Of a DNA stretch of 64,000 nucleotides, positions 1 to 64,000 are shown piece by piece. The position numbers and the translations under genes are program-made. This DNA comes from Dethiobacter sp. (lineage in GTDB: Bacteria; Bacillota; Dethiobacteria; Dethiobacterales; Dethiobacteraceae). The notes under the pieces were generated by a model. It was not told the DNA's origin, made no database searches, and was given only the letters and a program-made list of their open reading frames with translations. How positions within the stretch are numbered: the first letter of the stretch is position 1; the number at the start of each line of letters is the position of its first letter. The stretch covers positions 1 through 64,000 of the forward strand of contig DYEY01000057.1 of NCBI GenBank assembly GCA_020725465.1, in the 5' to 3' direction.

Positions 1-136
1 CTACCTTGCAATTTGCGTTAATTTGCTAAAATGGTCTGCAGCGCAAAAAGCTCAGGCGCAAAAAATCATTGATTTTAATTCAGTTGTTGTATACTATTAA
101 GTAATAATATCAAGCTTTGGAAAAAGAGGTGTAACT

Positions 137-3100
137 GTGCCGAAACGACAGGATATTGACAAGCTATTAATCATCGGATCAGGGCCTATTATTATCGGGC
201 AGGCGGCCGAGTTCGACTACTCGGGCACCCAGGCCTGCAAAGCGCTGCGTAAGCTGGGTTACAAAATCGTGCTGGTCAATTCCAACCCGGCGACTATAAT
301 GACTGACCCAGGCATGGCTGACGCTACATACATTGAGCCGCTAAACGTAAAAAGGCTGACCGACATTATTGAAAAGGAAAGGCCTGATGCTCTGCTGCCC
401 AACCTGGGCGGGCAGTCGGCCCTGAACCTCAGTATAGAGCTGCAAAAGGCAGGTGTCCTGGAGAAATACGGGGTCAAAGTAATCGGGGTTCAGCTGGATG
501 CCATAGAAAGAGGCGAAGACCGGATCGCTTTTAAAGAGGCGATGAAAAAGCTGGGCATTGAGATGCCAAGAAGCGAGCCCGCCTACTCGGTGGCGGAGGC
601 TGAGGAGATCGCCCGTCGGCTCGGTTTCCCCGTCGTTATCCGCCCTGCTTATACCATGGGAGGCACAGGAGGCGGCCTGGTTTACAATATAGAAGAGCTG
701 AGGGTTGTGGCCAACCGGGGCATTGCGGCCAGCCTGGTGGGGCAGATCCTGGTGGAAGAATCTGTTCTGGGTTGGGAAGAGCTGGAGCTGGAAGTGGTGC
801 GGGATGCCAAAAACCAAATGATAACGGTATGTTTTATCGAAAACATCGATGCCATTGGAGTACATACCGGCGACTCGTTTTGTACCGCCCCCATGCTCAC
901 CATCAGCCCGGAGCTGCAGGAGCGCCTGCAAAAATACGCCTATGCCATCGTGGAATCGGTTGGCGTAATAGGAGGCACCAATGTTCAGTTTGCCCATGAC
1001 CCAAAGACAGGGCGTGTGGTGGTGATAGAAATAAACCCGCGGACGTCCCGTTCCTCTGCTCTGGCTTCCAAGGCAACCGGCTTTCCCATCGCTTTGGTTT
1101 CAGCTATGCTGGCCGCCGGCCTGACACTGGACGAGATACCCTACTGGCGGGAGGGAACACTGGACAAGTATACCCCCTCCGGCGATTACGTGGTAGTAAA
1201 GTTTGCCCGCTGGGCTTTCGAAAAGTTTAAAGGCGCCGAAGATAGGTTGGGGACACAAATGAAAGCCGTGGGCGAAGTGATGAGCATAGGCAAAAACTAT
1301 AAAGAGGCCTTTCAGAAAGCCATCCGTTCGCTGGAGACAGGGCGCTACGGCCTGGGATTCGCCAGGGATTTCCACCAAAAGTCACTGGACGAACTGCTGG
1401 CGATGTTGGTGGAACCTTCCAGTGAGCGCCAGTTTATCATGTATGAAGCGCTGCGCAAGGGTGCTCCGGTAGAGCAGCTTTATCGTTTAACCCATATCAA
1501 GCCATGGTTCATTCGGCAAATGCAGGAGCTGGTCTTGCTGGAAGAAGAGATTCTGAAATTCAAAAACAGCGTCCTGCCCGATGAGCTGTTGGTACGGGCC
1601 AAAAAAGACGGTTTTGCTGACCGCTACCTGTCTAAACTCCTGAATATACCGGAGAAAGAAATCAGGCGCCGCCGCATAGCCCTTGGTATCAGGCAGGGAT
1701 GGGAGCCGGTACCGGTCAGCGGGGTGGAGAACGCTGCTTATTACTATTCCACCTATAACGGGGAAGATAAAACTCCGGTAAGTGACAGGGAAAAAGTTAT
1801 GGTGCTGGGGGGCGGCCCCAACCGGATCGGGCAGGGGATTGAGTTTGATTACTGTTGTGTGCATGCCGCTTTCGCCCTGCGTGACCTGGGGTATGAGACG
1901 ATTATTGTCAACTGCAACCCGGAGACGGTTTCCACGGACTATGACACATCAGACAAGCTGTATTTTGAGCCGCTGACCGTGGAGGACGTACTTAGTATCT
2001 ATCAAAAAGAAAAACCGTTGGGGGTAATCGTCCAGTTCGGCGGCCAGACCCCCCTGAATATAGCTGGCGAACTGGCCGAAGAGGGCGTCACCATCCTTGG
2101 CACCTCCCTGGATGCCATCGACCTGGCCGAGGACCGCGACCGGTTCAGAAAAATGATGGATAAACTGGGCATTCCCATGCCCGAGTCCGGCATGGCGGTC
2201 AACCTGGAAGAAGCCATTACCGTCGCTGACCGGATAGGGTACCCACTGATGGTAAGGCCGTCCTATGTCCTGGGCGGACGGGGCATGGAATGTGTTCACG
2301 ATGAGGAAATGCTTCGCCAGTATGTATCCGCCGCGGTGGATATCACCCCCGAAAAGCCTATCCTAATTGACAAGTTCCTGGACAACGCCATTGAGGCAGA
2401 AGCTGATGCCATTTCCGACGGCACAGAGGTTTTTGTGCCTTCCGTTATGGAGCATATCGAATATGCGGGGGTACATTCGGGCGATTCGGCCTGTGTCATA
2501 CCTACCGTAAGCATAGCCGAAGAACACCTTTCCACCATTTATGAATATACGAAGAAAATTGCCCGGGAACTTAAGGTGGTAGGCCTTATGAACATCCAGT
2601 ACGCCATTGCCGGCGGCAGGGTTTACGTGCTGGAAGCAAATCCCCGCGCCTCGCGTACCGTACCTCTGGTATCCAAAGTATGCTCAATCCCGATGGCGCG
2701 CCTGGCCACCGAAATCATCATGGGTAAAGCCACGGCAGCCGGCCTGAAAACAGGGAAGATCACTCACTTTGGGGTGAAGGAAGCGGTATTCCCCTTTAAT
2801 ATGTTCCATGAAGTGGACCCGCTCCTGGGGCCGGAAATGCGGTCAACAGGCGAGGTTCTGGGCATAGCGGATTCATTTGGCCTGGCTTATTTTAAAGCTC
2901 AGGAGGCGACCCGGGTTCCCCTGCCGGTGGCGGGAACGGTACTGATTAGCGTAAGGGAACAGGACAGGCCCGCCGTACTGGAAGTAGCCTCCAAATTTGC
3001 CGCCCTTGGTTTTAAAATTCTGGCAACCCGGGGAACCAACGACTTTCTTAACAGCAACGGGATAAAATCCTTTTTTATCAAAAAGCTGCATGAAGGCCGC

Positions 3101-3340
3101 CCCAATATTCTTGACAGTGTTACCAACAGGGAAATAGACCTGATAATCAATACTCCCGTCGGCCGGATCAGTGAAATAGACGATTCGTATATCCGCAAAG
3201 CGGCAATCAGGCACAAGATACCGTATATGACCACTCTGGCCGCCGCCCTTGCCAGCGCCAAAGGAATAGAAGACTACAGGCGGGCGCGGTTGGACCAGGT
3301 GAAATCACTGCAGGATTATCACAGGCAGCTTCAGCAATAA
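137..3340 (+). CDS. carB: Carbamoyl-phosphate synthase large subunit
   Basis: The 1067-aa product has the full length and two-fold symmetry of CarB: two homologous ATP-grasp halves (about residues 1-400 and 550-935), an oligomerisation segment between them and a C-terminal MGS-like allosteric domain. The N-terminal LLIIGSGPIIIGQAAEFDYS and the second-half VMVLGGGPNRIGQGIEFDYC are the paired nucleotide-binding starts. It makes carbamoyl phosphate from bicarbonate, ATP and glutamine-derived ammonia for pyrimidine and arginine synthesis. The start is GTG, with GAAAAAGAGGTG just upstream. The small subunit CarA normally precedes CarB, but the 136 bases before it show no recognisable carA end, so the glutaminase is encoded further away or elsewhere. 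Confidence 0.97.
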   Translation: MPKRQDIDKLLIIGSGPIIIGQAAEFDYSGTQACKALRKLGYKIVLVNSNPATIMTDPGMADATYIEPLNVKRLTDIIEKERPDALLPNLGGQSALNLSIELQKAGVLEKYGVKVIGVQLDAIERGEDRIAFKEAMKKLGIEMPRSEPAYSVAEAEEIARRLGFPVVIRPAYTMGGTGGGLVYNIEELRVVANRGIAASLVGQILVEESVLGWEELELEVVRDAKNQMITVCFIENIDAIGVHTGDSFCTAPMLTISPELQERLQKYAYAIVESVGVIGGTNVQFAHDPKTGRVVVIEINPRTSRSSALASKATGFPIALVSAMLAAGLTLDEIPYWREGTLDKYTPSGDYVVVKFARWAFEKFKGAEDRLGTQMKAVGEVMSIGKNYKEAFQKAIRSLETGRYGLGFARDFHQKSLDELLAMLVEPSSERQFIMYEALRKGAPVEQLYRLTHIKPWFIRQMQELVLLEEEILKFKNSVLPDELLVRAKKDGFADRYLSKLLNIPEKEIRRRRIALGIRQGWEPVPVSGVENAAYYYSTYNGEDKTPVSDREKVMVLGGGPNRIGQGIEFDYCCVHAAFALRDLGYETIIVNCNPETVSTDYDTSDKLYFEPLTVEDVLSIYQKEKPLGVIVQFGGQTPLNIAGELAEEGVTILGTSLDAIDLAEDRDRFRKMMDKLGIPMPESGMAVNLEEAITVADRIGYPLMVRPSYVLGGRGMECVHDEEMLRQYVSAAVDITPEKPILIDKFLDNAIEAEADAISDGTEVFVPSVMEHIEYAGVHSGDSACVIPTVSIAEEHLSTIYEYTKKIARELKVVGLMNIQYAIAGGRVYVLEANPRASRTVPLVSKVCSIPMARLATEIIMGKATAAGLKTGKITHFGVKEAVFPFNMFHEVDPLLGPEMRSTGEVLGIADSFGLAYFKAQEATRVPLPVAGTVLISVREQDRPAVLEVASKFAALGFKILATRGTNDFLNSNGIKSFFIKKLHEGRPNILDSVTNREIDLIINTPVGRISEIDDSYIRKAAIRHKIPYMTTLAAALASAKGIEDYRRARLDQVKSLQDYHRQLQQ

Positions 3341-3382
3341 TATTTTGCTGGTTAAAGGAAAACGCCCGGAGGGGGTTATGTC

Positions 3383-3904
3383 TTGGTCTTGGGCCAGCTG
3401 TTCGTTGCTTTTTTAAGGGTGGGGCTTTTAAGTATAGGAGGCGGCTATGTGCTGATCCCTTTAATTGAGCAGGAAGTGGTTCGGGTTTACGGTTGGCTGA
3501 CCCGGGAGGAGTTCCTGCAGGTGCTGGGCGTGACCCAGGGAATACCAGGTGCCATTTCCATGAAATTTGCCACCTATACAGGTTACCGGATTGCGGGCTA
3601 TCCGGGAGTAGTGGCAGCCAATCTGGGAATTTTGCTGCCGCCGGTCATCCTGATGCTGATTCTGGGCACGATTCTGTTACGCTACGGTCATCACCGTTAT
3701 TTTACCACTTTCCTGCGCGGTGTTCAGTTTGCCACCATTGGCCTTCTGCTTTCAGTGACCATCAACCTGGCCCGGGGACAGTCCTGGGGTGTCGCCGGCG
3801 GGGTCTTCACGGCGCTTTCGGTTGTATTGCTTACAGTCACCAACGTCCATCCGGCGCTGGTAATTTTTGCCGCAGGGTTTTTAGGCATTTTTATCATGCG
3901 CTAG
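3383..3904 (+). CDS. Half-size chromate transporter (ChrA family)
   Basis: The 173-aa protein is one CHR domain, the short-chain form of the chromate ion transporter family. It opens with GQLFVAFLRVGLLSIGGGYV, the glycine-rich motif typical of the domain, followed by PGAISMKFATYTGYRIAG and about four to five hydrophobic segments. Short-chain CHR proteins usually come as an adjacent pair that together form the transporter; here no second copy lies on either side. The start is TTG about 10 bases after GGAGGGGG. It follows carB by 42 bases and is closed by a strong terminator. Chromate as substrate is a family label only. Confidence 0.85.
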   Translation: MVLGQLFVAFLRVGLLSIGGGYVLIPLIEQEVVRVYGWLTREEFLQVLGVTQGIPGAISMKFATYTGYRIAGYPGVVAANLGILLPPVILMLILGTILLRYGHHRYFTTFLRGVQFATIGLLLSVTINLARGQSWGVAGGVFTALSVVLLTVTNVHPALVIFAAGFLGIFIMR

Positions 3905-3931
3905 GTCCAAAAAGACATCCGGAAGTATGGC

Positions 3932-3963
3932 AAAAAGCACCGGCAGGCACCCCGGTGCTTTTT
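3932..3963 (+). terminator. Rho-independent terminator after the CHR gene
   Basis: A 12-bp perfect stem, AAAAAGCACCGG paired with CCGGTGCTTTTT around an 8-base loop, begins 28 bases after the chromate transporter stop. Its A-rich left arm and T-rich right arm let it work in both directions, so it may also end the opposing UxaA-family gene. Confidence 0.85.
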
Positions 3964-4038
3964 GCTGCATGTGGGATTCTTTTACAGGTATGCATACGTG
4001 GCTGCCAATTTCTGTACTTTGCTGTCTTTATGTCTGAG

Positions 4039-5196
4039 CTAAAACGTAAAGCCCACCCGGAAGATACCAAATTCATGATGTTTATGGATTTCCGCCTTAG
4101 TCAGCCTGCCGTTGCAGACGGCGAGCATTATTTTAAATAAATCTTCCGCCACTTCCCGCAGGGGGACTCCCCGGTCCATGATTATACCGGCGTTAAAATC
4201 GATGTTGTCGGGCATGTTGTGATAGGTCCTGCTGTTTCCGGTAACCTTTATCACCGGGGCGATGGGGGAGCCGGTAGGCGTACCCCGGCCGGTGGTGAAA
4301 ATGATAATCTGAGCTCCGCCGGCAATCATGCCGGTGACGGACTCTATGTCCTGGCCCGGGGTGTCCATGAAATAAAAGCCTGAGGACGGGGGTGTCTGGG
4401 CATATTCCAGCACCCCGTCCAGCCTGGCCGTGCCTGCCTTGTGAATGCAGCCCAGGGACTTTTCTTCAATGGTGGTAATGCCGCCTTCCAGATTGCCGGG
4501 GGTAGGCTGGGTTCCCCTGATATCCACCCCCATGGCCAGGGCCCTTTCTTCAGTCTTTTTAACTAAGGACAGCAAACAGGAGGCGGTTTCCGGGGAAACG
4601 GCGCGTTTGGCCAGCAAATGCTCGGCGCCAATCAGCTCCGTTGTTTCGGAAAGGATGGAGGTGCCGCCCAGGTCAAGGAGCATATCGGATACCATGCCCA
4701 CTACCGGGTTGGCCGCAATGCCGGAGGTAAAATCCGATCCCCCGCATTCCAGGCCAAGGATTAATTCGCTGATATTCATGGGTGTGCGGTTGATCTGGGC
4801 CACCTGTTGCGCCATTTTTGAAAGCTGGGCGGCTCCTTCTTCTGTCGCCCGCAGCGTCCCGCCGCACTCCTGAATGCAGATTTGGGCCGCCGGCTTCCCG
4901 CAGTCCCTGACGGCAGCAGTAATGGTCTCCGGGCGAATGCCCTCGCAGCCCAGGCTTACCACCAGGACAGCTGCCACATTGGCGTTTTGGCCAAAGCCGG
5001 CTAAGGTCCTGACGGTCTGCTCGTGGTCGGCGCCAACCTGGCAGCAGCCGTGTCCGTGCGTCAGTGCCACTGTCCCGTCCACCAGGCTGCTTATCCTCAG
5101 GGCTGTTTCAGCGGCACAGACGGAAGTGGGAATGACCAGCACATGGTTTCTTATGCCCACCCGACCGTTCTTTCGCCGGTAACCATATAGTCTCAT
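4039..5196 (-). CDS. UxaA/SuyB-type dehydratase large subunit
   Basis: The 385-aa protein matches the large C-terminal domain of the altronate dehydratase / sulfolactate sulfo-lyase family (RKNGRVGIRNHVLVIPTSVC near the N-terminus; GCCQVGADHEQT; LECGGSDFTSGIAANPVVG; FTTGRGTPTGSPIAPVIKVT). These enzymes dehydrate sugar acids or eliminate sulfite, often using an iron-sulfur or metal site. Full UxaA proteins carry an extra N-terminal SAF domain, or have it as a separate small subunit (SuyA type); neither is found beside this gene. I start at the ATG preceded by a G-rich Shine-Dalgarno sequence; a longer upstream reading is low-complexity and unlikely. The substrate cannot be told from sequence. 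Confidence 0.82.
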   Translation of the reverse strand: MRLYGYRRKNGRVGIRNHVLVIPTSVCAAETALRISSLVDGTVALTHGHGCCQVGADHEQTVRTLAGFGQNANVAAVLVVSLGCEGIRPETITAAVRDCGKPAAQICIQECGGTLRATEEGAAQLSKMAQQVAQINRTPMNISELILGLECGGSDFTSGIAANPVVGMVSDMLLDLGGTSILSETTELIGAEHLLAKRAVSPETASCLLSLVKKTEERALAMGVDIRGTQPTPGNLEGGITTIEEKSLGCIHKAGTARLDGVLEYAQTPPSSGFYFMDTPGQDIESVTGMIAGGAQIIIFTTGRGTPTGSPIAPVIKVTGNSRTYHNMPDNIDFNAGIIMDRGVPLREVAEDLFKIMLAVCNGRLTKAEIHKHHEFGIFRVGFTF

Positions 5197-5419
5197 TGGC
5201 ACACCCCCCCGATGAGTATTTACAGTTTGCTGTCTGGGTATTGTTTCTGCGGAACCCATGATTATTCCTTGATTCGCAAACACAAAATTGCCTCTTTTTT
5301 TTACTGGGATTTTAAAAAAAATATTTTGGGCAGGAAAATAATAATTTAAGTAGAACAAATATAGTTGTTTTTAAGTGTTGCTAAAATATTAACAGTTTAG
5401 AAAAAGGGAGGAAATTCTT

Positions 5420-6217
5420 TTGAAGAAAGCCGTAAGATTGTCAGTGATCGGTATAATGATCCTGGCACTGGTTTTTGCGCTGGCGGCATGCGGGAAAAAG
5501 AAAACCGTGGTAAAGAGGTTTGACACCACACCTTTGGCCCTGCTAGAGCTGATTAACGGCGGTGTTGACGCGGTGGTGGCCGATTCTCCCGTTGTTCTGG
5601 AGTTCATTAAAGAAAACCCCAACTCCAACCTGGAGGCCTTTGGTGATGACAACTTCGAAAAAGAATTCTACGGTATTGCCATGCGCCAGCAAGACACCGA
5701 CATTCACAACCTGATTAACGAAGGCTTGAGGAAAGTAAAAGCAAGCGGGGAGTACAACAAGATTTTTAACTTTTACTTCGGCGACGGAACTCCCCACCGG
5801 GTTGCCGAGTCCAAAAATACCCTTAACCGCACCCTCAATGTTGCCATGGATATGGCCTATGCACCTTTTGAGTCGATTAATCAGCAGGGTGAACCCGAAG
5901 GGTTTGATGTGGATCTGATTCGTGCTATCGCCGCTGAAATGGGATTTGCGGTAAACCTGATCAACACCGACTGGAACGGAATTATTCCCTCTCTGTTGGC
6001 CGGCAATTCCGATTTAATCATTTCCGCCATGACCATTACCGAAGAGCGGGCCAAGAGTGTTACCTTCTCTGACCCCTACTTTGAAGCCACCCAATATATT
6101 GCGGTTAAGAAAGGGTCTAACATCAAAAGCCTGGCTGACCTGGAAGGAAAGAAAATCGGGGTTCAGCTGAACACGACCGGCGATTTCGCTGTTTCGGAAC
6201 GTTTCAACGTGAAATAA
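5420..6217 (+). CDS. Circularly permuted amino-acid ABC binding lipoprotein
   Basis: A 265-aa lipoprotein (signal ending LAAC, Cys24) of the polar amino-acid binding family, with its halves in reversed order. Residues about 31-121 (VKRFDTTPLALLELINGG to YNKIFNFYFG) are what normally forms the C-terminal part of such a protein. After a linker (about 122-136), residues 137-265 are the usual N-terminal lobe and first part of lobe 2 (TLNVAMDMAYAPFES, GFDVDLIRAI, SAMTITEERAKSVTFSDPYF, GVQLNTTGDFAVSE). It stops just where the C-terminal part should begin. Together the halves make one complete domain. The start is TTG after AGGGAGGAAA. The permease and ATPase of the same system follow. It could be a genuine permutation, a remnant of a tandem duplication, or an assembly artefact. 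Confidence 0.85.
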   Translation: MKKAVRLSVIGIMILALVFALAACGKKKTVVKRFDTTPLALLELINGGVDAVVADSPVVLEFIKENPNSNLEAFGDDNFEKEFYGIAMRQQDTDIHNLINEGLRKVKASGEYNKIFNFYFGDGTPHRVAESKNTLNRTLNVAMDMAYAPFESINQQGEPEGFDVDLIRAIAAEMGFAVNLINTDWNGIIPSLLAGNSDLIISAMTITEERAKSVTFSDPYFEATQYIAVKKGSNIKSLADLEGKKIGVQLNTTGDFAVSERFNVK

Positions 6218-6299
6218 GAGAACATCTTCTTGCTAAAAATACCAGCGGGTGCTACTTCGGTACGCCCGTTTATTTTTAGCAGGGAAAAGGTGGTATATG

Positions 6300-6986
6300 A
6301 TGGATTTTCGCTGGGATGTCATACTCAACAATCTCCCCCTCCTTTTCCGGGGGGTCAGTCTTACGTTTCAACTGACAGTAATTGCGGTTGGTATAGGTAC
6401 AATTATCGGACTGGTTTTTGCACTGATGCGGGTGTCTCACTTCAGGCCACTGGTCTGGCTGGCCAAGGGTTACATCGACTTTCTGCGCGGTACCCCCCTG
6501 CTGGTACAGATATCTTTGGTACACTATGCCGCTCCGCAGTTCGTCAGCCAGCTTCTGGGCAGGCAGACAAACTGGCCTGCCCTGATTTCAGCCATAATTG
6601 CCCTCAGCCTGAACAGCGGCGCCTATATTGCGGAAATCTTCCGGGGCGGCATCCAGTCCATTGAACGGGGGCAGATGGAGGCCGCCCGCTCTCTTGGCAT
6701 GACCTACGGGCAGGCCATGCGTTACATCATCCTGCCCCAGGCTTTCAGGCGCAGTATTCCTCCTTTGGGCAACGAATTCATCGCCATGTTAAAAGACTCT
6801 TCCCTGGTTTCGGTCATAGCGTTGCACGAGCTGATGATGGCGGGAAGGGTCATCGCCGGCAGGACGTTCCGTCCTTTGGAAGTTTATATGGCAGTGGCGA
6901 TCCTGTACCTGCTGATGACCATGACCATCTCCCAGTTCGTTTCTTACATGGAGAGGAGGCTTGGCAAGAGTGATCAGAGTGACTAA
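6300..6986 (+). CDS. Polar amino-acid ABC transporter permease
   Basis: The 228-aa HisM/GlnP-type permease has about five membrane segments and the EAA loop [20 protein letters not shown], which docks with the ATPase. [11 protein letters not shown] is the family signature near the first loop. It should form the membrane channel for an amino acid captured by the upstream lipoprotein. Two ATGs are adjacent; the second (6300) has the better spacing from AAAGGTGG. Its end overlaps the ATPase gene, which indicates translational coupling. Confidence 0.93.
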
Positions 6987-7692
6987 TCTGAAGAAGAACT
7001 TTGGCCGGCTGGAAGTTCTGCGGGGGATATCCTGCCAGGTGGAAGAACAGGAAGTGGTTGTGGTCATTGGCCCCTCCGGCTCCGGCAAAAGCACCTTTCT
7101 CAGATGTTTAAACCAGCTGGAAGCCGCCACTGAGGGGCAAATATATATTAATGGCGTAAACATAACCGATCCAAGGACCAATATCAACAAGGTGCGCGAG
7201 GAAGTGGGCATGGTTTTTCAGCGTTTTAACCTCTTCCCCCACAAAACCGCGCTGCAGAATGTGGCCCTGGCGCCCATTAAGGTAAAAAAAATCCCGCCCC
7301 CCCAGGCGGAAGAAATGGCCATGAAGCTCCTCACCCGGGTGGGTCTTGAAGACAAGGCACACCAGTACCCGGACAAGCTGTCCGGCGGGCAGCAGCAGAG
7401 GGTGGCCATAGCCAGGGCGCTGGCCATGCACCCCAAAATTATGTTGTTTGACGAGCCCACCTCTTCTCTGGACCCCGAAATGGTAGGTGAGGTTCTGGAG
7501 GTTATCAGGGACCTGGCCCGGGAGGGGATGACCATGGTGGTTGTAACCCATGAAATGGGCTTCGCCCGGGAGGTGGGGGACAGGGTGCTCTTCATGGATG
7601 AAGGCCTCATTGTGGAAGAAGGCCCGCCGCAGGAGCTGTTTAGCTCTCCCAAAAACAAACGCACCCAGGCGTTCCTCAGCAAAATCCTTTAG
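6970..7692 (+). CDS. Polar amino-acid ABC transporter ATPase
   Basis: The 240-aa GlnQ/HisP-type ATPase contains Walker [10 protein letters not shown], the ABC signature LSGGQQQR, Walker [14 protein letters not shown] and the switch histidine in VVTHEMGFA. It powers the transporter formed with the permease whose end it overlaps by 17 bases. The GTG at 6970 sits 10 bases after AGGAGG and gives the family-typical start [11 protein letters not shown]; a TTG at 6961 is too close to that site. The gene ends before a strong terminator. Confidence 0.95.
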
Positions 7693-7725
7693 TCTCCTGA
7701 CACGGGACGTTCTTTTTTCTGGCCA

Positions 7726-7760
7726 AAAACAGCACCGCCATGGCGCCGGTGCTGTTTTTT
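7726..7760 (+). terminator. Terminator of the amino-acid ABC operon
   Basis: The hairpin AAAACAGCACCG / CGGTGCTGTTTTTT lies about 35 bases after the ATPase stop. It faces the convergent PLP enzyme gene and is partly bidirectional. Confidence 0.85.
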
Positions 7761-7804
7761 AAAAAAAAGAAAATCAGGGCTATCAGGTGGTTGTATTCCG
7801 TAGA

Positions 7805-8947
7805 TTAACACGCCTGTTTCATCGCCCGGTCCAAATCTTCCTGCAGGTCAGCCAAAGCTTCCAGCCCCACCGACATCCTGACCAGGCTGTCACTGATCCC
7901 CAGCTCATCCCGCAGTTCTTTGGGCATGGAGGCGTGGGACATCCGTGCAGGATAAGACAGGATGGTCTCAATTCCACCCAGTGACACAGCAGGGACAGGC
8001 AACCGGACGTTTTCCATGAAGCTCCTGACCGCACTGCCGCTCTCCAGGGTAAAACTCAGCACACAGCCGGGGCCGGAACTCTGGCTGAAATGGATTTCAT
8101 TGCCGGGGAAATCATCCAGGCCGGGGTAATAAACCCGCCCGACACGGGGGTGCCCTCTGAGCCAGGCTGCCAGCTGTCCGGCCGACTTTTGCTGTGCGTC
8201 CATCCTGACCTTAAGTGTGCGGATTCCTCTCAACACCAGCCAGCAGTCCTGTGGGTTCAACACAGCGCCGAAAGATCTTTGGATTTCCAGCATCCGCCCG
8301 GCCAATCCCTCGTCTTTTACCACCGCCACGCCGGCAATGGTGTCACTGTGACCGCCAAGGAATTTGGTGGCCGAGTGTACCACCACGTCCACCCCCAGCT
8401 CCAGGGGTCTCTGCAGGTACGGTGTCATAAAGGTGTTGTCGGCTATGGTCAGCAGGCCGAGTTCTTTGGCCAGCCTTATGCAGGCCCTGATATCGGTAAC
8501 CCGCATCAGGGGATTGGAAGGAGTTTCAATAAAGAGCGCTGACGTATTCTCCCTTACAGCTGCCTTAACGGCCCCGATGTCAGTCATATCAACAAAGGTA
8601 TGTTCCAGTCCGAACCGGGAGAAAAGCCCTGTCAGCGCCCGGTAGGTACCGCCGTAAATATCCCTGGCGGCGATTATGTGCTGCCCTGCGGCCAGCAGGC
8701 AGAGCGCCGAAGAGATGGCAGCCATCCCCGAAGCAAAAGCAAACCCGTGGCTACCGCTTTCCAGGACCGCCATCATCCCCTCCAGCGCTTCCCGGGTCGG
8801 GTTCCCGTAACGGCCGTAAAAATAAGCACCTGGTTTATCCAGGGAATCCTGACGGTAGGTAGAGGCGTTATAAATCGGTATACTGACAGCGCCGGTATGT
8901 TTGTCAATGTCATAGCCTGAGTGAATCAGTTTCGTTTCCCATTCCAT
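7805..8947 (-). CDS. Cys/Met metabolism PLP enzyme (cystathionine synthase/lyase type)
   Basis: The 380-aa fold-type I PLP enzyme of the trans-sulfuration family has the PLP lysine in SATKFLGGHSD, the N-terminal WETKLIHSGYDIDKHTGAV and the phosphate-cradle region YGRYGNPTREALE. Members act as cystathionine gamma-synthase, cystathionine gamma- or beta-lyase, methionine gamma-lyase or O-acetylhomoserine sulfhydrylase; sequence alone does not decide which. The ATG at 8947 follows GGGGAGAG; a longer reading adds 18 unlikely residues. It stands alone, convergent with the amino-acid ABC operon, which could supply a sulfur amino acid, though that is only inference from position. Confidence 0.9.
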   Translation of the reverse strand: MEWETKLIHSGYDIDKHTGAVSIPIYNASTYRQDSLDKPGAYFYGRYGNPTREALEGMMAVLESGSHGFAFASGMAAISSALCLLAAGQHIIAARDIYGGTYRALTGLFSRFGLEHTFVDMTDIGAVKAAVRENTSALFIETPSNPLMRVTDIRACIRLAKELGLLTIADNTFMTPYLQRPLELGVDVVVHSATKFLGGHSDTIAGVAVVKDEGLAGRMLEIQRSFGAVLNPQDCWLVLRGIRTLKVRMDAQQKSAGQLAAWLRGHPRVGRVYYPGLDDFPGNEIHFSQSSGPGCVLSFTLESGSAVRSFMENVRLPVPAVSLGGIETILSYPARMSHASMPKELRDELGISDSLVRMSVGLEALADLQEDLDRAMKQAC

Positions 8948-9124
8948 AGCTCTCCCCGCTTTCAAAGGAATTCTGACCACAGCCAGGTCATGATGACTCA
9001 TTTAATTATATAACGCCAGCATTCAGCCAGGCAATTATTACTACAGCAAAATTTTGCCTCAATGGAGCCATGGCGACGGTTCTCAGCCTTCCGGCTTAAC
9101 CCCGGAGACGCCCTGTGTGACTGA

Positions 9125-10060
9125 TTATAAAAACCTCATGATTATCGCTGAAAACGACATGGTAAGACCGATTGCCTGGTAAATATTTATGGTGCCGGCA
9201 TTGGCGGGTATGCAGCGGGGGATGTCATTATGAAACAGCACGGCGGTTTTTACGGTACGGAAAACGAAAGGCACGGTTATGTAAGGGAGAAGCCAGAAAG
9301 GGTTTCCTGTCACCAGGAACAGCACGATGAACGAGAGGAATGCCAGCAAGAACAGCGCGATATATACCATCAGACCGCGGGCTTTGCCCAGGCGCACCAC
9401 CCAGTTGCGCTTGTTGCCGGACATATCCGCTTCGTAGTCCGGGTATTGATTAATGAAGAGTATATTGGCCACCAGAAAGCCGATGGGCAGGGAAACCAGG
9501 ATCACTTCCCAGGCCAGAAAGTGGGCCTGGGTTACGAACGCCCCGCTGACGATCAGGGGGCCGAAGGTTAAGCCCACCACCAGCTCGCCCAACCCACGGT
9601 AGGACAACTGAAAAGGCGGGAGGCTGTACGCCACTGCCAGGAACAGGCCCGCTGAGCCAATCCAAAACAGGGCCGGCTCATGGACAAAAGATATGTAAAG
9701 GCCGATCAGACCGCCTGCTGCCAGCATCACCACGCCTATGATGATTACCTCGCCAATGGTAAGATGGCCGTCCACCAGGACACGGTTGCGGCCGCCGCTG
9801 AACGGTGTCCGGTTTTCCGGGGCTACCGCCTGGTCGACGCCGGACCGGAAATCAGCCAGGTCGTTGACTGCGTTTTTACCGATTTCAATACAATACAAAC
9901 CGATTAAGCTGATTATGAACCAGTAAAAATTAAACTGTCCGGTTTTGCCGTAGGCCAGTGCCACCCCCACCACCATCGATACAGTAGAGGTAACCCAGAT
10001 TCTGGGGTAGGCCATGAGAATAAATCCTTTTATCAGGCGCACCTTAAAAGCTCCCTTCAC
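9125..10060 (-). CDS. UbiA-family prenyltransferase (MenA-like)
   Basis: The 311-aa polytopic membrane protein has both Asp-rich motifs of aromatic prenyltransferases: NDLADFRSGVD (about residue 66) and NQYPDYEADMSGNKR (about residue 205). These bind the Mg-diphosphate of the polyprenyl donor. Roughly eight to nine membrane segments are visible. MenA (1,4-dihydroxy-2-naphthoate polyprenyltransferase) is the most likely role in an anaerobic Firmicute, but other UbiA members look alike and no other men genes are here. Confidence 0.85.
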   Translation of the reverse strand: MKGAFKVRLIKGFILMAYPRIWVTSTVSMVVGVALAYGKTGQFNFYWFIISLIGLYCIEIGKNAVNDLADFRSGVDQAVAPENRTPFSGGRNRVLVDGHLTIGEVIIIGVVMLAAGGLIGLYISFVHEPALFWIGSAGLFLAVAYSLPPFQLSYRGLGELVVGLTFGPLIVSGAFVTQAHFLAWEVILVSLPIGFLVANILFINQYPDYEADMSGNKRNWVVRLGKARGLMVYIALFLLAFLSFIVLFLVTGNPFWLLPYITVPFVFRTVKTAVLFHNDIPRCIPANAGTINIYQAIGLTMSFSAIIMRFL

Positions 10061-10230
10061 ATATTTGAATTGTCTTCACTGTATCTATTGTTTCCATTAT
10101 TTTCTGTTTATATTTACAAAACTACGGGATGCCATGGGGAATATTGAAACCCTGGTAAAACGGCCGAAGCCATGAAGTAGGAACAGCGGTTTGTGAGCAC
10201 GCTTGTTTGAGGTATGATGGTTGAAACAAT

Positions 10231-10255
10231 AAAGCACTGACCCAGTCAGTGCTTT
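10231..10255. terminator. Perfect 11-bp hairpin in the gap before mrfA
   Basis: AAAGCACTGAC and GTCAGTGCTTT form a perfect stem with a 3-base loop, with A and T runs at its ends. The gap of about 360 bases between menA and mrfA holds this hairpin, the mrfA promoter and the LexA-type box; no convincing gene is seen. A bidirectional terminator insulating the two divergent units is the simplest reading. Confidence 0.5.
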
Positions 10256-10339
10256 ATGTCCGATCAGTACAAATTTAACGCAGTGGAGGTTTGTGCTGAA
10301 AGTTATAACTATGAGGCCTTCGGAAAGGATATAGAGGTA

Positions 10340-10368
10340 TTGACGCGGCACGGGGGATATGGTAAACT
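10340..10368 (+). promoter_or_regulatory. Sigma-A promoter of mrfAB
   Basis: TTGACG (10340-10345) and TAAACT (10363-10368) are separated by 17 bases, a good vegetative promoter. The predicted start point falls at the LexA-type box immediately downstream, about 45 bases before the mrfA start codon. Confidence 0.65.
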
Positions 10369-10372
10369 GAAT

Positions 10373-10386
10373 AGAACATATGTTCG
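10373..10386. promoter_or_regulatory. LexA-type SOS box upstream of mrfA
   Basis: The perfect palindrome GAACATATGTTC (10374-10385), extended as AGAACATATGTTCG, fits the Gram-positive LexA/DinR consensus CGAAC-N4-GTTCG in all but the first base. It covers the predicted transcription start of the promoter just upstream, an ideal position for repression. It implies that mrfA-mrfB is SOS-inducible here. Confidence 0.75.
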
Positions 10387-10419
10387 GAATTTGTTCACAT
10401 GAAGGCGGGAGCAGTAAAG

Positions 10420-12681
10420 ATGTCCAAACTGGGGGAAGTCCTGGCCAAGTGGAGAGAAGACCCTGACTTTAATTCAGGGGTGACACGCTGGGAGGTACTG
10501 CCGGCGTCGGAAGGTGTTTATGAAGAATTCCCCGCCTGCCTTGACCCACGCCTGTGCCAGGCGCTGGAGAAGAGGGGGATCCCCCGGCTTTACAGCCATC
10601 AGGCTGAGGCGGTGGAAGCGGTCTGGCAGGGTAAAAACGTGGTGGTTGTTACACCTACTGCTTCGGGAAAGACTCTTTGTTACAACCTGCCGGTAATTAA
10701 CTCTGTTATGAACGATCCGGAAAGCCGTGCCCTTTACCTTTTCCCCACCAAGGCCCTTTCCCGGGACCAGGTGGCTGAACTGCGCGACCTGACGGGGGAA
10801 ATGGAGCTGGACCTGCGTGCCTGTACTTACGATGGCGATACGGAACCTGGCCTGCGCCAGGCAGCCCGTCAAAGCGGCCATATCGTGGTGACCAACCCTG
10901 ACATGCTTCACGCCGGCATCTTGCCGCACCACACCAAGTGGATTAAATTGTTCCAGAACCTGAAATTTATCGTCATTGACGAGGTGCACCAGTATCGCGG
11001 CATTTTCGGCAGCCATCTGGCTAATGTGCTGCGACGCCTGAAGCGAATCTGCCGCTTTTACGGCTCTGTACCGGTGTTCATCCTCTGCTCGGCTACCATT
11101 GCCAATCCGGGGGAGCTGGCCCGGGCTCTGATTGAGGAACCGCTGGTGGAGATTACCAAAAACGGGGCACCGCGGGGAGAGAAGCATTTTATCTTTTACA
11201 ACCCGCCAATAATCAATCAGGAGCTGGGCCTGCGCCGCAGTTCACGGCTGGTAGCGCAAAAGATGGCCGCCGAACTGGTCAGCCGGGGCGTACAGAGCAT
11301 TATTTTTACCCGCAGCCGGCTGGGGGTAGAGGTAATACTTACCTACCTGCGTCAAAGCTTTAAAACAAAGCCCGGGGAAGACAGCGGTATCAGAGGATAT
11401 CGTGGCGGCTACCTGCCCAGGGAGCGCCGGGCCATTGAAGCCGGCCTGCGTAATGGAACGGTTAAAGCGGTCGTTAGCACCAATGCCCTGGAGCTGGGGA
11501 TTGATATCGGCCAGTTGGAAGCCTGCATCATTACCGGCTACCCCGGCAGCATTGCCGCCACCTGGCAGCAGGCGGGACGCTCGGGGCGACGCCGCGGCAC
11601 TTCGCTGGCGGTGCTGGTGGCCGGTAATGACCCGCTGAACCAGTTTATCGCGGATAATCCGGATTATTTTCTGCACAGTTCCCCGGAGCGGGCCCTGATC
11701 AACCCGGACAACCTTATTATTCTGACCAACCACGTGCGCTGTGCCGCCTTTGAGTTGCCTTTTCAAAAAGAGGAATTGTTTGGACAGGTCGGCGTGCAGG
11801 AGATTCTTGAATTCCTGGCCGAAGAGCAGGTGCTGTACGAGTCAGACGGGCGTTATCACTGGATGGAAGACTCTTACCCGGCGGAGGAAATCAGCCTGCG
11901 CAGCGCCACCAGGGAAAACGTGGTGATCATTGATATTACCACCCCGGAGAGGCGGGTAATCGGCGAGGTGGACCGTTTCAGCGCGCCCATGCTGGTGCAC
12001 GAGGAAGCTGTTTACATCCACGGTGGCGAGCAGTACCAGGTGGAAAAGCTGGATTTTGACGCAAAAAAGGCTTACGTGCGCAAAGTGGAGGTTAATTATT
12101 TCACCGATGCCAACCTGGCGGTGGACCTGAAAGTGCTGGATACCTTTGCCAAAGAGCAGTCACAAACCCTGCAGGCCTGGGGGGAGGTTCGGGTCAACGC
12201 CCTGGTCTCCATGTTCAAGAAAATCCGCTTTAATACCCATGAAAACCTGGGGGCGGGGCCGGTCAACCTGCCGGAAACCGAGATGCATACCACCGCTTTT
12301 TGGCTGGCCTTCCCGCCGGAAACCCTGAAGGGTATGACCCCGGCTGCGGTGCAGGCCGGGTTGCTGGGCCTGTCCAACCTTTCCTCCCAGATTGCTTCAC
12401 TTTTTTTAATGGGCGACCCGCGGGACCTGCGTGCCGTCTGCCAGGTCAGATCTCCCTTTACCGGGCTGCCTACGATTTTCCTTTACGATAATTTTCCGGG
12501 CGGCGCCGGTTACAGCCAGGAAATTTACCGCGTCTACAGGGAAATATTTACTGCGGCCCACCGGGTAGTTACCGGCTGTCGCTGCAGCAGCGGCTGTCCG
12601 TCCTGTGTGGGGCCGGAACACCAGGTGGGAGAAGCCGGTAAAAAGCATACGCTGCAGCTTTTGGAGGTAATCCTGCGATGA
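10420..12681 (+). CDS. mrfA: DEAD/DEAH-box repair helicase MrfA (YprA)
   Basis: The 753-aa superfamily 2 helicase has Walker A TPTASGKTLCYNLP, the DEVH box in VIDEVHQYRG, motif III LCSATIANP, C-terminal motif VI QQAGRSGRR and a C-terminal DUF1998 region with the zinc-type cluster CRCSSGCPSCVG. This is the architecture of Bacillus MrfA, a 3'-5' helicase that acts with the MrfB exonuclease on mitomycin-type DNA damage. The ATG at 10420 follows GGCGGGAG; an upstream ATG at 10399 lacks a ribosome site. The last codon overlaps the mrfB start. A sigma-A promoter and LexA-type box precede it. Confidence 0.93.
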   Translation: MSKLGEVLAKWREDPDFNSGVTRWEVLPASEGVYEEFPACLDPRLCQALEKRGIPRLYSHQAEAVEAVWQGKNVVVVTPTASGKTLCYNLPVINSVMNDPESRALYLFPTKALSRDQVAELRDLTGEMELDLRACTYDGDTEPGLRQAARQSGHIVVTNPDMLHAGILPHHTKWIKLFQNLKFIVIDEVHQYRGIFGSHLANVLRRLKRICRFYGSVPVFILCSATIANPGELARALIEEPLVEITKNGAPRGEKHFIFYNPPIINQELGLRRSSRLVAQKMAAELVSRGVQSIIFTRSRLGVEVILTYLRQSFKTKPGEDSGIRGYRGGYLPRERRAIEAGLRNGTVKAVVSTNALELGIDIGQLEACIITGYPGSIAATWQQAGRSGRRRGTSLAVLVAGNDPLNQFIADNPDYFLHSSPERALINPDNLIILTNHVRCAAFELPFQKEELFGQVGVQEILEFLAEEQVLYESDGRYHWMEDSYPAEEISLRSATRENVVIIDITTPERRVIGEVDRFSAPMLVHEEAVYIHGGEQYQVEKLDFDAKKAYVRKVEVNYFTDANLAVDLKVLDTFAKEQSQTLQAWGEVRVNALVSMFKKIRFNTHENLGAGPVNLPETEMHTTAFWLAFPPETLKGMTPAAVQAGLLGLSNLSSQIASLFLMGDPRDLRAVCQVRSPFTGLPTIFLYDNFPGGAGYSQEIYRVYREIFTAAHRVVTGCRCSSGCPSCVGPEHQVGEAGKKHTLQLLEVILR

Positions 12682-13934
12682 ACGGCGAAACCCGCTTGCG
12701 GCTGGAAAGACTGCGCGGCTCCGGCGAGCTGGGCGGCAACGCCGCCCAAAAAAAGGAAATTCAAAAGACCGAATTTCTCTTCCCCGGCGAAGAAGAACTG
12801 GCTGAAACTGTCGCCGGCCCCTGTTACCTGCGCCAGGTCAGTTTTCCTCTGGACCTGATCCACGGCAACGGCTGCCTTTTGGATGTTTTGAATTGCCGCG
12901 GCGCGGACCTGGTGCTGCCGGCACGGGACGGTTCGCTGTCAGCGGTGCGACCGGAAAACTCCCTTTTCCTCGATATTGAAACCACCGGGCTTTCGGGCGG
13001 CGCCGGCACCTGGGTCATCCTCATCGGCTTAGGCTGGCTGAGTAACGATAAGTTTCACCTGCGTCAATACTTCCTGCGCCACCCCACTGAGGAGAAAGCC
13101 ATGCTTTCCCATTTTGCGGAAACAGCGGCCGGGTTCGGCAGCTGGATAACCTTTAACGGCAGAAACTTCGACCTGCCCATGATTCAGAGCAGGAAAATAA
13201 TGGCAGGAATCCCGGTGTTCACCGAACCCACCCACCATGTTGACCTGCTTTCCTGTGCCCGCCGCTTATGGCGGAAGAGGCTGGCCTCCTGCAGCCTCCG
13301 CTCACTGGAAACAGAGCTCCTGGGGTTGCAGCGGTGCGGGGACATACCCGGAGCGGAAATTCCCGCGGTTTATTTCAACTACCTGCGGCATGGCGAAAAG
13401 TTGCGCCTGCGGGATGTGTTTGGGCATAATGCCCTCGATATTCTCTCCATGGTCAGGCTGCTGGCCCGGGTAGCCGGGGCGGCGGGAGGGGAGGAGTTGG
13501 CGCATCCCGCCGATAACTATGCCCTGGCCAGGTTATACCAGGAGAGCGGCCGGCTAAATGAAGCTATAAAATATTTAAAAAGAGCCGCCTGCTGCGGTGA
13601 CGAAAGGGTGGAGGTGGAGGCGATTTTTCGCCTTTCACTGGTCTACAAACGCCGGGGCATGTGGCTGGAAGCCGCCGCGCTCTGGCATGAACTGACAGAG
13701 CGGTTTCCCCACGACCTTACCCCTTACGTTGAACTGGCCAAATATTACGAACACCGTGCCGGTGACCCGGCAGCCGCCCTGACTTTGACCGAGCAGGCGC
13801 TCTCCCTCCTGCACTACCGGCTGAACTCAGTTAAGAGCGGTGAACTGAGCGCTTCCGCCCTGCGCCACCGCCTGGCGCGCCTGCAGCTTAAATCAAAACA
13901 GATGACAAAAGAACTGTACCAGTGTCAGCAATGA
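12678..13934 (+). CDS. mrfB: RNase H-like exonuclease with TPR tail, MrfB (YprB)
   Basis: The 418-aa protein contains an RNase H-like DEDD exonuclease domain (FLDIETTGLSGG, first acidic motif; WITFNGRNFDLPMIQ, second; HNALDILSMVRLLARV, last) followed by TPR-like helices from about residue 275. In Bacillus the partner of MrfA has the same order and is proposed to degrade DNA around the lesion. The start ATG overlaps the mrfA stop as ATGA, showing tight coupling. A strong hairpin follows. Confidence 0.92.
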   Translation: MNGETRLRLERLRGSGELGGNAAQKKEIQKTEFLFPGEEELAETVAGPCYLRQVSFPLDLIHGNGCLLDVLNCRGADLVLPARDGSLSAVRPENSLFLDIETTGLSGGAGTWVILIGLGWLSNDKFHLRQYFLRHPTEEKAMLSHFAETAAGFGSWITFNGRNFDLPMIQSRKIMAGIPVFTEPTHHVDLLSCARRLWRKRLASCSLRSLETELLGLQRCGDIPGAEIPAVYFNYLRHGEKLRLRDVFGHNALDILSMVRLLARVAGAAGGEELAHPADNYALARLYQESGRLNEAIKYLKRAACCGDERVEVEAIFRLSLVYKRRGMWLEAAALWHELTERFPHDLTPYVELAKYYEHRAGDPAAALTLTEQALSLLHYRLNSVKSGELSASALRHRLARLQLKSKQMTKELYQCQQ

Positions 13935-13938
13935 GACA

Positions 13939-13965
13939 GGGGCGCCGGTATTTTACCGGCGCCCC
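13939..13965. terminator. GC-rich hairpin between convergent mrfB and ABC operon
   Basis: GGGGCGCCGGTA and TACCGGCGCCCC form a perfect 12-bp stem with a 3-base loop, directly between two convergent genes. There is no long T run, so termination strength is uncertain. Confidence 0.65.
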
Positions 13966-13980
13966 ATAGAACTTATTGCG

Positions 13981-15285
13981 TTATTCTTTTTCAGCTTTGG
14001 CGACTGCTGGCAGTTTGCTTTGCAGCCGGCGTTTCCAGGCGTGCATGGCCAGGGTAACACCGATGACGCCGAAGGCCACAAAGACACGGAAGTATTCACC
14101 TACCTGGGCGTCACCAAAGAGCTGGCGCCCGGCGGAGGGAGCCACGATGAAGAGGGTGTGGAAAAGGAAAACACCCAGCAGCGCCTGGCCGATGGTGGCC
14201 CTGGTGACCGAGGCTCCGCCGATCAGGATGGCGGCCACGGCGTATATACCGATGGACTCGTGGCTGCCGTAGGTGCTGAAAGCGCCCATGTTCTGCAGGA
14301 AAATGATATGACCCCAGGAGGCCAGCACCATGGACATCATAATGGCGATGATGCGGATCCGGTCCACCGGGATACCGGCTACCGCGGCCACGTGGCGGTC
14401 CTGTCCCACGGTACGCATATCATGTCCCAGTTTTGTTTTTAAGAAAAATGTGATAAACAGGCACAGGCCGGCGATGGCGAGCCAGGTGGCCACGGGAACC
14501 CGGATATTGCTGACCATGGAGCCGCTGGCCCTTATCATCAGTGCCCAGACTATCACTGCCACCATGCAGGCAAAGCCGAAGATAAACCTGATATTCCGGA
14601 AGCTGTCTCCCGCTGCTTTGACGAAGCGGTAAACCTGGTAAGCAATGCCAAGACAGCCGGCGATTATCATCACGGTGGTCAGCGGCAGACGGTACAGGTG
14701 GTCCAGCCCGTATTTCAGTCCGCCGGTGAGGTCCACGGTGGTGCGAATTCCCACACCGGAGCTGAGGACCAGCACCTCGTTGTCCATGGGGATGATGCCG
14801 CCCACCAGCTGGAGAAAAATAAACCAGTAAATGCCGGCGAAGAAAAACCCCATTATTAATCCCGAAATCATTTCCTGACCCTTGGTTTTGTTAAACAGTT
14901 TGCCGGTCAGGTATCCCAGTGCCATGGCCATCGGCGTGGCCAGAGCCACACAAAGGAGAATACCCGGGAAGCCGGCAACACCCCAGTGGGTGACAAAAAT
15001 GACAGCGGCCTGGGCGGCCATGGCGCCAAGCACGATGGAGAAGTTCAGGCCCATGCCGGCGATTACCGGGATAATCAGGGACAGCACCAGAAAAGAATTA
15101 CGTGAAACACGGGAGATGATGTCATTGATGTAAAGGGTTGAGTTCATACCGGAGATATAAAGTCCCGCCATGCTCAGCGCCACGAACATGATGGTGACCA
15201 TATTGTTGGTGAGGAAGCCTGAAACAGACTGCCAGTAATCGATTTGCACCTTACGGCTCGTCTCTAAGCCTGTATCTGCTTTCAT
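13981..15285 (-). CDS. ABC transporter permease 2 (nucleoside/BMP type)
   Basis: The 434-aa polytopic protein belongs to the branched-chain/nucleoside permease family (BPD_transp_2), with about ten membrane segments and the family-typical GIYAVAAILIGGASVTRATIG near the C-terminus. It is the second of two permeases in a four-gene transport operon. I start at ATG 15285, 8 bases after AAGGGG; a GTG at 15294 is an alternative. Only one base separates it from the stop of the first permease. Confidence 0.9.
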   Translation of the reverse strand: MKADTGLETSRKVQIDYWQSVSGFLTNNMVTIMFVALSMAGLYISGMNSTLYINDIISRVSRNSFLVLSLIIPVIAGMGLNFSIVLGAMAAQAAVIFVTHWGVAGFPGILLCVALATPMAMALGYLTGKLFNKTKGQEMISGLIMGFFFAGIYWFIFLQLVGGIIPMDNEVLVLSSGVGIRTTVDLTGGLKYGLDHLYRLPLTTVMIIAGCLGIAYQVYRFVKAAGDSFRNIRFIFGFACMVAVIVWALMIRASGSMVSNIRVPVATWLAIAGLCLFITFFLKTKLGHDMRTVGQDRHVAAVAGIPVDRIRIIAIMMSMVLASWGHIIFLQNMGAFSTYGSHESIGIYAVAAILIGGASVTRATIGQALLGVFLFHTLFIVAPSAGRQLFGDAQVGEYFRVFVAFGVIGVTLAMHAWKRRLQSKLPAVAKAEKE

Positions 15286-15286
15286 G

Positions 15287-16327
15287 CTATTCACCCCTTA
15301 CCTGCGTCAGCGCGTAGAGAATAATGCCGTTTTGGATAATAACCCGGGATATTTCGGCCATGCTGGCCATGTCCTGTGTGAAAATGTTAAACACCGGCAT
15401 AGCCACCACCAGTATCCCCTGAAACAAAATAACGCCGATTATTACGTTGGCCAGGGATGCTTTCCTGATGGAGGCGCCACCGATAAGGATGGCTGCCACT
15501 GCTTGCTGGGGCATGTACATGGGACCCTCGTAAAGCTGGTAGAAGCCGAAACTTTGGGCGTAGACCAGGATGCCTACCGCTCCCAGCACGGTGGAGAGTA
15601 TGGTGCCGATAATCCGGTGCCTGTCCACGTTGATGCCGGCGGCTTCGGCAAAGCGGGGGTTATCGCCGGCAGCGGTCATGGCCACCCCGGTTTTGGAGCG
15701 CATAAACAGCCAGACTGCCAGGCAGCAGACCAGGAAGAAGAGCAAAAGGCCGGTGGGGACAATGATATTACCAAGCTTAAACGACAGGAATTGGTTCAGC
15801 AGCTGTGCCATATCCCGGTTGACCAGGGAGACGGTAACCCGCAGGCCCCGGCCCTGGGGCCAGGCCATTTCCGGGTTATGAAAAGGCAGCATCAACCAGC
15901 CGATTTTCATCAGCGAGACAGCTGACCAGCCTACAAACATGGCTAACATCATTTCCGCGCCTTTAACCCGGTTTAGCAGCCAGCCGTAACCCCACCCCAC
16001 CAGAATGGCAAAGGGAGCGGCAAAGGCAATGGAGGCGAACAGGTTGACAAAACCGTTGAGTTCCAGTTCCATGGCGATAATGCCGCCCAGCAGACCGCAG
16101 ATAATGCCCAGGGACAGGCCGAAATTGGGACCGGTGCCGCAGGAGATGGAAGGCCACATGGCCAGCACCAGGACCCCCCACATCAGGATCCGGACCAGGC
16201 TGGAAGAAATCAGCTCGGCCACATCCAGCTTAAGCGGAACCGCCATAATGCAAAGCAGCAGGAAAAAACCCAGGATAGTCAGTCTCGCAACGCCGAAACC
16301 GTGTACGGCGTTTCTGATTATATTCAT
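15287..16327 (-). CDS. ABC transporter permease 1 (nucleoside/BMP type)
   Basis: The 346-aa integral membrane protein is homologous to its downstream neighbour; both carry the AVAAILIGGASI-type motif. It pairs with that protein as a heterodimeric channel in the nucleoside/simple-sugar ABC class. Its ATG overlaps the ATPase stop by four bases. Confidence 0.9.
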   Translation of the reverse strand: MNIIRNAVHGFGVARLTILGFFLLLCIMAVPLKLDVAELISSSLVRILMWGVLVLAMWPSISCGTGPNFGLSLGIICGLLGGIIAMELELNGFVNLFASIAFAAPFAILVGWGYGWLLNRVKGAEMMLAMFVGWSAVSLMKIGWLMLPFHNPEMAWPQGRGLRVTVSLVNRDMAQLLNQFLSFKLGNIIVPTGLLLFFLVCCLAVWLFMRSKTGVAMTAAGDNPRFAEAAGINVDRHRIIGTILSTVLGAVGILVYAQSFGFYQLYEGPMYMPQQAVAAILIGGASIRKASLANVIIGVILFQGILVVAMPVFNIFTQDMASMAEISRVIIQNGIILYALTQVRGE

Positions 16328-17913
16328 GCCGAAAGCTCCTTTCCTGCTTTTTGTCCCGCCATAAGCAGGCCGAAGTTAACATCGGAATCATCGGGACTGA
16401 GAATGCCGGCGACAGTACCGCCGGTGACAATGGCGATGCGGTCGCAGACGCTGCGCAGTTCGGCCAGCTCACTGGATGTCATGATGATGGTCATTCCCTG
16501 CTCGTTAAGCCGGACCAGGGTTTCCAAAACCAGGCGTTTGGCGCCCACATCGATACCCCGGGTCGGTTCGGAGACAAAGAGGATATCAGGATTCAGTGTC
16601 AGCGCCCGGGCGATACACACTTTTTGCTGGTTACCGCCGCTCAGGCGCCGGACAATCTGGGTTGGTCCGGTACAGCGTATATCCAGCTCCTTAATCATTT
16701 TCAGGGCATACCCACGTATTTCCTTGCTGTTAAGCTGGGAGAAGGGGCCGAACCTTCGAATAAAACGGCCTTGGTTCTGCAGGGAACTGATCACGATGTT
16801 CATCTCGATGGAGGAGTCCAGCAGCAGCCCCACACCGCGGCGGTCTTCCGACAGAAACGCCAGTCCCCGCTTAATTGACTCCCGCGGGTTGTTCAGCGGC
16901 AGCTTTTCTCCGTTCACCAGCACCGTTCCGCTGCTGGGGTAGAGGCCCATGATGCCGTTGGCCACACCCACTTTGCCCTGGCCGGCCAGGCCGCCGATAC
17001 CTAGGATTTCACCCCGGCGTACCTCCAGGTTCAAGCCTGATACCACCTCGCCGGGCATACGGACCGACAGGTCTTTGATGCTCAATACAATATTGCCGCT
17101 GCTAACCTGGTCGGTACGTCGGGTCATCTTTTCAACTTTCCGGCCCACCATAAGCTCGGCCAGCTCGTAAACGGAGGTGGCTTCCTTGGGCCTGGTCGCC
17201 ACCAGGCGGCCGTCCCGCAGTACGGTGATGTTGTCGGCTATCTCCATAACCTCATCCAGGCGGTGGGTAATAAACAGGATGGCGATTCCCCTGGCCGCCA
17301 GTTTTTTCATGGCGGCCAGAAGGTTGGCTGCCTCGCTTTCCGCCAGTACCGCAGTGGGCTCATCAAAGACCAAAACTTTAATGTTTGTTTTATCTATTTC
17401 CCGGGCGATTTCAGTAAACTGCATATAACCGACCGGTAGTCCGGCCACCCGGGTATACTCTTCAATGCCAATGTCAAGAGTGTCCAGGGCTTTTCTGGCA
17501 TCAGCGTGCATGGACTTAAAGTCCAGGGTTTTCAGGTTCCGTCCGAAAAAACGGCTTAAAAAGCTGTGTTTTAGCGTTTCCCGGTTAAGCTTGATGTTTT
17601 CGGTTATGGAATAGTTGGGAATCAGCATGAATTCCTGGTGTACCATACCTATCCCTGAGCTCATGGCCTGCTGGGGCGATGTAATCTGGGCGGGCTGTCC
17701 CTCAATCAGAATCTCTCCCTGGTAGCCCCCGGTGGAGTGTATCACCGGCATGCCAAACAGGATATTCATCAGGGTGGACTTCCCGGCGCCGTTCTCCCCC
17801 ACAATTGCGTGAATTTCACCGGCTTTCAGGTCCAGATTAATGTCTTTTAGCACCGTGGTGCCGTAATAGCTTTTGGTAACATTTTTCATCTGCAGCAGGT
17901 AGTGTTCGGACAT
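16324..17913 (-). CDS. Double ABC ATPase (nucleoside/simple-sugar type)
   Basis: The 529-aa ATPase carries two ABC domains in one chain: the first with Walker A GENGAGKSTL and KVLVFDEPTAVL, the second with GGLAGQGKVG (degenerate Walker A), LSGGNQQKVCIARAL and FVSEPTRGID. This tandem arrangement is that of RbsA/YufO-type transporters. The ATG at 17913 follows AGGAGG with 9-base spacing. It lies after a hairpin that separates it from the binding-protein gene. Confidence 0.93.
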   Translation of the reverse strand: MSEHYLLQMKNVTKSYYGTTVLKDINLDLKAGEIHAIVGENGAGKSTLMNILFGMPVIHSTGGYQGEILIEGQPAQITSPQQAMSSGIGMVHQEFMLIPNYSITENIKLNRETLKHSFLSRFFGRNLKTLDFKSMHADARKALDTLDIGIEEYTRVAGLPVGYMQFTEIAREIDKTNIKVLVFDEPTAVLAESEAANLLAAMKKLAARGIAILFITHRLDEVMEIADNITVLRDGRLVATRPKEATSVYELAELMVGRKVEKMTRRTDQVSSGNIVLSIKDLSVRMPGEVVSGLNLEVRRGEILGIGGLAGQGKVGVANGIMGLYPSSGTVLVNGEKLPLNNPRESIKRGLAFLSEDRRGVGLLLDSSIEMNIVISSLQNQGRFIRRFGPFSQLNSKEIRGYALKMIKELDIRCTGPTQIVRRLSGGNQQKVCIARALTLNPDILFVSEPTRGIDVGAKRLVLETLVRLNEQGMTIIMTSSELAELRSVCDRIAIVTGGTVAGILSPDDSDVNFGLLMAGQKAGKELSA

Positions 17914-17942
17914 GGTGTCAAACCTCCTAACTGACGTAAGAA

Positions 17943-17975
17943 ATGCAAGGTTGCCTGATACAGGCAACCTTGCAT
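17943..17975 (-). promoter_or_regulatory. 15-bp intercistronic hairpin between binding protein and ATPase
   Basis: ATGCAAGGTTGCCTG and its exact complement CAGGCAACCTTGCAT enclose a 3-base loop. No T run follows. Such hairpins after the binding-protein gene commonly stabilise the upstream mRNA or reduce read-through, giving more binding protein than membrane components. Confidence 0.7.
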
Positions 17976-17992
17976 CGCAATTGCCGAATTGC

Positions 17993-19135
17993 CTAGAAGA
18001 TATAATGGTCGGACAGGTACAGGTAGTAGTTGTCGGTGCCGGTATATTCGGTCAGGTTGACAGCGCCGCCGGCTATCTTTTCCATGATCTGCTTCAGTTT
18101 TGCCTTGTCGTTGCGGCCGTTGGTTTCGCCGTTTATCCAGGCGATGGCGTACTCCACACCGGCTTCAATGAACATCATGTTGACAGGGACGGGCCAGGTG
18201 GCTACCCGGCCGGTGGCGCCGGCCTGGGCCACCTTCTCCTTGATTTGCTCCAGCATCCAGGGTACGTTGCCTTTTTTGTCAGCCGGAACCGAAATGGCGA
18301 GAGCAGCGGGGAGCGCGTGGTAGGGTGAAGGGCAGCACTGGACCGGGAAAATGCCGCCGTTGGCCACGGCCTGGCGGATCAGCGGCTCCTGCATGGCGCA
18401 GTTGGTGCCGAAGACCGCGGTGTTCTTGCCGTACTGGGCAATTTTCCGGGGTACATCCTCCATGATGAACTGCTGTGTTCCGGGAACGCCGGCGTCGCTG
18501 GTGGGGTCGGGAGCGTCCTCGTCAACGAACCTGATGCCCAGCTGTTCGGCCCTTTCTTTCATCAGCGCACGGCGCTTGGCCAGAAACTCAATGGACATGT
18601 GGCGCGGGAAAGAGTAATGGACCAGGGTTTCTGCACCCATGGCCTTGGCGTGCTCAGCAATCTGGTAGCCGCGGCCAAGGTCGTCGGTGTTTAACACGAT
18701 ATCGCCTTTCTTGGCGATAACATTGGGGTCCTCCTGGGGGGAGCCCAGGATGAACAGTATGTCAGGGAACAACTCTCTGACCTTGTCCACAGCGGCCACC
18801 GCACCCGGCACAGCCTGCACCATGACAATGGCTTTTACCCCGGGGGTGGAAGCCATTTCCAGCATGTTGGTGATGGTGGTTTCCTGTTCCTGCATAAACT
18901 TGTCAGGATATGTAGTGTGCAGAATGCGGTCCGCGCCGTACTTCTGCTGCATTTCTGCCGCCTTGCGGAATTCTTCCTCGTTCTGGGTTACGGTGCTGGA
19001 CATGATACCGATTTTCCACTCTTCTTTCGGTTTCTCAGGTTGCTGGGGAGTGGGAGCGGCCTGCTTGCCGCAGCCTGCGGCCAAACTGGCCAACAGGACC
19101 ATAACCATTAAAACTACCAGACTTCTCTTTAACAT
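17993..19135 (-). CDS. DUF3798 substrate-binding lipoprotein
   Basis: The 380-aa secreted lipoprotein (signal ending LAAGC, then a PTPQQPEKPKEE linker) matches the DUF3798 family, periplasmic-binding-like proteins near BMP/nucleoside transporters. A type I binding fold is suggested by WKIGIMSSTVTQNEEEFRKA and VKAIVMVQAVPGAV. It is first in an operon with a double ATPase and two permeases. The ATG at 19135 sits 6 bases after AGGAGGG. The ligand is not known; the adjacent peptidase and glycyl-radical genes on the same strand suggest a peptide, amino acid or related fermentation substrate. Confidence 0.82.
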   Translation of the reverse strand: MLKRSLVVLMVMVLLASLAAGCGKQAAPTPQQPEKPKEEWKIGIMSSTVTQNEEEFRKAAEMQQKYGADRILHTTYPDKFMQEQETTITNMLEMASTPGVKAIVMVQAVPGAVAAVDKVRELFPDILFILGSPQEDPNVIAKKGDIVLNTDDLGRGYQIAEHAKAMGAETLVHYSFPRHMSIEFLAKRRALMKERAEQLGIRFVDEDAPDPTSDAGVPGTQQFIMEDVPRKIAQYGKNTAVFGTNCAMQEPLIRQAVANGGIFPVQCCPSPYHALPAALAISVPADKKGNVPWMLEQIKEKVAQAGATGRVATWPVPVNMMFIEAGVEYAIAWINGETNGRNDKAKLKQIMEKIAGGAVNLTEYTGTDNYYLYLSDHYIF

Positions 19136-19296
19136 TTTTTCCCTCCTCATCGTTTTAGGTTGCACATACGCCGCGGGTTTGCTGAATGCTGTAAAGACAC
19201 CCCTCCTTAACGACATTGTAACAAACACCGGTTACAATATTTTTCGCTGGTAAAATCAAAAACCCTTTTTATGGTTAAAAATTAATAGAGGCAAAT

Positions 19297-20400
19297 TTAA
19301 AGCTCATGCAGGTCGCGGCTGAAACTGTTTAAACGGACCGGGCCCAAAGGCGTCATAGCCACGATGTCTTCGATGCGTACCCCGAACTTCCCCTGCAGGT
19401 AAATACCGGGTTCAATGCTGAAGGTCATGCCCGGTTCAAGCTTGTCCCGGCTGCCGGCAACAATATAGGGCGCCTCGTGAACGTCAAGGCCGATGCCGTG
19501 TCCTGTACGATGGGTGAAATAAGGGCCGTAGCCGGCACCGGTGATAACCTGCCGGGCGGCGGCATCGGCTTCCTCTCCGCTGCAACCCCGGGCAACTGCC
19601 AAAAAAGCTTCCTCATTGGCGGCATTGACGGCACGATACACGTCTTTCATTTCGTCACTGGCCTTGCCCAGGCAAAAGGTACGGGTTATATCAGAACAAT
19701 AACCGTCAAGCAACCCGCCGCAATCGACCACGATAAAATCGCCGTACCGGAACTTCCGGTCCCCGCTTGTGTGATGAGGGGAAGCGCCGTTTGGGCCTGA
19801 CGCCACTATCGGCCTGAAGGATACATCGTCAGCCAGCCGCTTAAAGCTGTTTTCGATAAAAACAGCCAGCTCCTTCTCACTTAAACCGGGCCGTATCTCG
19901 TTGCGGACTCCGGCCATGACCCGATCCGCCACCTCACCCGCCCTGGCCATCAGCGCGATTTCCTCTTCATCCTTGTATTTGCGTAAAAAGTCAACCACCC
20001 GGGAGGCCGGGCCATAGGAGCTTCCCGTAAGGATATCCATCAGGCCTATCAGGTGGCTTGACCACAGGTTGTCATCCACCGCTACCCGCAAACCATCCCT
20101 GGCTGAAATGAGCTCTCTGACCTGCTCCAGAGGATCCTGCCGGTCTTCCCAGACAAACAGGGGAAAACGGCCGGCAATGACGCCTCTGGCTTTTTCGCCG
20201 TACATGGCCGGCAGCACGGCGGCGGGAAGGCCTGATGCCGGTATGATGAGAAGTTGCAGCCGTTCGTCGGCCCAGGTTCTCAGGCCACTGAAATAAAACA
20301 TGTTGGAGGAGGGTCCGAGCAGCAGGTAATCGACGCCATCCTGCCGCATCTTTTCCTGAACTTTTTTTACCCTTTTCTCATAAATCTCCACCCGTTTCAC
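19297..20400 (-). CDS. M24 family Xaa-Pro peptidase
   Basis: The 367-aa pita-bread metallopeptidase has an N-terminal creatinase-like domain and a catalytic domain with the metal ligands in VDCGGLLDGYCSDITRTF (two Asp), HRTGHGIGLDVHE (His), FSIEPGIY (Glu) and GVRIEDIV (Glu). It cleaves peptides next to proline or hydroxyproline in the cytoplasm. The GTG start lies 4 bases past the stop of the upstream glycyl-radical gene, with GAGGAG overlapping that stop, so the two are co-translated. This pairing supports a proline/hydroxyproline role for the neighbour. Confidence 0.9.
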   Translation of the reverse strand: MKRVEIYEKRVKKVQEKMRQDGVDYLLLGPSSNMFYFSGLRTWADERLQLLIIPASGLPAAVLPAMYGEKARGVIAGRFPLFVWEDRQDPLEQVRELISARDGLRVAVDDNLWSSHLIGLMDILTGSSYGPASRVVDFLRKYKDEEEIALMARAGEVADRVMAGVRNEIRPGLSEKELAVFIENSFKRLADDVSFRPIVASGPNGASPHHTSGDRKFRYGDFIVVDCGGLLDGYCSDITRTFCLGKASDEMKDVYRAVNAANEEAFLAVARGCSGEEADAAARQVITGAGYGPYFTHRTGHGIGLDVHEAPYIVAGSRDKLEPGMTFSIEPGIYLQGKFGVRIEDIVAMTPLGPVRLNSFSRDLHEL

Positions 20401-20403
20401 TCC

Positions 20404-22785
20404 TCACAGCGTTTTGTGTTCCGTCCTGGCAATAATTTCATTTTGCAGCTGTTCACTCAGGTTGTTGAAGTAATCGCTGTAGCCGGCAACCCGGACAATA
20501 AGGCTGCGGTACTGCTCCGGATAAAGCTGTGCGCTTTTAAGGGTCGCGGCGTCTATAACATTAAACTGTACATGGTGGCCGTCCAGCCGGAAATAGGAGC
20601 GGATCAGGTGGACGAGACTCATGAGGCCCTTCTCGCCCTCCAGCAGCTTCGGGGTAAACTTCAGATTTAAAAGTGTGCCGCCGGTCTGGACATGGTCCAT
20701 CTTGGCCGCCGATTTAATCACCGCCGTGGGTCCCTTCCGGTCGGCCCCCTGGACGGGGGAGATGCCCTCCGACAGCGGCATGCCCGCCCTGCGCCCGTCC
20801 GGAGTGGCGCCGGTCACCGAACCGAAATAGACATGGCAGGTGGTGGGGAGCATATTAATCCGGTAAACACCGCCCCGCTTGGTGGGGCGGCCGTCCACCG
20901 CGCGCAGAAAAAGGTGGAATACCGAAAGCATCAGGCTGTCAGCGTAGTCATCGTCGTTGCCGTAGCGGGGGGTTTTATTCACCAGGAGCCGGCGCATTGC
21001 TTCAGAGCCAGCAAAGTCGCTGGCTAGGGCGGAGAGAAGCTCCGCAAAGGAGATGCTCTTTTGGTCGTAAACATGATACCTGATGGCGGACAGGCTGTCT
21101 GTTATGCTGCCGATTCCAACCCCCTGCAGGTAGTTGGTGTTGTACCTGGCGCCGCCGGCGTGGTAATCCTTGCCGTTTTTTATGCAGTCGTCAATAATCA
21201 GGGAAAGGAAAGGCGCCGGCATTGCGCTGGCGTAAAGTTCTTCTATGATGTGGTTGCCTGCAATTTTAATGTCAATAAAATATCTCAGCTGCTTTTCAAA
21301 AGCGGCCATCAGATCTTCGAAGCTGCTAAACTCCCGCGGGTCCCCGGTGACCGGGCCGATTTGTTGTCCGGTGCGGGGGTCCACACTGTTGTTAAGGGTG
21401 ATTTCCAGCACCTTGACCAGGTTGAAGTACCCGGTGAGAATATAGCTTTCCTTGCCAAAAGCACCTGTTTCCACGCAGCCGCTGGTCCCGCCGCAACGGG
21501 CGTCGGTTATGGACTTGCCCTGCCGCAGCAGTTCCTGTATGATGGCGTCCACGTTAAACACCGATGGCTGGCCGAAACCCTGCCTGATAATGTTGCAGGC
21601 CTGCCTGACAAAAGAATCGGGGGTTTTCTTGCTGACCTGGATATTGGTGCTGGGCTGCAGCAGCCGCATTTCATCAATAACTTCCAGCAGCAGGTAAGAT
21701 AATTCGTTTACCCCGTCGGAACCATCGGCTTTCACCCCGCCGATATTGATGTTGGCAAAGTCGGTGTAGGTCCCGCTTTCCTTCAGGGTGACACCCACCT
21801 TGGGCGGTGCCGGCTGGTTATTGAACTTTATCCAGAAGCACTGCAAAAGCTCCCGGGCCGCTTCCCTGGTCAGGCTGCCTTCCTCAATCTCTTTTTTATA
21901 GAAAGGGTAGAGGTGCTGGTCCAGCCGGCCCGGGCAGAAAGCGTCCCAGGTATTAAGCTCTGTAATCACGCCAAGGTGCACAAACCAGTAATACTGGAGA
22001 GCCTCGTGGAAAGTTTGCGGGGCGTGGGCTGGTACACGATCACAGATCCGGGCGATTTGCAACAGCTCCTCCCGCCTGGCCGGCGACTTTTCGCTCCCGG
22101 CCAGCTCCCGTGCCTTTTCGGCATGCCTCCCGGCATAAAGAATGATGGCGTCGGCGCAAATGGCCATGGCCTTCAGCTGCTCCTGCCTGGCCTTGGCCTC
22201 CGGGTCATTTTTGAAATCGAGGGCCTGCAGCGCCTCAGCGATTTCCTGTTTTATGTCCAGCATCCCCTGCCGGTAAATTTTGTCCCCGGCAACGGTGTGG
22301 CCCGGGGCGCGCTGTTCCATAAACTCGGTGAAAATGCCGGCATGGTAACAGTCATGCCATTCCCTGCTCATGGCGCGGAAGATGCAGTCCCGCATGGATC
22401 TGCCCTGCCAGTACGGAATAATGGTCTCTGCCTGGATTGCCTTCACTTCAGCACTGACGGTAAAGGCGATTTTGGCCCGGTCGTTGATGATCTGCAAGTC
22501 CTCTATGGTATGGCAGCACAGTTCCGGGTAGGTGGGTGCCTGCTGCGGTCCGGGACCCCGCTCACCCACAATCAGCTCCCCGTCATTCAGACAGATCGCC
22601 TTGTGGGCCATCAGGTGCCGGAAAACCAAGGCCCTTAATACCGGAGTGGAAACAGCATCCCCGTACGTTTTGTAAGCTTCGGTCACCAGCACCGCCCGCT
22701 CGATGGTTATTCCGGGAACGGTGCTTTCACTTTGCTCCCTCAGCTTTCGGACCCGCTCATTCATGCCTCTTTGCTGATTGGCCAT
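20404..22785 (-). CDS. hypD: Glycyl-radical enzyme, likely trans-4-hydroxyproline dehydratase
   Basis: The 793-aa PFL-like glycyl-radical enzyme has the active-site loop GGTSGCVETGAFGKE (Cys437, Glu439) and the glycyl-radical motif RVAGYSDYFNNLS (Gly768). The context GCVETG-FGKE, APTYPELCCHT, FMEQRAPGHTV and KFNNQPAPPKVG resembles HypD, as I remember it, more than choline lyase, glycerol dehydratase or isethionate lyase. HypD dehydrates trans-4-hydroxy-L-proline to pyrroline-5-carboxylate. The downstream Xaa-Pro peptidase would release imino acids, and the upstream radical SAM activase would install the radical. No proC is in the window. Another GRE substrate remains possible. Confidence 0.72.
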   Translation of the reverse strand: MANQQRGMNERVRKLREQSESTVPGITIERAVLVTEAYKTYGDAVSTPVLRALVFRHLMAHKAICLNDGELIVGERGPGPQQAPTYPELCCHTIEDLQIINDRAKIAFTVSAEVKAIQAETIIPYWQGRSMRDCIFRAMSREWHDCYHAGIFTEFMEQRAPGHTVAGDKIYRQGMLDIKQEIAEALQALDFKNDPEAKARQEQLKAMAICADAIILYAGRHAEKARELAGSEKSPARREELLQIARICDRVPAHAPQTFHEALQYYWFVHLGVITELNTWDAFCPGRLDQHLYPFYKKEIEEGSLTREAARELLQCFWIKFNNQPAPPKVGVTLKESGTYTDFANINIGGVKADGSDGVNELSYLLLEVIDEMRLLQPSTNIQVSKKTPDSFVRQACNIIRQGFGQPSVFNVDAIIQELLRQGKSITDARCGGTSGCVETGAFGKESYILTGYFNLVKVLEITLNNSVDPRTGQQIGPVTGDPREFSSFEDLMAAFEKQLRYFIDIKIAGNHIIEELYASAMPAPFLSLIIDDCIKNGKDYHAGGARYNTNYLQGVGIGSITDSLSAIRYHVYDQKSISFAELLSALASDFAGSEAMRRLLVNKTPRYGNDDDYADSLMLSVFHLFLRAVDGRPTKRGGVYRINMLPTTCHVYFGSVTGATPDGRRAGMPLSEGISPVQGADRKGPTAVIKSAAKMDHVQTGGTLLNLKFTPKLLEGEKGLMSLVHLIRSYFRLDGHHVQFNVIDAATLKSAQLYPEQYRSLIVRVAGYSDYFNNLSEQLQNEIIARTEHKTL

Positions 22786-22954
22786 TTAATCAACCCTTAA
22801 TTAAATTTTGACGCGGCGGCACGGTCGGCAGGTTTGCCAATGGGAAAAGATACTCGCAATAAACATGCCACAATATAATGCCGGGTGGTAACACTGAAGA
22901 AGTGTGAAAGTTGTGTAAATTGCACCGGCACGGGTGTCAGTTTCTTGTGCATAG

Positions 22955-22970
22955 TGTCAGAATACTGACA
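22955..22970. promoter_or_regulatory. Inverted repeat upstream of hypD
   Basis: TGTCAG-AATA-CTGACA is a 16-base inverted repeat in the 202-base gap between the activase and the glycyl-radical gene. The gap is long for an operon of this kind, so a separate promoter with this as operator is plausible. No regulator is identified. Confidence 0.4.
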
Positions 22971-22987
22971 TTTATTCCTTTCCAACT

Positions 22988-23893
22988 TTAGCCGGTCATT
23001 GTTTCCGCATTCAGGTTGTATTCCCGCAACAGTTCTTTAAAGCGGGCCAGCTGCTCAGGCGTGGGCGGGACAATTGCGGCAAACCGGTAGGTTAGCCCCA
23101 CCTTGGCGTACTTATCCGCACCAGTGTTATGGTAGGGAAGAAGGTGCACGTTTTTTAACCCCAGCTCCCGAAGAAACAGCCCGAACCGCCGGACGCTTTC
23201 TTCGTCATCATTAACTGTGGGTATGACGGGTATTCTTACTGTTACGTCCGGGTGGGTGCGGGCTAGCCAGCGCAGGTTGGCCAGTATCATTTTATTGCTT
23301 TTACCCGTAAACTTTCGGCTCTTCTGCCTATCGGCCAGCTTCAAATCATACAAAAAAAGGTCTGTCACGCCGGCAACCCGTTTTAGAACATCCCGCCCGG
23401 CGTATCCTGACGTCTCCACTGTGGTATGAAGGCCGGCGTCCCGGCACTTCTTTAATAAAGATACCAGGAAATCGGGCTGCATCAGCGGCTCTCCCCCGGA
23501 AACAGTCACACCGCCCCCGGATTCAGTAAAAAAAACCAAATCTTTCAGCACTTCCGCCACCACTGCCTCCGCGGTCATCCTGCGCCCCACCGGTTCGATG
23601 GCCCCGGTGGGGCAGGCCCCGGCACATTTCCGGCAAAGGCGGCACCTGTCCGAGGCAACAGCGACCCCCGTCGGATCTGGTGTTATGGCCGAGTTCGGAC
23701 AAACCTTCCGGCAGGAAGAACAGCCTATGCACCTGCTTTTGTGGATGACCAGCTCCGGCGCAGCCCTTAACCCTTCAGGGTTATGGCACCACCGGCATCT
23801 TAAAGGGCAACCTTTAAGGAACACAACGGTCCTGATACCCGGTCCGTCGTGCAGTGAAAAGCGCTGGATGTTAAACACCACCCCAGATTCCAT
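22988..23893 (-). CDS. Glycyl-radical enzyme activase (radical SAM)
   Basis: The 301-aa protein has the radical SAM motif CPLRCRWC after LHDGPGIRTVVFLKG, the SAM-binding VSGGEPLMQ, and an inserted two-cluster ferredoxin domain (CIGCSSCRKVCP and CRLCRKCAGACP, about residues 54-101). This is the arrangement of activases for the GRE group including HypD, CutC and BssA, rather than the short PflA. It cleaves S-adenosylmethionine to place the glycyl radical on the enzyme encoded downstream. Confidence 0.93.
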   Translation of the reverse strand: MESGVVFNIQRFSLHDGPGIRTVVFLKGCPLRCRWCHNPEGLRAAPELVIHKSRCIGCSSCRKVCPNSAITPDPTGVAVASDRCRLCRKCAGACPTGAIEPVGRRMTAEAVVAEVLKDLVFFTESGGGVTVSGGEPLMQPDFLVSLLKKCRDAGLHTTVETSGYAGRDVLKRVAGVTDLFLYDLKLADRQKSRKFTGKSNKMILANLRWLARTHPDVTVRIPVIPTVNDDEESVRRFGLFLRELGLKNVHLLPYHNTGADKYAKVGLTYRFAAIVPPTPEQLARFKELLREYNLNAETMTG

Positions 23894-24134
23894 GGCCGTC
23901 TCCCCGTCTGAATGTAAAATGCCGGTAACTGAGGCAATTATAACAACATTCTTTTTCAGGCGTCAACCATAGAAACAAAAGAAAAAGAGCCATGATGAGG
24001 GTGTTAACTTACAGCAGATTTCAGGGACTGAATGCGCTGGCACTGTGAGTCTTGCTTTTTTTGCTCATGGCAGGTTTTTAAAATTATCCGGAGAATTCTT
24101 AGCAGGGAAATTTCCGGAAAGCGGGGTTGAAGCT

Positions 24135-25553
24135 GTGCAGATACTGGATCTGGATGCGACTTCCCTGGCGCAAAAGATAAGGGCAAAAGAGGTTTCCTGC
24201 CTGGAAGCCGCTGATGCCTTCATCAGTCATTTGGCTAAGGTTAATCCCCGGATTAACTGCCTGGTAGAAGAAAGATTTGAGCAGGCCAGAGAAGAAGCGA
24301 GACGGTATGATGCACTGGCGGCGGCAGATGGGGCAAAAGGCAAATTGTTCGGTGTGCCTGTTAGCATCAAGGAGTCTTTTAACGTTGCCGGGATGCGGAC
24401 CACCTGCGGGCTGCCCTCCCGCAAAAACCGGGTGGAAGCGGTGGATGCCACCGTTGTGGCCAGCCTGAGGGCGGAGGGAGCCGTGATTTTAGGTAAGACC
24501 AATACCCCCGCGCTTTGCTTCTGCCAGGAGACCGATAATAAGCTGTTTGGCCGTACCAATAATCCCTGGAATCCGAAAAAAACAGCCGGGGGCTCGAGCG
24601 GAGGAGAAGGTGCCTTAATTGCTGTGGGGGGAGCGGCGGTGGGGCTGGGGGGCGACATCGGCGGTTCTATACGCTTTCCCAGTCATTTTAACGGGGTTAT
24701 CGGTTTTAAATCCGGAGCGTTCCAGGTCCCCGACAAAGGGGTTATGCCGGTTTTTAAAAACCCCTGGCAGCAGTATATGCTTGGAATTGGTGCCATGGCC
24801 AAATCTGTGGATGATGCTGAACTGATTAACGGTATCATTGCATACCGCAAACCCCGTGAGACAAATACGACCCTGTTCAGGCTATGTATACCTGGGCCGC
24901 ACGAAAAGTACCCGGTTGGTGAAGAGACAGCTGCAATGCTCGGTAAAATCGCGGAAGAGATGAAAAGCTGCTTTAGTGCAGATATTGCACAACCACCGCT
25001 TTTTGAACAGTCGGCTCTTTACTGGCAGCTGATTATGTCGGTAGACGGGGGAAGAGGCATAGCTGAAACTGCTTTTGACCCGGAGAAGCCGCGGGTTGCC
25101 CTGGAATACTTAAAAGAAGTAACCCTGGGCAATTCGGAGCTGCATCGTTACCTGACCTGGGCCCTGATAGGAGCCGGCCTGTTTAAACCCGGTTCCCGCC
25201 GCTTTGACAGGCTTAAAGAAGACATCAGAAGAGGCAAAGCGGCAGTAAGAAAATATCTGGCTGACCGTATCCTTGTGTTACCGGTGTATCACTCAACAGC
25301 CCCTGATCATGGTGAATTATACCGGGAGATATTCTCCATCAGGAGAACGTTTTTGAAATATATGCCGTATGTAGCCTTTCCCAATGTTTGGGGTCTTCCC
25401 GCTCTGACAGTACCGGTGGGCACTGATAAAGAAGGCCTGCCCATTGGCGTGCAGCTAATCAGCCTGGCTGGCAATGAGCAGGCTCTTTTCCGGGCCGGGC
25501 GCCTGCTGGAAGAGAAATTCGGCGGCTACAGGCGGTGTTCAGCCTATGACTGA
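24135..25553 (+). CDS. Amidase signature family hydrolase
   Basis: The 472-aa amidase has the Ser-cisSer-Lys triad: Lys in VPVSIKESFN, the cis-Ser in GGSSGGEGALIA and the nucleophile Ser in GGDIGGSIRFPSHFNG. The rest of the fold, with ALTVPVG near the C-terminus, is typical. It resembles fatty-acid amide hydrolases and GatA-like amidases, but no gatB/gatC is present, so a stand-alone amide-hydrolysing role is more likely. The true start is uncertain: GTG 24135 gives the family-like QILDLDATSLAQ, while the frame stays open to GTG 24045. Confidence 0.87.
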   Translation: MQILDLDATSLAQKIRAKEVSCLEAADAFISHLAKVNPRINCLVEERFEQAREEARRYDALAAADGAKGKLFGVPVSIKESFNVAGMRTTCGLPSRKNRVEAVDATVVASLRAEGAVILGKTNTPALCFCQETDNKLFGRTNNPWNPKKTAGGSSGGEGALIAVGGAAVGLGGDIGGSIRFPSHFNGVIGFKSGAFQVPDKGVMPVFKNPWQQYMLGIGAMAKSVDDAELINGIIAYRKPRETNTTLFRLCIPGPHEKYPVGEETAAMLGKIAEEMKSCFSADIAQPPLFEQSALYWQLIMSVDGGRGIAETAFDPEKPRVALEYLKEVTLGNSELHRYLTWALIGAGLFKPGSRRFDRLKEDIRRGKAAVRKYLADRILVLPVYHSTAPDHGELYREIFSIRRTFLKYMPYVAFPNVWGLPALTVPVGTDKEGLPIGVQLISLAGNEQALFRAGRLLEEKFGGYRRCSAYD

Positions 25554-25606
25554 GTAATATCAGAATATTGTTTACCTGTTTGACACATTTTGAGCGGAAA
25601 TGAGGA

Positions 25607-26695
25607 ATGAATTTGAACGCAACCATTACAGGGTGGGGTAAATGTATGCCTCCTGCCGTTTTGACCAATGAAGACCTTTCCAATTTTCTTGACACCAATG
25701 ATGAGTGGATTGTCACCCGTACCGGTATGAAAGAAAGGCGTGTTTCCCATGTCCATGTCAGCGACCTGTCGTACGTGGCGTCCGCCCGCGCTCTGGCCGC
25801 TGCCGGGGTCGACCCGTCCGAAGTTGACCTGATTATTTTCGGCAGCTGTACCGCAGACGAGCAGGTGCCCAATACCGCTTCCCGGATCCAGCTGTTGCTT
25901 GGTATTAAAACCTGTGCCTCCTTCGACCTTAACACGGCCTGTACCAGCGGTATGTACGCCCTCTCCATGGCTTCAGCCATGATCAGGACCGGAGCCGTCC
26001 GCACCGCCCTGATCATTGGCGCCGAGGTCATATCCATAGGTCAAAACTGGTTGGACCGTAATGTAGCGGTATTGTTCGGTGACGGGGCTGCTGCTTTTGT
26101 CCTGCAGGGTACCGGGGCGGACGAAGGTCTTTTGGCCGACAAGCTGGGCTGTTTTGCCGAATCCCGCGATATCCTGCGGGCAAACGGTGTTGGTATGCGT
26201 TACATTGACGGCCGCACTATTCTTGGCTCGGTCTGGTGGGATTTCCTGGGTCAGGAGATTTTTAAAAAAGCGGTACTTGGTATGTGCGAAGCGTCCGAAG
26301 AAGTAATCAGAAAGTCAGGCCTCTCTCCGGACCAGATCGGCCTGGTTGTGCCGCACCAGGCAAACCTGCGCATCATAGACGCGGTGGCCAGGAAGCTGGC
26401 TATTCCTGCCGACCGGGTCTTTATTAACATCCACAAGTACGGCAATATGTCGGCGGCAACCACACCGGTGGCTTTGGTCGAAGCAATTGAGGAAGGGTAC
26501 GTCAGGCCGGGGATGAATATTCTCCTGCCGGCTTTTGGCGGAGGCCTTTCTTACAGTGCCCATATCCTGCGCTGGGGAGAGCGGGTCACTCCCCTGGGCT
26601 ATACAGATATCGACCTGCCGCCCTGTGAAAAAACAGCCCTGGAAATGGTCAGGGAATATATTCAGCGGCCGCGGGCGGGAGGGCCGTTCGGCTAA
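25607..26695 (+). CDS. 3-oxoacyl-ACP synthase III family protein
   Basis: The 362-aa thiolase-fold protein has the FabH Cys-His-Asn triad: NTACTSGMYAL, VVPHQANLRI and KYGNMSAATTPVAL. It is somewhat longer than typical FabH because of a C-terminal tail of about 25 residues after AHILRWGE. It condenses an acyl-CoA starter with malonyl-ACP, or works in a specialised ketosynthase role. No other fab genes are near, so a dedicated side pathway cannot be excluded. It follows the amidase by 53 bases. Confidence 0.88.
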   Translation: MNLNATITGWGKCMPPAVLTNEDLSNFLDTNDEWIVTRTGMKERRVSHVHVSDLSYVASARALAAAGVDPSEVDLIIFGSCTADEQVPNTASRIQLLLGIKTCASFDLNTACTSGMYALSMASAMIRTGAVRTALIIGAEVISIGQNWLDRNVAVLFGDGAAAFVLQGTGADEGLLADKLGCFAESRDILRANGVGMRYIDGRTILGSVWWDFLGQEIFKKAVLGMCEASEEVIRKSGLSPDQIGLVVPHQANLRIIDAVARKLAIPADRVFINIHKYGNMSAATTPVALVEAIEEGYVRPGMNILLPAFGGGLSYSAHILRWGERVTPLGYTDIDLPPCEKTALEMVREYIQRPRAGGPFG

Positions 26696-26710
26696 TTTTG
26701 AAAGAAAGAG

Positions 26711-26740
26711 AGCCTGGCAGTTACCCTGCCAGGCTATTTT
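26711..26740. terminator. Bidirectional terminator between KAS III and the methyltransferase
   Basis: AGCCTGGCAG and CTGCCAGGCT form a 10-bp stem followed by ATTTTATTTT. It starts 15 bases after the KAS III stop and abuts the end of the convergent methyltransferase gene. Confidence 0.85.
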
Positions 26741-27751
26741 ATTTTCCGTGTTTTCTGGCGCTTTCCATGAACCACTTTATACTTTCCAGCGGAGCGTCCA
26801 CCGGGACTTCGCAGCCGGAACTTAAAATATAACGGCATTTGCCGCGTGCATCTGCCACGCACAGCCTCACTGCTTCATCCATCTTCTCCGGACTGCCCTG
26901 GATGAACAGGTCGGTAGCCACGTTGCCGATAATCGCCGTTTTATTCCCCACCACCTCCACGGCTTTGGCAAGGGGAACTTTGGCGTCAATGCTGAGGGCT
27001 GTAGCTCCCGTTTCTACCAGGTCCTGCAGGATGGGGTAAGAGTTACCGCAGACGTGGAGGGTAACACCGACTTTTTTGGCTTTAAAATAATCGAAGAGAG
27101 AGGTGTGGCGGGGTTTGATAAATTTTTTGTAAAGGGCCGGTGATATCACGTCACAGGAAGAAGCAGGATCCGTATAGCTGAGACTGGCCCCGGTTGCCAG
27201 CATGGCCTCGCCGCAGACCCTGGCGGCTTCCGTGGTTATTTCCAGCAGGCTGTGTACAAACTCCGGATCCTCGAATGTGTCCATTATCAGCTCCTGCAAG
27301 CCCCTGAGGCTGGCGGCGATGGACCATGGTCCCACCAGGACGCCTCCTACCGGAGCCTCGGTTATCGCCTTTTTTATTTCCCTGCAGCCTTCGAATATGT
27401 AAGGCAGGCGGCCGTCCAGCGAGGGGTTCGGGATTTTCAGCCTGTCCAGGTTTCGTTTTTCTTTCAGCGCCGGTGTCTCTACGTAACACAGCTGCTGCTC
27501 CGGAAAAGCCAGCACGCTTCCCATCGCTTCTGCTTCAATCTGCAAATCAACATCCACGGCTACCACATCCTGCCCCAGCTGTTCATAAGCGGATACCTGG
27601 GATGATGTCAAAATGCCGGGTCGGTGAGATACTCTCGGACGCTTTTCCCGACAAATTTGGCGGTTACGGCTCCGAGAATAGGATAAGCTGCCAGCTCAAC
27701 ACCCTGCTCTCCCTTAAAAGCTGCTTTTACCCTTGCCACGCCGCTGCTCAT
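26739..27751 (-). pseudogene. Frameshifted MtaA/URO-D family corrinoid methyltransferase
   Basis: The C-terminal 290 residues match the uroporphyrinogen decarboxylase-like methyltransferases of the MtaA type, with Zn-ligand motifs LHVCGN (His, Cys) and SSGCEVP (Cys). The missing N-terminus is in another frame: from ATG 27751 a 47-residue stretch begins MSSGVARVKAAFKG and ends EYLTDPAF, then hits a stop. Adding one T to the TTTT run near 27612 joins the frames as DPAFLTSSQVSAYEQLG, giving about 338 aa, the family length. It is either a recent one-base loss or a homopolymer sequencing error. Intact, it would move methyl groups between a corrinoid protein and a thiol acceptor. Confidence 0.85.
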
Positions 27752-27929
27752 TAACCTGACCACCTTTCTGGTAATAATAACAGGCTCCCTTATTGTGCCA
27801 AAGCCTGGTTGCCCTCATTTAAGCCTGTAATCTCCGGTCTCTCTGGTAAAATTTTATCACAGGTTCCTGAACATTCCAACTATATATATACAATCCGGTA
27901 GCAACATTCTGTAGAGCCTTCTTTTTGTC

Positions 27930-27958
27930 TTTAACAGCAGTTCCGTCTGGTGTATACT
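27930..27958 (+). promoter_or_regulatory. Probable promoter of rarD
   Basis: TTTAAC and TATACT are spaced by 17 bases, about 58 bases before the rarD start. The -10 box is good and the -35 weak. The rest of the 265-base gap from the methyltransferase start shows no gene. Confidence 0.45.
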
Positions 27959-28016
27959 GTTGCTTAGTAACGGCCCTCTGGCTTTTTACTGGCTGACAGA
28001 AGGGGAAGTGCTGAGC

Positions 28017-28934
28017 ATGGTTACAGAGAACGCAACCGGCAGCGATACATCAGGAATCTGGTATGGTGTCCTGGCCTATACGGCCTGGGGCATCCTGCCA
28101 CTTTACTGGAAACTTTTAAATGTTGTACCCGCCATAGAGATTTTGGCCCACCGCATCCTCTGGTCTTTTGTATTTGTTTTTTTAATTGTGCTGTTTTCAG
28201 GCAAGTGGCAAAATCTGCTGGCAACCCTGTCTGACAGGAGGAGCCTGTTTTATACTTTTCTGTGCGGTTTTTTGATTAGCCTGAACTGGTTCACTTATAT
28301 CTGGGCGGTTAACTCTAACCATGTAATTGAGGCCAGCATGGGTTATTATATAAATCCGCTGGTTATGGTGTTTTTAAGCATGACAGTGTTAAGGGAGAAA
28401 CTGGGTTTGTGGCGGCTGGTGGCCATAGCCCTGGCCGCCACCGGTGTCCTGATTATGACTGCACGCTACGGGCGGGTTCCTTGGGTCGCCCTTTTCCTGG
28501 CCTTCAGTTTCGCCATGTATGCTTTGTCGAAAAAGCTGCTGAAAGTGGATGCCGTCACCGGCCTAGCCCTGGAAACTTTCATTGTAACTCCCATCGCCCT
28601 CATTTTTATCGCCGGCTGGCAGCTGAACGGAAACGGAGCGGTTGGGGCAGTATCCCTGCCTGTTTTTTTGCTGCTGATGGGGTCTGGTGTGGTAACAGCG
28701 GTCCCCCTGTTATGGTTTGCTGCCGGGACACGGCGCATAAGGTTCTACATGATGGGGTTCCTGCAGTACATCGCCCCCTCCATCAGCCTGTTCCTTGGCA
28801 TTTTTATTTTTAAAGAACACTTTTCCCTGTCTCATATGGTCAGCTTTGGTTTTATCTGGGCCGGCTTAATTGTATTCACCCTGGCAAACCTGGGACTTTT
28901 AAGGGAACCTGAAAAGCAACCGCTTGGCGGTTAA
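28017..28934 (+). CDS. rarD: RarD/EamA-type drug-metabolite transporter
   Basis: The 305-aa protein has ten membrane segments in two EamA repeats. GVLAYTAWGILPLYWKLL at the start, HRILWSFVF and MGYYINPLVMVFLSMTVLRE are hallmarks of RarD, the chloramphenicol-sensitivity protein subfamily. Its physiological substrate is not known. ATG 28017 is preceded by GAAGGGGAA. Confidence 0.9.
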   Translation: MVTENATGSDTSGIWYGVLAYTAWGILPLYWKLLNVVPAIEILAHRILWSFVFVFLIVLFSGKWQNLLATLSDRRSLFYTFLCGFLISLNWFTYIWAVNSNHVIEASMGYYINPLVMVFLSMTVLREKLGLWRLVAIALAATGVLIMTARYGRVPWVALFLAFSFAMYALSKKLLKVDAVTGLALETFIVTPIALIFIAGWQLNGNGAVGAVSLPVFLLLMGSGVVTAVPLLWFAAGTRRIRFYMMGFLQYIAPSISLFLGIFIFKEHFSLSHMVSFGFIWAGLIVFTLANLGLLREPEKQPLGG

Positions 28935-29030
28935 AAAATGACGCTTGGGACCTGATAAATTATTTAAGCTGACCGCCATATTTGGGTATAAGTGTAATTG
29001 GTCTGCAGTAGAAGAACTTTTTTTAAGCAA

Positions 29031-29060
29031 TTGAATTTTTCAGAAAAAATGTTGTATAAT
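29031..29060 (+). promoter_or_regulatory. Strong promoter of the 49-aa zinc-ribbon gene
   Basis: TTGAAT and a perfect TATAAT are spaced by 18 bases in an AT-rich setting, 37 bases before the start codon. It is among the best vegetative promoters in the window. Confidence 0.75.
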
Positions 29061-29096
29061 CTATATAATAATAAATATGAATAGGGAGGATTTTAA

Positions 29097-29246
29097 ATGG
29101 CAACCTGTCAGCTGTGTGAAAAAAATTTTGATCCCGATGACCTTTACAAAGCTGATGAGAAGGAAGTATGTGAGGAATGTATGTTTAAACTGCAAAACCC
29201 GCCAAGGCCGTGCGGTGGCGGTCCCGGCAGCTCTCATTCCGGTTAA
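29097..29246 (+). CDS. 49-aa double-CxxC zinc-ribbon protein
   Basis: A small protein, MATCQLCEKNFDPDDLYKAD, then KEVCEECMFKLQ and a Pro/Gly-rich tail. Two CxxC pairs (Cys4/Cys7 and Cys25/Cys28) spaced by 17 residues are what a single zinc ribbon or treble-clef knuckle needs. The gene has its own strong promoter, AGGGAGGA six bases before ATG, and its own terminator, so it is a real and well expressed unit. I do not recognise the family; binding to RNA, DNA or a protein partner are all possible. Confidence 0.8.
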   Translation: MATCQLCEKNFDPDDLYKADEKEVCEECMFKLQNPPRPCGGGPGSSHSG

Positions 29247-29249
29247 TGG

Positions 29250-29271
29250 CAGGGCTTGGCCCTGTTTTTTT
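29250..29271 (+). terminator. Terminator of the zinc-ribbon gene
   Basis: CAGGGC-TTG-GCCCTG followed by seven T residues, three bases after the stop codon. Confidence 0.85.
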
Positions 29272-29451
29272 ATTGGCGCCGGGCAGCTGACCCGACATAG
29301 AGGAATTGTGTTGAAAAACATAGAATAACAATATCGTAAAGCAATCCGTATGATTGCCCTTCCCGGACATGGAGAGGGTATGGCAGACAGGGTACAAAAT
29401 ATATTAATAACCTGGTGCCGGCAATCCCTGATACAAAGAGGAGAGAACATG

Positions 29452-29796
29452 ATGGAGCAAAAGTTCATATGTAAAGCGTCTGACGAAGGGTATATCGACA
29501 TGAAAAACGGCATACTCCGGAAGACACTGGTATTCGGAACCAATACCCTGATGACCCAATTCAGAATGGAGAGGGGGAGCAAACTCCCCCTCCACAGGCA
29601 CCCGCATGAACAGACCGGCTATCTGGTTTTGGGTCATATCATTCTCAGTATAGGCGGACAAAAATTCCATATCAATCCCGGAGACAGCTGGGTTATCCCT
29701 GGTAATGCGGAGCATGGCGCCGAGGTTCTGGAAGATTCCGTTGCTGTGGAAGTGTTCTCGCCGGTCAGGGCAGACTACCTGCCTTTTCCTGTCTAG
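29452..29796 (+). CDS. Small cupin-domain protein
   Basis: The 114-aa single cupin shows motif 1 as HRHPHEQTGYLVLG and motif 2 as PGDSWVIPGNAEHG, so the metal-binding histidines are present. Such small cupins can be isomerases, epimerases or sensors; nothing nearby fixes the role. Two ATGs are adjacent (29449 and 29452); AGAGGAGAG favours the second. Its stop overlaps the stop of the convergent aldolase-family gene by four bases. Confidence 0.88.
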   Translation: MEQKFICKASDEGYIDMKNGILRKTLVFGTNTLMTQFRMERGSKLPLHRHPHEQTGYLVLGHIILSIGGQKFHINPGDSWVIPGNAEHGAEVLEDSVAVEVFSPVRADYLPFPV

Positions 29797-30884
29797 TGCA
29801 TCGCCCCCCTGGCCGTAACCGGCCAGACTGCTTCCACAATACCGCCCCGGCAGACATGGATATTATCGTAAAGATTGAACGTAGTGCAGCCGTGGGTCGG
29901 GTACAGCTCCACCCGGTCGCCCACGGCCGGGCTTGTATTACCGGCTGACAGCTCCAGTATACAATGTTCTTCCGGGAGCGCCCTGACAGTTGCTCCTTCC
30001 AGCCCTTTTGCCACAGGCAGGCCGAATTCCCGGGTGATGCCTTTCATGCCCACATCGAGGATAACTGTCTGCCGGTCGGGGCGGCTGATGACCGTGCCCA
30101 GGACGGTGAGGGCCAGGTGAAAATCAAGCCCCACTTCCCGGTACTTTAAGTCCATGGTGGAGTAACTGCCAACCTGCAGCTCGGTGATGTTTTTATTCAA
30201 GCCAGTAATATTATAAGTCCCGGTGCCCCCCGAACTGACTATTTCTGTTTTAAAGCCCGCACTGTTCAGGGCTTCTTTTGTTTCCACCAAAACACCGATG
30301 GCCTTCAGGCATTGCTCCTCTTTTTCCCGGAAGGGGGTAAGGAAGACGGTATGCCCTTCGTAACCCATGAGGCCGGCCATTTCCAGCCCGGGCAGCTTTA
30401 CAATCATGTCAGCCAGGCGCAGGGTTTCTTCCAAATTCCTGGTGCCGCACCGGCCCATGCCGATATCGCGCTCAATCAACACTTTTATAACCTGTCCCCT
30501 GCGTTGGGCCGCTTCAGATATCGTCCTGGCATTATCCGGGTTATCCACTGCCACCTTTACATCAGAATAGCGGCTAAGGCCCACCAGCCTCTCAATTTTC
30601 TCCGGGGCAACCACTTGGTTGGCGATCAGGATATCACGTATGCCGGCATGGGCCATGGCCTCAGCCTCGCTAAGTTTGGCACAGGTGATGCCAATGGCTC
30701 CGGCCTTTATCTGCAGGTGGGCCAGCATGGCGCACTTATGGGTTTTGGCGTGCGGGCGCAGGTTTACGCCCTGGTTCCGGGCAAAGGCTGCCATCTTTTC
30801 AATGTTGTGTTCCAGCAGATCAGCATCAAGCACCAGCGCCGGCGTTTCTATATCAGACAGCGGTTTCCCAACCATGTAATGCAC
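29793..30884 (-). CDS. D-threonine aldolase / D-serine dehydratase family PLP enzyme
   Basis: The roughly 363-aa fold-type III PLP enzyme has an alanine-racemase-like barrel with the PLP lysine in LRPHAKTHK and a C-terminal metal site in YPTHGCTTFNLYD. The His-x-Cys pair is the divalent metal ligand set of this family. Members cleave D-threonine or 3-hydroxy-D-aspartate, or dehydrate D-serine. The start is GTG 30884 (10 bases after AGGGGG) or ATG 30875. It converges on the cupin gene with overlapping stops. Confidence 0.87.
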   Translation of the reverse strand: MHYMVGKPLSDIETPALVLDADLLEHNIEKMAAFARNQGVNLRPHAKTHKCAMLAHLQIKAGAIGITCAKLSEAEAMAHAGIRDILIANQVVAPEKIERLVGLSRYSDVKVAVDNPDNARTISEAAQRRGQVIKVLIERDIGMGRCGTRNLEETLRLADMIVKLPGLEMAGLMGYEGHTVFLTPFREKEEQCLKAIGVLVETKEALNSAGFKTEIVSSGGTGTYNITGLNKNITELQVGSYSTMDLKYREVGLDFHLALTVLGTVISRPDRQTVILDVGMKGITREFGLPVAKGLEGATVRALPEEHCILELSAGNTSPAVGDRVELYPTHGCTTFNLYDNIHVCRGGIVEAVWPVTARGAMH

Positions 30885-30996
30885 AATAATATACCCCCTT
30901 GTAATTTCTCTACCCTGCACGTTACTACAGAGTGGTTCCGCAGTCAACAAGCAAATTTTTGAACCTCTCTGCTTGTGTGTCACCTCCCCCGTCCCC

Positions 30997-31042
30997 TTGA
31001 CACGCCGGCTATTATTTGGTAGCATTGACTATATGACTATAT
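30997..31042 (+). promoter_or_regulatory. Promoter and direct-repeat operator of the TetR-ABC operon
   Basis: TTGACA (30997-31002) and TAGCAT (31020-31025) have a 17-base spacer. Immediately after, GACTATAT occurs twice in tandem (31027-31042). Direct repeats straddling the start site would suit autoregulation by the TetR protein encoded next. Confidence 0.5.
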
Positions 31043-31072
31043 AAGAAATTATGGTCACAGGGGGCATGGATT

Positions 31073-31672
31073 ATGCCAAAGCCGTTTTCGGAAAACGAGC
31101 GGGAGCACATTTATGAGCGGTTGCTGGAGGCCGGGAGGGAGTGCTGGGAGCGTTACGGCATCAGGCGCACCAGTGTGGAGGACCTGGCCCGCAGAGCCGG
31201 TATCGCCAAGGGGACTTTTTATCTCTTTTTTCCCGGCAAGGAGCTGCTTTTCATGGCGGTCCTGGAAGACAGCCACAAAAAAATAAAAGAGAGGTTAATG
31301 GAGGTTTTGGTGGCCGGGGAGGGTAGCCCCCGGGAGCGGTTCGTCAGCTCAGTTACGAAACTGTACCATGAGATAAAACAAAACAAGTGGCTGGTCAGCC
31401 TCATGAGCAGTGACGATGAATACCGGTACCTGCTGCGCAAGCTGCCCGGTGAGAAGATAGAGCAGCATATTGTTGGAGACGACGAGGACACAGAACGGTT
31501 CCTGCAGCTTTTTGGTGTGGCGGACACTGTAGACGTAAAAGCGGTATCGGCAGCGTTGCGGGGTCTGTTTTTCCTGTTGCTGCACCGGGAAGAAGTAGGG
31601 GAAGACCGGCTGGACAGCGCTTTTCGCCTGCTGCTGGAGGGGCTGGCGCTGCGGATTTTCAAGGAGGAGTAG
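31073..31672 (+). CDS. TetR/AcrR family regulator
   Basis: The 199-aa regulator has the N-terminal helix-turn-helix RRTSVEDLARRAGIAKGTFYLFFPGKELL and a divergent ligand-binding domain. It is first in an operon with an ABC-2 exporter and very likely represses it until a toxic or lipid-like ligand binds. ATG 31073 follows AGGGGGC. Confidence 0.93.
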   Translation: MPKPFSENEREHIYERLLEAGRECWERYGIRRTSVEDLARRAGIAKGTFYLFFPGKELLFMAVLEDSHKKIKERLMEVLVAGEGSPRERFVSSVTKLYHEIKQNKWLVSLMSSDDEYRYLLRKLPGEKIEQHIVGDDEDTERFLQLFGVADTVDVKAVSAALRGLFFLLLHREEVGEDRLDSAFRLLLEGLALRIFKEE

Positions 31673-31678
31673 AGCGAC

Positions 31679-32530
31679 ATGATAGAAGTCCGGGATTTGT
31701 ATTTTGCCTACGACAGGCGCGGTGATATTATCAAAAATATTAATTTCAGGGTTGACAGGGGCGAAATCTTCGGATTCCTGGGGCCCTCCGGGGCCGGCAA
31801 AAGCACAGTCCAGAAAATCTTAAGCGGTATCCTGCGCCGGTACCGGGGCAGCGTGAAGGTCATGGGCACCGAAGTTAAATGGCGCGATGCAAGCTTTTAC
31901 GAGGACATAGGGGTGGATTTTGAGTACCCCAATCTTTACGGTAAATTCACGGGGATGGAGAACCTGCTTTATTTCTCCTCCCTCTACAGGCGCAAAACGA
32001 TCAATCCCCTGGAGTACCTGGAGCGGGTCGGCCTGTCGGCGGATGCGGACAAAAAAGTGTCCGGGTACTCCCGGGGCATGAAAATGAGGCTGGCCTTTGT
32101 CAGGGCTATCCTGCACCAGCCTTCAGTTCTCTTTCTTGATGAGCCCACCAGCGGCCTTGACCCCGGCTATGCCCGTGTTATCAAAGACATGATCCTGGAG
32201 CAGAAACTGGCGGGAAGGACCGTTATCCTAACCACCCACAACATGCACGATGCCGAAGAGCTTTGCGACCGGGTGGCCTTTATCGTGGACGGTCAGATCA
32301 AGGCTCTTGACGCGCCTCATGCCCTGCGCACCCGGAAAAGCGATGTGGAAGTAACCTACACCTACCTGGAAAACGGGAAAGAAAAAACAGCATCCGCCCT
32401 GTTATCGTCACTGCACCTGGACAGTGAATTTTTGCAGCGCCTGCACAGCGGGACACTTACCGGCATTCATTCCAAAGAACCCACCCTGGAGGATGTCTTT
32501 ATCGAACTAACGGGGAGGTGCTTAAGGTGA
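31679..32530 (+). CDS. ABC-2 exporter ATPase
   Basis: The 283-aa ATPase has Walker A GPSGAGKST, a signature reading YSRGMKMRLAFVRAI in place of LSGGQ, Walker B VLFLDEPTSGLDPG and switch TTHNMHDAEELC. The C-terminal extension of about 60 residues is common in drug-export ATPases of the DrrA/CcmA type. It starts six bases after the TetR stop and ends inside the next gene's ribosome site. Confidence 0.92.
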   Translation: MIEVRDLYFAYDRRGDIIKNINFRVDRGEIFGFLGPSGAGKSTVQKILSGILRRYRGSVKVMGTEVKWRDASFYEDIGVDFEYPNLYGKFTGMENLLYFSSLYRRKTINPLEYLERVGLSADADKKVSGYSRGMKMRLAFVRAILHQPSVLFLDEPTSGLDPGYARVIKDMILEQKLAGRTVILTTHNMHDAEELCDRVAFIVDGQIKALDAPHALRTRKSDVEVTYTYLENGKEKTASALLSSLHLDSEFLQRLHSGTLTGIHSKEPTLEDVFIELTGRCLR

Positions 32531-33225
32531 GGTTTTTGCGTATTCTTTTTACGGACGTGCGCTACCAGTTTAAATACGGTTTTTATTTCCTCTATCTGGT
32601 TATGTCCCTGGTCTATACCGGCATCCTGCTCCTGGTGCCCGCCGCTGTGCGGCGGGAAGCGGCTGCCGTTATCATTTGGAGCGACCCGGCAGCCCTGGGG
32701 TTTATCTTTATCGGCGGCATCCTGCTCCTGGAGAAAGGGGAGGGGCTGCACAGCTACATTGCCATCATGCCGGCGACAACGGTAGAATATGTTCTGGCCA
32801 AAATGCTGTCTCTCTCAGCTATTTCCCTGCTGGCGGGGCTGATTATCGCTACACTCGGCCTTAAGGGTCAGGTGGATTATATGCTCCTGGCAGTAGCGCT
32901 GCCGGTCGGCGCTTCCATATTCACCCTGCTTGGCTTGGCGGTGGGGGTGGCGGCCAGGTCGGTCAATCACTACCTGGTTATCGGTATCCCTATCGGCTTT
33001 CTTTTAATTGGTCCTTCACTGGCCATAATGTTCGGTGTCAGTCACCCGTTGCTTGAGGTTCTGCCTTCCACGCTGCTTTTACGGTTACTTCTTGGCGCGG
33101 TGGGCCTGGAGATGCGGTACGGCGCCGCTGTTCTGGCATCAGGCCTGCTGCTCTGGTTGCTGCCGGCTTTTTGGCTGGCAAACAGGCGGTTTGCCGGCTA
33201 CCTGCAAAAGGCGGGGGTGGTATAA
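32527..33225 (+). CDS. ABC-2 exporter membrane protein 1
   Basis: The 232-aa protein has six membrane segments (for example YGFYFLYLVMSLVYTGILLL). It is an ABC-2 type permease resembling the components of fluoroquinolone-type exporters. GTG 32527 lies 8 bases after GGAGG and overlaps the ATPase stop by four bases. Confidence 0.85.
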   Translation: MRFLRILFTDVRYQFKYGFYFLYLVMSLVYTGILLLVPAAVRREAAAVIIWSDPAALGFIFIGGILLLEKGEGLHSYIAIMPATTVEYVLAKMLSLSAISLLAGLIIATLGLKGQVDYMLLAVALPVGASIFTLLGLAVGVAARSVNHYLVIGIPIGFLLIGPSLAIMFGVSHPLLEVLPSTLLLRLLLGAVGLEMRYGAAVLASGLLLWLLPAFWLANRRFAGYLQKAGVV

Positions 33226-33226
33226 C

Positions 33227-33943
33227 ATGAATATGTCACTCAAGCTCTTTTTAATCGGTATGCGCCAGATTGTGAGGGACGGCATGCTGCTGGTCCTGAT
33301 ACCCGCCCCTTTCATGATGGGGGTGGCACTGCGGTTTATACTGCCTCTGGCAGACAGCATACTGGTCCGTGAACTGAGCTTCACCATCACACCGTGGTAT
33401 CCACTCAGCGACGGTCTGGTTATTACCGTTGCCCCGGTGATAACCGCCATGGTATCCGCCTTTCTGATTCTGGACGAGCGGGACGAGGAGACAGGTATTT
33501 ACCACAATGTTACGCCGGCAGCCGGCCGCGCTTACCTGATTGCCCGCCTGGGTTACCTGATGGTCTGGGCCTTTGTCTCCACTTTTCTGGTAATACGCCT
33601 GTTCGGGCTGGCAGCAACTGGTATTTCTGTACTTTTGGTGGCGGCGCTAATCGGTACGCTGCAGGGAATCATAGCCTGTATGCTGGTGGTGGTGCTGGCC
33701 GGCAACAAGGTAGAAGGGCTGGCTGTTTCCAAGCTAACCAACTTGCTAATGCTGGGGTTGCCTGCCGCCTGGTTTATTGCGGCACCGTATAAATATTTTC
33801 TTGCCTTCCTGCCCAGCTTCTGGCTGGGAGAATTGATGCTTTGCGCCGGCACCCCTTTTTTTATCAATGGTGCGGCGGGAATCGTCGTGGCGGTGGCCTG
33901 GGTTACCGTTCTTACCGGTTGGTTCATGCGAAGGATAAATTAA
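33227..33943 (+). CDS. ABC-2 exporter membrane protein 2
   Basis: The 238-aa, six-segment membrane protein keeps the loop FLILDERDEETGIYHNVTPA, a conserved cytosolic segment seen in the second permease of three-gene ABC-2 exporters. It starts one base after the first permease stop, so the four genes from TetR onward are one unit. Confidence 0.85.
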   Translation: MNMSLKLFLIGMRQIVRDGMLLVLIPAPFMMGVALRFILPLADSILVRELSFTITPWYPLSDGLVITVAPVITAMVSAFLILDERDEETGIYHNVTPAAGRAYLIARLGYLMVWAFVSTFLVIRLFGLAATGISVLLVAALIGTLQGIIACMLVVVLAGNKVEGLAVSKLTNLLMLGLPAAWFIAAPYKYFLAFLPSFWLGELMLCAGTPFFINGAAGIVVAVAWVTVLTGWFMRRIN

Positions 33944-33989
33944 AAAATCCCGCTTCCCGCGGGAGCAACTCTGATCCGGATTCTCATTG

Positions 33990-34373
33990 CTACGCCGGTT
34001 CGAAAAATAATCCGGCCACCTTTTTATCGCTATCGAATACCACCCTGATGTTTATCTTGGCTTTCTCAAACTGAGTTGTTACAAACACTGCGTCATAGCC
34101 CTGAATTTTTTGTGTCTTTTTCTCTGTGACGCTTTTGTAAGATCCAACCTGGGCCAGTACCGCCTGCCATGTTTCTTTCAGCTTATCCTCCGGCAGAACT
34201 TCTTTCATTTTGGTGTCATAGTAGCCTACCGCGCCTGCGAAGTCTCCCGCCGCCAGCTTTGCCACAAACTCACCGGCCAATACTTCAACTTCGCTTTCTG
34301 TTTTCTTGCTGCAGGAGGCAGATGCCAGTATCAGGGTCAGACATAAAAAAAATACAATCATGCTTTTGCGCAC
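33990..34373 (-). CDS. DUF3887-type lipoprotein
   Basis: The 127-aa lipoprotein has signal MRKSMIVFFLCLTLILASAS then Cys21. The domain (FVAKLAAGDFAGAVGYYD, then GYDAVFVTTQFEKAKINIRVVFD) is a compact DUF3887 fold. The same domain forms the N-terminus of the hydrolase at 35409-36767, with parallel phrases DGDFAGTERYLD and GYDAVLVTSEFEG, so these are paralogues. GTG start after AAGGAG. Function not known; the fold is NTF2-like and may bind a ligand outside the membrane. Confidence 0.83.
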   Translation of the reverse strand: MRKSMIVFFLCLTLILASASCSKKTESEVEVLAGEFVAKLAAGDFAGAVGYYDTKMKEVLPEDKLKETWQAVLAQVGSYKSVTEKKTQKIQGYDAVFVTTQFEKAKINIRVVFDSDKKVAGLFFEPA

Positions 34374-34484
34374 CCTTATCCGCTCCTTCCTTATCGGGTA
34401 GTATTCTGCTGTTTTTTTAATTCAGCCCAAAACGGAAAAACCCTTTTACCTCCTGAATTTTGTTATACTTATTAATTTTTGCTA

Positions 34485-34513
34485 TTTAACAATATCCCTC
34501 TCTTTGCTATAAT
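34485..34513 (+). promoter_or_regulatory. Promoter of the DUF3784 gene
   Basis: TTTAAC and a perfect TATAAT are spaced by 17 bases, 21 bases before the start codon. Confidence 0.6.
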
Positions 34514-34534
34514 CTGTGGGGGAGGTGCCTTATA

Positions 34535-34834
34535 ATGTATGTAATTTTTATCCTGATAGGCGTTGCCTTGGCAGTCCTTGGTGCATTTATTCACAGGTAC
34601 AAGCCGGTACATATAATTGCCGGGTACGACCCCCAAAAAACCACCGACCCCGAAGGGCTGGCCAAGTGGGTGGGCACAAACCTTATCCTGATGGGCCTTA
34701 TCACCGCCGTTGCCGCCGCCCTGGCCGAGGTTTTTGCTATGCCTGTTAAGCTTGTGTTGTTTGTTTTCCTGGCCGCGGTGGTGGGCATAAGTATCATCAC
34801 GGCACGCGGTTGCAGCAGGTACGAAAAGAAATAA
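34535..34834 (+). CDS. DUF3784-like three-segment membrane protein
   Basis: The 99-aa protein has three hydrophobic helices and the loop HIIAGYDPQKTTDPEGLAKWVG, typical of DUF3784 proteins. The function of this family is not known. GGGGAGGTG precedes the ATG, and a sigma-A promoter lies just upstream. Confidence 0.82.
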   Translation: MYVIFILIGVALAVLGAFIHRYKPVHIIAGYDPQKTTDPEGLAKWVGTNLILMGLITAVAAALAEVFAMPVKLVLFVFLAAVVGISIITARGCSRYEKK

Positions 34835-34942
34835 GCTTGGGAGCGTGGACCGGAAGTACTGCAGTGTGTGCATCTTTTTTGGGGCAGGGTCAACAATATT
34901 CTTAAAGCGATAGCTTTAAAAACGGCTAAAGGACTGAACTGA

Positions 34943-35395
34943 ATGGACACCAGACAGATTATAACAAAGCTGAACTGGATGTACGCCCTTGAGCTGAACC
35001 AGGTGGATTTGTACTCAGCTCAGAGCAAACAGGTTTCAGATTTCTACCTGAAGCAGACTTTAAAGCGGGTGGCCGAGGTTGAACAGGGGCACGTGAAAAA
35101 TATCAGCGAAAAAATAATTGAACTGGGCGGCAAGCCCACAGCGCTGGGAGAGGCAGTGGCTCCTGTCAGCGGCAGGGTAGCAGGTTATCTTACCGGCAAG
35201 GCCGGAATGATAATGCTGCTGAAAGCAGATATCGACCTGGAAGAGATGGCCATGAAAGACTACAAAGATTTCCTGCTTAAAGTAGGAGGCAATGAGCCTT
35301 TGTTCAATTTGCTCTGGGGGAACCTGATTGACGAAGACCTGCATACCGCCTGGTTTGTCAACAAGGTAAAGGAACTGGAGCAGGTGACCGATTAG
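34943..35395 (+). CDS. Ferritin-like di-iron domain protein
   Basis: The 150-aa four-helix protein has the ligand pattern of a di-iron carboxylate site: ELNQVDLY, EVEQGHV (ExxH), DLEEMAMKDY and IDEDLH (ExxH). It resembles rubrerythrin-like and COQ7-like ferritin folds without a rubredoxin tail. A peroxide or oxygen defence role is plausible in an anaerobe. It lies 13 bases before the next lipoprotein gene, probably in one transcript. Confidence 0.8.
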   Translation: MDTRQIITKLNWMYALELNQVDLYSAQSKQVSDFYLKQTLKRVAEVEQGHVKNISEKIIELGGKPTALGEAVAPVSGRVAGYLTGKAGMIMLLKADIDLEEMAMKDYKDFLLKVGGNEPLFNLLWGNLIDEDLHTAWFVNKVKELEQVTD

Positions 35396-35408
35396 GGATG
35401 GTGGGCAA

Positions 35409-36767
35409 ATGCCAAAGAAGACCATAATCATTGTTCTGGTGCTGGCACTGTCGGTGGCGGTTTCCTGCGGCAGAAAAACCACGCCGGAGGAAACTGTCCC
35501 GGCTGGTGAAATTACGGACCTTGCTCTTGACTTTGTATCGAAAATGGCAGACGGAGACTTTGCCGGAACAGAACGATACCTTGACAGCACCATGAAACGG
35601 GAACTGCCACCCAAAAAGCTGGAGGAAATCTGGCGGCAGGTAGGGCAGCAGGCCGGTCCCTTCAAAAAAGTTGTGGGCACCCGCATTATCAGTGTAGAGG
35701 GTTATGACGCGGTTCTGGTCACTTCTGAATTTGAGGGAATGGTGCTGGACATACGCGTGGTCTTTGACAAAAACAGGCGTGTTGCCGGCCTTTTCTTTCA
35801 CCCTGCAAAGCAGCATTATGAGGGCGCTTACAGGGCGCCGGGCTATGCCAGGTCTGAAAGCTTTACCGAAAAGGAAGTGATTGTGGGCAGCGGTGAATGG
35901 GCGCTGCCGGCCACCCTGGCACTTCCCAAAGAAGGTGGCCCGCACCCAGCTGTCATCCTGGTCCACGGTTCAGGTCCCCACGACAGGGATGAGACCATCG
36001 GCCCCAACAAGCCGTTTAAAGACCTGGCCCATGGCCTGGCTTCCAGGGGCATAGCCGTGCTCCGTTACGAAAAAAGGACAAAGGAACACGGCCAGAAAAT
36101 GGCCCGGCTAACAGAGACGCTGACACCTTGGGAGGAAGTGGTGGAGGATGCCCTGGCAGCGGCGGTGTTGCTTAAAAGTACCGGCGATATTGACCCAACC
36201 CGGATTTATATTCTCGGCCACAGCCTGGGCGGAATGCTGGCGCCACGTATCGTTGAGGGATGCCCGGGCATGGCAGGCCTGATTATAATGGCCGGCGCAG
36301 CACGCCCGTTGGAAGACCTTATCCTGGAACAGTATTATTACCTGGCGGCTCTGGATGGAGAAATAACCGGTGAGGAAAAAGCGGAACTGGAGAAAATGCA
36401 GCTTAGGGTGGCCCGTGTGAAAGACCCGGCTCTTTCTCCGCAGGCGCCGGCGGCGGATTTGCCCCTGGGCATGCCCGCGCCCTACTGGTTGTACCTGCGC
36501 CGCTATAACCCGGCACAAACGGCAAAAGCCCTGCCTGTGCCGATGCTTATACTGCAGGGCGAAAGGGATTACCAGGTTACCATGGCGGATTTTTCTCTCT
36601 GGCAGGAAACACTTGGTGCGCGGACCGATGTTAAGTTCAAATCCTATCCTGGCCTTAACCACCTTTTTATTTACGGTGAAGGTCCGGGCAATCCGGAAGA
36701 GTATCTGCAGCCCGGCAATGTGGCTGAAGAGGTTATAGCTGACATAGCGGAGTGGCTGCAGTCCTGA
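35409..36767 (+). CDS. DUF3887 plus alpha/beta hydrolase lipoprotein
   Basis: The 452-aa exported lipoprotein (signal ending SVAVSC, Cys20) has a DUF3887 domain (about residues 35-135) joined to a serine hydrolase domain. The hydrolase shows VILVHGSGPHDRDE (oxyanion region), the nucleophile elbow GHSLGG, the acid in LQGERDYQV and the His in PGLNHLF, all intact. It would act outside the cell membrane on an ester or peptide substrate. The standalone DUF3887 gene 1 kb upstream on the other strand is its paralogue. Confidence 0.9.
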   Translation: MPKKTIIIVLVLALSVAVSCGRKTTPEETVPAGEITDLALDFVSKMADGDFAGTERYLDSTMKRELPPKKLEEIWRQVGQQAGPFKKVVGTRIISVEGYDAVLVTSEFEGMVLDIRVVFDKNRRVAGLFFHPAKQHYEGAYRAPGYARSESFTEKEVIVGSGEWALPATLALPKEGGPHPAVILVHGSGPHDRDETIGPNKPFKDLAHGLASRGIAVLRYEKRTKEHGQKMARLTETLTPWEEVVEDALAAAVLLKSTGDIDPTRIYILGHSLGGMLAPRIVEGCPGMAGLIIMAGAARPLEDLILEQYYYLAALDGEITGEEKAELEKMQLRVARVKDPALSPQAPAADLPLGMPAPYWLYLRRYNPAQTAKALPVPMLILQGERDYQVTMADFSLWQETLGARTDVKFKSYPGLNHLFIYGEGPGNPEEYLQPGNVAEEVIADIAEWLQS

Positions 36768-36903
36768 AATTCAATGTTTTTCAACCTTAAATGCAATTTA
36801 CGGGCAGCTAAACTGCCGGCCGGGATGCCGGAATACCGGCAGGACCAATCACGGGTGCAGAGTAAAAAGGCCTGATACCGGGAAAAAGGAAGTGGTTTTA
36901 CCG

Positions 36904-37764
36904 GTGAGCAAGGTAGCGGTATTCTATTTTTCCGGAACCGGCAACACCTGGTGGGTAGCGAACAGGCTTGCCGCATCCCTGCGGGATATGGGGGCTGACG
37001 CCGCCTGCTTTTCTGTTGAGCAGGTGGATACCGGCAGCGCTGACCGGCTCATTGCCGGGTGTGACGTGGTGGGGTTCGGGTATCCTGTCTATGCTTCTGA
37101 TTTGCCGGAAATAATGAAAACATTTATGAGCGGGCTTACTCCTGTCTGCAAAGACGTGTTTATTTTTTGTTCGCAATGGTTATGGTCGGGTGATGGCGCC
37201 AGGGTGGGTACGGAATTCCTTGACAGTGAATTCAGGGTAAAATGGGCTGAGCATTTTGCCATGCCCAACAATGTCTCGGTATCCGTTTTCAGGCTGCCCT
37301 ATACCAATGACAAGAGGCGTATTGAGAGGGTCCTGAAAAAAACGGAGGCCAAAATACAGCGGTTTGCCCGCCGCATAATGAGTGGGAAACCATTTCTCAG
37401 AGGCTTTAACTCTGTGTCGGTGTTTTCGGGCTACCTGCAGCGCCACCCTTTTCGCTCCATGTACCATAGGCTGAGGAACGATATCAGCATTGACAGGGGA
37501 AAATGCATAAGCTGCGGGTATTGCCTTAAACTGTGTCCCGCCGGCAATCTCTGTTCTGCCGGGGACACAATAAATACCCGGGGCACCTGTATACTATGCC
37601 TGCGCTGCTACAGCTTCTGCCCGGCCATGGCGGTTAAATATATGAACAGGCTGCATATCCCCGGTCGGGGCGAACCTTATCGCGGGCCGGTGGCAGGCTT
37701 TAAGCCGGAAATTATGCAAAGAGGGGCAAGTGAAATAATAAAGCCGGCAGTCCTTCATGAATAG
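36904..37764 (+). CDS. Flavodoxin plus 2[4Fe-4S] ferredoxin protein (EFR1 family)
   Basis: The 286-aa protein begins with a flavodoxin-like domain (FYFSGTGNTWWVANRLA binds FMN phosphate) and ends with two ferredoxin motifs, CISCGYCLKLCPAGNLC and CILCLRCYSFCP. EFR1 proteins move electrons between low-potential carriers; the partner is not known. GTG 36904 has good spacing from AAGGAAGTGG. The first arm of the downstream terminator lies within the last codons. Confidence 0.87.
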   Translation: MSKVAVFYFSGTGNTWWVANRLAASLRDMGADAACFSVEQVDTGSADRLIAGCDVVGFGYPVYASDLPEIMKTFMSGLTPVCKDVFIFCSQWLWSGDGARVGTEFLDSEFRVKWAEHFAMPNNVSVSVFRLPYTNDKRRIERVLKKTEAKIQRFARRIMSGKPFLRGFNSVSVFSGYLQRHPFRSMYHRLRNDISIDRGKCISCGYCLKLCPAGNLCSAGDTINTRGTCILCLRCYSFCPAMAVKYMNRLHIPGRGEPYRGPVAGFKPEIMQRGASEIIKPAVLHE

Positions 37765-37773
37765 CCGGCTTTT
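37740..37773. terminator. Bidirectional terminator between EFR1 and PII genes
   Basis: AAAGCCGGC and GCCGGCTTT pair across 15 bases, overlapping the EFR1 stop. Both strands place T-rich sequence after the stem, so it can end both convergent genes. Confidence 0.7.
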
Positions 37774-37783
37774 GGCTTAATTA

Positions 37784-38503
37784 TCACTTCATTTTTTCTG
37801 CAACCATTTTATTCAGGTGACGGTTGATGCCCGCCACCTGGCTGACTTCCAACACAAAGGCTATGCCCCTGCCGGGTTCATCCAGCTTTGATTCGTGGAT
37901 TATAGCCTCCAGCACGTCATTGGTTTTATTATTTTCAATAAGGGTAAGCACGATTTCTTTTTCCGGCTCGATGGTTATACCAAAGAGCTTGGCCTGTTCA
38001 TGAATACCGGTGCCCCGCCCGGTCAGGATAGTTCCGCCAGCGGCGCCGGCTTTTTTCGATGCCTCCACCACTGTTTCCGCCGTATCTTTGTTTACGATGG
38101 TCACAATCAGGTCGTAAGCGGGCAAATTTTCCATACCGACCCTCCTGGCGCTTTTTTCTGTGGGTTCACTGAGGACACACAAGTGGCAGATCCCCGCCAC
38201 CTGTTTTACCGGCAGTACAAAGGCGATGCCTTTACCCGGCCTGTCCAGGTTACCGGCTCTGGTAACGGCGGCTACCACGTCATGTGCCTTTTCGTTGGCA
38301 ATGACTGTCAGGATAATTTCTTTTTCCGTCTCCAGAGGGATACCGAGAAAACGCTGCACCGGGCCGGATACGGTTCCTTTGCCAAGAATAGTGGTGCCTC
38401 CCTCGGCTCCCGCTTCTTTCGAAGCTTTAACCACTTTCCTGGCCTCGCCCCTGGACACGATAGATATTAAGAGCGAACAGTTAACCTGTGGGTTTCGGTA
38501 CAT
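37784..38503 (-). CDS. Tandem double-domain PII-like regulator
   Basis: The 239-aa protein consists of two PII-fold domains in a row. Each repeats the same landmarks: EAGAEGGTTILGKGT and KAGAAGGTILTGRGTG, EKEIILTVIANEKAHDV and EKEIVLTLIENNKTNDV, then GKGIAFVLPVKQVAGI and GRGIAFVLEVSQVAGI. PII proteins sense ATP/ADP and other small ligands and usually regulate a transporter. Its start overlaps the end of the second DUF1538 gene by 23 bases, so it should regulate that membrane pair. ATG 38503 follows GGAGGGAG. A one-chain dimer of PII domains is unusual, since most PII are homotrimers of single domains. Confidence 0.88.
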   Translation of the reverse strand: MYRNPQVNCSLLISIVSRGEARKVVKASKEAGAEGGTTILGKGTVSGPVQRFLGIPLETEKEIILTVIANEKAHDVVAAVTRAGNLDRPGKGIAFVLPVKQVAGICHLCVLSEPTEKSARRVGMENLPAYDLIVTIVNKDTAETVVEASKKAGAAGGTILTGRGTGIHEQAKLFGITIEPEKEIVLTLIENNKTNDVLEAIIHESKLDEPGRGIAFVLEVSQVAGINRHLNKMVAEKMK

Positions 38504-39227
38504 TTTTCTTCTCCCTCCTGCCAAAGAGCAGTCCCAGGACCAGGACGGTTAGGATTGGCGAGAGCGCAACCAAGGCAATCATGCCAAATCCGTCTACCAG
38601 GGGATTACGCCCTTTTATTGCTGAGGCGGCGCCAAGGGCTATGGCGGAAATGAAAGTTACCGTCATCGGCCCTGTGGCCACACCCCCGGAATCAAAAGCA
38701 ATGGCCACAAAGGTTTTCGAGACAAAACGGGTCAGGATGAGAGCGGCGGAATAGCCGGCAACAATCGGCAGCCAAAGTGAAAAGCCGAAAATGATGCGGG
38801 ACATGGCCAGAGCAATGGAGAAGGCAACTCCGAGCGAGAGGGTGTAAAGCATCAGCACCTGCGGGATGTAACCGCCGGAGGTCTTTTCCACCTCATAGTT
38901 CAGAACACGGACGGCAGGTTCGGCAAAGGTGGCTACAAAGCCCAATACGAAGCCGATGGGAATCAGTACCCAGTTATACGGGAGATTGGCCAAGGCGGTG
39001 CCTATGGCCTTGCCCACAGGTAAAAACCCGATATATACCCCCTGCAGAAAGAGGGCGAGGCCGATAAAGGCCAGCACCACCCCCACACCGATTTGCTTCA
39101 GCTTGTACAGGGGCAGTCTCAGATAAAAAACCTGGAAAATGCCAAACAAAACCACCAGAGGGAAAAGCGCCGCTGCCACCTCCAGGATAATGTGTGAAAA
39201 CCCGGCAAAAACTTGCACCTGGTTCAA
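38481..39227 (-). CDS. DUF1538 membrane protein 2
   Basis: The 248-aa membrane protein has about seven hydrophobic segments and the conserved stretch AIAFDSGGVATGPMTVTFIS. It is homologous to the gene just upstream, which has SFDAGGVTTGPMTVPFI. The TTG start overlaps the previous stop as TTGA, with GGGGGTGA eight bases before. The function is not known; a heterodimeric transporter controlled by the PII-like protein is inferred. Confidence 0.88.
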   Translation of the reverse strand: MNQVQVFAGFSHIILEVAAALFPLVVLFGIFQVFYLRLPLYKLKQIGVGVVLAFIGLALFLQGVYIGFLPVGKAIGTALANLPYNWVLIPIGFVLGFVATFAEPAVRVLNYEVEKTSGGYIPQVLMLYTLSLGVAFSIALAMSRIIFGFSLWLPIVAGYSAALILTRFVSKTFVAIAFDSGGVATGPMTVTFISAIALGAASAIKGRNPLVDGFGMIALVALSPILTVLVLGLLFGRREKKNVPKPTG

Positions 39228-39916
39228 CCGAAAATCACCCCCAACAGCAGGACTGCCAGAATCGGCCCGATGGAAGCCAGCGCCACCAGGCCAAAGCCGT
39301 CACTGGAGGCGCTTTTGCCCCGCAGCACCGAAGCTGTGCCCACCCCAAGGGCCAGGATAAACGGTACAGTCATAGGTCCGGTTGTAACACCGCCGGCGTC
39401 AAAAGAAATAGGCACAAAGTGGTTGGGGGTAAAGGCGGCCAGGGCAAATACCAGGAGATACCCGCCCGCCAGCAGTACCGGCAGCGGAATGCCAAGCAGT
39501 ATTCTCAGCATTGACAAAGCCACGAATAGTGCCACGCCCAGGGCCACGGCATAAATTAGCAGCTGCTTGGAAATATCGCCCCCCGATACCAGGTCTACCT
39601 GGGTAGCCAAGACCCGGACATCCGGTTCCGCCACCGTTACCACGTAACCCAGAAGAAAGGCGAAGAAGACCACCAACCAGACTTTACCCATTTTGGGCAG
39701 GGCGGAGCCGATGAGTTCCCCTACGGGAAGCATGCCCCATTGCACGCCAAGCAGGAACAAAGCCAGCCCCAGGGTTACCATAGCCACACCGATCAGAAAC
39801 TGTAAAAACAGGTGAAATGGCAGCCAGATCAGCGTAAACTGCAGGACCGTCACCACCAGGGTGATGGGCAGGACCGCAAAAATCACTTCTTTTAAGGTTT
39901 CTTTTGGTGTCTGCAC
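39224..39916 (-). CDS. DUF1538 membrane protein 1
   Basis: The 230-aa protein is first in the three-gene DUF1538-DUF1538-PII operon. It has GTG with GGGAGG six bases upstream, about seven membrane segments and the family motif DAGGVTTGPMTVPF. Acidic and glycine-rich residues inside a membrane segment are typical of ion or solute carriers, but no substrate is established. Confidence 0.88.
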   Translation of the reverse strand: MQTPKETLKEVIFAVLPITLVVTVLQFTLIWLPFHLFLQFLIGVAMVTLGLALFLLGVQWGMLPVGELIGSALPKMGKVWLVVFFAFLLGYVVTVAEPDVRVLATQVDLVSGGDISKQLLIYAVALGVALFVALSMLRILLGIPLPVLLAGGYLLVFALAAFTPNHFVPISFDAGGVTTGPMTVPFILALGVGTASVLRGKSASSDGFGLVALASIGPILAVLLLGVIFG

Positions 39917-39970
39917 ACTTTGCCTCCCGGGAAAACGTCGGTCTTATTTAATTTTAGCATAAACAGGGCT

Positions 39971-40030
39971 GATTCCTGCCGGCCAAAAAAATTTCATATG
40001 CTGCGTAGGCTGTCATCCAGGCAGGAATCC
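39971..40030 (+). other. Long-range inverted repeat in the MFS leader
   Basis: GATTCCTGCC and GGCAGGAATC are exact complements about 37 bases apart, just before the MFS start, where no clear Shine-Dalgarno sequence is seen. This could form an RNA stem controlling the gene. It matches no riboswitch I recognise. Confidence 0.35.
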
Positions 40031-40056
40031 AGGGTGTGGCGTAGAAGAAACCATTT

Positions 40057-41430
40057 ATGGAAAAGAAACAGATTGCTGCAGAGAAACGTTTAGACGGGAC
40101 TGGGGCTTTGCCGGATAACAGGCGCATACTGAAATTGCGCTGGATCATGTGGCTGGCGCTGTCACTGATATACATAATCAGCTTTTTCCACCGGGTGGCG
40201 CCGACGGTGGTGGCGCCGGACCTGATGGCTGCCTTCCGCACTACAGGTGCCGGCCTTGGCAACCTGGGTTCGATCTATTTTTATGTTTACGCGCTGATGC
40301 AGATCCCGTCTGGCATCCTGGCGGACACGCTGGGGCCGCGCAAAACGGCGGCCATGGGAGCGCTGGTGGCCGGGGCCGGTTCCTTTGTTTTCGGTCTGGC
40401 GCCCGCGCTGTGGGTGGCATACCTGGGACGTTTCCTGGTGGGCCTTGGCGTTTCTTTTACCTTTGTCTGCATCCTTAAATTCGGAGCGGAATGGTTCCGG
40501 GAAAACGAATTCGGAACGCTCACCGGACTTACCCTTTTTGCCGGCAACCTTGGTTCACTTTTTGGGGTTAAGGCGCTGGACAGCATGGTGGCGGCTGCGG
40601 GGTGGCGGGCGTCTTTTCAGGTAACCGGTGGAGTAACAGCAGGGTTTGCTGTCCTGGCCTGGCTCGTGGTCAGGGACCGCCCGTCTTTGCTTGGGTTGCC
40701 CGGCATCAAGCACCCGGAAGGCCGTGGAAATCCTGCAACTGGCGAAAAACAGGACCTTTGGCCGGGTATCAGGGCTACCTTGCGCAATGCCCGCATCTGG
40801 CCCACGGTGATAATGAGCTTTGGTGTTTACGGCGCCCTGATTGCGTTTAAAGGTATGTGGATGGTCCCCTACCTGACGCAGGTTTACGGCCTTACCAGAG
40901 ATCAGGCCGCCAATTACGTGCTCATTGCGCTGCTGGCCGGGACGCTGGGTCCCCTTATCATGGGATATGTCTCGGATAAAATCAGCAGACGCAAACTGCC
41001 CATGCTGGTTCTGACGCCGCTTTACCTTTTAATGTGGCTGGTACTGGCCTTCTGGAACGGAGGAAGGCCACCACTGGCGGTAATGCCCTGCCTGGTGTTC
41101 ACCCTGGCCTTCCTGGCTTCGCCTGCTTCGCTTATCTGGGCCTGCGCCAAGGAGATAAGCCACCCTTCATTGGTGGGCATCGCCACCGGGATTGCCAATA
41201 TCGGCAGTTTTGTAGGCGCCGCCCTTTTACAACCGTTCTTTGGCTACATCCTGGACCGGGGTTGGCAGGGGGCGCTGGAGGGAGGGGTGAGGGTATACCC
41301 ACTGGCCGCGTACCGGTCAGGTTTTTTGATTCTGTCCCTGGTGGTGGCGGTAAGCCTGGTAAGCCTGTTTTTTATCAAAGAGACAAACTGCCGCAATATT
41401 TATAACGGCGGTGAAAACGGCGCGGCCTGA
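40057..41430 (+). CDS. MFS transporter
   Basis: The 457-aa carrier has twelve membrane segments and the MFS motif GILADTLGPRKT between segments 2 and 3, repeated as GYVSDKISRRKLP in the second half. It belongs to the sugar-acid/anion (NarK-like or ExuT-like) side of the superfamily; the substrate is uncertain. Its ATG has only a weak ribosome site, so expression may depend on the leader structure. Confidence 0.88.
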   Translation: MEKKQIAAEKRLDGTGALPDNRRILKLRWIMWLALSLIYIISFFHRVAPTVVAPDLMAAFRTTGAGLGNLGSIYFYVYALMQIPSGILADTLGPRKTAAMGALVAGAGSFVFGLAPALWVAYLGRFLVGLGVSFTFVCILKFGAEWFRENEFGTLTGLTLFAGNLGSLFGVKALDSMVAAAGWRASFQVTGGVTAGFAVLAWLVVRDRPSLLGLPGIKHPEGRGNPATGEKQDLWPGIRATLRNARIWPTVIMSFGVYGALIAFKGMWMVPYLTQVYGLTRDQAANYVLIALLAGTLGPLIMGYVSDKISRRKLPMLVLTPLYLLMWLVLAFWNGGRPPLAVMPCLVFTLAFLASPASLIWACAKEISHPSLVGIATGIANIGSFVGAALLQPFFGYILDRGWQGALEGGVRVYPLAAYRSGFLILSLVVAVSLVSLFFIKETNCRNIYNGGENGAA

Positions 41431-41460
41431 ACTGTGTTGCGGCCGCAAGGAGGAGTAATA

Positions 41461-42444
41461 ATGGTGGAGGAGATTTACCCCGGCCTGTACCGGATCCTGG
41501 TCCCCATCCCGCAAAACCCGCTGAAGGAGCTAAACTCCTATGTCATCAGGGGCGGGGAGCGAAACCTTATTATTGATACCGGCATGAACAGGGTGGAATG
41601 TGAAAGCGCCCTGCTCCAAGGCCTGCGGGAACTGAAGGTCGACCTGGAACGGACGGACCTGTTCATCACCCATATGCACGCCGACCACTCCGGACTGATT
41701 GCCGCCATGGCCCGCGCAAACACCAAAGTATATTGCAGCGGCCCGGACGCTGAAATAATTAACTACGACCACAGCCAGTGGGAAAGGATGAGGGTGTTTG
41801 TCCTGATGGGCGGTTTCCCGGCGGACGAGTTCGACCGTGCCATCACCAGGCACCCCGGCTTTAAGTACAGGTGCCGCGAGGTCATTGATTTTACAGTGGT
41901 CCAAGACGGTGACCGGCTAACGGTGGGAGATTACAGCTTCACCTGCGTCTCAACGCCGGGCCACACCAGGGGGCACATGTGCCTGTATGAAGCGGACAAA
42001 AAAATCCTCATTTCCGGCGACCACATCCTGGGTGACATTACACCCAACATCTCGCTCTGGTCCGACACGGAGAACCCGCTGGCCGATTACCTGGCCAGCC
42101 TGGACAAAACAGGCAGGCTGGATATACAGGTCGTCCTGCCCGGCCACCGCAGCCTGATCAGCGACTGTTATGCCCGCATCGCGGAGCTGAAAGAACACCA
42201 CCGCCTCCGGGCGGAAGAAGTCCTGACCATCCTGGAAGGTGGCGAGCAAAACGCTTACCAGGTCGCCGCACGGATGACCTGGGATATGACTTATGACACC
42301 TTTGAGCTGTTCCCCATCGCCCAGAAATGGTTTGCTGCGGGCGAGGCCCTGGCCCATCTCAAATTTCTTGAAGGCGAAGGCAGGATCAGGCGTCGCCTGA
42401 AGGACGGCTATGCCCTGTTTTCCCTGCGCCACCAGGAGGAGTAA
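41461..42444 (+). CDS. Metallo-beta-lactamase fold hydrolase
   Basis: The 327-aa protein has the metal motif THMHADHSG, further ligands in STPGHTRGHMCLYE and ISGDHILGD, and a late His in VLPGHRSLI. A C-terminal winged-helix-like segment (about residues 240-327) is like that of LACTB2-type thioesterase or nuclease relatives. The next gene starts three bases later, so the two are co-expressed. Confidence 0.9.
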   Translation: MVEEIYPGLYRILVPIPQNPLKELNSYVIRGGERNLIIDTGMNRVECESALLQGLRELKVDLERTDLFITHMHADHSGLIAAMARANTKVYCSGPDAEIINYDHSQWERMRVFVLMGGFPADEFDRAITRHPGFKYRCREVIDFTVVQDGDRLTVGDYSFTCVSTPGHTRGHMCLYEADKKILISGDHILGDITPNISLWSDTENPLADYLASLDKTGRLDIQVVLPGHRSLISDCYARIAELKEHHRLRAEEVLTILEGGEQNAYQVAARMTWDMTYDTFELFPIAQKWFAAGEALAHLKFLEGEGRIRRRLKDGYALFSLRHQEE

Positions 42445-42447
42445 GCC

Positions 42448-43287
42448 ATGCTCTGTCTTTTTCAGAGAGACTTTCATGTTTCTGTAAACGGCGTCCCGGG
42501 CGGCAAGCTGAGAGCCGAAACCCGGTACCGGGACACCAGGGGCGAAGTTATCGCCAAACTGTTGGTGGACAGGAAGACTTTCAGCATTGAGAGCGCCTGC
42601 CTGGAAACCCACCGTGATATGTGGCGGGAAGAAATAGTTGAAGTTAAGGAACTTGCGGGTATAGAAGCCTACCTTGGCGCCGGGCCGCAGCTGAAAAAAG
42701 CATTCCGGTCTCTGTCCGAACCACTGGCCGCCCCCCTTTTTGCCGAAACGGTGAGAGGCATTATCCAGGCGGAAACCTTCCTCTTTAAGGAGAGGGGTTA
42801 TACCGATGCGGCGGCATACAGCAGGTACTGGGAAGAAATGTATAGCGGCACCTGCCGCTACTACAGCAACCTGGACCGGGTAAGCAGGCACTGGGATGAG
42901 TATGTTCCGGAAAGCACCCGCAGCGGCTACCTTTTCCTGCGGTCCAAAACCTGCTTCCTGTACGCTACGGGTCCGGAAGAATACCTGGTTGCCGGCGGCA
43001 TCAGCGATACCTTTCACGAAATGAACGCCTGTCTTTACTTCAGGGGGAATGGGCTGGCACAGGCGGAAGCAAACCTGCTGCGCGTCCCCGATGACGTCTG
43101 CAAAGAAGCCGCTTCATTTTTTGGCGGGCTTGTTGTTCCGGACGTCCAAAACCTGACCAAAAAAGAAATCTCCGCATATTTAGGAGGGGAGCAGGGCTGT
43201 GTCCACCTCACAGACCTGGTGGACGACGCGGTAACAACCCTGAAGTACTACCGGCAGCACCCCTGGGACCAGGGTGAGCATACCTGA
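42448..43287 (+). CDS. DUF2889-like protein
   Basis: The 279-aa soluble protein is most like DUF2889: N-terminal beta-rich region with YRDTRGEVIAKLLVDRKTFSI and a C-terminal GCVHLTDLVDDAVTTLKYY, matching the conserved GCxHL segment of that family. No catalytic motif is clear. It sits between an MBL hydrolase and a nitroreductase; all three may form one transcript. Confidence 0.65.
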   Translation: MLCLFQRDFHVSVNGVPGGKLRAETRYRDTRGEVIAKLLVDRKTFSIESACLETHRDMWREEIVEVKELAGIEAYLGAGPQLKKAFRSLSEPLAAPLFAETVRGIIQAETFLFKERGYTDAAAYSRYWEEMYSGTCRYYSNLDRVSRHWDEYVPESTRSGYLFLRSKTCFLYATGPEEYLVAGGISDTFHEMNACLYFRGNGLAQAEANLLRVPDDVCKEAASFFGGLVVPDVQNLTKKEISAYLGGEQGCVHLTDLVDDAVTTLKYYRQHPWDQGEHT

Positions 43288-43312
43288 TATACAGAAAGGA
43301 GAATGCACAAGG

Positions 43313-43912
43313 ATGGAACTGATGGAGGCCATCAGCCGCAGGAGATCTATCCGCAGGTTTAAGCCCCGGCCGGTGGAGGCGGAAAAAATTACGGCGTTGC
43401 TGGAGGCGGCAAGGCTGGCGCCTTCCGGCACCAACATACAGCCCTGGCGCTTTATCGCCGTCACCAGCGCGGAAATGCGGGGCAAACTGGCTGCCGGCAC
43501 CCTGAAATTCGTGGGTGAAGCGCCCCTGATTATGGTCTGCTGCGCCGACCTCACCGCCGGAGAACGCAGGCCGGAGCGCATCAGCGAGCTGAAAGCCGCC
43601 GGCGCCTTTGCCGGCACCGAACTGGAAAACATGTCTTTTGCCGATTACCAGGCCGGGCGTGATCCGGTTGCCGAACGCGCCTATCTGAACCTGAATGTGG
43701 CCATCGCCATCGAACACATGGTACTGCGGGGTGTCGACCTTGGCCTGGGCAGCTGCTGGGTGTTCATGTTCAGCCGCAAAAAGGTGGCTGAACTTTTCAA
43801 CCTGCCTGAGCACATTCAGCCCCTTGCCCTGGTACCTTTTGGCTACCCTGACCAGGATCCGCCGCCCCGTCCCCGTTTTCCTCTGGACAGGATTTTTCTG
43901 GGAGAATACTGA
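43313..43912 (+). CDS. Nitroreductase family flavoprotein
   Basis: The 199-aa FMN-dependent reductase begins MELMEAISRRRSIRRFK, whose RRSIR contacts FMN phosphate, followed by ARLAPSGTNIQPWRFI and a C-terminal VPFGYPDQDP. Such proteins reduce nitro groups or quinones, or act in specialised dehalogenase-like or flavin-degrading roles. ATG 43313 is chosen because AAGGAG lies upstream; a longer reading from 43274 overlaps the previous gene. Confidence 0.9.
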   Translation: MELMEAISRRRSIRRFKPRPVEAEKITALLEAARLAPSGTNIQPWRFIAVTSAEMRGKLAAGTLKFVGEAPLIMVCCADLTAGERRPERISELKAAGAFAGTELENMSFADYQAGRDPVAERAYLNLNVAIAIEHMVLRGVDLGLGSCWVFMFSRKKVAELFNLPEHIQPLALVPFGYPDQDPPPRPRFPLDRIFLGEY

Positions 43913-44020
43913 TAAGGAAAATAAATAGTTGAAGTGGAGAGGGAAAATCAATTATATTATTAATGGAAGATTTAAGGAAAATTTTCACAACTGCCCAATA
44001 AAACAAAGGAGGTTGATTCT

Positions 44021-44653
44021 ATGTCAATGACAGCAAAAAGCTGCAGCGATTTCCTGGAGGTGCTGGCCTCCAAGGCGCCGGTGCCCGGCGGCGGCGGCGC
44101 CGCGGCCATGGGGGGGGCTATCGGCATGGCCCTGTCCAATATGGTGGGGAACCTGACCGTCGGCAAGAAGAAATATGCCGATGTGGAGGAAGAAGTTAAG
44201 GAACTGCTGGACAAGGGTTATAAGATCATCGAGGAACTGAAACTCCTGGTGGATAAGGACGCCGAGGTCTTTGAACCGCTGTCCAAAGCTTACAGCATGC
44301 CCAAGGAAACCCCGGAACAGGCGAAATTAAAGGAGGAAACCCTGGAGGCTTGCTCCAAGGTGGCCTGCTCCGTCCCCCTGGACATTATGCGCAAATCCTA
44401 CGAAGGTATAAAAATACACCAACGCATGGGTCAGATCGGCACTCTCATCGCCATCTCCGATGTGGGCTGCGGTGTGGTTTTCCTTAAAGCGGCCTTAATC
44501 AGCGGCTACCTGAACGTTATTATCAACCTCAATACCATTAAGGACCAGGAATACGTTGCCACGGTAACCGAAGAAATCAACCGCCTGTTGGAGGAAGGAA
44601 GCAAGGTGGCCGATGCCACACTGGACTTGGTTATCGGGAAGATTAAGAAATAG
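44021..44653 (+). CDS. fchA: Methenyltetrahydrofolate cyclohydrolase (FchA)
   Basis: The 210-aa helical protein of the cyclodeaminase/cyclohydrolase family has the hallmark KAPVPGGGGAAAMGGAIG near the N-terminus. It interconverts 5,10-methenyl- and 10-formyl-tetrahydrofolate. AAAGGAGG precedes the ATG, and folD follows after 39 bases with its own strong ribosome site. The adjacent FolD lacks cyclohydrolase residues, so this protein probably provides that step of the one-carbon or Wood-Ljungdahl methyl branch. Confidence 0.9.
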   Translation: MSMTAKSCSDFLEVLASKAPVPGGGGAAAMGGAIGMALSNMVGNLTVGKKKYADVEEEVKELLDKGYKIIEELKLLVDKDAEVFEPLSKAYSMPKETPEQAKLKEETLEACSKVACSVPLDIMRKSYEGIKIHQRMGQIGTLIAISDVGCGVVFLKAALISGYLNVIINLNTIKDQEYVATVTEEINRLLEEGSKVADATLDLVIGKIKK

Positions 44654-44692
44654 CAGAAGAAGTTAAAACTCATGAATTAAGGAGGTTTTGGA

Positions 44693-45550
44693 ATGGCCGA
44701 GGTATTGAGAGGGAAACCGGTGGTCGACGCCATGAAGGAAGATCTGACAAAAAGGGTGGAAGCCCTGAAAGCCAGGGGTATCACCCCGAAACTGGGTATC
44801 ATCCGGGTCGGCGCCCGTCCGGACGACCTGTTTTACGAAGGAGGCGCCAAGAAAACCTGTGACTCCATCGGGCTTGCCTGGCAGGTCTTTGAGTACCCGC
44901 AGGATGTCTCCCAGGAAGAGTTCGAAAAGGCGGTAAAGGCTGTGGGTGACGACAAGGAAGTAAACGGCATCCTCATGTTTGCCCCATTGCCCAAGCACCT
45001 GGACGAAAAGAAAATCCGCAACCTGATTCCCGTGGAAAAAGACGTGGACTGCATGAGCCTGGCCAGTGCCGGCAAAGTGTTCGCCGATGAAGCCACCGGC
45101 TTCCCGCCCTGTACTCCAACTGCCTGCATGGACATCCTGAAGTTCTATAATGTACCTCTGAAAGGGAAAAAAGTGGTGGTCCTGGGCCGCTCGCTGGTGG
45201 TAGGCAAGCCGGTGGCCATGCTCCTGCTCCGGGAGCACGCCACCGTTACCATCTGCCACTCCCGTACCGAGAACCTGCCCGCCGTCTGTGCCGATGCCGA
45301 AATCCTGGTCGCCGCCGTGGGCAAAGCCAAAATGGTGGACGCCTCCTACGTCAGGCCGGGCCAGGTTGTAATTGACGTCGGCATTAACGCCGACCCCGAC
45401 AACCCCGGCAAATATTGCGGCGACGTGGACTACGCCTCCGTGGAACCCATCGTGGCGAAAATCACTCCGGTACCAGGCGGCGTCGGCTCCGTCACCACCA
45501 TGGTGCTCTGCAAGCAGACCATCATGGCCTGCGAAATGCAAAACGCCTGA
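44693..45550 (+). CDS. folD: FolD, probably dehydrogenase-only
   Basis: The 285-aa protein has the FolD fold with NAD(P)-binding [15 protein letters not shown] and C-terminal [15 protein letters not shown]. In bifunctional FolD the sequence around the active site reads YVxxKxK and VQLPLP. Here the equivalents are [14 protein letters not shown], with Ala at the catalytic lysine position four residues after Tyr, and LMFAPLP, with Phe at the usual Gln. The DVDG motif is DVDC. These are the residues tied to cyclohydrolase activity in E. coli FolD (K54, Q98, D121-G122). The protein therefore likely keeps only methylene-THF dehydrogenase activity. Confidence 0.92.
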
Positions 45551-45575
45551 ACCCCAAGATACTAACCACGGTTTT

Positions 45576-45616
45576 AAAAAAGGACCATCCCCGCCAACCG
45601 GGGACGGTCCTTTTTT
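45576..45616 (+). terminator. Strong terminator of fchA-folD
   Basis: AAAAAAGGACCATCCCCG and CGGGGACGGTCCTTTTTT form an 18-base stem with one mismatch and a 5-base loop. The right arm resembles the core of the dispersed repeats at 54.9 and 56.7 kb. Confidence 0.9.
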
Positions 45617-45665
45617 CGGTGTTCCAAGTGATTTGTCACCGGCGCCCGGGCCGGCCGCGCCTGTT

Positions 45666-46541
45666 TTATTCTTTTACAGGTTCAGGCCGGTTGACGGCCG
45701 GGTCCGCTCTGGCGCGCCAGTTAACAAAGGCTCCGGACAGTATCAGGGCGACACCCAGGAAACTAAAGGCATCGGGTATTTCACGGAAAAGAATGATACC
45801 GGTCATAATGGAGAAAATGGTAAGGCCGTAGGAATAGATGGAGAGGTCCCCTGCTTCAGCATACCGGTAAGAATGGGTCAGAAAAAACTGTCCCACAGTG
45901 GCAAACACACCCACTGCTATCAGAGCCAGAAATTGCGGCGGTGAGGGGACGATGAAACGTCCGCCCAGCAGGAAAGGCAATGAAGCCAGCGTGGTCAGGG
46001 CGGTGAAATAAAAGACGATGGTCTGGGGATGGTCGCTGTGGCGGAGATGGCGGATTTCCACGTAGGCCGCTCCGGCAAAAATGGCGGAAAACAGTCCGGC
46101 CAGGGCAGGGACAACCGTATAACCAGCTTCCGGCTTTATCACCAGCAGGACGCCGGTGAGTGCCAGTGCCAGAGCCGCCCCCTGCGCTTTAAGAATTTTT
46201 TCACCCAGAAACAGGGCTGAAAGGATAAGCACAAAAAAGGGGCTTAACTGGTTCAGGATTACCGCATTGGCCAGCGGCAGGTTATCAATGGCGTAAAAGT
46301 AAAGGAAAAGGGCGATCAGCCCGAAAACAGAACGCCATAGCAGGTGCCGGCGGTTATTGCCCAAATATGAGCCTCCTGACCTGTAAATAAGGCAGGCAGC
46401 TGCCAAAAAGCCCACAATGTTCCGGAAAAACAGTTTTTCTATGGTGGGGATGTCGCCGGACAGTTTTACGGCCGCCGCCATCAGGGCAAAAAAGAAGGAA
46501 GACAACACCATGTAAAGGATCCCTTTGTTTCTGTCTGTCAT
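45666..46541 (-). CDS. EamA/DMT family transporter
   Basis: The 291-aa protein has ten membrane segments in two EamA repeats (KLFFRNIVGFLAAACLIYRS in the first; SIYSYGLTIFSIMTGIILF in the second). DMT members export amino acids, nucleotides or drugs; no substrate is indicated. GGAGG lies just before the ATG. Confidence 0.9.
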   Translation of the reverse strand: MTDRNKGILYMVLSSFFFALMAAAVKLSGDIPTIEKLFFRNIVGFLAAACLIYRSGGSYLGNNRRHLLWRSVFGLIALFLYFYAIDNLPLANAVILNQLSPFFVLILSALFLGEKILKAQGAALALALTGVLLVIKPEAGYTVVPALAGLFSAIFAGAAYVEIRHLRHSDHPQTIVFYFTALTTLASLPFLLGGRFIVPSPPQFLALIAVGVFATVGQFFLTHSYRYAEAGDLSIYSYGLTIFSIMTGIILFREIPDAFSFLGVALILSGAFVNWRARADPAVNRPEPVKE

Positions 46542-46720
46542 AGCGCCTCCGGACTAATCGGTGCTGTGGCTAGTATACCAGAAATACGGCGGATATAAAT
46601 AATAAATTATCAGGAGTAACGGCTCTTCCTTTATGGCAGGAAAATCAGGTATGGCCAAAGAATAATGAACAGCATGACGCATATCTGTTACTAAGGAAAT
46701 AAACGACGGGAGGGATTACC

Positions 46721-47788
46721 ATGACCGACATTTCTGCCCTGTTGGGCGCTGAAGCTGAGTATTTGCTTGGGCACAGGTGCACTACGGTGGATAAAAAAAT
46801 GCTGCATCTGCCCGGTCCCGATTTTGTGGACAGGGTGTTCGCCCTCTCTGACCGCCCGGTACCGGTGCTGAGGAGCCTGCAGCAGTTTTTTAATCAAGGC
46901 CGCCTGAAAGGCACCGGCTACCTCTCCATCCTGCCGGTGGACCAGGGGATTGAACACTCCGGCGGCGCCTCCTTTGCGCCAAATCCCGCTTACTTTGATC
47001 CGGAGAACATTGTGCTGCTGGCCATGGAGGGAGGCTGCAACGGCGTAGCCTCCACCTTGGGTGTACTGGGCGCTGTGGCCAGGAAATACGCCCATAAAAT
47101 ACCTTTTATTGTTAAATTAAACCATAACGAATTCCTGTCTTACCCCAACAGTTATGACCAGATCATGTTTGCCGGCGTAAAGCAGGCGCGGGAACTGGGG
47201 GCGCTGGGAGTGGGCGCCACCATATATTTCGGCTCCGCTGAGTCCAAGCGCCAGATTCAGGAAGTATCGGCGGCTTTCCAGCTGGCGCATGAACTGGGCA
47301 TGTTCACCGTCCTCTGGTGCTACCTGCGCAACCCTTCGTTTAAAATTCAGGGGACGGACTATCATACCGCCGCTGACCTTACCGGGCAGGCCAACCACCT
47401 GGGCGTTACCATTGAGGCTGATATCGTCAAGCAAAAACTGCCCGAAACCAATGCCGGTTACCCGGCGGTCACTGCGCTTACCGGCAAAGAATTCGGCAAA
47501 ACCCACAAAAAAGTTTACAGCGACCTCACCACGGACCACCCCATCGACCTGACCCGCTACCAGGTGGTTAACTGTTATATGGGACGTGCCGGCCTGATCA
47601 ATTCCGGCGGGCCTTCCGGCCAAAACGACCTGGCTGAAGCTGTGCGCACCGCCGTCATTAACAAGCGGGCCGGCGGCATGGGCCTCATCTCCGGCCGCAA
47701 AGCCTTCCAGCGCCCCCTGTCCGACGGTGTGAAACTGCTGAACGCTATCCAGGACGTCTACCTTGACCCTACCGTAACCGTAGCTTAG
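46721..47788 (+). CDS. fbaB: Class I fructose-bisphosphate aldolase (DhnA type)
   Basis: The 355-aa DhnA/FbaB-type aldolase shows [20 protein letters not shown] and [11 protein letters not shown], with the Schiff-base lysine expected in the [18 protein letters not shown] region or before it. It cleaves fructose-1,6-bisphosphate in glycolysis and gluconeogenesis. The length fits the archaeal-type class I family, typical of anaerobic Firmicutes. GGGAGGG precedes the ATG. Confidence 0.88.
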
Positions 47789-47916
47789 GAGCAGTATGCG
47801 GGTAATCAGGCCAAACCTGCCTGCACCAACAGGCGATTGATGGAGAACTGTTTCCGGTTGTTTACCATGGCTAAAGTTGAATTGGTTGAAACCTGACCCC
47901 ACGAAGGAGGAGCAGC

Positions 47917-48705
47917 ATGGACAGTGACCGCCTGCGCCGGCTTTTTGAGGATTACAAGGCCGGCAATAAAAATATGGAAGAGATAATGTCTGATCTGAAA
48001 AAACTGCCTTATGAGGACCTGGAGTTTGCCAAGGTGGATCATCACCGGGCGCTGCGCGGTGGTTTCCCGGAGGTGATATTCTGCCAGGGTAAGGCGCAGG
48101 ACCATATCGTAAAAATATTCGAAGCTCTGTCCCGCTGCAATTGCAACGTTCTGGCCACCAGGGCCTGGCCCGAGGCATACGCCGCTGTCAGCAAAGTCTG
48201 CCCCCGGGCTGTGTACCATGAAGCGGCCCGCATTATCAGCCTGGTTACCGAACCACCTCCCCACCGGGAAGGTAAAATCCTGGTGCTTTCCGCCGGCACC
48301 GCCGACATCCCGGTGGCTGAAGAGGCGGCGGTTACCGCTGAAGCGATGGGGCATAACGTGCAAAGGATCTATGACGTGGGGGTGGCAGGGATTCACCGCC
48401 TGTTTGCCCATCGGGACAGCCTGTTTGACGCCACCGTTATAATTGTTGTGGCCGGTATGGAGGGGGCGCTGGCCAGCGTGGTGGGCGGCCTGGTTGACAT
48501 ACCGGTTATCGCTGTGCCCACCAGCGTCGGTTACGGTGCCAATTTCGGCGGGTTGTCCGCCCTGCTCACCATGCTTAACAGCTGCGCCAAAGGGGTAGGG
48601 GTGGTAAACATCGACAACGGCTTCGGCGCGGCCACCCTGGCCGATGCAATTGTTCGCAGCGCCGCCCGCTTGGCTGCGGGAAAACAAAAAGGAGCGACAG
48701 CATGA
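47917..48705 (+). CDS. larB: LarB, nickel-pincer nucleotide biosynthesis carboxylase/hydrolase
   Basis: The 262-aa protein is LarB: an AIR-carboxylase-like C-terminal domain ([55 protein letters not shown]) after an N-terminal helical region. It carboxylates nicotinic acid adenine dinucleotide and splits off AMP, the first step to the NPN nickel cofactor of lactate racemase. Its end overlaps larE by four bases. Neither larC nor larA is present in this window. Confidence 0.93.
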
Positions 48706-49529
48706 ACAGCATGGAAAAAAAACTGGTCGACCTGAAAGAAATCCTGGCCGGCTGCGGCAGCGCGCTGGTGGCTTTTTCCGGCGGTGCAGACAGCACTTTC
48801 CTGGCGGTGATGGCCGGGGAAGTACTGGGTGAGCGGGTGCTGGCGGTCACCGCAAGTTCCGCAACGTATCCGGACCACGAAGTGGCGGCTGCACTGGATC
48901 TGGCGGCAAAGCTGGGACTGCGCCACCTCACTGTCTATACCGAAGAGCTGGACAACGAAGATTTTGCCGCCAACCCGCCCGAGCGCTGCTACATCTGCAA
49001 AAGCGAGCTGTTTGGGAAACTGGCGGACGTGGCCCGGGAACACGGACTGGCTTTTGTTTTGGACGGCGCCAACTTTGATGACTTAAGCGACTTCCGGCCT
49101 GGCAGCCGGGCAGGCCGGGAACTGGGTGTGAGAAGCCCGCTCCAGGAAGCAGGGTTGACCAAGGCGGAAATCAGGGAGCTGTCGCGGAGCCTGGGTCTTC
49201 CTACCTGGGACAAGCCGTCTTTTGCCTGCCTTGCGTCGCGGTTTCCTTACGGCGAGCGCATAACCCGGAAGAAGCTGGCCATGGTGGGGGAGGCGGAAAA
49301 TTACCTCCATAGGCTTGGCTTCGGGCAGCTGCGGGTAAGGCACCACGGCAACCTGGCCCGCATTGAGCTGATCCCGGCCGAACTGGCCAAAGCCATCGCC
49401 TTGGCCGGGGATATTGTGGCCAGGCTTAAAACCATAGGCTATAAATATGTTACCCTGGATCTGCAGGGTTACCGCACCGGCAGCATGAACGAGGTCCTGG
49501 ACACCGCCACGTTAGGGCTTGGTCCCTGA
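48702..49529 (+). CDS. larE: LarE, sulfur transferase for the nickel-pincer cofactor (three-cysteine type)
   Basis: The 275-aa PP-loop enzyme adenylates and sulfurates the LarB product (PP-loop [12 protein letters not shown]). It has Cys176 in [14 protein letters not shown], the residue that is sacrificed in L. plantarum LarE, plus Cys96 and Cys99 in [12 protein letters not shown]. Three-cysteine LarE proteins, as in Thermotoga, are reported to hold a [4Fe-4S] cluster and use it to deliver sulfur catalytically, so this protein likely belongs to that class. Its start overlaps larB. Confidence 0.93.
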
Positions 49530-49541
49530 GGAGGTCTTCTT

Positions 49542-50573
49542 TTGAAAATACGTTACTACAAAACAGAAGAAGCAGCAGGCCGTGTTATCTGTCATGATAT
49601 TACCAAGATTGAGAAAGACGGGTTCAAAGGGGCCCTTTTTAAAAAAGGCCATGTAATTACCGCGGAAGATGTGGAAGTACTTCTAGGTTTGGGTAAATAC
49701 AGGGTGGCCGCCATTGAACTGGCCGCTGATGAACTGCACGAAGATGAAGCAGTACAAAGAATTGCCGCTGCCCTGTGTGGAGAGGGTCTCACCGCCGGTT
49801 CGCCCTCCGAAGGCAGAATTGACCTTACCACCGTTCGGCAGGGCCTGCTGAAGGTTGACGCGACTTGCCTGAACAGGATAAACATGATACCGGGCGTGGT
49901 GGTGTCCACATTGCACACCAACACCCATGTAGAAGCGGGGGAAAAGGTAGCCGGCACCAAGGTAATCCCGTTGGTGGTGAAAAAAAAACTGGTGGAGCGG
50001 GTGGAGGCAACCTGTTCCCGGGGCGCCCCTGTTGCTGTGCTGCCTTACCGGAGCCTTGTCCCGGGCGCCGTTATAACCGGACGGGAAGTGGTGGACGGCC
50101 GTACCAGGGACGGGTTTGCGCCGGTGCTGGCTGAAAAGGCGGCTTTTTTCGGTCTTGCCGAACCAAGGGTAGTATTCGCCCGTGATGACAGGGACGAAAT
50201 AGCGGCCCGCATCACCGGACTCATTGATGGTGGCTGCAGTCTGGTAATTGTTACCGGCGGCATGTCGGTAGATCCCGATGACGTAACCCCCGCCGCCATC
50301 AGAAAAACCGGTGCCCGGGTGGTAAGGTACGGTGCCCCGGTCCTGCCGGGGGCCATGTTTATGCTGGCTTACAGGGGCGATGTGCCGGTGGTGGGGCTGC
50401 CGGCCTGTGCCATGTATTTTAAGATTACGGTGCTGGATCTTATCCTGCCAAGACTCCTGGTCGGCGAGAAGATAAAGGCCCGGGAAATTGCCGGCCTTGG
50501 CCACGGCGGCCTGTGCCGCCGTTGCTTATCCTGTGTTTTCCCCAACTGCTCATTTGGCAAGGCGTTTTTTTAA
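49542..50573 (+). CDS. Molybdopterin-binding protein with C-terminal Cys cluster
   Basis: The 343-aa protein has a MogA/MoeA-like MoCF domain (RITGLIDGGCSLVIVTGGMSV then DPDDVTPAAI) in its second half, and a distinct N-terminal region. It ends with GGLCRRCLSCVFPNCSFGK, four cysteines that could bind zinc or an iron-sulfur cluster. Similar proteins cluster with xanthine-dehydrogenase-type molybdenum hydroxylase genes. TTG start, with GAGGAGG before it, 12 bases after larE. The presence of this gene next to larE is noteworthy. Confidence 0.83.
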   Translation: MKIRYYKTEEAAGRVICHDITKIEKDGFKGALFKKGHVITAEDVEVLLGLGKYRVAAIELAADELHEDEAVQRIAAALCGEGLTAGSPSEGRIDLTTVRQGLLKVDATCLNRINMIPGVVVSTLHTNTHVEAGEKVAGTKVIPLVVKKKLVERVEATCSRGAPVAVLPYRSLVPGAVITGREVVDGRTRDGFAPVLAEKAAFFGLAEPRVVFARDDRDEIAARITGLIDGGCSLVIVTGGMSVDPDDVTPAAIRKTGARVVRYGAPVLPGAMFMLAYRGDVPVVGLPACAMYFKITVLDLILPRLLVGEKIKAREIAGLGHGGLCRRCLSCVFPNCSFGKAFF

Positions 50574-50696
50574 TATAACACGGGTGCCTTTGGCAGGAGT
50601 GGTTTACGGTGCCGCCGTTTGCTGCCTCCTGTATCCGGTTTGTCCCGGCAACGGGCTCTGGTATGCTTGTAAAGGAAGCGGGGAGGGGGAGAAATC

Positions 50697-52067
50697 TTGA
50701 CAGCTCTTTCCATCTGCAACGCGCTGGGTTTTGGGGAAAAAGCGGTGGTAAGCCTCTTTGGCGCGGGCGGCAAGACCACTCTGCTGTCCCGCCTGGCGGA
50801 GGAAGCCGTTGCCGCTGGCAAAAAAGTTGTGCTTACCACCACCACCAGGGTCTTTGTCCCGGCCGGCGTGCCGCTGGTGGTGGCGGAAGACCTGCCCGCA
50901 GCCCGGCGCGGGCTGGAGGCAAAGCTTAAAACCGCCGGCCTGGCGTGGCTGGGCGGCAGTCTGCTGCCCGGGGGCAAACTGGGGGGCATCGGACCGGACT
51001 GGATAAATGAAATTGCCGCCCTGGCTGACTATGTACTGGTGGAAGCGGATGGGGCGGCGGGCAGGCCGGTTAAAGGCTTCGCGCCGCACGAACCGGTGCT
51101 GCCGCCGTCCACCATGGTGGCACTGGCGGTACTGGGTCTTGATGCCCTGGGGAAACCGGTAGCGCCGGGGGAGGCACACCGCCCTGAACATCTGGCGGAA
51201 CAGGCCGGCGCCGCTGCCGGTGACAGGCTGGATACCGGCCACCTGGCGCGGCTGCTGCGGTTCATGTGGGAGCGCGGCCGGGGCCAGGCGCCCGGTGCCC
51301 GCTTTGCCGCTGTTTTCAACAAGGCTGATCTGCTGGGTAGCCCGGACCTTATTAACCGGTTCAGGGAGGACCTGCAGAAAGCGGGTGTCCGGGAACAGGT
51401 GCTGTTTACCGCCGCCCGGGACGAGTTTCCGGTCAGGTTTATGCTGGAGGGATGTGGCGGGCACCTTGTTTTTCCCGTGGCCTGTGTGGTGCTTGCCGCC
51501 GGGATGTCGCAGCGCATGGGCCGCGACAAAATGCGCGAGGACTTGGGCGGGATGACTGTGCTGGAGAGGACAGTGGCTGGCGCACTGAGCTCCGGTGTCC
51601 GGGAGGTAGTGGTGGTGACCAGGCCGGAGAGCGCCGGCTGGGTAGAGCGTCTTTTTAGGGATAAGAGCGTAAAACTGGTGGTAAACCATGCTTACCGGCA
51701 GGGGCTGAGCACGTCGGTCAAGGCCGGTATCGGTGTTTGCGGCGCCGGTGTTCAGGCCATAATCTTTGCCCCGGGTGATCAGCCCCTGGTTGGTTCCGCC
51801 GTTTACAGGGCGCTGGTGGCAAAACACGCGGAGCACCTGTGCCTGGCGGTTTACCCGGCTTACGACGGCCGCAGGGGCAACCCGGTGCTCTTTGACCGGC
51901 GGGTCTTGCCAAAGCTTTTGACGCTTACCGGCGATACCGGCGGCCGGGCGGTGCTGGCCGGGCTGTCGTGCGAAGAAGCGCTGGCCGTACCGGTAAACGA
52001 CCCGGCTGTGTTGGTTGATATTGACACGCTGGAAGACCTGGCCTGCCAAAACGCCGCGGACTTATGA
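50697..52067 (+). CDS. YqeC-MocA fusion, Mo hydroxylase maturation
   Basis: The 456-aa fusion has an N-terminal YqeC-like P-loop domain (SLFGAGGKTTLLSRLAEEA; VLVEADGAAGRPVKGFAPHE) to about residue 255, then a MocA-type NTP transferase domain (VVLAAGMSQRMGRDKMRED; FAPGDQPLVGS; GRRGNPVLFDRR). MocA adds CMP to molybdopterin to form the cytosine dinucleotide cofactor of Mo hydroxylases; YqeC is an accessory of selenium-dependent Mo hydroxylases. TTG start with GGGAGGGGG. The target hydroxylase is not within the window. Confidence 0.9.
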   Translation: MTALSICNALGFGEKAVVSLFGAGGKTTLLSRLAEEAVAAGKKVVLTTTTRVFVPAGVPLVVAEDLPAARRGLEAKLKTAGLAWLGGSLLPGGKLGGIGPDWINEIAALADYVLVEADGAAGRPVKGFAPHEPVLPPSTMVALAVLGLDALGKPVAPGEAHRPEHLAEQAGAAAGDRLDTGHLARLLRFMWERGRGQAPGARFAAVFNKADLLGSPDLINRFREDLQKAGVREQVLFTAARDEFPVRFMLEGCGGHLVFPVACVVLAAGMSQRMGRDKMREDLGGMTVLERTVAGALSSGVREVVVVTRPESAGWVERLFRDKSVKLVVNHAYRQGLSTSVKAGIGVCGAGVQAIIFAPGDQPLVGSAVYRALVAKHAEHLCLAVYPAYDGRRGNPVLFDRRVLPKLLTLTGDTGGRAVLAGLSCEEALAVPVNDPAVLVDIDTLEDLACQNAADL

Positions 52068-52132
52068 AGCAGGATTAAGAACTACGGCGCAGAATTAAAG
52101 AGGCGAAAAGTCGAAAAATTTATTTTAGGGGT

Positions 52133-52903
52133 GTGGCTATTCTGGACAGAGAGCGGACACTGGCCATGTTTGTAGACTTTGAGAATATTGCCATGGGAAT
52201 CCAGGGGAGAAACCAACCGGACTTTGATATTCAGAAGGTACTGGAAAGGCTGCTGGAAAAAGGCAAGGTCATCGTCAAGAAAGCCTATGCCGACTGGAGT
52301 CGGTTTACCAAGTACAAGCAGCCCTTCCACGAAGCTGCCATCGAGCTGATCGAAATACCCAAGCGGTCCAACACCGGTAAAAACTCGGCTGACATCAGGC
52401 TGTGCGTGGATGCCATCGACCTGTGCTACTCCAAAGAGCACATCGACACCTTTGCCATCGTTTCCGGCGACAGCGACTTCTCTCCCCTGGTATCCAAGCT
52501 GAAAGAGAACGGCAAGCACGTCATCGGCCTGGGCATGAGAACCTCCACCTCAACCCTGCTCAGCGACAACTGCGACGAGTTTATTTATTACGAAGACCTG
52601 GTCCTGGGCGAGTTTCAGCCGCCCAAGGTCAACGGCAAGGTGCCCAAGGAAAAGCAACCGGCTTTCAACCTGCTCTTTGAGAGCATTATAGCCCTAATCC
52701 GTGAAAACAAAGAATGCCTCTGGTCGTCCATGGTCAAGGACACCATGAAACGCAAGCGCCCCTCTTTCAGCGAATCCAGTTTCGGCTACCGTTCTTTTTC
52801 CGAACTGCTGGAAGATGCCCAGAAAAAGGGGTTTATTGAACTTCGGACCGACCCCCGCAGCGGTACCTACGTGGTGGTGGGGTTCGCCAAGGACCAGAAG
52901 TAG
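52133..52903 (+). CDS. NYN nuclease-like protein with C-terminal OST-HTH-like domain
   Basis: The 256-aa protein has the NYN (PIN-like) acidic residues in AMFVDFENIA, SADIRLCVDAID and IVSGDSDFSPLV, all present, and a C-terminal LOTUS/OST-HTH-like helical region (about residues 180-250). NYN-OST-HTH proteins are linked to RNA processing, but targets in bacteria are mostly unknown. GTG 52133 is the apparent start; the ribosome site is weak and ATG 52166 is an alternative. Confidence 0.88.
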   Translation: MAILDRERTLAMFVDFENIAMGIQGRNQPDFDIQKVLERLLEKGKVIVKKAYADWSRFTKYKQPFHEAAIELIEIPKRSNTGKNSADIRLCVDAIDLCYSKEHIDTFAIVSGDSDFSPLVSKLKENGKHVIGLGMRTSTSTLLSDNCDEFIYYEDLVLGEFQPPKVNGKVPKEKQPAFNLLFESIIALIRENKECLWSSMVKDTMKRKRPSFSESSFGYRSFSELLEDAQKKGFIELRTDPRSGTYVVVGFAKDQK

Positions 52904-52979
52904 GAGGTACCTTTACCTGTTTTTTAAGGCCGGTGACCCCGGCCTGATATGTTCCTGTCAGATAGCGGGGGAGAGCAAA

Positions 52980-54170
52980 ATGTTATACCGCGCAATGGGC
53001 AAAACCAAAGATTTGGTCTCCATTTTGGGTTACGGTTGCATGCGGTTTCCAAGAAAGCAGTTGAATATTATTGATGAGAAACGTACCGAAAGGCAGGTTG
53101 TCTCTGCCATAGAGCAGGGAGTAAACTATTTTGACACAGCCTTTTTGTACCCGAACAGCGAAGTGGTCCTGGGCAATATTCTGGCCAGGGGCTACCGGGA
53201 CAGGGTACTGATAGCTACCAAAATGCCCATGCCAATGGTTCACTCCCGGCAGGATATGGAAGCGGTGCTGGACACCCAGTTAAAAAGGCTGCAAACCGAC
53301 CGTATCGACTATTACCTGATGCACTCCATCAACAGCTTCACGGGCTGGCAAAGGCTTAAAGATCTGGGTGTGGAGGATTTCCTGGCCAAAGCCAGGCAAG
53401 CGGGCAAGATAAGGCATACCGGGTTTTCCTACCACGGCGACAGGGAGCAGTTTAAAAAAATTGTGGCTGATTACCCGTGGGATATGTGCCTGTTGCAGTA
53501 CAATTACATGGATGAGAACGCTCAGGCCGGGAAAGAGGGGCTGGCCTATGCCGCGGCCAGAGGCCTGGGTGTGGCGGTTATGGGACCGCTCAGGGGCGGG
53601 CGCCTGGCCCGGAATATGCCGCAGCAGTTACAGGAACTGTTTGACCGGGTGAACAGGACTCCGGCTGAGCTGGCGCTGCGCTGGGTCTGGAATCATCCCG
53701 AAGTTACCGTTCTCCTCTCCGGGATGAATGACGAGGTCCAGATTGAAGAGAACATCAGGATTGCCCGGGAGGCGTACCCCGGCTCGCTTACTGCCGAGGA
53801 GCTGAAAATCATAACTGAGGTCAGGAACCTGCTTGTGCAGAAGCTGAGAGTGGCCTGCACCGAATGTGGGTACTGCCTGCCCTGCCCCGCAGGGGTTAAC
53901 ATCCCGCTCTGTTTTAACAGTTACAATAACAGGTACCTGTACGATGGGGCAAACCGGTTTTTTTACCTGAGCATGCTGGGTGGCATGGACGGAGGCGCAC
54001 CGTCCCACGCTTCCCTGTGCACGTCTTGCGGGAAATGTGAAGCCAAATGCCCTCAAAAACTGCCTATTCCAAAGCTATTAAAAGAGGTTTCCGCCCGGAT
54101 GGAGAGTTTTTATTTCAGGCCGGTCACCCGCCTGGTCCGGTCCTACTACAGGTTAAGGGGTAATCGGTAA
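52980..54170 (+). CDS. Aldo-keto reductase with C-terminal 4Fe-4S domain
   Basis: The 396-aa protein has an AKR barrel with the tetrad Asp (YFDTAFLYPNSE), Tyr, Lys (IATKMP) and His (YYLMHSI), followed by a ferredoxin-like tail with ACTECGYCLPCPAGV and CTSCGKCEAKCPQKLP. This two-part type is common in anaerobes and is thought to pass electrons from ferredoxin to carbonyl substrates. GGGGGAGAG precedes ATG 52980. It ends immediately before the bioY control region. Confidence 0.93.
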   Translation: MLYRAMGKTKDLVSILGYGCMRFPRKQLNIIDEKRTERQVVSAIEQGVNYFDTAFLYPNSEVVLGNILARGYRDRVLIATKMPMPMVHSRQDMEAVLDTQLKRLQTDRIDYYLMHSINSFTGWQRLKDLGVEDFLAKARQAGKIRHTGFSYHGDREQFKKIVADYPWDMCLLQYNYMDENAQAGKEGLAYAAARGLGVAVMGPLRGGRLARNMPQQLQELFDRVNRTPAELALRWVWNHPEVTVLLSGMNDEVQIEENIRIAREAYPGSLTAEELKIITEVRNLLVQKLRVACTECGYCLPCPAGVNIPLCFNSYNNRYLYDGANRFFYLSMLGGMDGGAPSHASLCTSCGKCEAKCPQKLPIPKLLKEVSARMESFYFRPVTRLVRSYYRLRGNR

Positions 54171-54176
54171 AGCTAA

Positions 54177-54206
54177 TGTCAACCAGAAAAGAAATCCAGG
54201 TTGACA
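54177..54206. promoter_or_regulatory. BirA operator of bioY
   Basis: TGTCAACC-N14-GGTTGACA is a perfect 8-base inverted repeat, matching the BirA box pattern TTGTNAACC-N14/15/16-GGTTNACAA of Gram-positive bacteria. The right arm contains the TTGACA -35 box of the bioY promoter, so binding of biotinyl-AMP-loaded BirA would block transcription. Confidence 0.85.
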
Positions 54207-54230
54207 AATAACCGGCGCACATGCTATAAT
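54201..54230 (+). promoter_or_regulatory. Sigma-A promoter of bioY
   Basis: Perfect TTGACA and TATAAT boxes with an 18-base spacer, the best consensus promoter in the window. Its -35 overlaps the BirA operator. Confidence 0.85.
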
Positions 54231-54261
54231 CCGGCCATCAAACTCCGGGAGGAAATGCAAA

Positions 54262-54894
54262 ATGAACTTCTCAGTGCGCGACCTGGTTATTATCGCTCTC
54301 TTCCTGCTTTTGATCCTGCACCTGCTAAGAGGAAGCAAAAAAGCTGAACTAAAGGCCCGCGACATGGTCCTGGTTTCCCTCTTTGCCGCCCTCACCGCAG
54401 TGATGGCCCTGTTTGTCTCCATCCCGCTGCCGTTTGTACCGGTACCGCTGACCGGACAGACTTTTGCCGTAATGCTGTCCGGCGCCCTGCTCGGCTCCCG
54501 CCGCGGCGCCTACAGCCAGGTAGTATACGTGCTGCTTGGCGCTACCGGCATCCCGGTTTTTGCCGGCGGCCTGGCGGGCTTAAGCGTCCTGGTGGGCCCC
54601 CGGGGCGGCTTTCTCTTTGGCTTTATCCTGGGCGCCTATGTTATCGGTAAAATGGTGGAAAGAAAAAATGCCCCCTCACCGGCTTACCTCTTTCTCGCCA
54701 CCACCCTGGGCGGTGTGCTGGCCGTTTATATCCCCGGCATCCTGCAGCTTTCTCTGGTCACCGGTATGACCCTTCCCCAGGCTGCGCTGGCCATGGTCTG
54801 GTTCCTGCCCGGCGATGCCATCAAGGTTGCTGCCTCATCCCTCCTGGCGTGGCGCATCCTGTCCACCGGCATCCTCCACCCCGCCCAAAACTAA
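54262..54894 (+). CDS. bioY: BioY, biotin transporter S-component
   Basis: The 210-aa membrane protein is the substrate-binding unit of an energy-coupling factor transporter for biotin: six membrane segments with IPLPFVPVPLTGQTFAVMLS and GARRG-type motif GSRRGAYSQVVYVLLG. It may work alone or with a shared EcfAAT module, which is not in the window. The N-terminus carries an additional hydrophobic segment (DLVIIALFLLLILHLL) before the usual BioY start. The gene has its own BirA-controlled promoter. Confidence 0.92.
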   Translation: MNFSVRDLVIIALFLLLILHLLRGSKKAELKARDMVLVSLFAALTAVMALFVSIPLPFVPVPLTGQTFAVMLSGALLGSRRGAYSQVVYVLLGATGIPVFAGGLAGLSVLVGPRGGFLFGFILGAYVIGKMVERKNAPSPAYLFLATTLGGVLAVYIPGILQLSLVTGMTLPQAALAMVWFLPGDAIKVAASSLLAWRILSTGILHPAQN

Positions 54895-54968
54895 AGATGC
54901 CACGGGGACGGTTCTTTTGTCACCATCTTTTAGATGCCACGGGGACGGTTCTTTTGTCACCATCTTTT
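54895..54968 (+). repeat. Two tandem 37-bp repeats with dispersed core
   Basis: Two identical 37-bp units follow directly after the bioY stop. Each holds the core CGGGGACGGTTCTTTTGTCA, flanked by GATG and CATC. The same core occurs in opposite orientation at 56723-56780. I recall similar sequences as dispersed short repeats in Desulfotomaculum-group genomes, which would need a genome search. Confidence 0.85.
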
Positions 54969-55041
54969 ATGGTAAAAACCGGAACAGATGGTTACATTTA
55001 ACACGGCACCTTTTTTACTGGTAAAAGGATAACCATTCCGG

Positions 55042-55071
55042 TGTAACCTTTTTGCACGGCTTTGTTACTAT
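55042..55071 (+). promoter_or_regulatory. Possible ECF-type autogenous promoter
   Basis: TGTAACC followed by a T run and, about 16 bases later, GTTACTAT resembles ECF sigma promoters with a TGTAAC -35. It lies just upstream of the sigma pseudogene. A long inverted repeat (TGGTTACA region at 54988-54996 against TGTAACC) overlaps it. Confidence 0.35.
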
Positions 55072-55107
55072 AAAACTATGAGAGAAAAATAAAGTGGGGA
55101 CGGCCTG

Positions 55108-55508
55108 ATGGGGGATGTACCCGACAAGAAAATCAGCTCGTTGCAGGAGCTATATACAGAATTCCGGCAACCGCTTTTCCGCTACCTGCTTATGTGCGAA
55201 AGGATAAACTGGTCGCCAGGGTTGCCCGGGAAGAGCAGGCGGCGCCGGCGGGTGAGAATTCGTAATTGTTTTGGAGTGCGGCCTGCAGGACGAAAGAATT
55301 CGGCTGGCGCTGCAGGGGATGCCGGAACAGCACCGCACCGTTATCCTGCTCAAAGAGGTGGTGGGGTTTCCCATTACGAAATTGGCGAAATCCTCGGCAA
55401 GACCGGTGCCATCTGCAAGGTGCTGTGTACATGGCAATAAAGAGCTTTCAGGAAGAGTATGAACGCCTGGAGAATAAGTATAATGAGAGATTGCCGCATT
55501 CTGCGTGA
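55108..55508 (+). pseudogene. Decayed ECF sigma factor
   Basis: The remains of an ECF sigma factor lie in three frames. The start (LQELYTEFRQPLFRYLL) is region 2.1; next comes a jump to YVRKDKLVARVAREEQAAP, so most of region 2 (over 100 bases) is deleted. Region 4 then appears as RIRLALQGMPEQHRTVILLK and HYEIGEILGKT in different frames, and the tail FQEEYERLENKYNER in a third. No intact sigma factor can be made. The anti-sigma gene overlaps its end, as in functional pairs. Confidence 0.82.
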
Positions 55509-56029
55509 CCTTTGGCCCCTGTACCTGGATGGGGAGCTGCTCGGAGGAAAGCAGGGAATTTGTGGACGAACATCTTATAAGTTGCTCTGCCTGCCGGAAT
55601 TACAGCCGGCCGCTCTACCGGCAGGTGCAGTTGAATCCGGAAACCGACAGGGTACCAGAGTCAGCGGATGAGTTTCTGCTGGGCTGAAAAAAAAAGAAAC
55701 AGACAACCTTTCACTGGTCTTTGCCCTGTTGGTGGTGACGATGGGGGTTTCCTGGACTCTTGGCCAACTACAGGCCGCGCGCACCCGGGAACGCCGCCAA
55801 GTCGAAGAAAAACGCCTGCTTTTTTTTTGAGCTGGAGCAAATACGGGAAATTTTACCGCCGGCGGAAGAGCTGTTGGCCAAACACGGCATAGAGTGGGAA
55901 ATCAGCGGCCCCGTCCCGTTCCAGGACAGGTTTTCCTTCAAGGTTGACATGAACTGGTGTGAAGGGGAGCCGGTCACTTTTATCAAAGCAAGGCATGATT
56001 TTGACCACGCTATATTTCCTGATTATTAA
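55483..56029 (+). pseudogene. Frameshifted anti-sigma factor (zinc-finger type)
   Basis: MRDCRILRDLWPLYLDGEL begins an anti-sigma zinc finger; the HxxxCxxC part (VDEHLISCSACR) continues in another frame after a shift near 55540. A second shift at the A9 run (about 55687) leads to a membrane segment LVFALLVVTMGVSWTLGQ, and a third at the T9 run (about 55823) leads to FELEQIREILPP and the C-terminus ending FDHAIFPDY. Two shifts sit in homopolymers, but the first does not, and the sigma gene is also broken, so true decay is more likely than error. Confidence 0.8.
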
Positions 56030-56035
56030 TTCAAC

Positions 56036-56061
56036 GTAAGCATACAAAGTAAGCATACAAA
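56036..56061 (+). repeat. Two tandem 13-bp repeats
   Basis: GTAAGCATACAAA occurs twice back to back, just after the anti-sigma pseudogene. Confidence 0.85.
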
Positions 56062-56062
56062 A

Positions 56063-56093
56063 AGCCTGTCGACATTAACTTTGTCGACAGGCT
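56063..56093. terminator. Hairpin between pseudogene and DUF1405 gene
   Basis: AGCCTGTCGACA and TGTCGACAGGCT form a 12-base stem with a 7-base loop. A-rich sequence on the left makes it a terminator mainly for the convergent DUF1405 gene. Confidence 0.65.
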
Positions 56094-56112
56094 GGCCTGC
56101 CTTTCCGCAGGC

Positions 56113-56706
56113 TTAACTTATATTCGGTGTTTTTCGCCGCCTTATTGCCGCGGTCAGGATAATTACCGACAGTACAGCCGTATAACCCACGGCTAGGTTA
56201 CGGATGGAGGCGAAGCTGATGACCGGGTCCACCCGGGGGTGGATGCCCACCACGTAATCCAGGTAGTCGTTAAAAAAGTACCAGGACGTCACTGCAGCCG
56301 CCTGCGGGATACTGAGCGGCAGGCCGAAGCGGTACCACAGGAGGACGGCCTGCAGCGCCATGCCGGCGTGGCCGAACCAGAGAAAGAAGTTTTCCGGGTA
56401 GATGTTGCCGGTTAGCTGATATTGGGTGATAACCGCTACCGTCCACAGGCCGTGCTTGATCAGTCCGAAATAGGCAAGGCCCTCCAGCAGGCTAAAGCGC
56501 CGTCCCGTCCTAAAAAGGATCAGGACGATTAATACATATAGAACAGAGAGGGGAGAGTTGGCGACGAAAGGCCAGAAGTATACAGGTGTCTCGGCAAACT
56601 GCCCGAAATACCAGTAAAAACCGTACAGGGTACCAAAAAAATTAATAATAATAAGAGCGTCCAAAAACCAACTGCTGGACAGTGTTTTGTCAAATAGCTG
56701 TCTCAT
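56113..56706 (-). CDS. DUF1405 membrane protein (YpjA-like)
   Basis: The 197-aa protein has about six membrane segments and matches DUF1405 (INFFGTLYGFYWYFGQ; WTVAVITQYQLTGN; WYFFNDYLDYVVGIHPRVDP). The family is widespread in Firmicutes and its function is not known. ATG 56706 follows GGGAG. It lies between the two sets of inverted repeats but is itself intact. Confidence 0.85.
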   Translation of the reverse strand: MRQLFDKTLSSSWFLDALIIINFFGTLYGFYWYFGQFAETPVYFWPFVANSPLSVLYVLIVLILFRTGRRFSLLEGLAYFGLIKHGLWTVAVITQYQLTGNIYPENFFLWFGHAGMALQAVLLWYRFGLPLSIPQAAAVTSWYFFNDYLDYVVGIHPRVDPVISFASIRNLAVGYTAVLSVIILTAAIRRRKTPNIS

Positions 56707-56722
56707 ATTTTCTCCCGTAAGA

Positions 56723-56780
56723 GATGACAAAAGAACCGTCCCCGTGTCACTGATGACAAAAGAACCGTCCCCGTGTCACT
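56723..56780 (-). repeat. Two tandem 29-bp repeats, inverted relative to 54895-54968
   Basis: Two identical 29-bp units, each the reverse complement of the core CGGGGACGGTTCTTTTGTCA with ends TGACA and TGTCA that pair. With the 54.9-kb copies they bracket about 1.8 kb containing the sigma/anti-sigma pseudogenes and the DUF1405 gene. Confidence 0.85.
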
Positions 56781-56788
56781 TGTGTCAT

Positions 56789-57274
56789 CTATTCTTCCAG
56801 TTGGGGGAGGGGGGTGGACTGGTGGTCAAACTCTTCGAAGACGCGCAGGACGGCCTGAATGGAGACGATGAGCATTTCGCGCTCGTCGGGGGAGATCCTT
56901 TCCGCCAGATTGCGGAAACGTAAGGAGCGGCGCTGGAAGACCAGGTTGGCTAACTGGCGGCCGTAAGAGGTGAGGTAGACGCGGACCACCCGGCGGTCCT
57001 TGTCGTCGCCTTTGCGCTTTACCAGGTTCATCTTTACCAGGCGATCCACCAGGCGGGTGGCGGCGCTCTCGGCCAGGTAAATCTCGGTACTGAGTTCGCC
57101 CATGGTCAGGTCATCGTGCATGAAAAGAATCAAAAGCGCGTTCACCTGGCCCGGGGTAATACCAAGGCCGGTCAGTTCCCGGATTTCTTCCGCTTCCAGA
57201 TAGTGCATGAGTTTTGGGAAAATCTCCTGGATAGCGGTGGTAAAGGTGGCGATGTCTTTATAATCCGGAGTCAT
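56789..57274 (-). CDS. MarR family regulator
   Basis: The 161-aa winged-helix regulator has the MarR core: ITPGQVNALLILFMHDDLTM, ESAATRLVDRLVKMNLVKRK and the wing DDKDRRVVRVYLT. It is divergent from the fadNAE operon across a 284-base gap containing two TGCAA-type inverted repeats, so it is the likely regulator of the operon, perhaps sensing an acyl-CoA or fatty acid. Confidence 0.92.
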   Translation of the reverse strand: MTPDYKDIATFTTAIQEIFPKLMHYLEAEEIRELTGLGITPGQVNALLILFMHDDLTMGELSTEIYLAESAATRLVDRLVKMNLVKRKGDDKDRRVVRVYLTSYGRQLANLVFQRRSLRFRNLAERISPDEREMLIVSIQAVLRVFEEFDHQSTPLPQLEE

Positions 57275-57330
57275 TGCAGCACCTCGCTTATATTGGTTTT
57301 AAATAGTTATTTCCCATTATAACATCTTAC

Positions 57331-57423
57331 ATTTGCAAAGGCCAGTGCAAATATTCCCCGCGTTCAACTGTTGAATGGGCAGGTAGCAAATAAAATAATT
57401 TAAAAAAAAATTGCAATATTGCA
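57331..57423. promoter_or_regulatory. Putative operators in the marR-fadN gap
   Basis: ATTTGCA-N8-TGCAAAT (57331-57352) and the palindrome TGCAATATTGCA (57412-57423) share a TGCAA half-site. TTCAACTGTTGAA (57363-57375) lies between them. Sharing of half-sites by two palindromes in a divergent gap is typical of MarR operators. Confidence 0.45.
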
Positions 57424-57558
57424 GGAATTAACGTATTAGTGACGAATTTGACAACATAAATATTTAACAGCTGGAAATAAGTCGGGAGGTGTTACATAGC
57501 AGTTTCACCGGAAAGAGTTTTTTTGGGAAAAGTAAATTTCCGAAAGGAGGAAAGAGCG

Positions 57559-59961
57559 ATGAGAAAGATACGCAGTGCGGCAGTCCTTGGCGCCGGCACC
57601 ATGGGGGCGGGCATCGCCGCTCACCTGGCCAATGTCGGTATTTCCTGCCTGGTGCTGGATATCGTGCCGCCGTCCATGACGGAAGAGGAAAAGCAGGCGG
57701 GGATTTCGCCGGATGACCGTAAATTTCGTAATAAACTGGCAACCCTGGGGATAGAAAACCTGAAAAAGGCTAAGCCGTCTCCTCTTTATGACGCTGCCGA
57801 CGTTGCCCTGCTCACCCCGGGCAACCTTGAGGACGATCTGGAGAAAATCAAAGAAGTGGACTGGGTCATAGAAGTGGTGGCCGAGAACATGGCTATCAAG
57901 AAGGGCCTGTATGCACGGATTGAAAAGTTCTGGAAGCCCGGCACCATTGTCAGCACCAACACCTCGGGCCTCTCGGTAAACGAAATGGTGGCTGATTGTT
58001 CCCCGGAGTTCCGCAAATACTTCCTTGGCACCCATTTCTTTAACCCGCCGCGGTATATGAAACTGCTGGAGATCATTCCGGCGAAAGATACCGACCCGGC
58101 CATCGTGGAGTTTATGAAAGACTTTGCGGACCGGGTGCTGGGCAAGGGAGTGGTTATGGCCAAGGACACGCCGAACTTCATCGGCAACCGCATTGGTGTG
58201 TACGGCCTCATGGCTACGCTGGAGGCCATGGCTGCCGTGGGTATGACTGTGGAGGAAGTGGACGCCGTCACCGGGCCGGCCATGGGCCGCCCCAAGAGCG
58301 CCACTTTCCGCACCCTGGACCTGGTGGGTCTTGACATCTTTCTGAATGTGGCTAGGAACGTGGGGGATAAAGTAACCGAACCATGGGAAGTTGAGATTTT
58401 CAAAGCCCCCGCATTTCTGCAGGAGATGCTAAACAGGCGCTGGCTGGGTGACAAGACCGGCCAGGGATTCTATAAAAAAGTTAAGGAAAACGGGAAAAAG
58501 GAAATCCTGTCCCTTGACCTGGCCACTCTGGAGTACAAGCCGCAGCAGAAAGCCAAGTTTAAAAGCCTGGAGGCCACCAAGGCTGCTGCTTCGGTGCCCG
58601 AACGCCTGAAGGTGCTGGCAGGGAGCGACGACAAGGCTGGCCAGTTCGCCTGGCTGGTTTTGCGCGATGTGCTTTGCTATGCTGCCCTGAAAGCGGAAGA
58701 AATCGCCGATGATATCGTTAATATAGACAAGGCGATGTGCTGGGGCTTTAACTGGGAAATTGGCCCCTTTGAAACCTGGGATGCCCTCGGAGTGAAAGAG
58801 ACCGCAGCGCGGATTGAAAAAGACGGTAAAACGGTCCCGCCCCTGGTCAGGGAAATGCTGGATGCCGGTTTTGAAACCTTCTATAAGAAAGAAAACGGCA
58901 AAAGACTCTTTTATGACTTTAAAACAAAATCTTACCGGCCGGTGGAAGTGCCCTTCGGAACTATCAACCTTACCGATATTAAGGAAGCGGGCAAAGTGGT
59001 CAAGTCCAACCAGGCGGCGAGCCTCATCGACATCGGCGACGGCGTGGCCTGCCTTGAACTTCACCCCCTGCGCCAGGCTATCGGCCCTGACCTGATCACC
59101 ATGTTTTTGCGGGCAGCTGAGGAAGTGGAGAAGAACTTTGACGGCCTGATCCTGACCAGCCTGGCCAGAAACTTCTGTGTCGGTGCCAACCTGATGCTGG
59201 TTTTAATGGCTGCCCAGGCTGATGAATGGGATGAAATCGACCTTATCGCCATGCAGCTGCAGAACGCTCTGATGCGGCTGAAATACATGGAAAAACCAGT
59301 GGTGGGAGCGCCGGCCGGCATGGCCCTGGGCGGCGGCTATGAAATTCTGGCCCACTGCGACCGGGTGCTGGCGGCGGCCGAGACTTATATGGGCCTGGTT
59401 GAGCTGGGTGTGGGCGTTATCCCCGCCGGCGGCGGCTGCAAAGAAATGGCCCTCCGCGCTGCGGAAAACGTTATGGACAACGAAGCGGTGGATCTGTTCC
59501 CTCTGCTGTCGGCCAATTTCATGACAGTGGCCCAGGCCAAGGTGGCCACCAGCGCCAAGGAAGCGGTAAAACTGGGTTACCTGCGTCCCCGCGACGGCTT
59601 TGTGGTAAACCAGGACCGCCTGGTTTACGACGCCAAGCAGCTGGTTTTGTCCATGCTGCAGGCAGGTTATAAGCCGCCTGTGCAGCGCAAGATCCGCGTG
59701 GTGGGAGAAACCGGTTTTGCCACTATCAGGGCGGGTATTTACGGCATGAAGGAAGGACGCTTCATTTCCGCATATGATGCCTACCTGGCCGAGAAACTGG
59801 CATACGTAATGTGCGGCGGCAAAGTGGCGGCCAATACCTGGGTTACGGAGCAGTACCTGCTTGACCTGGAGCGCGAAATGTTCGTGCACCTGTGCCAGCA
59901 GCCCAAGTCCCAGGAGCGGATGGCCGGCCTGCTGAAAACGGGCAAGCCGCTGCGTAACTAA
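57559..59961 (+). CDS. fadN: 3-hydroxyacyl-CoA dehydrogenase / enoyl-CoA hydratase (FadN type)
   Basis: The 800-aa fusion has the dehydrogenase first: NAD-binding GAGTMGAGIAAHLANVG, catalytic HFFNPPRYMKLLEII and PNFIGNRIG. An enoyl-CoA hydratase follows from about residue 480: NFCVGANL and GGGYEILAHCD with catalytic Glu, then GLVELGVGVIPAGGG. This order (HAD then ECH) is that of Bacillus FadN. It carries out the hydration and oxidation steps of beta-oxidation. AAAGGAGG precedes ATG 57559. The order fadN-fadA-fadE is the same as in B. subtilis. Confidence 0.94.
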   Translation: MRKIRSAAVLGAGTMGAGIAAHLANVGISCLVLDIVPPSMTEEEKQAGISPDDRKFRNKLATLGIENLKKAKPSPLYDAADVALLTPGNLEDDLEKIKEVDWVIEVVAENMAIKKGLYARIEKFWKPGTIVSTNTSGLSVNEMVADCSPEFRKYFLGTHFFNPPRYMKLLEIIPAKDTDPAIVEFMKDFADRVLGKGVVMAKDTPNFIGNRIGVYGLMATLEAMAAVGMTVEEVDAVTGPAMGRPKSATFRTLDLVGLDIFLNVARNVGDKVTEPWEVEIFKAPAFLQEMLNRRWLGDKTGQGFYKKVKENGKKEILSLDLATLEYKPQQKAKFKSLEATKAAASVPERLKVLAGSDDKAGQFAWLVLRDVLCYAALKAEEIADDIVNIDKAMCWGFNWEIGPFETWDALGVKETAARIEKDGKTVPPLVREMLDAGFETFYKKENGKRLFYDFKTKSYRPVEVPFGTINLTDIKEAGKVVKSNQAASLIDIGDGVACLELHPLRQAIGPDLITMFLRAAEEVEKNFDGLILTSLARNFCVGANLMLVLMAAQADEWDEIDLIAMQLQNALMRLKYMEKPVVGAPAGMALGGGYEILAHCDRVLAAAETYMGLVELGVGVIPAGGGCKEMALRAAENVMDNEAVDLFPLLSANFMTVAQAKVATSAKEAVKLGYLRPRDGFVVNQDRLVYDAKQLVLSMLQAGYKPPVQRKIRVVGETGFATIRAGIYGMKEGRFISAYDAYLAEKLAYVMCGGKVAANTWVTEQYLLDLEREMFVHLCQQPKSQERMAGLLKTGKPLRN

Positions 59962-59987
59962 AATAACGAGAGATGGGAGGTATAGAT

Positions 59988-61163
59988 ATGAAAGAGGCGG
60001 TGATTGTTTCTGCGGTCCGCACTCCGGTGGGCAGGTCCAGAAGAGGCGGCCTTAAAGATACCCGTCCCGACGACCTGGCGGCCCTGGTGCTGGCTGAAGC
60101 GGTGCGCCGTGCCGGTGTGGATGCTGCCATAGTAGACGATATAGTCCTGGGCTGCGCTTTCCCTGAAGCGGAACAGGGCATGAACGTGGCCAGGATTGCG
60201 GCCCTGCGCGCCAAGCTCCCGCCGGAAGTTTCGGCGGTTACCGTGAACCGTTTTTGTGCCTCGGGCCTGGAAAGTATCGCCCTGGCCGCCGCCAAGATCC
60301 AGACCGGCATCTGCGAAGTGGTGCTGGCCGGCGGAGTGGAAAGCATGAGCATCGTCCCCATGGGCGGCAACAAGATGGCGGCCAACCCCACCCTGATGGA
60401 CGACTACCCGCAGGCTTACATGTCCATGGGCCTGACGGCGGAGCGGGTGGCAGAACGCTACAACGTATCCCGCGAGGACCAGGATATCTTTGCCGAGCGC
60501 AGCCACAGGCGGGCGGCAGCAGCCCTGGCGGAAGGGAAGTTTGCGGCGGAGACCGTCCCGGTGCCGGTAAAGGTGAGGTCCTTTGACAAGAGGGGCCGCC
60601 TGGTCATCAAAGAAGAATTGTTTACCGCGGACGACGGCGTGCGGGCCGACACCACCCTGAAAGGCCTGGCGGCGCTGCGCCCCGCCTTTATGCAGGGCGG
60701 TACGGTAACGGCCGGCAACTCGTCCCAGACCAGTGATGGTGCTGCGGCGGTACTCCTGATGTCCCGCGAAAAAGCAGAGCAGCTGGGTCTTAAGCCTATG
60801 GCCGTTTTCCGCGGCTATGCCGTGGGCGGAGTGGAAGCGGACGTCATGGGTATCGGACCGGTGGTGGCCATTCCCCGGCTTTTGAAATACGCCGGCCTAA
60901 ACAAAGACCAGGTTGATCTCTTTGAATTAAACGAAGCGTTTGCTGCCCAGGCTGTGGCCGTGGTCCGGACCCTGGGGCTGGATGAGGAGAAGGTCAACGT
61001 CAACGGCGGTGCCATTGCCCTCGGGCATCCCCTGGGCTGCACCGGTGCCAAGCTGACGGTTAGTCTGCTCCACGAGCTGGCGCGCCGCGGAGGGCGCTAT
61101 GGTGTGGTCAGCATGTGCATCGGCGGCGGTATGGGTGCCGCCGGCCTGTTCGAGTTGCTCTAA
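59988..61163 (+). CDS. fadA: Acetyl-CoA C-acyltransferase (thiolase)
   Basis: The 391-aa thiolase has the nucleophilic Cys in [15 protein letters not shown], His in [14 protein letters not shown] and the second Cys in [12 protein letters not shown]. It cleaves 3-ketoacyl-CoA to acetyl-CoA and a shortened acyl-CoA. GGGAGGT precedes ATG 59988, 26 bases after fadN. Confidence 0.95.
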
Positions 61164-61186
61164 ACCAACAGAAAGGAGAATGAAAA

Positions 61187-62965
61187 ATGAGTGAACTGAT
61201 TAAAGGGTCGGCTTTTCTGACCTCAAAAGTCAGCCCGGACCAGGTTTTCACCCCGGAAGACTTTAGCGACATGCACCGCATGGTGGCCGACACGGTGGCC
61301 AGTTTTATAAAGGAAAAAGTGATGCCGGTCAGCGATGCCGTGGAAAAAATGGAGGAGGGCGTAACGGTAGGCCTGCTCCGGCAGGCCGGCGAGCTGGGCA
61401 TGCTGGGCGCCGATATTCCGGAAAAATACGGCGGGGCCGAGATGGACAAAATATCCTCCTTCATCATCACCGAGCAGATGACCCGCGGCGGTTCCTTTGC
61501 TGTGGCTTTCGGAGCCCACACCGGCATCGGCACCCTGCCCATCCTCTACTTCGGCACCGAGGAGCAGAAGCAAAAATACCTGCCGGGCCTGGCCAGCGGC
61601 GAAAAAGTGGCCGCTTATGCCCTGACCGAACCGGAAGCCGGTTCCGACGCTCTTAACGCCAAGACCAAAGCGGTGCTGAGTGAAGACGGCAGGTACTATA
61701 TCCTAAACGGCACCAAGCAGTTCATCACCAACGCCGCCTGGGCCGATGTCATTGTCACCTACGCCAAGGTGGACGGGGAGCATTTCACCGCCTTCATAGT
61801 TGACCGGAATACCCCCGGCGTCAGCATTGGCCTGGAAGAGCACAAGATGGGCATCAAGGGTTCCTCCACCTGCTCAGTTATCCTTGAAGACGCCAAAGTG
61901 CCTGTGGAGAACGTGCTCTGGAAAGTCGGCAAAGGACACCAGGTGGCATTCAACATCTTAAACATCGGCCGCTACAAGCTGGGTGTGGGTTGCATCGGCG
62001 CCTCCAAGCTGGCCATCGAGCTGGCGGCAAAATATGCCCAGGAGCGCCAGCAGTTCAACATGCCAATCGCTAAATTCGGCATGATCAAGAACAAAATCGC
62101 TGAAATGGCGATCCGTAACTACGTTAACGAGAGCCTGTGCTACCGCACCGGCGGCCTGATCCAGGACCTGGTGCACACCATTGATCTGGATGCGGAAGAC
62201 GCCGGCCAGAAAGTGACCGAAGGCTTCCAGGAGTACGCCGTTGAGTGCTCCGTGGCCAAAATTGTGGGTTCTGAAGTGCTGGACTTCATCGCCGACGAAG
62301 CGGTGCAGATTCACGGAGGCTACGGCTACAGCCAGGAATACATGGTGGAGCGGATTTACCGTGACAGCCGCATCAACCGGCTTTTTGAAGGCACCAACGA
62401 AATCAACCGCCTGATTATTCCGGCCACGCTGATGCGCAAAGCCCAGAAAGGTGAGATCCCCCTCATCCAGGCGGCCATGAAGCTGCAGGAAGAGCTGCTG
62501 ATGCCCATGTTCCCTGAGGAATCGGACGAACCTCTGGCCAGGGAAGAGCAGGCCATCGAGAACCTGAAGAAAGTCTTCCTGGTGGTGGCGGGCACCGCCG
62601 CCCAGAAGCTGGGCGAGAAGATGATCCGCGAGCAGGAGATTCTCGGCCGCATGGCCGATATGGTCTGTGAAATCTTCGGCGCCGAAAGCGCCCTGTTGCG
62701 TGCCAGGAAGATCCTGAACAACAAGGGTGAAGCGGCGGCGGCACTGGCCATCAAAATGACAACCTGTTATGTAAATGACCTGGTGCCCCGTTTTGACGCC
62801 TGGGCGAAAGAGGTCATTGCCGCCCTGGAAGAAGGGGACACCAAGCGGACCATGTTCACCGTGCTGAAAAAACTCACCCGCTTTGAGCCGGTAAACGGTT
62901 ATGCCCTGAAGAGGGAAATCGCCGACGCTGTTTATAAAGCCAACAAATACGTTGTGGTAGTCTGA
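61187..62965 (+). CDS. fadE: Acyl-CoA dehydrogenase, long form
   Basis: The 592-aa flavoprotein has the three ACAD domains (YALTEPEAGSDALNAKTKA; IHGGYGYSQEYMVERIYRDS; catalytic Glu in RLFEGTNEINRL) plus an extra C-terminal helical domain of about 180 residues. That length is the same as in Bacillus FadE. It performs the first oxidation of acyl-CoA; electrons pass to ETF, which is not in this window. Good ribosome site AAAGGAG. Confidence 0.95.
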   Translation: MSELIKGSAFLTSKVSPDQVFTPEDFSDMHRMVADTVASFIKEKVMPVSDAVEKMEEGVTVGLLRQAGELGMLGADIPEKYGGAEMDKISSFIITEQMTRGGSFAVAFGAHTGIGTLPILYFGTEEQKQKYLPGLASGEKVAAYALTEPEAGSDALNAKTKAVLSEDGRYYILNGTKQFITNAAWADVIVTYAKVDGEHFTAFIVDRNTPGVSIGLEEHKMGIKGSSTCSVILEDAKVPVENVLWKVGKGHQVAFNILNIGRYKLGVGCIGASKLAIELAAKYAQERQQFNMPIAKFGMIKNKIAEMAIRNYVNESLCYRTGGLIQDLVHTIDLDAEDAGQKVTEGFQEYAVECSVAKIVGSEVLDFIADEAVQIHGGYGYSQEYMVERIYRDSRINRLFEGTNEINRLIIPATLMRKAQKGEIPLIQAAMKLQEELLMPMFPEESDEPLAREEQAIENLKKVFLVVAGTAAQKLGEKMIREQEILGRMADMVCEIFGAESALLRARKILNNKGEAAAALAIKMTTCYVNDLVPRFDAWAKEVIAALEEGDTKRTMFTVLKKLTRFEPVNGYALKREIADAVYKANKYVVVV

Positions 62966-62980
62966 AAAACCAAAAATATA

Positions 62981-63010
62981 GCCGCCTGAGGACAGGGGCG
63001 GCTTTTTTTT
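62981..63010 (+). terminator. Terminator of the fadNAE operon
   Basis: GCCGCC and GGCGGC pair across 10 bases and are followed by eight T residues. Confidence 0.9.
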
Positions 63011-63011
63011 A

Positions 63012-63041
63012 TTGGCATATAACACGTCAATTCGTTATAAT
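63012..63041 (+). promoter_or_regulatory. Promoter of coaE
   Basis: TTGGCA and TATAAT with an 18-base spacer, 25 bases before the coaE ATG and directly after the fad terminator. Confidence 0.65.
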
Positions 63042-63065
63042 AGTCTTGGAAAAGGAGGGGATTGG

Positions 63066-64000
63066 ATGCTTATCTTGGGGCTTACCGGAGGAATTGCAAC
63101 GGGCAAATCAACTGTGGCAGAAATGTTGGAAAAATTGGGTGCGTACCGTATTGACGCAGACCGGATCTCCAGAGAAGTTGTACAACCCGGCATGCCCGCC
63201 TGGAGGGCGATTGTAGACCATTTCGGACCGGGCGTTTTGTTCTTTAACAGGCAGCTGAACCGGCACGCTCTGGCCTCCATCATATTCCAGGATCCCAAAG
63301 AAAGGGCCAAGCTGGAAGAAATTACGCATCCGCCTATAAAGGATATAATTCGTGAACAAATTCTCATTGCGCGTAAATCCGGTGCCAAGGTGGCACTGCT
63401 GGAGGTACCGCTCCTGTATGAAACCGGTCTGGCGGTTCTTGCCGACAAAGTGGTGGTGGTGGTGGCCGACGAAGAAACCCAGATCCAAAGGATGCTGAAA
63501 CGCGACAACCTGAGTAGGGAAGAGGCCCGTCTGCGTATAAAGGCACAGATGTCCCTGGCCGAAAAAGTAAGGCAGGCTGACTACGTGATTTATAATACCG
63601 GAACACCCACTGAGCTGGAGACCCAGGTCAGGAATCTCTGGGAGGAGCTGTCAGCGCTGAAGCCGGCCGTCGCCGAAGCGCCGGAAAAAACCATCATCTG
63701 GAGTTCCGACAATGAACAGGTTGCCAGGGTAACAGATGAGGGAGTGGTGATACCGGTTGGCCCCGGTATTGCCAATATTACCGCCAAAACCAGTGAGGGC
63801 GGTTACAGCGCTTCCTGCCAGGTGAAGGTACAGGCTCCCCCGCAGCACTCCATCTTTGCCCTCTCCTGTGCCACCCCGCTTTTAACCGCCAGCAGCAACG
63901 AACGCGTAAATTTCCAGGTGTCGGTGCGGCCGGTGGCGGTAAAACAGCTGGGTTACGATTCCGTCAGCCTTAATGTGGCGGTATACGGCCCGGCGGAGGG
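63066..64000 (+). CDS. coaE: Dephospho-CoA kinase fused to a BIG2-like Ig domain (incomplete at window end)
   Basis: At least 311 residues without a stop. Residues 1-199 are a complete CoaE: P-loop GLTGGIATGKSTVAEML, DADRISREVV, EVPLLYETGL and LKRDNLSREEA. It phosphorylates dephospho-CoA to CoA. Without a stop the chain continues through a short linker (LSALKPAVAEAPEK) into TIIWSSDNEQVARVTDEGVV and GPGIANITAKTSEGGYSASC, the second half of a BIG2 Ig-like domain, then a further beta-rich region (FALSCATPLLTASSNERVNF). BIG2 domains are normally secreted adhesin or cell-wall modules. ATG follows AAAGGAGGGG. Confidence 0.9.
   Translation, partial: MLILGLTGGIATGKSTVAEMLEKLGAYRIDADRISREVVQPGMPAWRAIVDHFGPGVLFFNRQLNRHALASIIFQDPKERAKLEEITHPPIKDIIREQILIARKSGAKVALLEVPLLYETGLAVLADKVVVVVADEETQIQRMLKRDNLSREEARLRIKAQMSLAEKVRQADYVIYNTGTPTELETQVRNLWEELSALKPAVAEAPEKTIIWSSDNEQVARVTDEGVVIPVGPGIANITAKTSEGGYSASCQVKVQAPPQHSIFALSCATPLLTASSNERVNFQVSVRPVAVKQLGYDSVSLNVAVYGPAE

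Follow-up and report, generated by a model that had tools for sequence, protein, structure and literature searches.

A probable natural circular permutant among the family-3 amino-acid-binding lipoproteins of Dethiobacteria, and repeated permutation within the same family

Background

TpMglB-2 (Tp0684) of Treponema pallidum is a naturally circularly permuted sugar-binding ABC lipoprotein, classed as 'Type Ic / Cluster Bc'; both ligand binding and conformational change have been shown for it (PMC4990184). Circular permutation has also been recognised by structure, with CPSARST, among the glycine betaine-binding proteins OpuAC and ProX, the molybdate-binding proteins and CysB (PMC2395249). How circular permutants originate, and how frequently, has long been asked, and recent natural examples are few.

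The window analysed here is a 64,000-nucleotide stretch of Dethiobacter sp. (contig DYEY01000057.1, positions 1 to 64,000). One of its genes very probably encodes a true circular permutant, inherited by descent, of the family-3 polar amino-acid-binding lipoproteins (SBP_bac_3, type II/cluster F). Like TpMglB-2, the product is a permuted lipoprotein encoded beside its own permease and ATPase and conserved in relatives (PMC4990184); like the OpuAC/ProX case, it represents circular permutation between type II binding folds (PMC2395249).

Results and discussion

Chain order of the window protein

The features of the locus are listed in Table 1. The window protein matches Pfam SBP_bac_3 (PF00497) with 134.1 bits (cut-off 26.4, E 3.3e-39), split over two stretches. 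From ordinary-order relatives we built a linear profile with 241 positions; the first part of the window protein aligns at 143-240 of this profile and the second at 14-146, and the protein is therefore a permuted rather than an ordinary member of the family. The ordinary N-to-C order of a full SBP_bac_3 domain is not found with this profile. The two parts make up one complete domain, with no gap and an overlap of a few positions at the breakpoint, which lies at about 145 of the model. The same arrangement is seen against solved structures: most of the top PDB-chain matches (phmmer) consist of two out-of-order stretches. In AncQR (4zv1), residues 135-257 of the query align with 8-131 of the chain and residues 30-122 with 142-233.

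The initial annotation, made from the letters alone, described a lipoprotein signal followed by the C-terminal third of the domain, a 15-residue linker and the N-terminal two thirds. Coordinates, frame and anatomy are as it described, and the breakpoint falls where it had been placed.

Two positions bear on the ligand, which is presumably a polar amino acid. The Arg of TITEER and the Asp of VVADSP, which we take from established knowledge of GlnBP to be amino-acid contacts, correspond to R187 and D32 (mature numbering); both columns are invariant in the window family, in the permuted protein L114 and in the permuted L144 group (see below).

Table 1. Features of the permuted binding-protein locus (window positions)
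Feature	Position	Strand	Basis or remarks
Permuted binding-protein ORF	5420-6217	+	265 aa, TTG start, stop 6215-6217
Ribosome-binding site GGGAGG, upstream of TTG start	5407..5412	+	sequence reading
Signal peptide with lipobox LAAC, aa 1-23	5420..5488	+	sequence; AF2 helix 2-23
Lipid-anchor cysteine Cys24, now attached to lobe 2	5489..5491	+	C24 column invariant in all members
C-terminal third of family-3 binding domain, aa 30-121	5507..5782	+	PDB alignments; linear HMM 143-240
15-residue linker, aa 122-136, old C terminus to old N terminus	5783..5827	+	conserved in family alignment
N-terminal two thirds, aa 137-262; ends in lobe 2 after TTGDFAVSERF	5828..6205	+	PDB alignments; linear HMM 14-146
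Intercistronic hairpin, binding protein/permease	6218..6300	+	-34 kcal/mol, z -5.74 vs 200 shuffles
Cognate ABC permease, single gene	6300..6986	+	ORF; adjoins permuted gene in 12 relatives
Cognate ABC ATPase	6961..7692	+	ORF; adjoins permease in 11 relatives

Predicted fold

The mature chain, modelled with AF2 from an alignment of 26 permuted rows, gives a pLDDT of 93.9 and a pTM of 0.86; the five models range from 92.8 to 93.9. An earlier run with 15 rows, in which the signal peptide was included, gave a pTM of 0.63 and a helix at 2-23. The N-part of the AF2 model superimposes on AncQR (4zv2) at 1.7 A over 131 columns with 45% identity (Foldseek, chain-order alignment). Among the Foldseek matches listed, no solved chain fits the full length in permuted order; the best TM is about 0.5. 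Full-length matches to OpuAC and HisG were considered and rejected as weak (TM 0.4-0.5).

The initial proposal that the linker could leave a complete ligand-binding domain fits this confident single-domain prediction. The permuted chain would fold into one two-lobed domain, closing on an amino acid by Venus-flytrap capture. Within lobe 1, the linker would connect the former N terminus with the former C terminus; the new termini would lie in lobe 2, in a loop between helix and strand, so that the lipid anchor would hang from lobe 2. The captured amino acid would then be handed to the permease and ATPase encoded downstream.

It is also conceivable, if unlikely, that the protein is a strand-swapped, obligate dimer, each part of one chain pairing with its complement in the other. 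Domain swapping is open to permuted and tandem chains alike, and the ArgBP of Thermotoga maritima is a known swapped dimeric binding protein. In the present case, however, 15 residues should be enough to bridge the neighbouring old termini, and the monomer is modelled with confidence; a single-chain domain is preferred.

Linear relatives and repeated permutation

The closest linear proteins, L115 and L116, come from other classes of the phylum. They are 57.6/51.6% and 53.2/51.2% identical to the two parts of the window protein; since both match the two parts about equally, the two parts share one type of parent protein. A chimeric origin from two unlike binding proteins was rejected on the same ground, as either part lies at a similar distance from one and the same linear clade. 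For tree building, permuted sequences were re-linearised by a profile built from linear proteins. In the resulting tree (IQ-TREE), the window family (100/99) is sister to the linear clade of L115, L116, L128 and L129 (96/84). Both parts thus trace to one parent and together form one complete domain, as in a natural permutant.

Permutation is not confined to the window family. There are three well-supported permuted groups within the same Pfam family and at least three breakpoints, at about 145 (window), 112 and 186 of the 241-position model. L114, from a genome of another class (G137), has its breakpoint at 112, close to the first lobe crossover. Its sister, the linear L132 from G172, a genome of the same family as G137, shares 76-79% identity with it in each of the two parts. 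Only three genomes make up the class and order to which G137 belongs, and nothing related to L114 was found in viral contigs. The L144 group, found via L144 of G297, is permuted at about 112 and consists of stand-alone lipoproteins or direct permease fusions with ORFs of about 500 aa. In L153, L156-L159, L161-L163 and L199, the new C terminus of the permuted domain, near the former lobe crossover, runs directly into the permease. A fourth set, L165 and L210-L218, has its breakpoint at about 186. Within the L144 group, monophyly of the 112 set with the 186 set, leaving out the linear L168, is not rejected (p 0.116). These two sets may share an origin, and the 186 set may be a separate event or a re-permutation.

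The initial annotation expected natural permutations of such proteins to be rare. This does not hold: in at least one further order of the phylum permuted relatives are common, differing in breakpoint and having arisen independently. When 398 genomes sampled evenly across the phylum were searched with the junction profile, 7 matched at E<=1e-45, and all seven proteins are permuted. Across the 392 genomes of the order of G297, roughly 40 have full-length matches above 230 bits. About 20 further genomes of this order have contiguous matches starting near profile position 40; the nine that were examined are all permuted at about 186.

The alternative is a single ancient permutation, ancestral to all permuted relatives and with the linear proteins among them as reversions; parsimony counts do not distinguish gain from loss. 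This is very unlikely: uniting all permuted proteins in a single clade is rejected (p-AU 6e-57), joining the window family to L114 is rejected as well (p 3.7e-4), the breakpoints differ, and L114 is the close sister of a linear protein. In a 68-row tree six changes of order are needed, of which four are forced by well-supported branches. Several independent permutations are the preferred reading.

Distribution and conservation

The Dethiobacter genome is 98% complete. It carries one permuted gene, and no other SBP_bac_3 match was found in it; the permuted protein is the sole family-3 binding protein found there. A search of 60 relatives with the window protein yielded full-length, same-order ORFs in G011 (80%), G002 (74%), G029, G014, G049, G010, G016, G015, G008 and G006, as well as contig-end copies in G001 and G018. 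A dozen separately assembled genomes from separate projects have the identical order in one ORF, with breakpoint and linker kept, at 58-80% identity.

The initial annotation had proposed a search for the same order in related genomes; within the class, 15 of 98 genomes (families f1, f4 and f5) carry the full-length permuted order with the same breakpoint. No linear ortholog was found in these 98 genomes at E<=1e-45. The named carriers are all MAGs and include Dethiobacter sp. CROMO_A_105, Dethiobacter sp. Tomsk_51_21, Syntrophomonadaceae CSSed165cm_560 and UBA3936; in all of them the permuted order is in a single frame.

Between members, dN/dS over whole genes is approximately 0.03-0.11 and is low in both parts; these values are rough, with dS near saturation. 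Among the relatives, no frame loss or relaxed selection was seen except in one shortened window-type gene, L015 (G031:C7, reverse strand). The frame of L015 departs from the family after about 100 aa; it is probably a decayed copy or an assembly error.

Purifying selection also bears on a rival view, in which the window gene would be what is left of a tandem two-domain protein, truncated or decayed to a pseudogene, and would encode no functional single domain. In tandem proteins of the GlnPQ type, the junction where domain 1 ends and domain 2 begins looks alike; indeed, the tandem GlnPQ domains (6h30) are the only ones among the 60 best PDB chains to cover the junction profile A3 in one stretch. 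A remnant is nevertheless hardly credible: taken together, the two parts supply one complete domain and scarcely overlap, selection acts on both, and AF2 predicts one compact domain. An inherited, working permutant fits better.

An assembly artefact, with two ordinary tandem genes collapsed so that the end of the first precedes the start of the second, can for practical purposes be discounted: tandem family-3 domains do occur in related bacteria (L203, L045) and a collapsed pair would yield the window order, but the genome has no second, ordinary copy, and the many independent assemblies agree on breakpoint, linker and flanking permease and ATPase, so the outcome that the initial annotation named as refuting is not seen.

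Operon and transporter

Polar amino acid (PAAT) importers are expected to have adjoining permease and ATPase genes; these are present at the window locus and conserved in relatives. The order binding protein-permease-ATPase is retained wherever the contigs extend far enough and is found in 11 relatives. In a twelfth the binding protein is followed by the permease, inside which the examined stretch ends. Most relatives have a hairpin at the same site between binding protein and permease, in several cases followed by a T run. Such hairpins fit the expectation that the binding protein is made in excess of the permease.

With its single permease gene, the system probably has a homodimeric channel, whose docking faces would be equivalent. 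For such a transporter, it may be of no consequence which lobe bears the anchor.

The initial suggestion that the system works is borne out as far as computation goes: the operon is kept, the gene is under purifying selection and no further family-3 binding protein was found in the genome. The function assigned is an inference from family membership, operon and selection.

Tandem arrays and the route to permutation

The permuted window gene most likely arose by in-frame tandem gene duplication followed by trimming at both ends. Possible intermediates can be observed elsewhere in the family. L203 (G821:C2:248000-252800) encodes 969 aa with three near-identical linear family-3 domains in tandem, followed by a permease; it groups inside the L144 group, with permuted relatives. 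A permuted register, C-(N-C)n-N, is seen in the arrays L204, L205, L206, L220, L221 and L222. Their first piece is a C-part from 114-118 on and their last is an N-part up to 114-119. Pairing of the parts in these arrays could be either between neighbouring C and N, or between N and C with the two ends closing a ring. It is plausible that tandem and permuted-register arrays are duplication-trimming intermediates, and that cutting them back to a single unit leaves one permuted domain. These arrays belong to another group, and no intermediate of this kind was found in the window's own family.

Other fusions involving family-3 domains were also observed. Ruoffia tabacinasalis has a 982-aa frame with three tandem linear family-3 domains (L045:2485-5430). 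In Chloroflexi ADurb.Bin325 an 892-aa frame (L044:5587-8262) fuses a linear family-3 domain to a permuted family-5 (peptide) binding domain, in which profile positions 64-365 come first and 2-51 follow; this is a permutation in another binding-protein family. A lipoprotein of Chloroflexi AS06rmzACSIP_578 (L046:3202-5220) fuses a family-3 binding domain to a Peripla_BP_6 domain.

Taken more widely, the family-3 binding proteins of this phylum seem, on balance, to evolve recurrently and widely by permutation. In-frame tandem duplication followed by trimming or register shift would give permuted single domains, permease fusions and arrays; the several breakpoints would all lie in lobe 2, and the anchor would shift from lobe 1 to lobe 2. 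One family supplies several independent permutations, the L114/L132 pair, tandem arrays and a conserved family in the window's class, which makes the duplication-trimming model and its effects on binding and docking directly testable. There is also a consequence for annotation, as chain-order profile and structure searches detect only half of a permuted protein.

Comparison with known systems

TpMglB-2 has a type I fold, a sugar ligand and a breakpoint in the N-lobe, and requires a fourth crossover; the window protein is a type II protein of family 3 with its breakpoint in lobe 2. It falls outside Type Ic, which has the type I sugar-binding fold, as its Pfam matches are to SBP_bac_3 and other type II families only. 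The permuted part of TpMglB-2 has no clear similarity to its counterpart (13%), whereas both parts of the window protein are strongly similar to linear relatives.

The OpuAC/ProX permutation is deep; it lies between families with less than 24% identity and is visible in structure only. In contrast, permutation in SBP_bac_3 is recent and within one Pfam family, where an unpermuted sister as close as L132 exists.

GlnPQ (PMC8025302; PDB 6h30) resembles the window protein in having the order C-part, linker, N-part across its two-domain junction. GlnPQ has two complete linear domains fused to the permease, while the window protein is a single permuted domain and a free lipoprotein.

AncQR (4zv1/4zv2), ArtJ (2pvu), TmArgBP (4prs) and GlnH (1ggg) share sequence family, predicted fold and presumed ligand class with the window protein. 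They have the ordinary chain order and an anchor on lobe 1; the window protein is permuted, with its anchor on lobe 2.

In the open-access literature, outside which many subscription journals lie, no report of natural permutation in SBP_bac_3 was found. Natural permutation of binding proteins is itself already known; what is new here is a permutation that is clear at the sequence level and repeated within one family.

Follow-up and report, generated by a model that had tools for sequence, protein, structure and literature searches.

At the end of a 64,000-nucleotide stretch of DNA from Dethiobacter sp., here called the window, a forward-strand reading frame (63066–64000) passes without a stop codon from dephospho-CoA kinase (CoaE) into a stretch resembling the BIG2 domain. 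This raises the question of whether such a join is genuine and, if so, how an essential CoA-making enzyme came to carry Ig-like domains and what these might do there. The window makes up positions 1–64000 of an 86,800-base contig (G000:C48); contig coordinates continue the numbering of the window, and contig 63066–65969 corresponds to L006:3066–5969.

Extent and layout of the fusion gene

The preliminary description of this locus, made from the window, reported an in-frame fusion of CoaE to BIG2, and this is borne out by an open frame and by matches to PF01121 (CoaE) and Big_2 on one chain. Reading beyond the window, as that description advised, takes the gene through five further repeats and a C-terminal piece resembling BIG2 strands A–B to a stop codon at contig 65969, a single gene (63066–65969, + strand) encoding 967 amino acids. 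The CoaE domain occupies residues 1–195 (63066–63650) and is joined by a short linker to strands C–G, the latter half of a BIG2 domain, at residues ∼201–256 (63666–63833), an assignment based on Pfam, alignment and AlphaFold. Five Ig-like repeats of ∼133 amino acids each, X1–X5, follow at residues 259–925. X1 (residues 259–389) begins at 63840 and crosses the end of the window at 64000 to reach contig 64232, whilst X2 (64233–64628), X3 (64629–65033), X4 (65034–65438), X5 (65439–65840) and a last piece (residues 927–967; strands A–B and a variable end at 65844–65966) lie beyond the window on the same strand. The array thus appended to CoaE comprises ∼770 residues. The original view of the tail as BIG2 is therefore right for the part adjoining CoaE and wrong for its bulk, which consists of five copies of a different Ig-like domain.

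A strong RBS-like sequence, AAGGAGGGG (63052–63060, + strand), read directly, precedes the ATG at 63066. Immediately 5′ of coaE lies a promoter-like site, TTGGCA-18-TATAAT (11/12; 63012–63041, + strand), and 3′ of the upstream acyl-CoA dehydrogenase gene a terminator-like hairpin (62980–63003, + strand; L006:2980–3003), which is suggestive only, promoter- and terminator-like patterns of these kinds being no more or hardly more frequent than in shuffled sequence. Together these elements suggest that the fusion gene is a separate unit. On its other side, a gene for an SLT (lytic transglycosylase) protein (contig 65995–66693, + strand, beyond the window) starts 25 bases past the stop codon of the fusion gene. 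At 232 amino acids (L006:5995–6693), this SLT protein is ∼45 residues longer than that of the second fusion-bearing genome introduced below (187 amino acids), and its frame passes through a terminator-like hairpin at L006:6643–6664; its original stop codon may have been lost.

A fusion shared by two genera

The window genome is a draft of 78 contigs, which would leave room for an assembly chimera or, as first suggested, a stop codon near 63660 missed through sequencing error. Among 19 family genomes searched, however, one from a second genus also has the full-length fusion, with 51% identity over residues 1–962. This genome (G014; MAG Dethiobacter sp. CROMO_A_105, contig JAGXRN010000056.1) is a separate assembly, also lacks a stop codon at the junction and has the same neighbouring genes in the same order around the fusion. 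Since the same join is present in two independent assemblies, an error of assembly or base calling is ruled out, and the probability of an artefact is negligible. Although the fusion is known from these two genomes only, both of them drafts, there can be hardly any doubt that it is real and inherited.

The fusion is rare. Sixteen of the 17 other genomes of the family encode a CoaE of 200–205 amino acids without a tail, and the family search gave no CoaE match in the seventeenth (G015). Across the class, 88 of 97 genomes have a match of any kind and two carry the fusion. In a sample of the phylum, 364 of 398 genomes have a match, and at least one carries the fusion among the matches listed; these were ordered by E-value, such that a second full-length fusion would rank near the top, and G014 lies outside this sample. 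When two short peptide patterns taken from the tail were scanned against 84,980 named species, a search that diverged fusions would escape, the one full-length match was the G014 contig itself (L048); the other 78 loci match mostly over one or two Ig-sized stretches. In some genomes of the phylum CoaE lies within frames of 290–514 amino acids (G437:C9, 483; G351:C5, 514; G111:C29), with matches ending near residue 197. One long frame (299, in G091) was considered as a further fusion and rejected, as an ordinary CoaE is preceded in it by upstream sequence.

Gene order indicates how the tail arose. The preliminary description proposed that a deletion had joined coaE to a downstream secreted-protein gene, and recommended comparing the neighbourhood of coaE in related genomes. 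In 15 of 16 relatives within the family the slt gene directly follows the stand-alone coaE; in G009, the remaining one, a 203-amino-acid CoaE is followed by the start of an SLT-like frame, at which point the contig breaks off. The fused genomes both retain slt as the next gene, after the tail. A deletion is ruled out by this conserved coaE–slt order, and separate coaE and BIG2 genes, which had been named as a finding that would speak against a fusion, occur at this locus in none of the relatives looked at. The tail was instead inserted at the coaE 3′ end. The two fused genomes pair in a CoaE tree (SH-aLRT 99) and in a quickly built tree from six genes of the neighbourhood (SH-aLRT 100), where G009 joins next (98); with the pair sisters in both trees, one gain is enough. 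A piece of a secreted-type gene would thus have been inserted at the end of coaE, before slt, in the shared ancestor of two genera within the family, replacing the last few residues of CoaE.

The CoaE domain and its precedents

By its motifs and fold, the fused CoaE is an intact dephospho-CoA kinase domain for which kinase activity is predicted. PF01121 matches residues 2–180 with an E-value of 1.2e-57 in the window part, and in the full protein scores 191.8 bits (cut-off 27), whilst TIGR00152 scores 178.7 bits (cut-off 65.55). The P-loop GGIATGKST (residues 8–16) and the catalytic D30-A-D32 of the DXD motif (residues 30–32) are present, and in an 18-row CoaE alignment D32 is invariant and D30 nearly so. 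The top fold match (VIA) is PDB 2f6r, with a Z-score of 20.7 over 196 residues and an rmsd of 2.5. No second CoaE was found in the window genome.

CoaE is part of a larger chain elsewhere. In the animal bifunctional CoA synthase (e.g. PDB 2f6r), CoaE is joined to another enzyme of the CoA pathway, whereas its partner here is a set of non-enzymatic Ig domains. Among CoaE proteins with an additional C-terminal domain, the closest precedent is that of Mycobacterium tuberculosis, where, as in the present fusion, an N-terminal CoaE and an extra C-terminal part share one chain (PMC2765170). The same paper, which also describes the DXD motif of CoaE, reports that the single C-terminal UPF0157 domain is needed for CoaE folding, being required for a soluble and active enzyme, and that a C-terminal GST can substitute for it (PMC2765170). 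In contrast, the present fusion carries a five-repeat Ig array with a split BIG2 domain, and the CoaE proteins of its relatives are without either. The profile NF002879 (PRK03333), which by our own reading stands for the CoaE–UPF0157 type, falls short of its cut-off of 215 at 187.7 bits and covers only residues 1–194, corresponding to model positions 1–192 of 395. Literature searches at the level of titles found no paper on a CoaE–Ig fusion; one listed paper that mentions both dephospho-CoA kinase and an Ig-like domain is on DNA phosphorothioation.

A BIG2 domain apparently divided between the two ends of the tail

The first strands of BIG2 had been described as absent at the junction, and the Big_2 match is in agreement, as residues 203–253 align with profile positions 31–79 of 79. 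This profile (PF02368; cut-off 22.8 bits) scores 20.5 bits in the window part, 23.9 in the full protein and 34.1 in the fusion protein of G014. The contiguous A-to-G order of a BIG2 domain is thus not seen; strands C–G stand next to CoaE and an A–B-like piece lies at residues 927–959. Sequence comparison makes it most likely that the missing strands A–B are the ∼33 last structured residues of the protein, and so have been moved rather than lost. The stretch after CoaE aligns with the second half, and the last piece, LALDRKSVVLTAGGQPVTLKAVPVRAQQ, with the first half, of complete BIG2 domains of two other genomes (G018 and G012).

The support for the A–B half differs between the two genomes. With a BIG2 profile built from 78 other domains, the score is 7.2 bits for the last piece of the window protein, a value attained in 3 of 2000 shuffles and in none of 561 scored X-repeat slices; for that of G014 it is 3.5 bits, which 25 of 2000 shuffles attained, as did 10 of 600 scored slices. 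The sequence evidence for an A–B half at the C-terminus would accordingly be graded moderate in the window genome and weak in G014. The C-terminal piece alone has no Pfam Big_2 match, and joining the halves in domain order brought no gain over shuffles (73 of 1000 as good for the window protein, 884 of 1000 for G014), a result that may reflect a long loop and is nonetheless negative. Conservation offers a separate argument. Between the two genomes the A–B half (residues 930–959) is 47% identical and the C–G half (210–256) 53%, comparable to 30-residue windows of the X repeats, which average 45% (s.d. 12), whilst identity at the ends of the cut loop falls to 8% (197–209) and 0% (960–967). This is the pattern expected if the halves are folded and the ends are free. 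Taken together, split halves of a BIG2 domain at both ends of the tail are moderately supported, and the balance tips slightly towards a folded domain.

The inserted piece would have run from the B–C loop of one BIG2 domain, through the five X repeats, to the B–C loop of another BIG2 copy; alternatively, both ends would derive from the same domain, which would amount to a circular permutation. In common with the BIG2 domains (PF02368) of secreted bacterial proteins, the fusion matches over strands C–G and, more weakly, over A–B. It differs from them in a domain order permuted over ∼670 residues and in its carrier, an enzyme without a visible leader. A BIG2 piece also occurs in G015, which has no CoaE match, within a short frame of ∼75 amino acids (L150:10885–11058, in G015:C66) that is perhaps a gene remnant.

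The X repeats and structure predictions

Repeats of the X type are sparsely distributed. In the phylum sample 10 of 398 genomes carry them, the window genome included, and X-like matches within the class occur in G003 and G064. Among the carriers judged by eye, a set other than L179–L181, a hydrophobic leader is visible in G003, G426, G389, G390 and G473, and at the loci of G203, G291 and G064 the start of the protein is not clearly visible. The domain of ∼133 amino acids is scattered among Bacillota proteins (L173–L181, L133, L149), and Pfam hardly detects it. The Pfam match of X4 to InlK_D3 reaches 14.2 bits, under its cut-off, no named family was found for the repeat, and a sequence-profile search of the PDB gave weak matches only (best E-value 0.008, ColH). 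Elsewhere in the window genome the X repeat has no match at E-values up to 1, for which reason a donor copy within this genome was rejected. Two other contigs of this genome, G000:C9 (L043, L044) and G000:C49 (L045, L046), hold very long Ig-type frames of 2172 and 2238 amino acids, in which BIG2 matches are weak and all under the Big_2 cut-off.

Although the domain is the same, the repeats of the fusion are unlike those of secreted Bacillota proteins, which show at most two tandem copies, in that there are five, they stand on CoaE and they contain more cysteine. Fusion repeats hold 15 cysteines in 1336 residues, as against 2 in 1810 elsewhere (Fisher p = 2e-4, with repeats that are not independent). 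Seven of these 15 share one alignment column (column 11), being present there in 7 of the 10 repeats that the two genomes have between them (L006:3840–5840 in the window genome). Other Ig-type reading-frame pieces of the window genome have 0–8 cysteines per ∼1000 residues. The cysteine-rich repeats of the fusion would suit a reducing cytosol.

Structural models give the X repeat an Ig-like sandwich fold, which is uninformative on function. For X5, the Ig-like domains of HAP2 and C5 give Z-scores of 9.7 and 9.2 (VIA), indicating fold class only, and a Foldseek search with the whole model returned multi-Ig proteins, including, at TM-scores of at most 0.3, the S-layer proteins SbsB and EA1 and complement C5, again informative on fold class only. 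The full-length AlphaFold model, built from 18 rows of which 16 cover CoaE only, has a mean pLDDT of 76.7 and a pTM of 0.29, so that domains are seen and their arrangement is not; it places strands at 934–937, 941–945 and 955–958 with middling confidence. A tail-only model (two rows) has a pLDDT of 57.9, its C-terminal half unfolded and the last 41 residues under 50. As the two runs disagree on the C-terminal half, closure of the BIG2 domain is neither proven nor excluded by them.

Cellular location

By eye, the N-terminus of the fusion protein shows no hydrophobic leader, in keeping with the absence of a signal peptide noted at the outset. The same description had raised the possibility of a second start after residue 199. 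Four in-frame start codons after residue 190 are preceded by a purine-rich stretch; no hydrophobic leader comes after any of them, and the strongest candidate, a GTG at residue 228, has no start codon as its counterpart in G014. An internal start exporting the tail behind a leader of its own was rejected on these grounds. The lack of a visible leader and of conservation at residue 228 means that the product should stay in the cytosol; coupled with the finding of a single CoaE in the genome, it also makes it most likely that the enzyme is cytosolic with its array attached. A cytosolic product is, on this evidence, highly probable.

Possible roles of the tail

The reading that we consider best, with a probability of roughly 0.55 as a whole, is that of an inherited CoaE–Ig chimera with a split-BIG2 joint, its tail serving as an arm for assembly or tethering. 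The Ig array would act as an arm on cytosolic CoaE, and strands A–B at the C-terminus would pair with strands C–G next to CoaE, thereby folding the split BIG2 domain. Pairing within a chain would close the array, whilst pairing between chains would join CoaE units head to tail. The outcome would be an assembly or a tether for CoA synthesis, perhaps also an aid to the folding of CoaE. An assembly role for the tail is offered tentatively, and the proposal of a working joint at the split BIG2 domain, by which the array loops or links CoaE head to tail into a chain, more tentatively still. A possible analogy is provided by the pilins of the chaperone-usher pathway, in which, through donor-strand complementation, an incomplete Ig fold is completed by strands from elsewhere, be it another part or another subunit. 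Completion in the present case is putative, and differs in that two strands, A–B, at the C-terminus would be involved in a protein without a leader seen by eye. At the locus followed, no gene neighbouring the fusion is of the chaperone-usher type.

Other explanations of the tail give it a lesser role or a different location. It could be a C-terminal folding or solubility helper, or a regulator of CoaE in cis, the split BIG2 domain being a scar with no part in assembly. Such a helper has a C-terminal precedent in the mycobacterial CoaE–UPF0157 (PMC2765170), and would fit a fused CoaE that is not relaxed. In quick trees with unequal gene sets, the ratio of CoaE end-branch length to that of neighbouring genes is, by our own arithmetic, 1.4 and 0.8 in the fused pair and 1.7–3.4 in five others (G004, G009, G016, G017 and G018). 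The CoaE of relatives nevertheless manages without a tail in 16 of 16 cases, and five repeats together with both BIG2 halves, both of them kept, exceed the needs of a folding helper; this explanation is regarded as unlikely, if deserving of serious thought. A surface module is less probable again. Here the tail would function outside the cell, following an internal start, proteolysis or unconventional export, and CoaE would be a carrier gene only, as might be supposed from the X-domain relatives, whose carrier proteins look secreted and have leaders or wall-associated parts. The frame has no leader to match, the start at residue 228 is not conserved, and the high cysteine content of the repeats, within the limits given above, fits the reducing cytosol.

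The tail might, finally, be a harmless passenger on an essential gene, and it does diverge faster than CoaE, with 45% protein identity between the two genomes as against 74%, and is known from two genomes only. For such a passenger pN would be expected near pS. Over 763 codons, identity in the tail at codon positions 1, 2 and 3 is 60, 67 and 34%, with pN at 0.37, well below a saturated pS of 0.77; the corresponding values for CoaE are 80, 86 and 43%, with a pN of 0.17 and a pS of 0.75. The tail is thus under purifying selection, which argues against a passenger, as does the maintenance of ∼770 open codons in both genera. Repeats X1, X2 and X4 of the window protein best match the same-numbered repeat of G014 (38, 45 and 56% identity), whilst X3 and X5 best match X4; the 56% retained between the X4 repeats likewise speaks against a passenger, which is considered very improbable.

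The locus demonstrates that an apparent fusion artefact can be settled by a single independent genome. If the reading preferred above is right, an extracellular building block has been recruited into the cytosol on an essential enzyme and kept across two genera, and its conserved split domain leads to a simple, testable claim on enzyme assembly by fold complementation. If true, this would represent strand complementation in the cytosol, derived from a surface protein and organizing an essential CoA-making enzyme.
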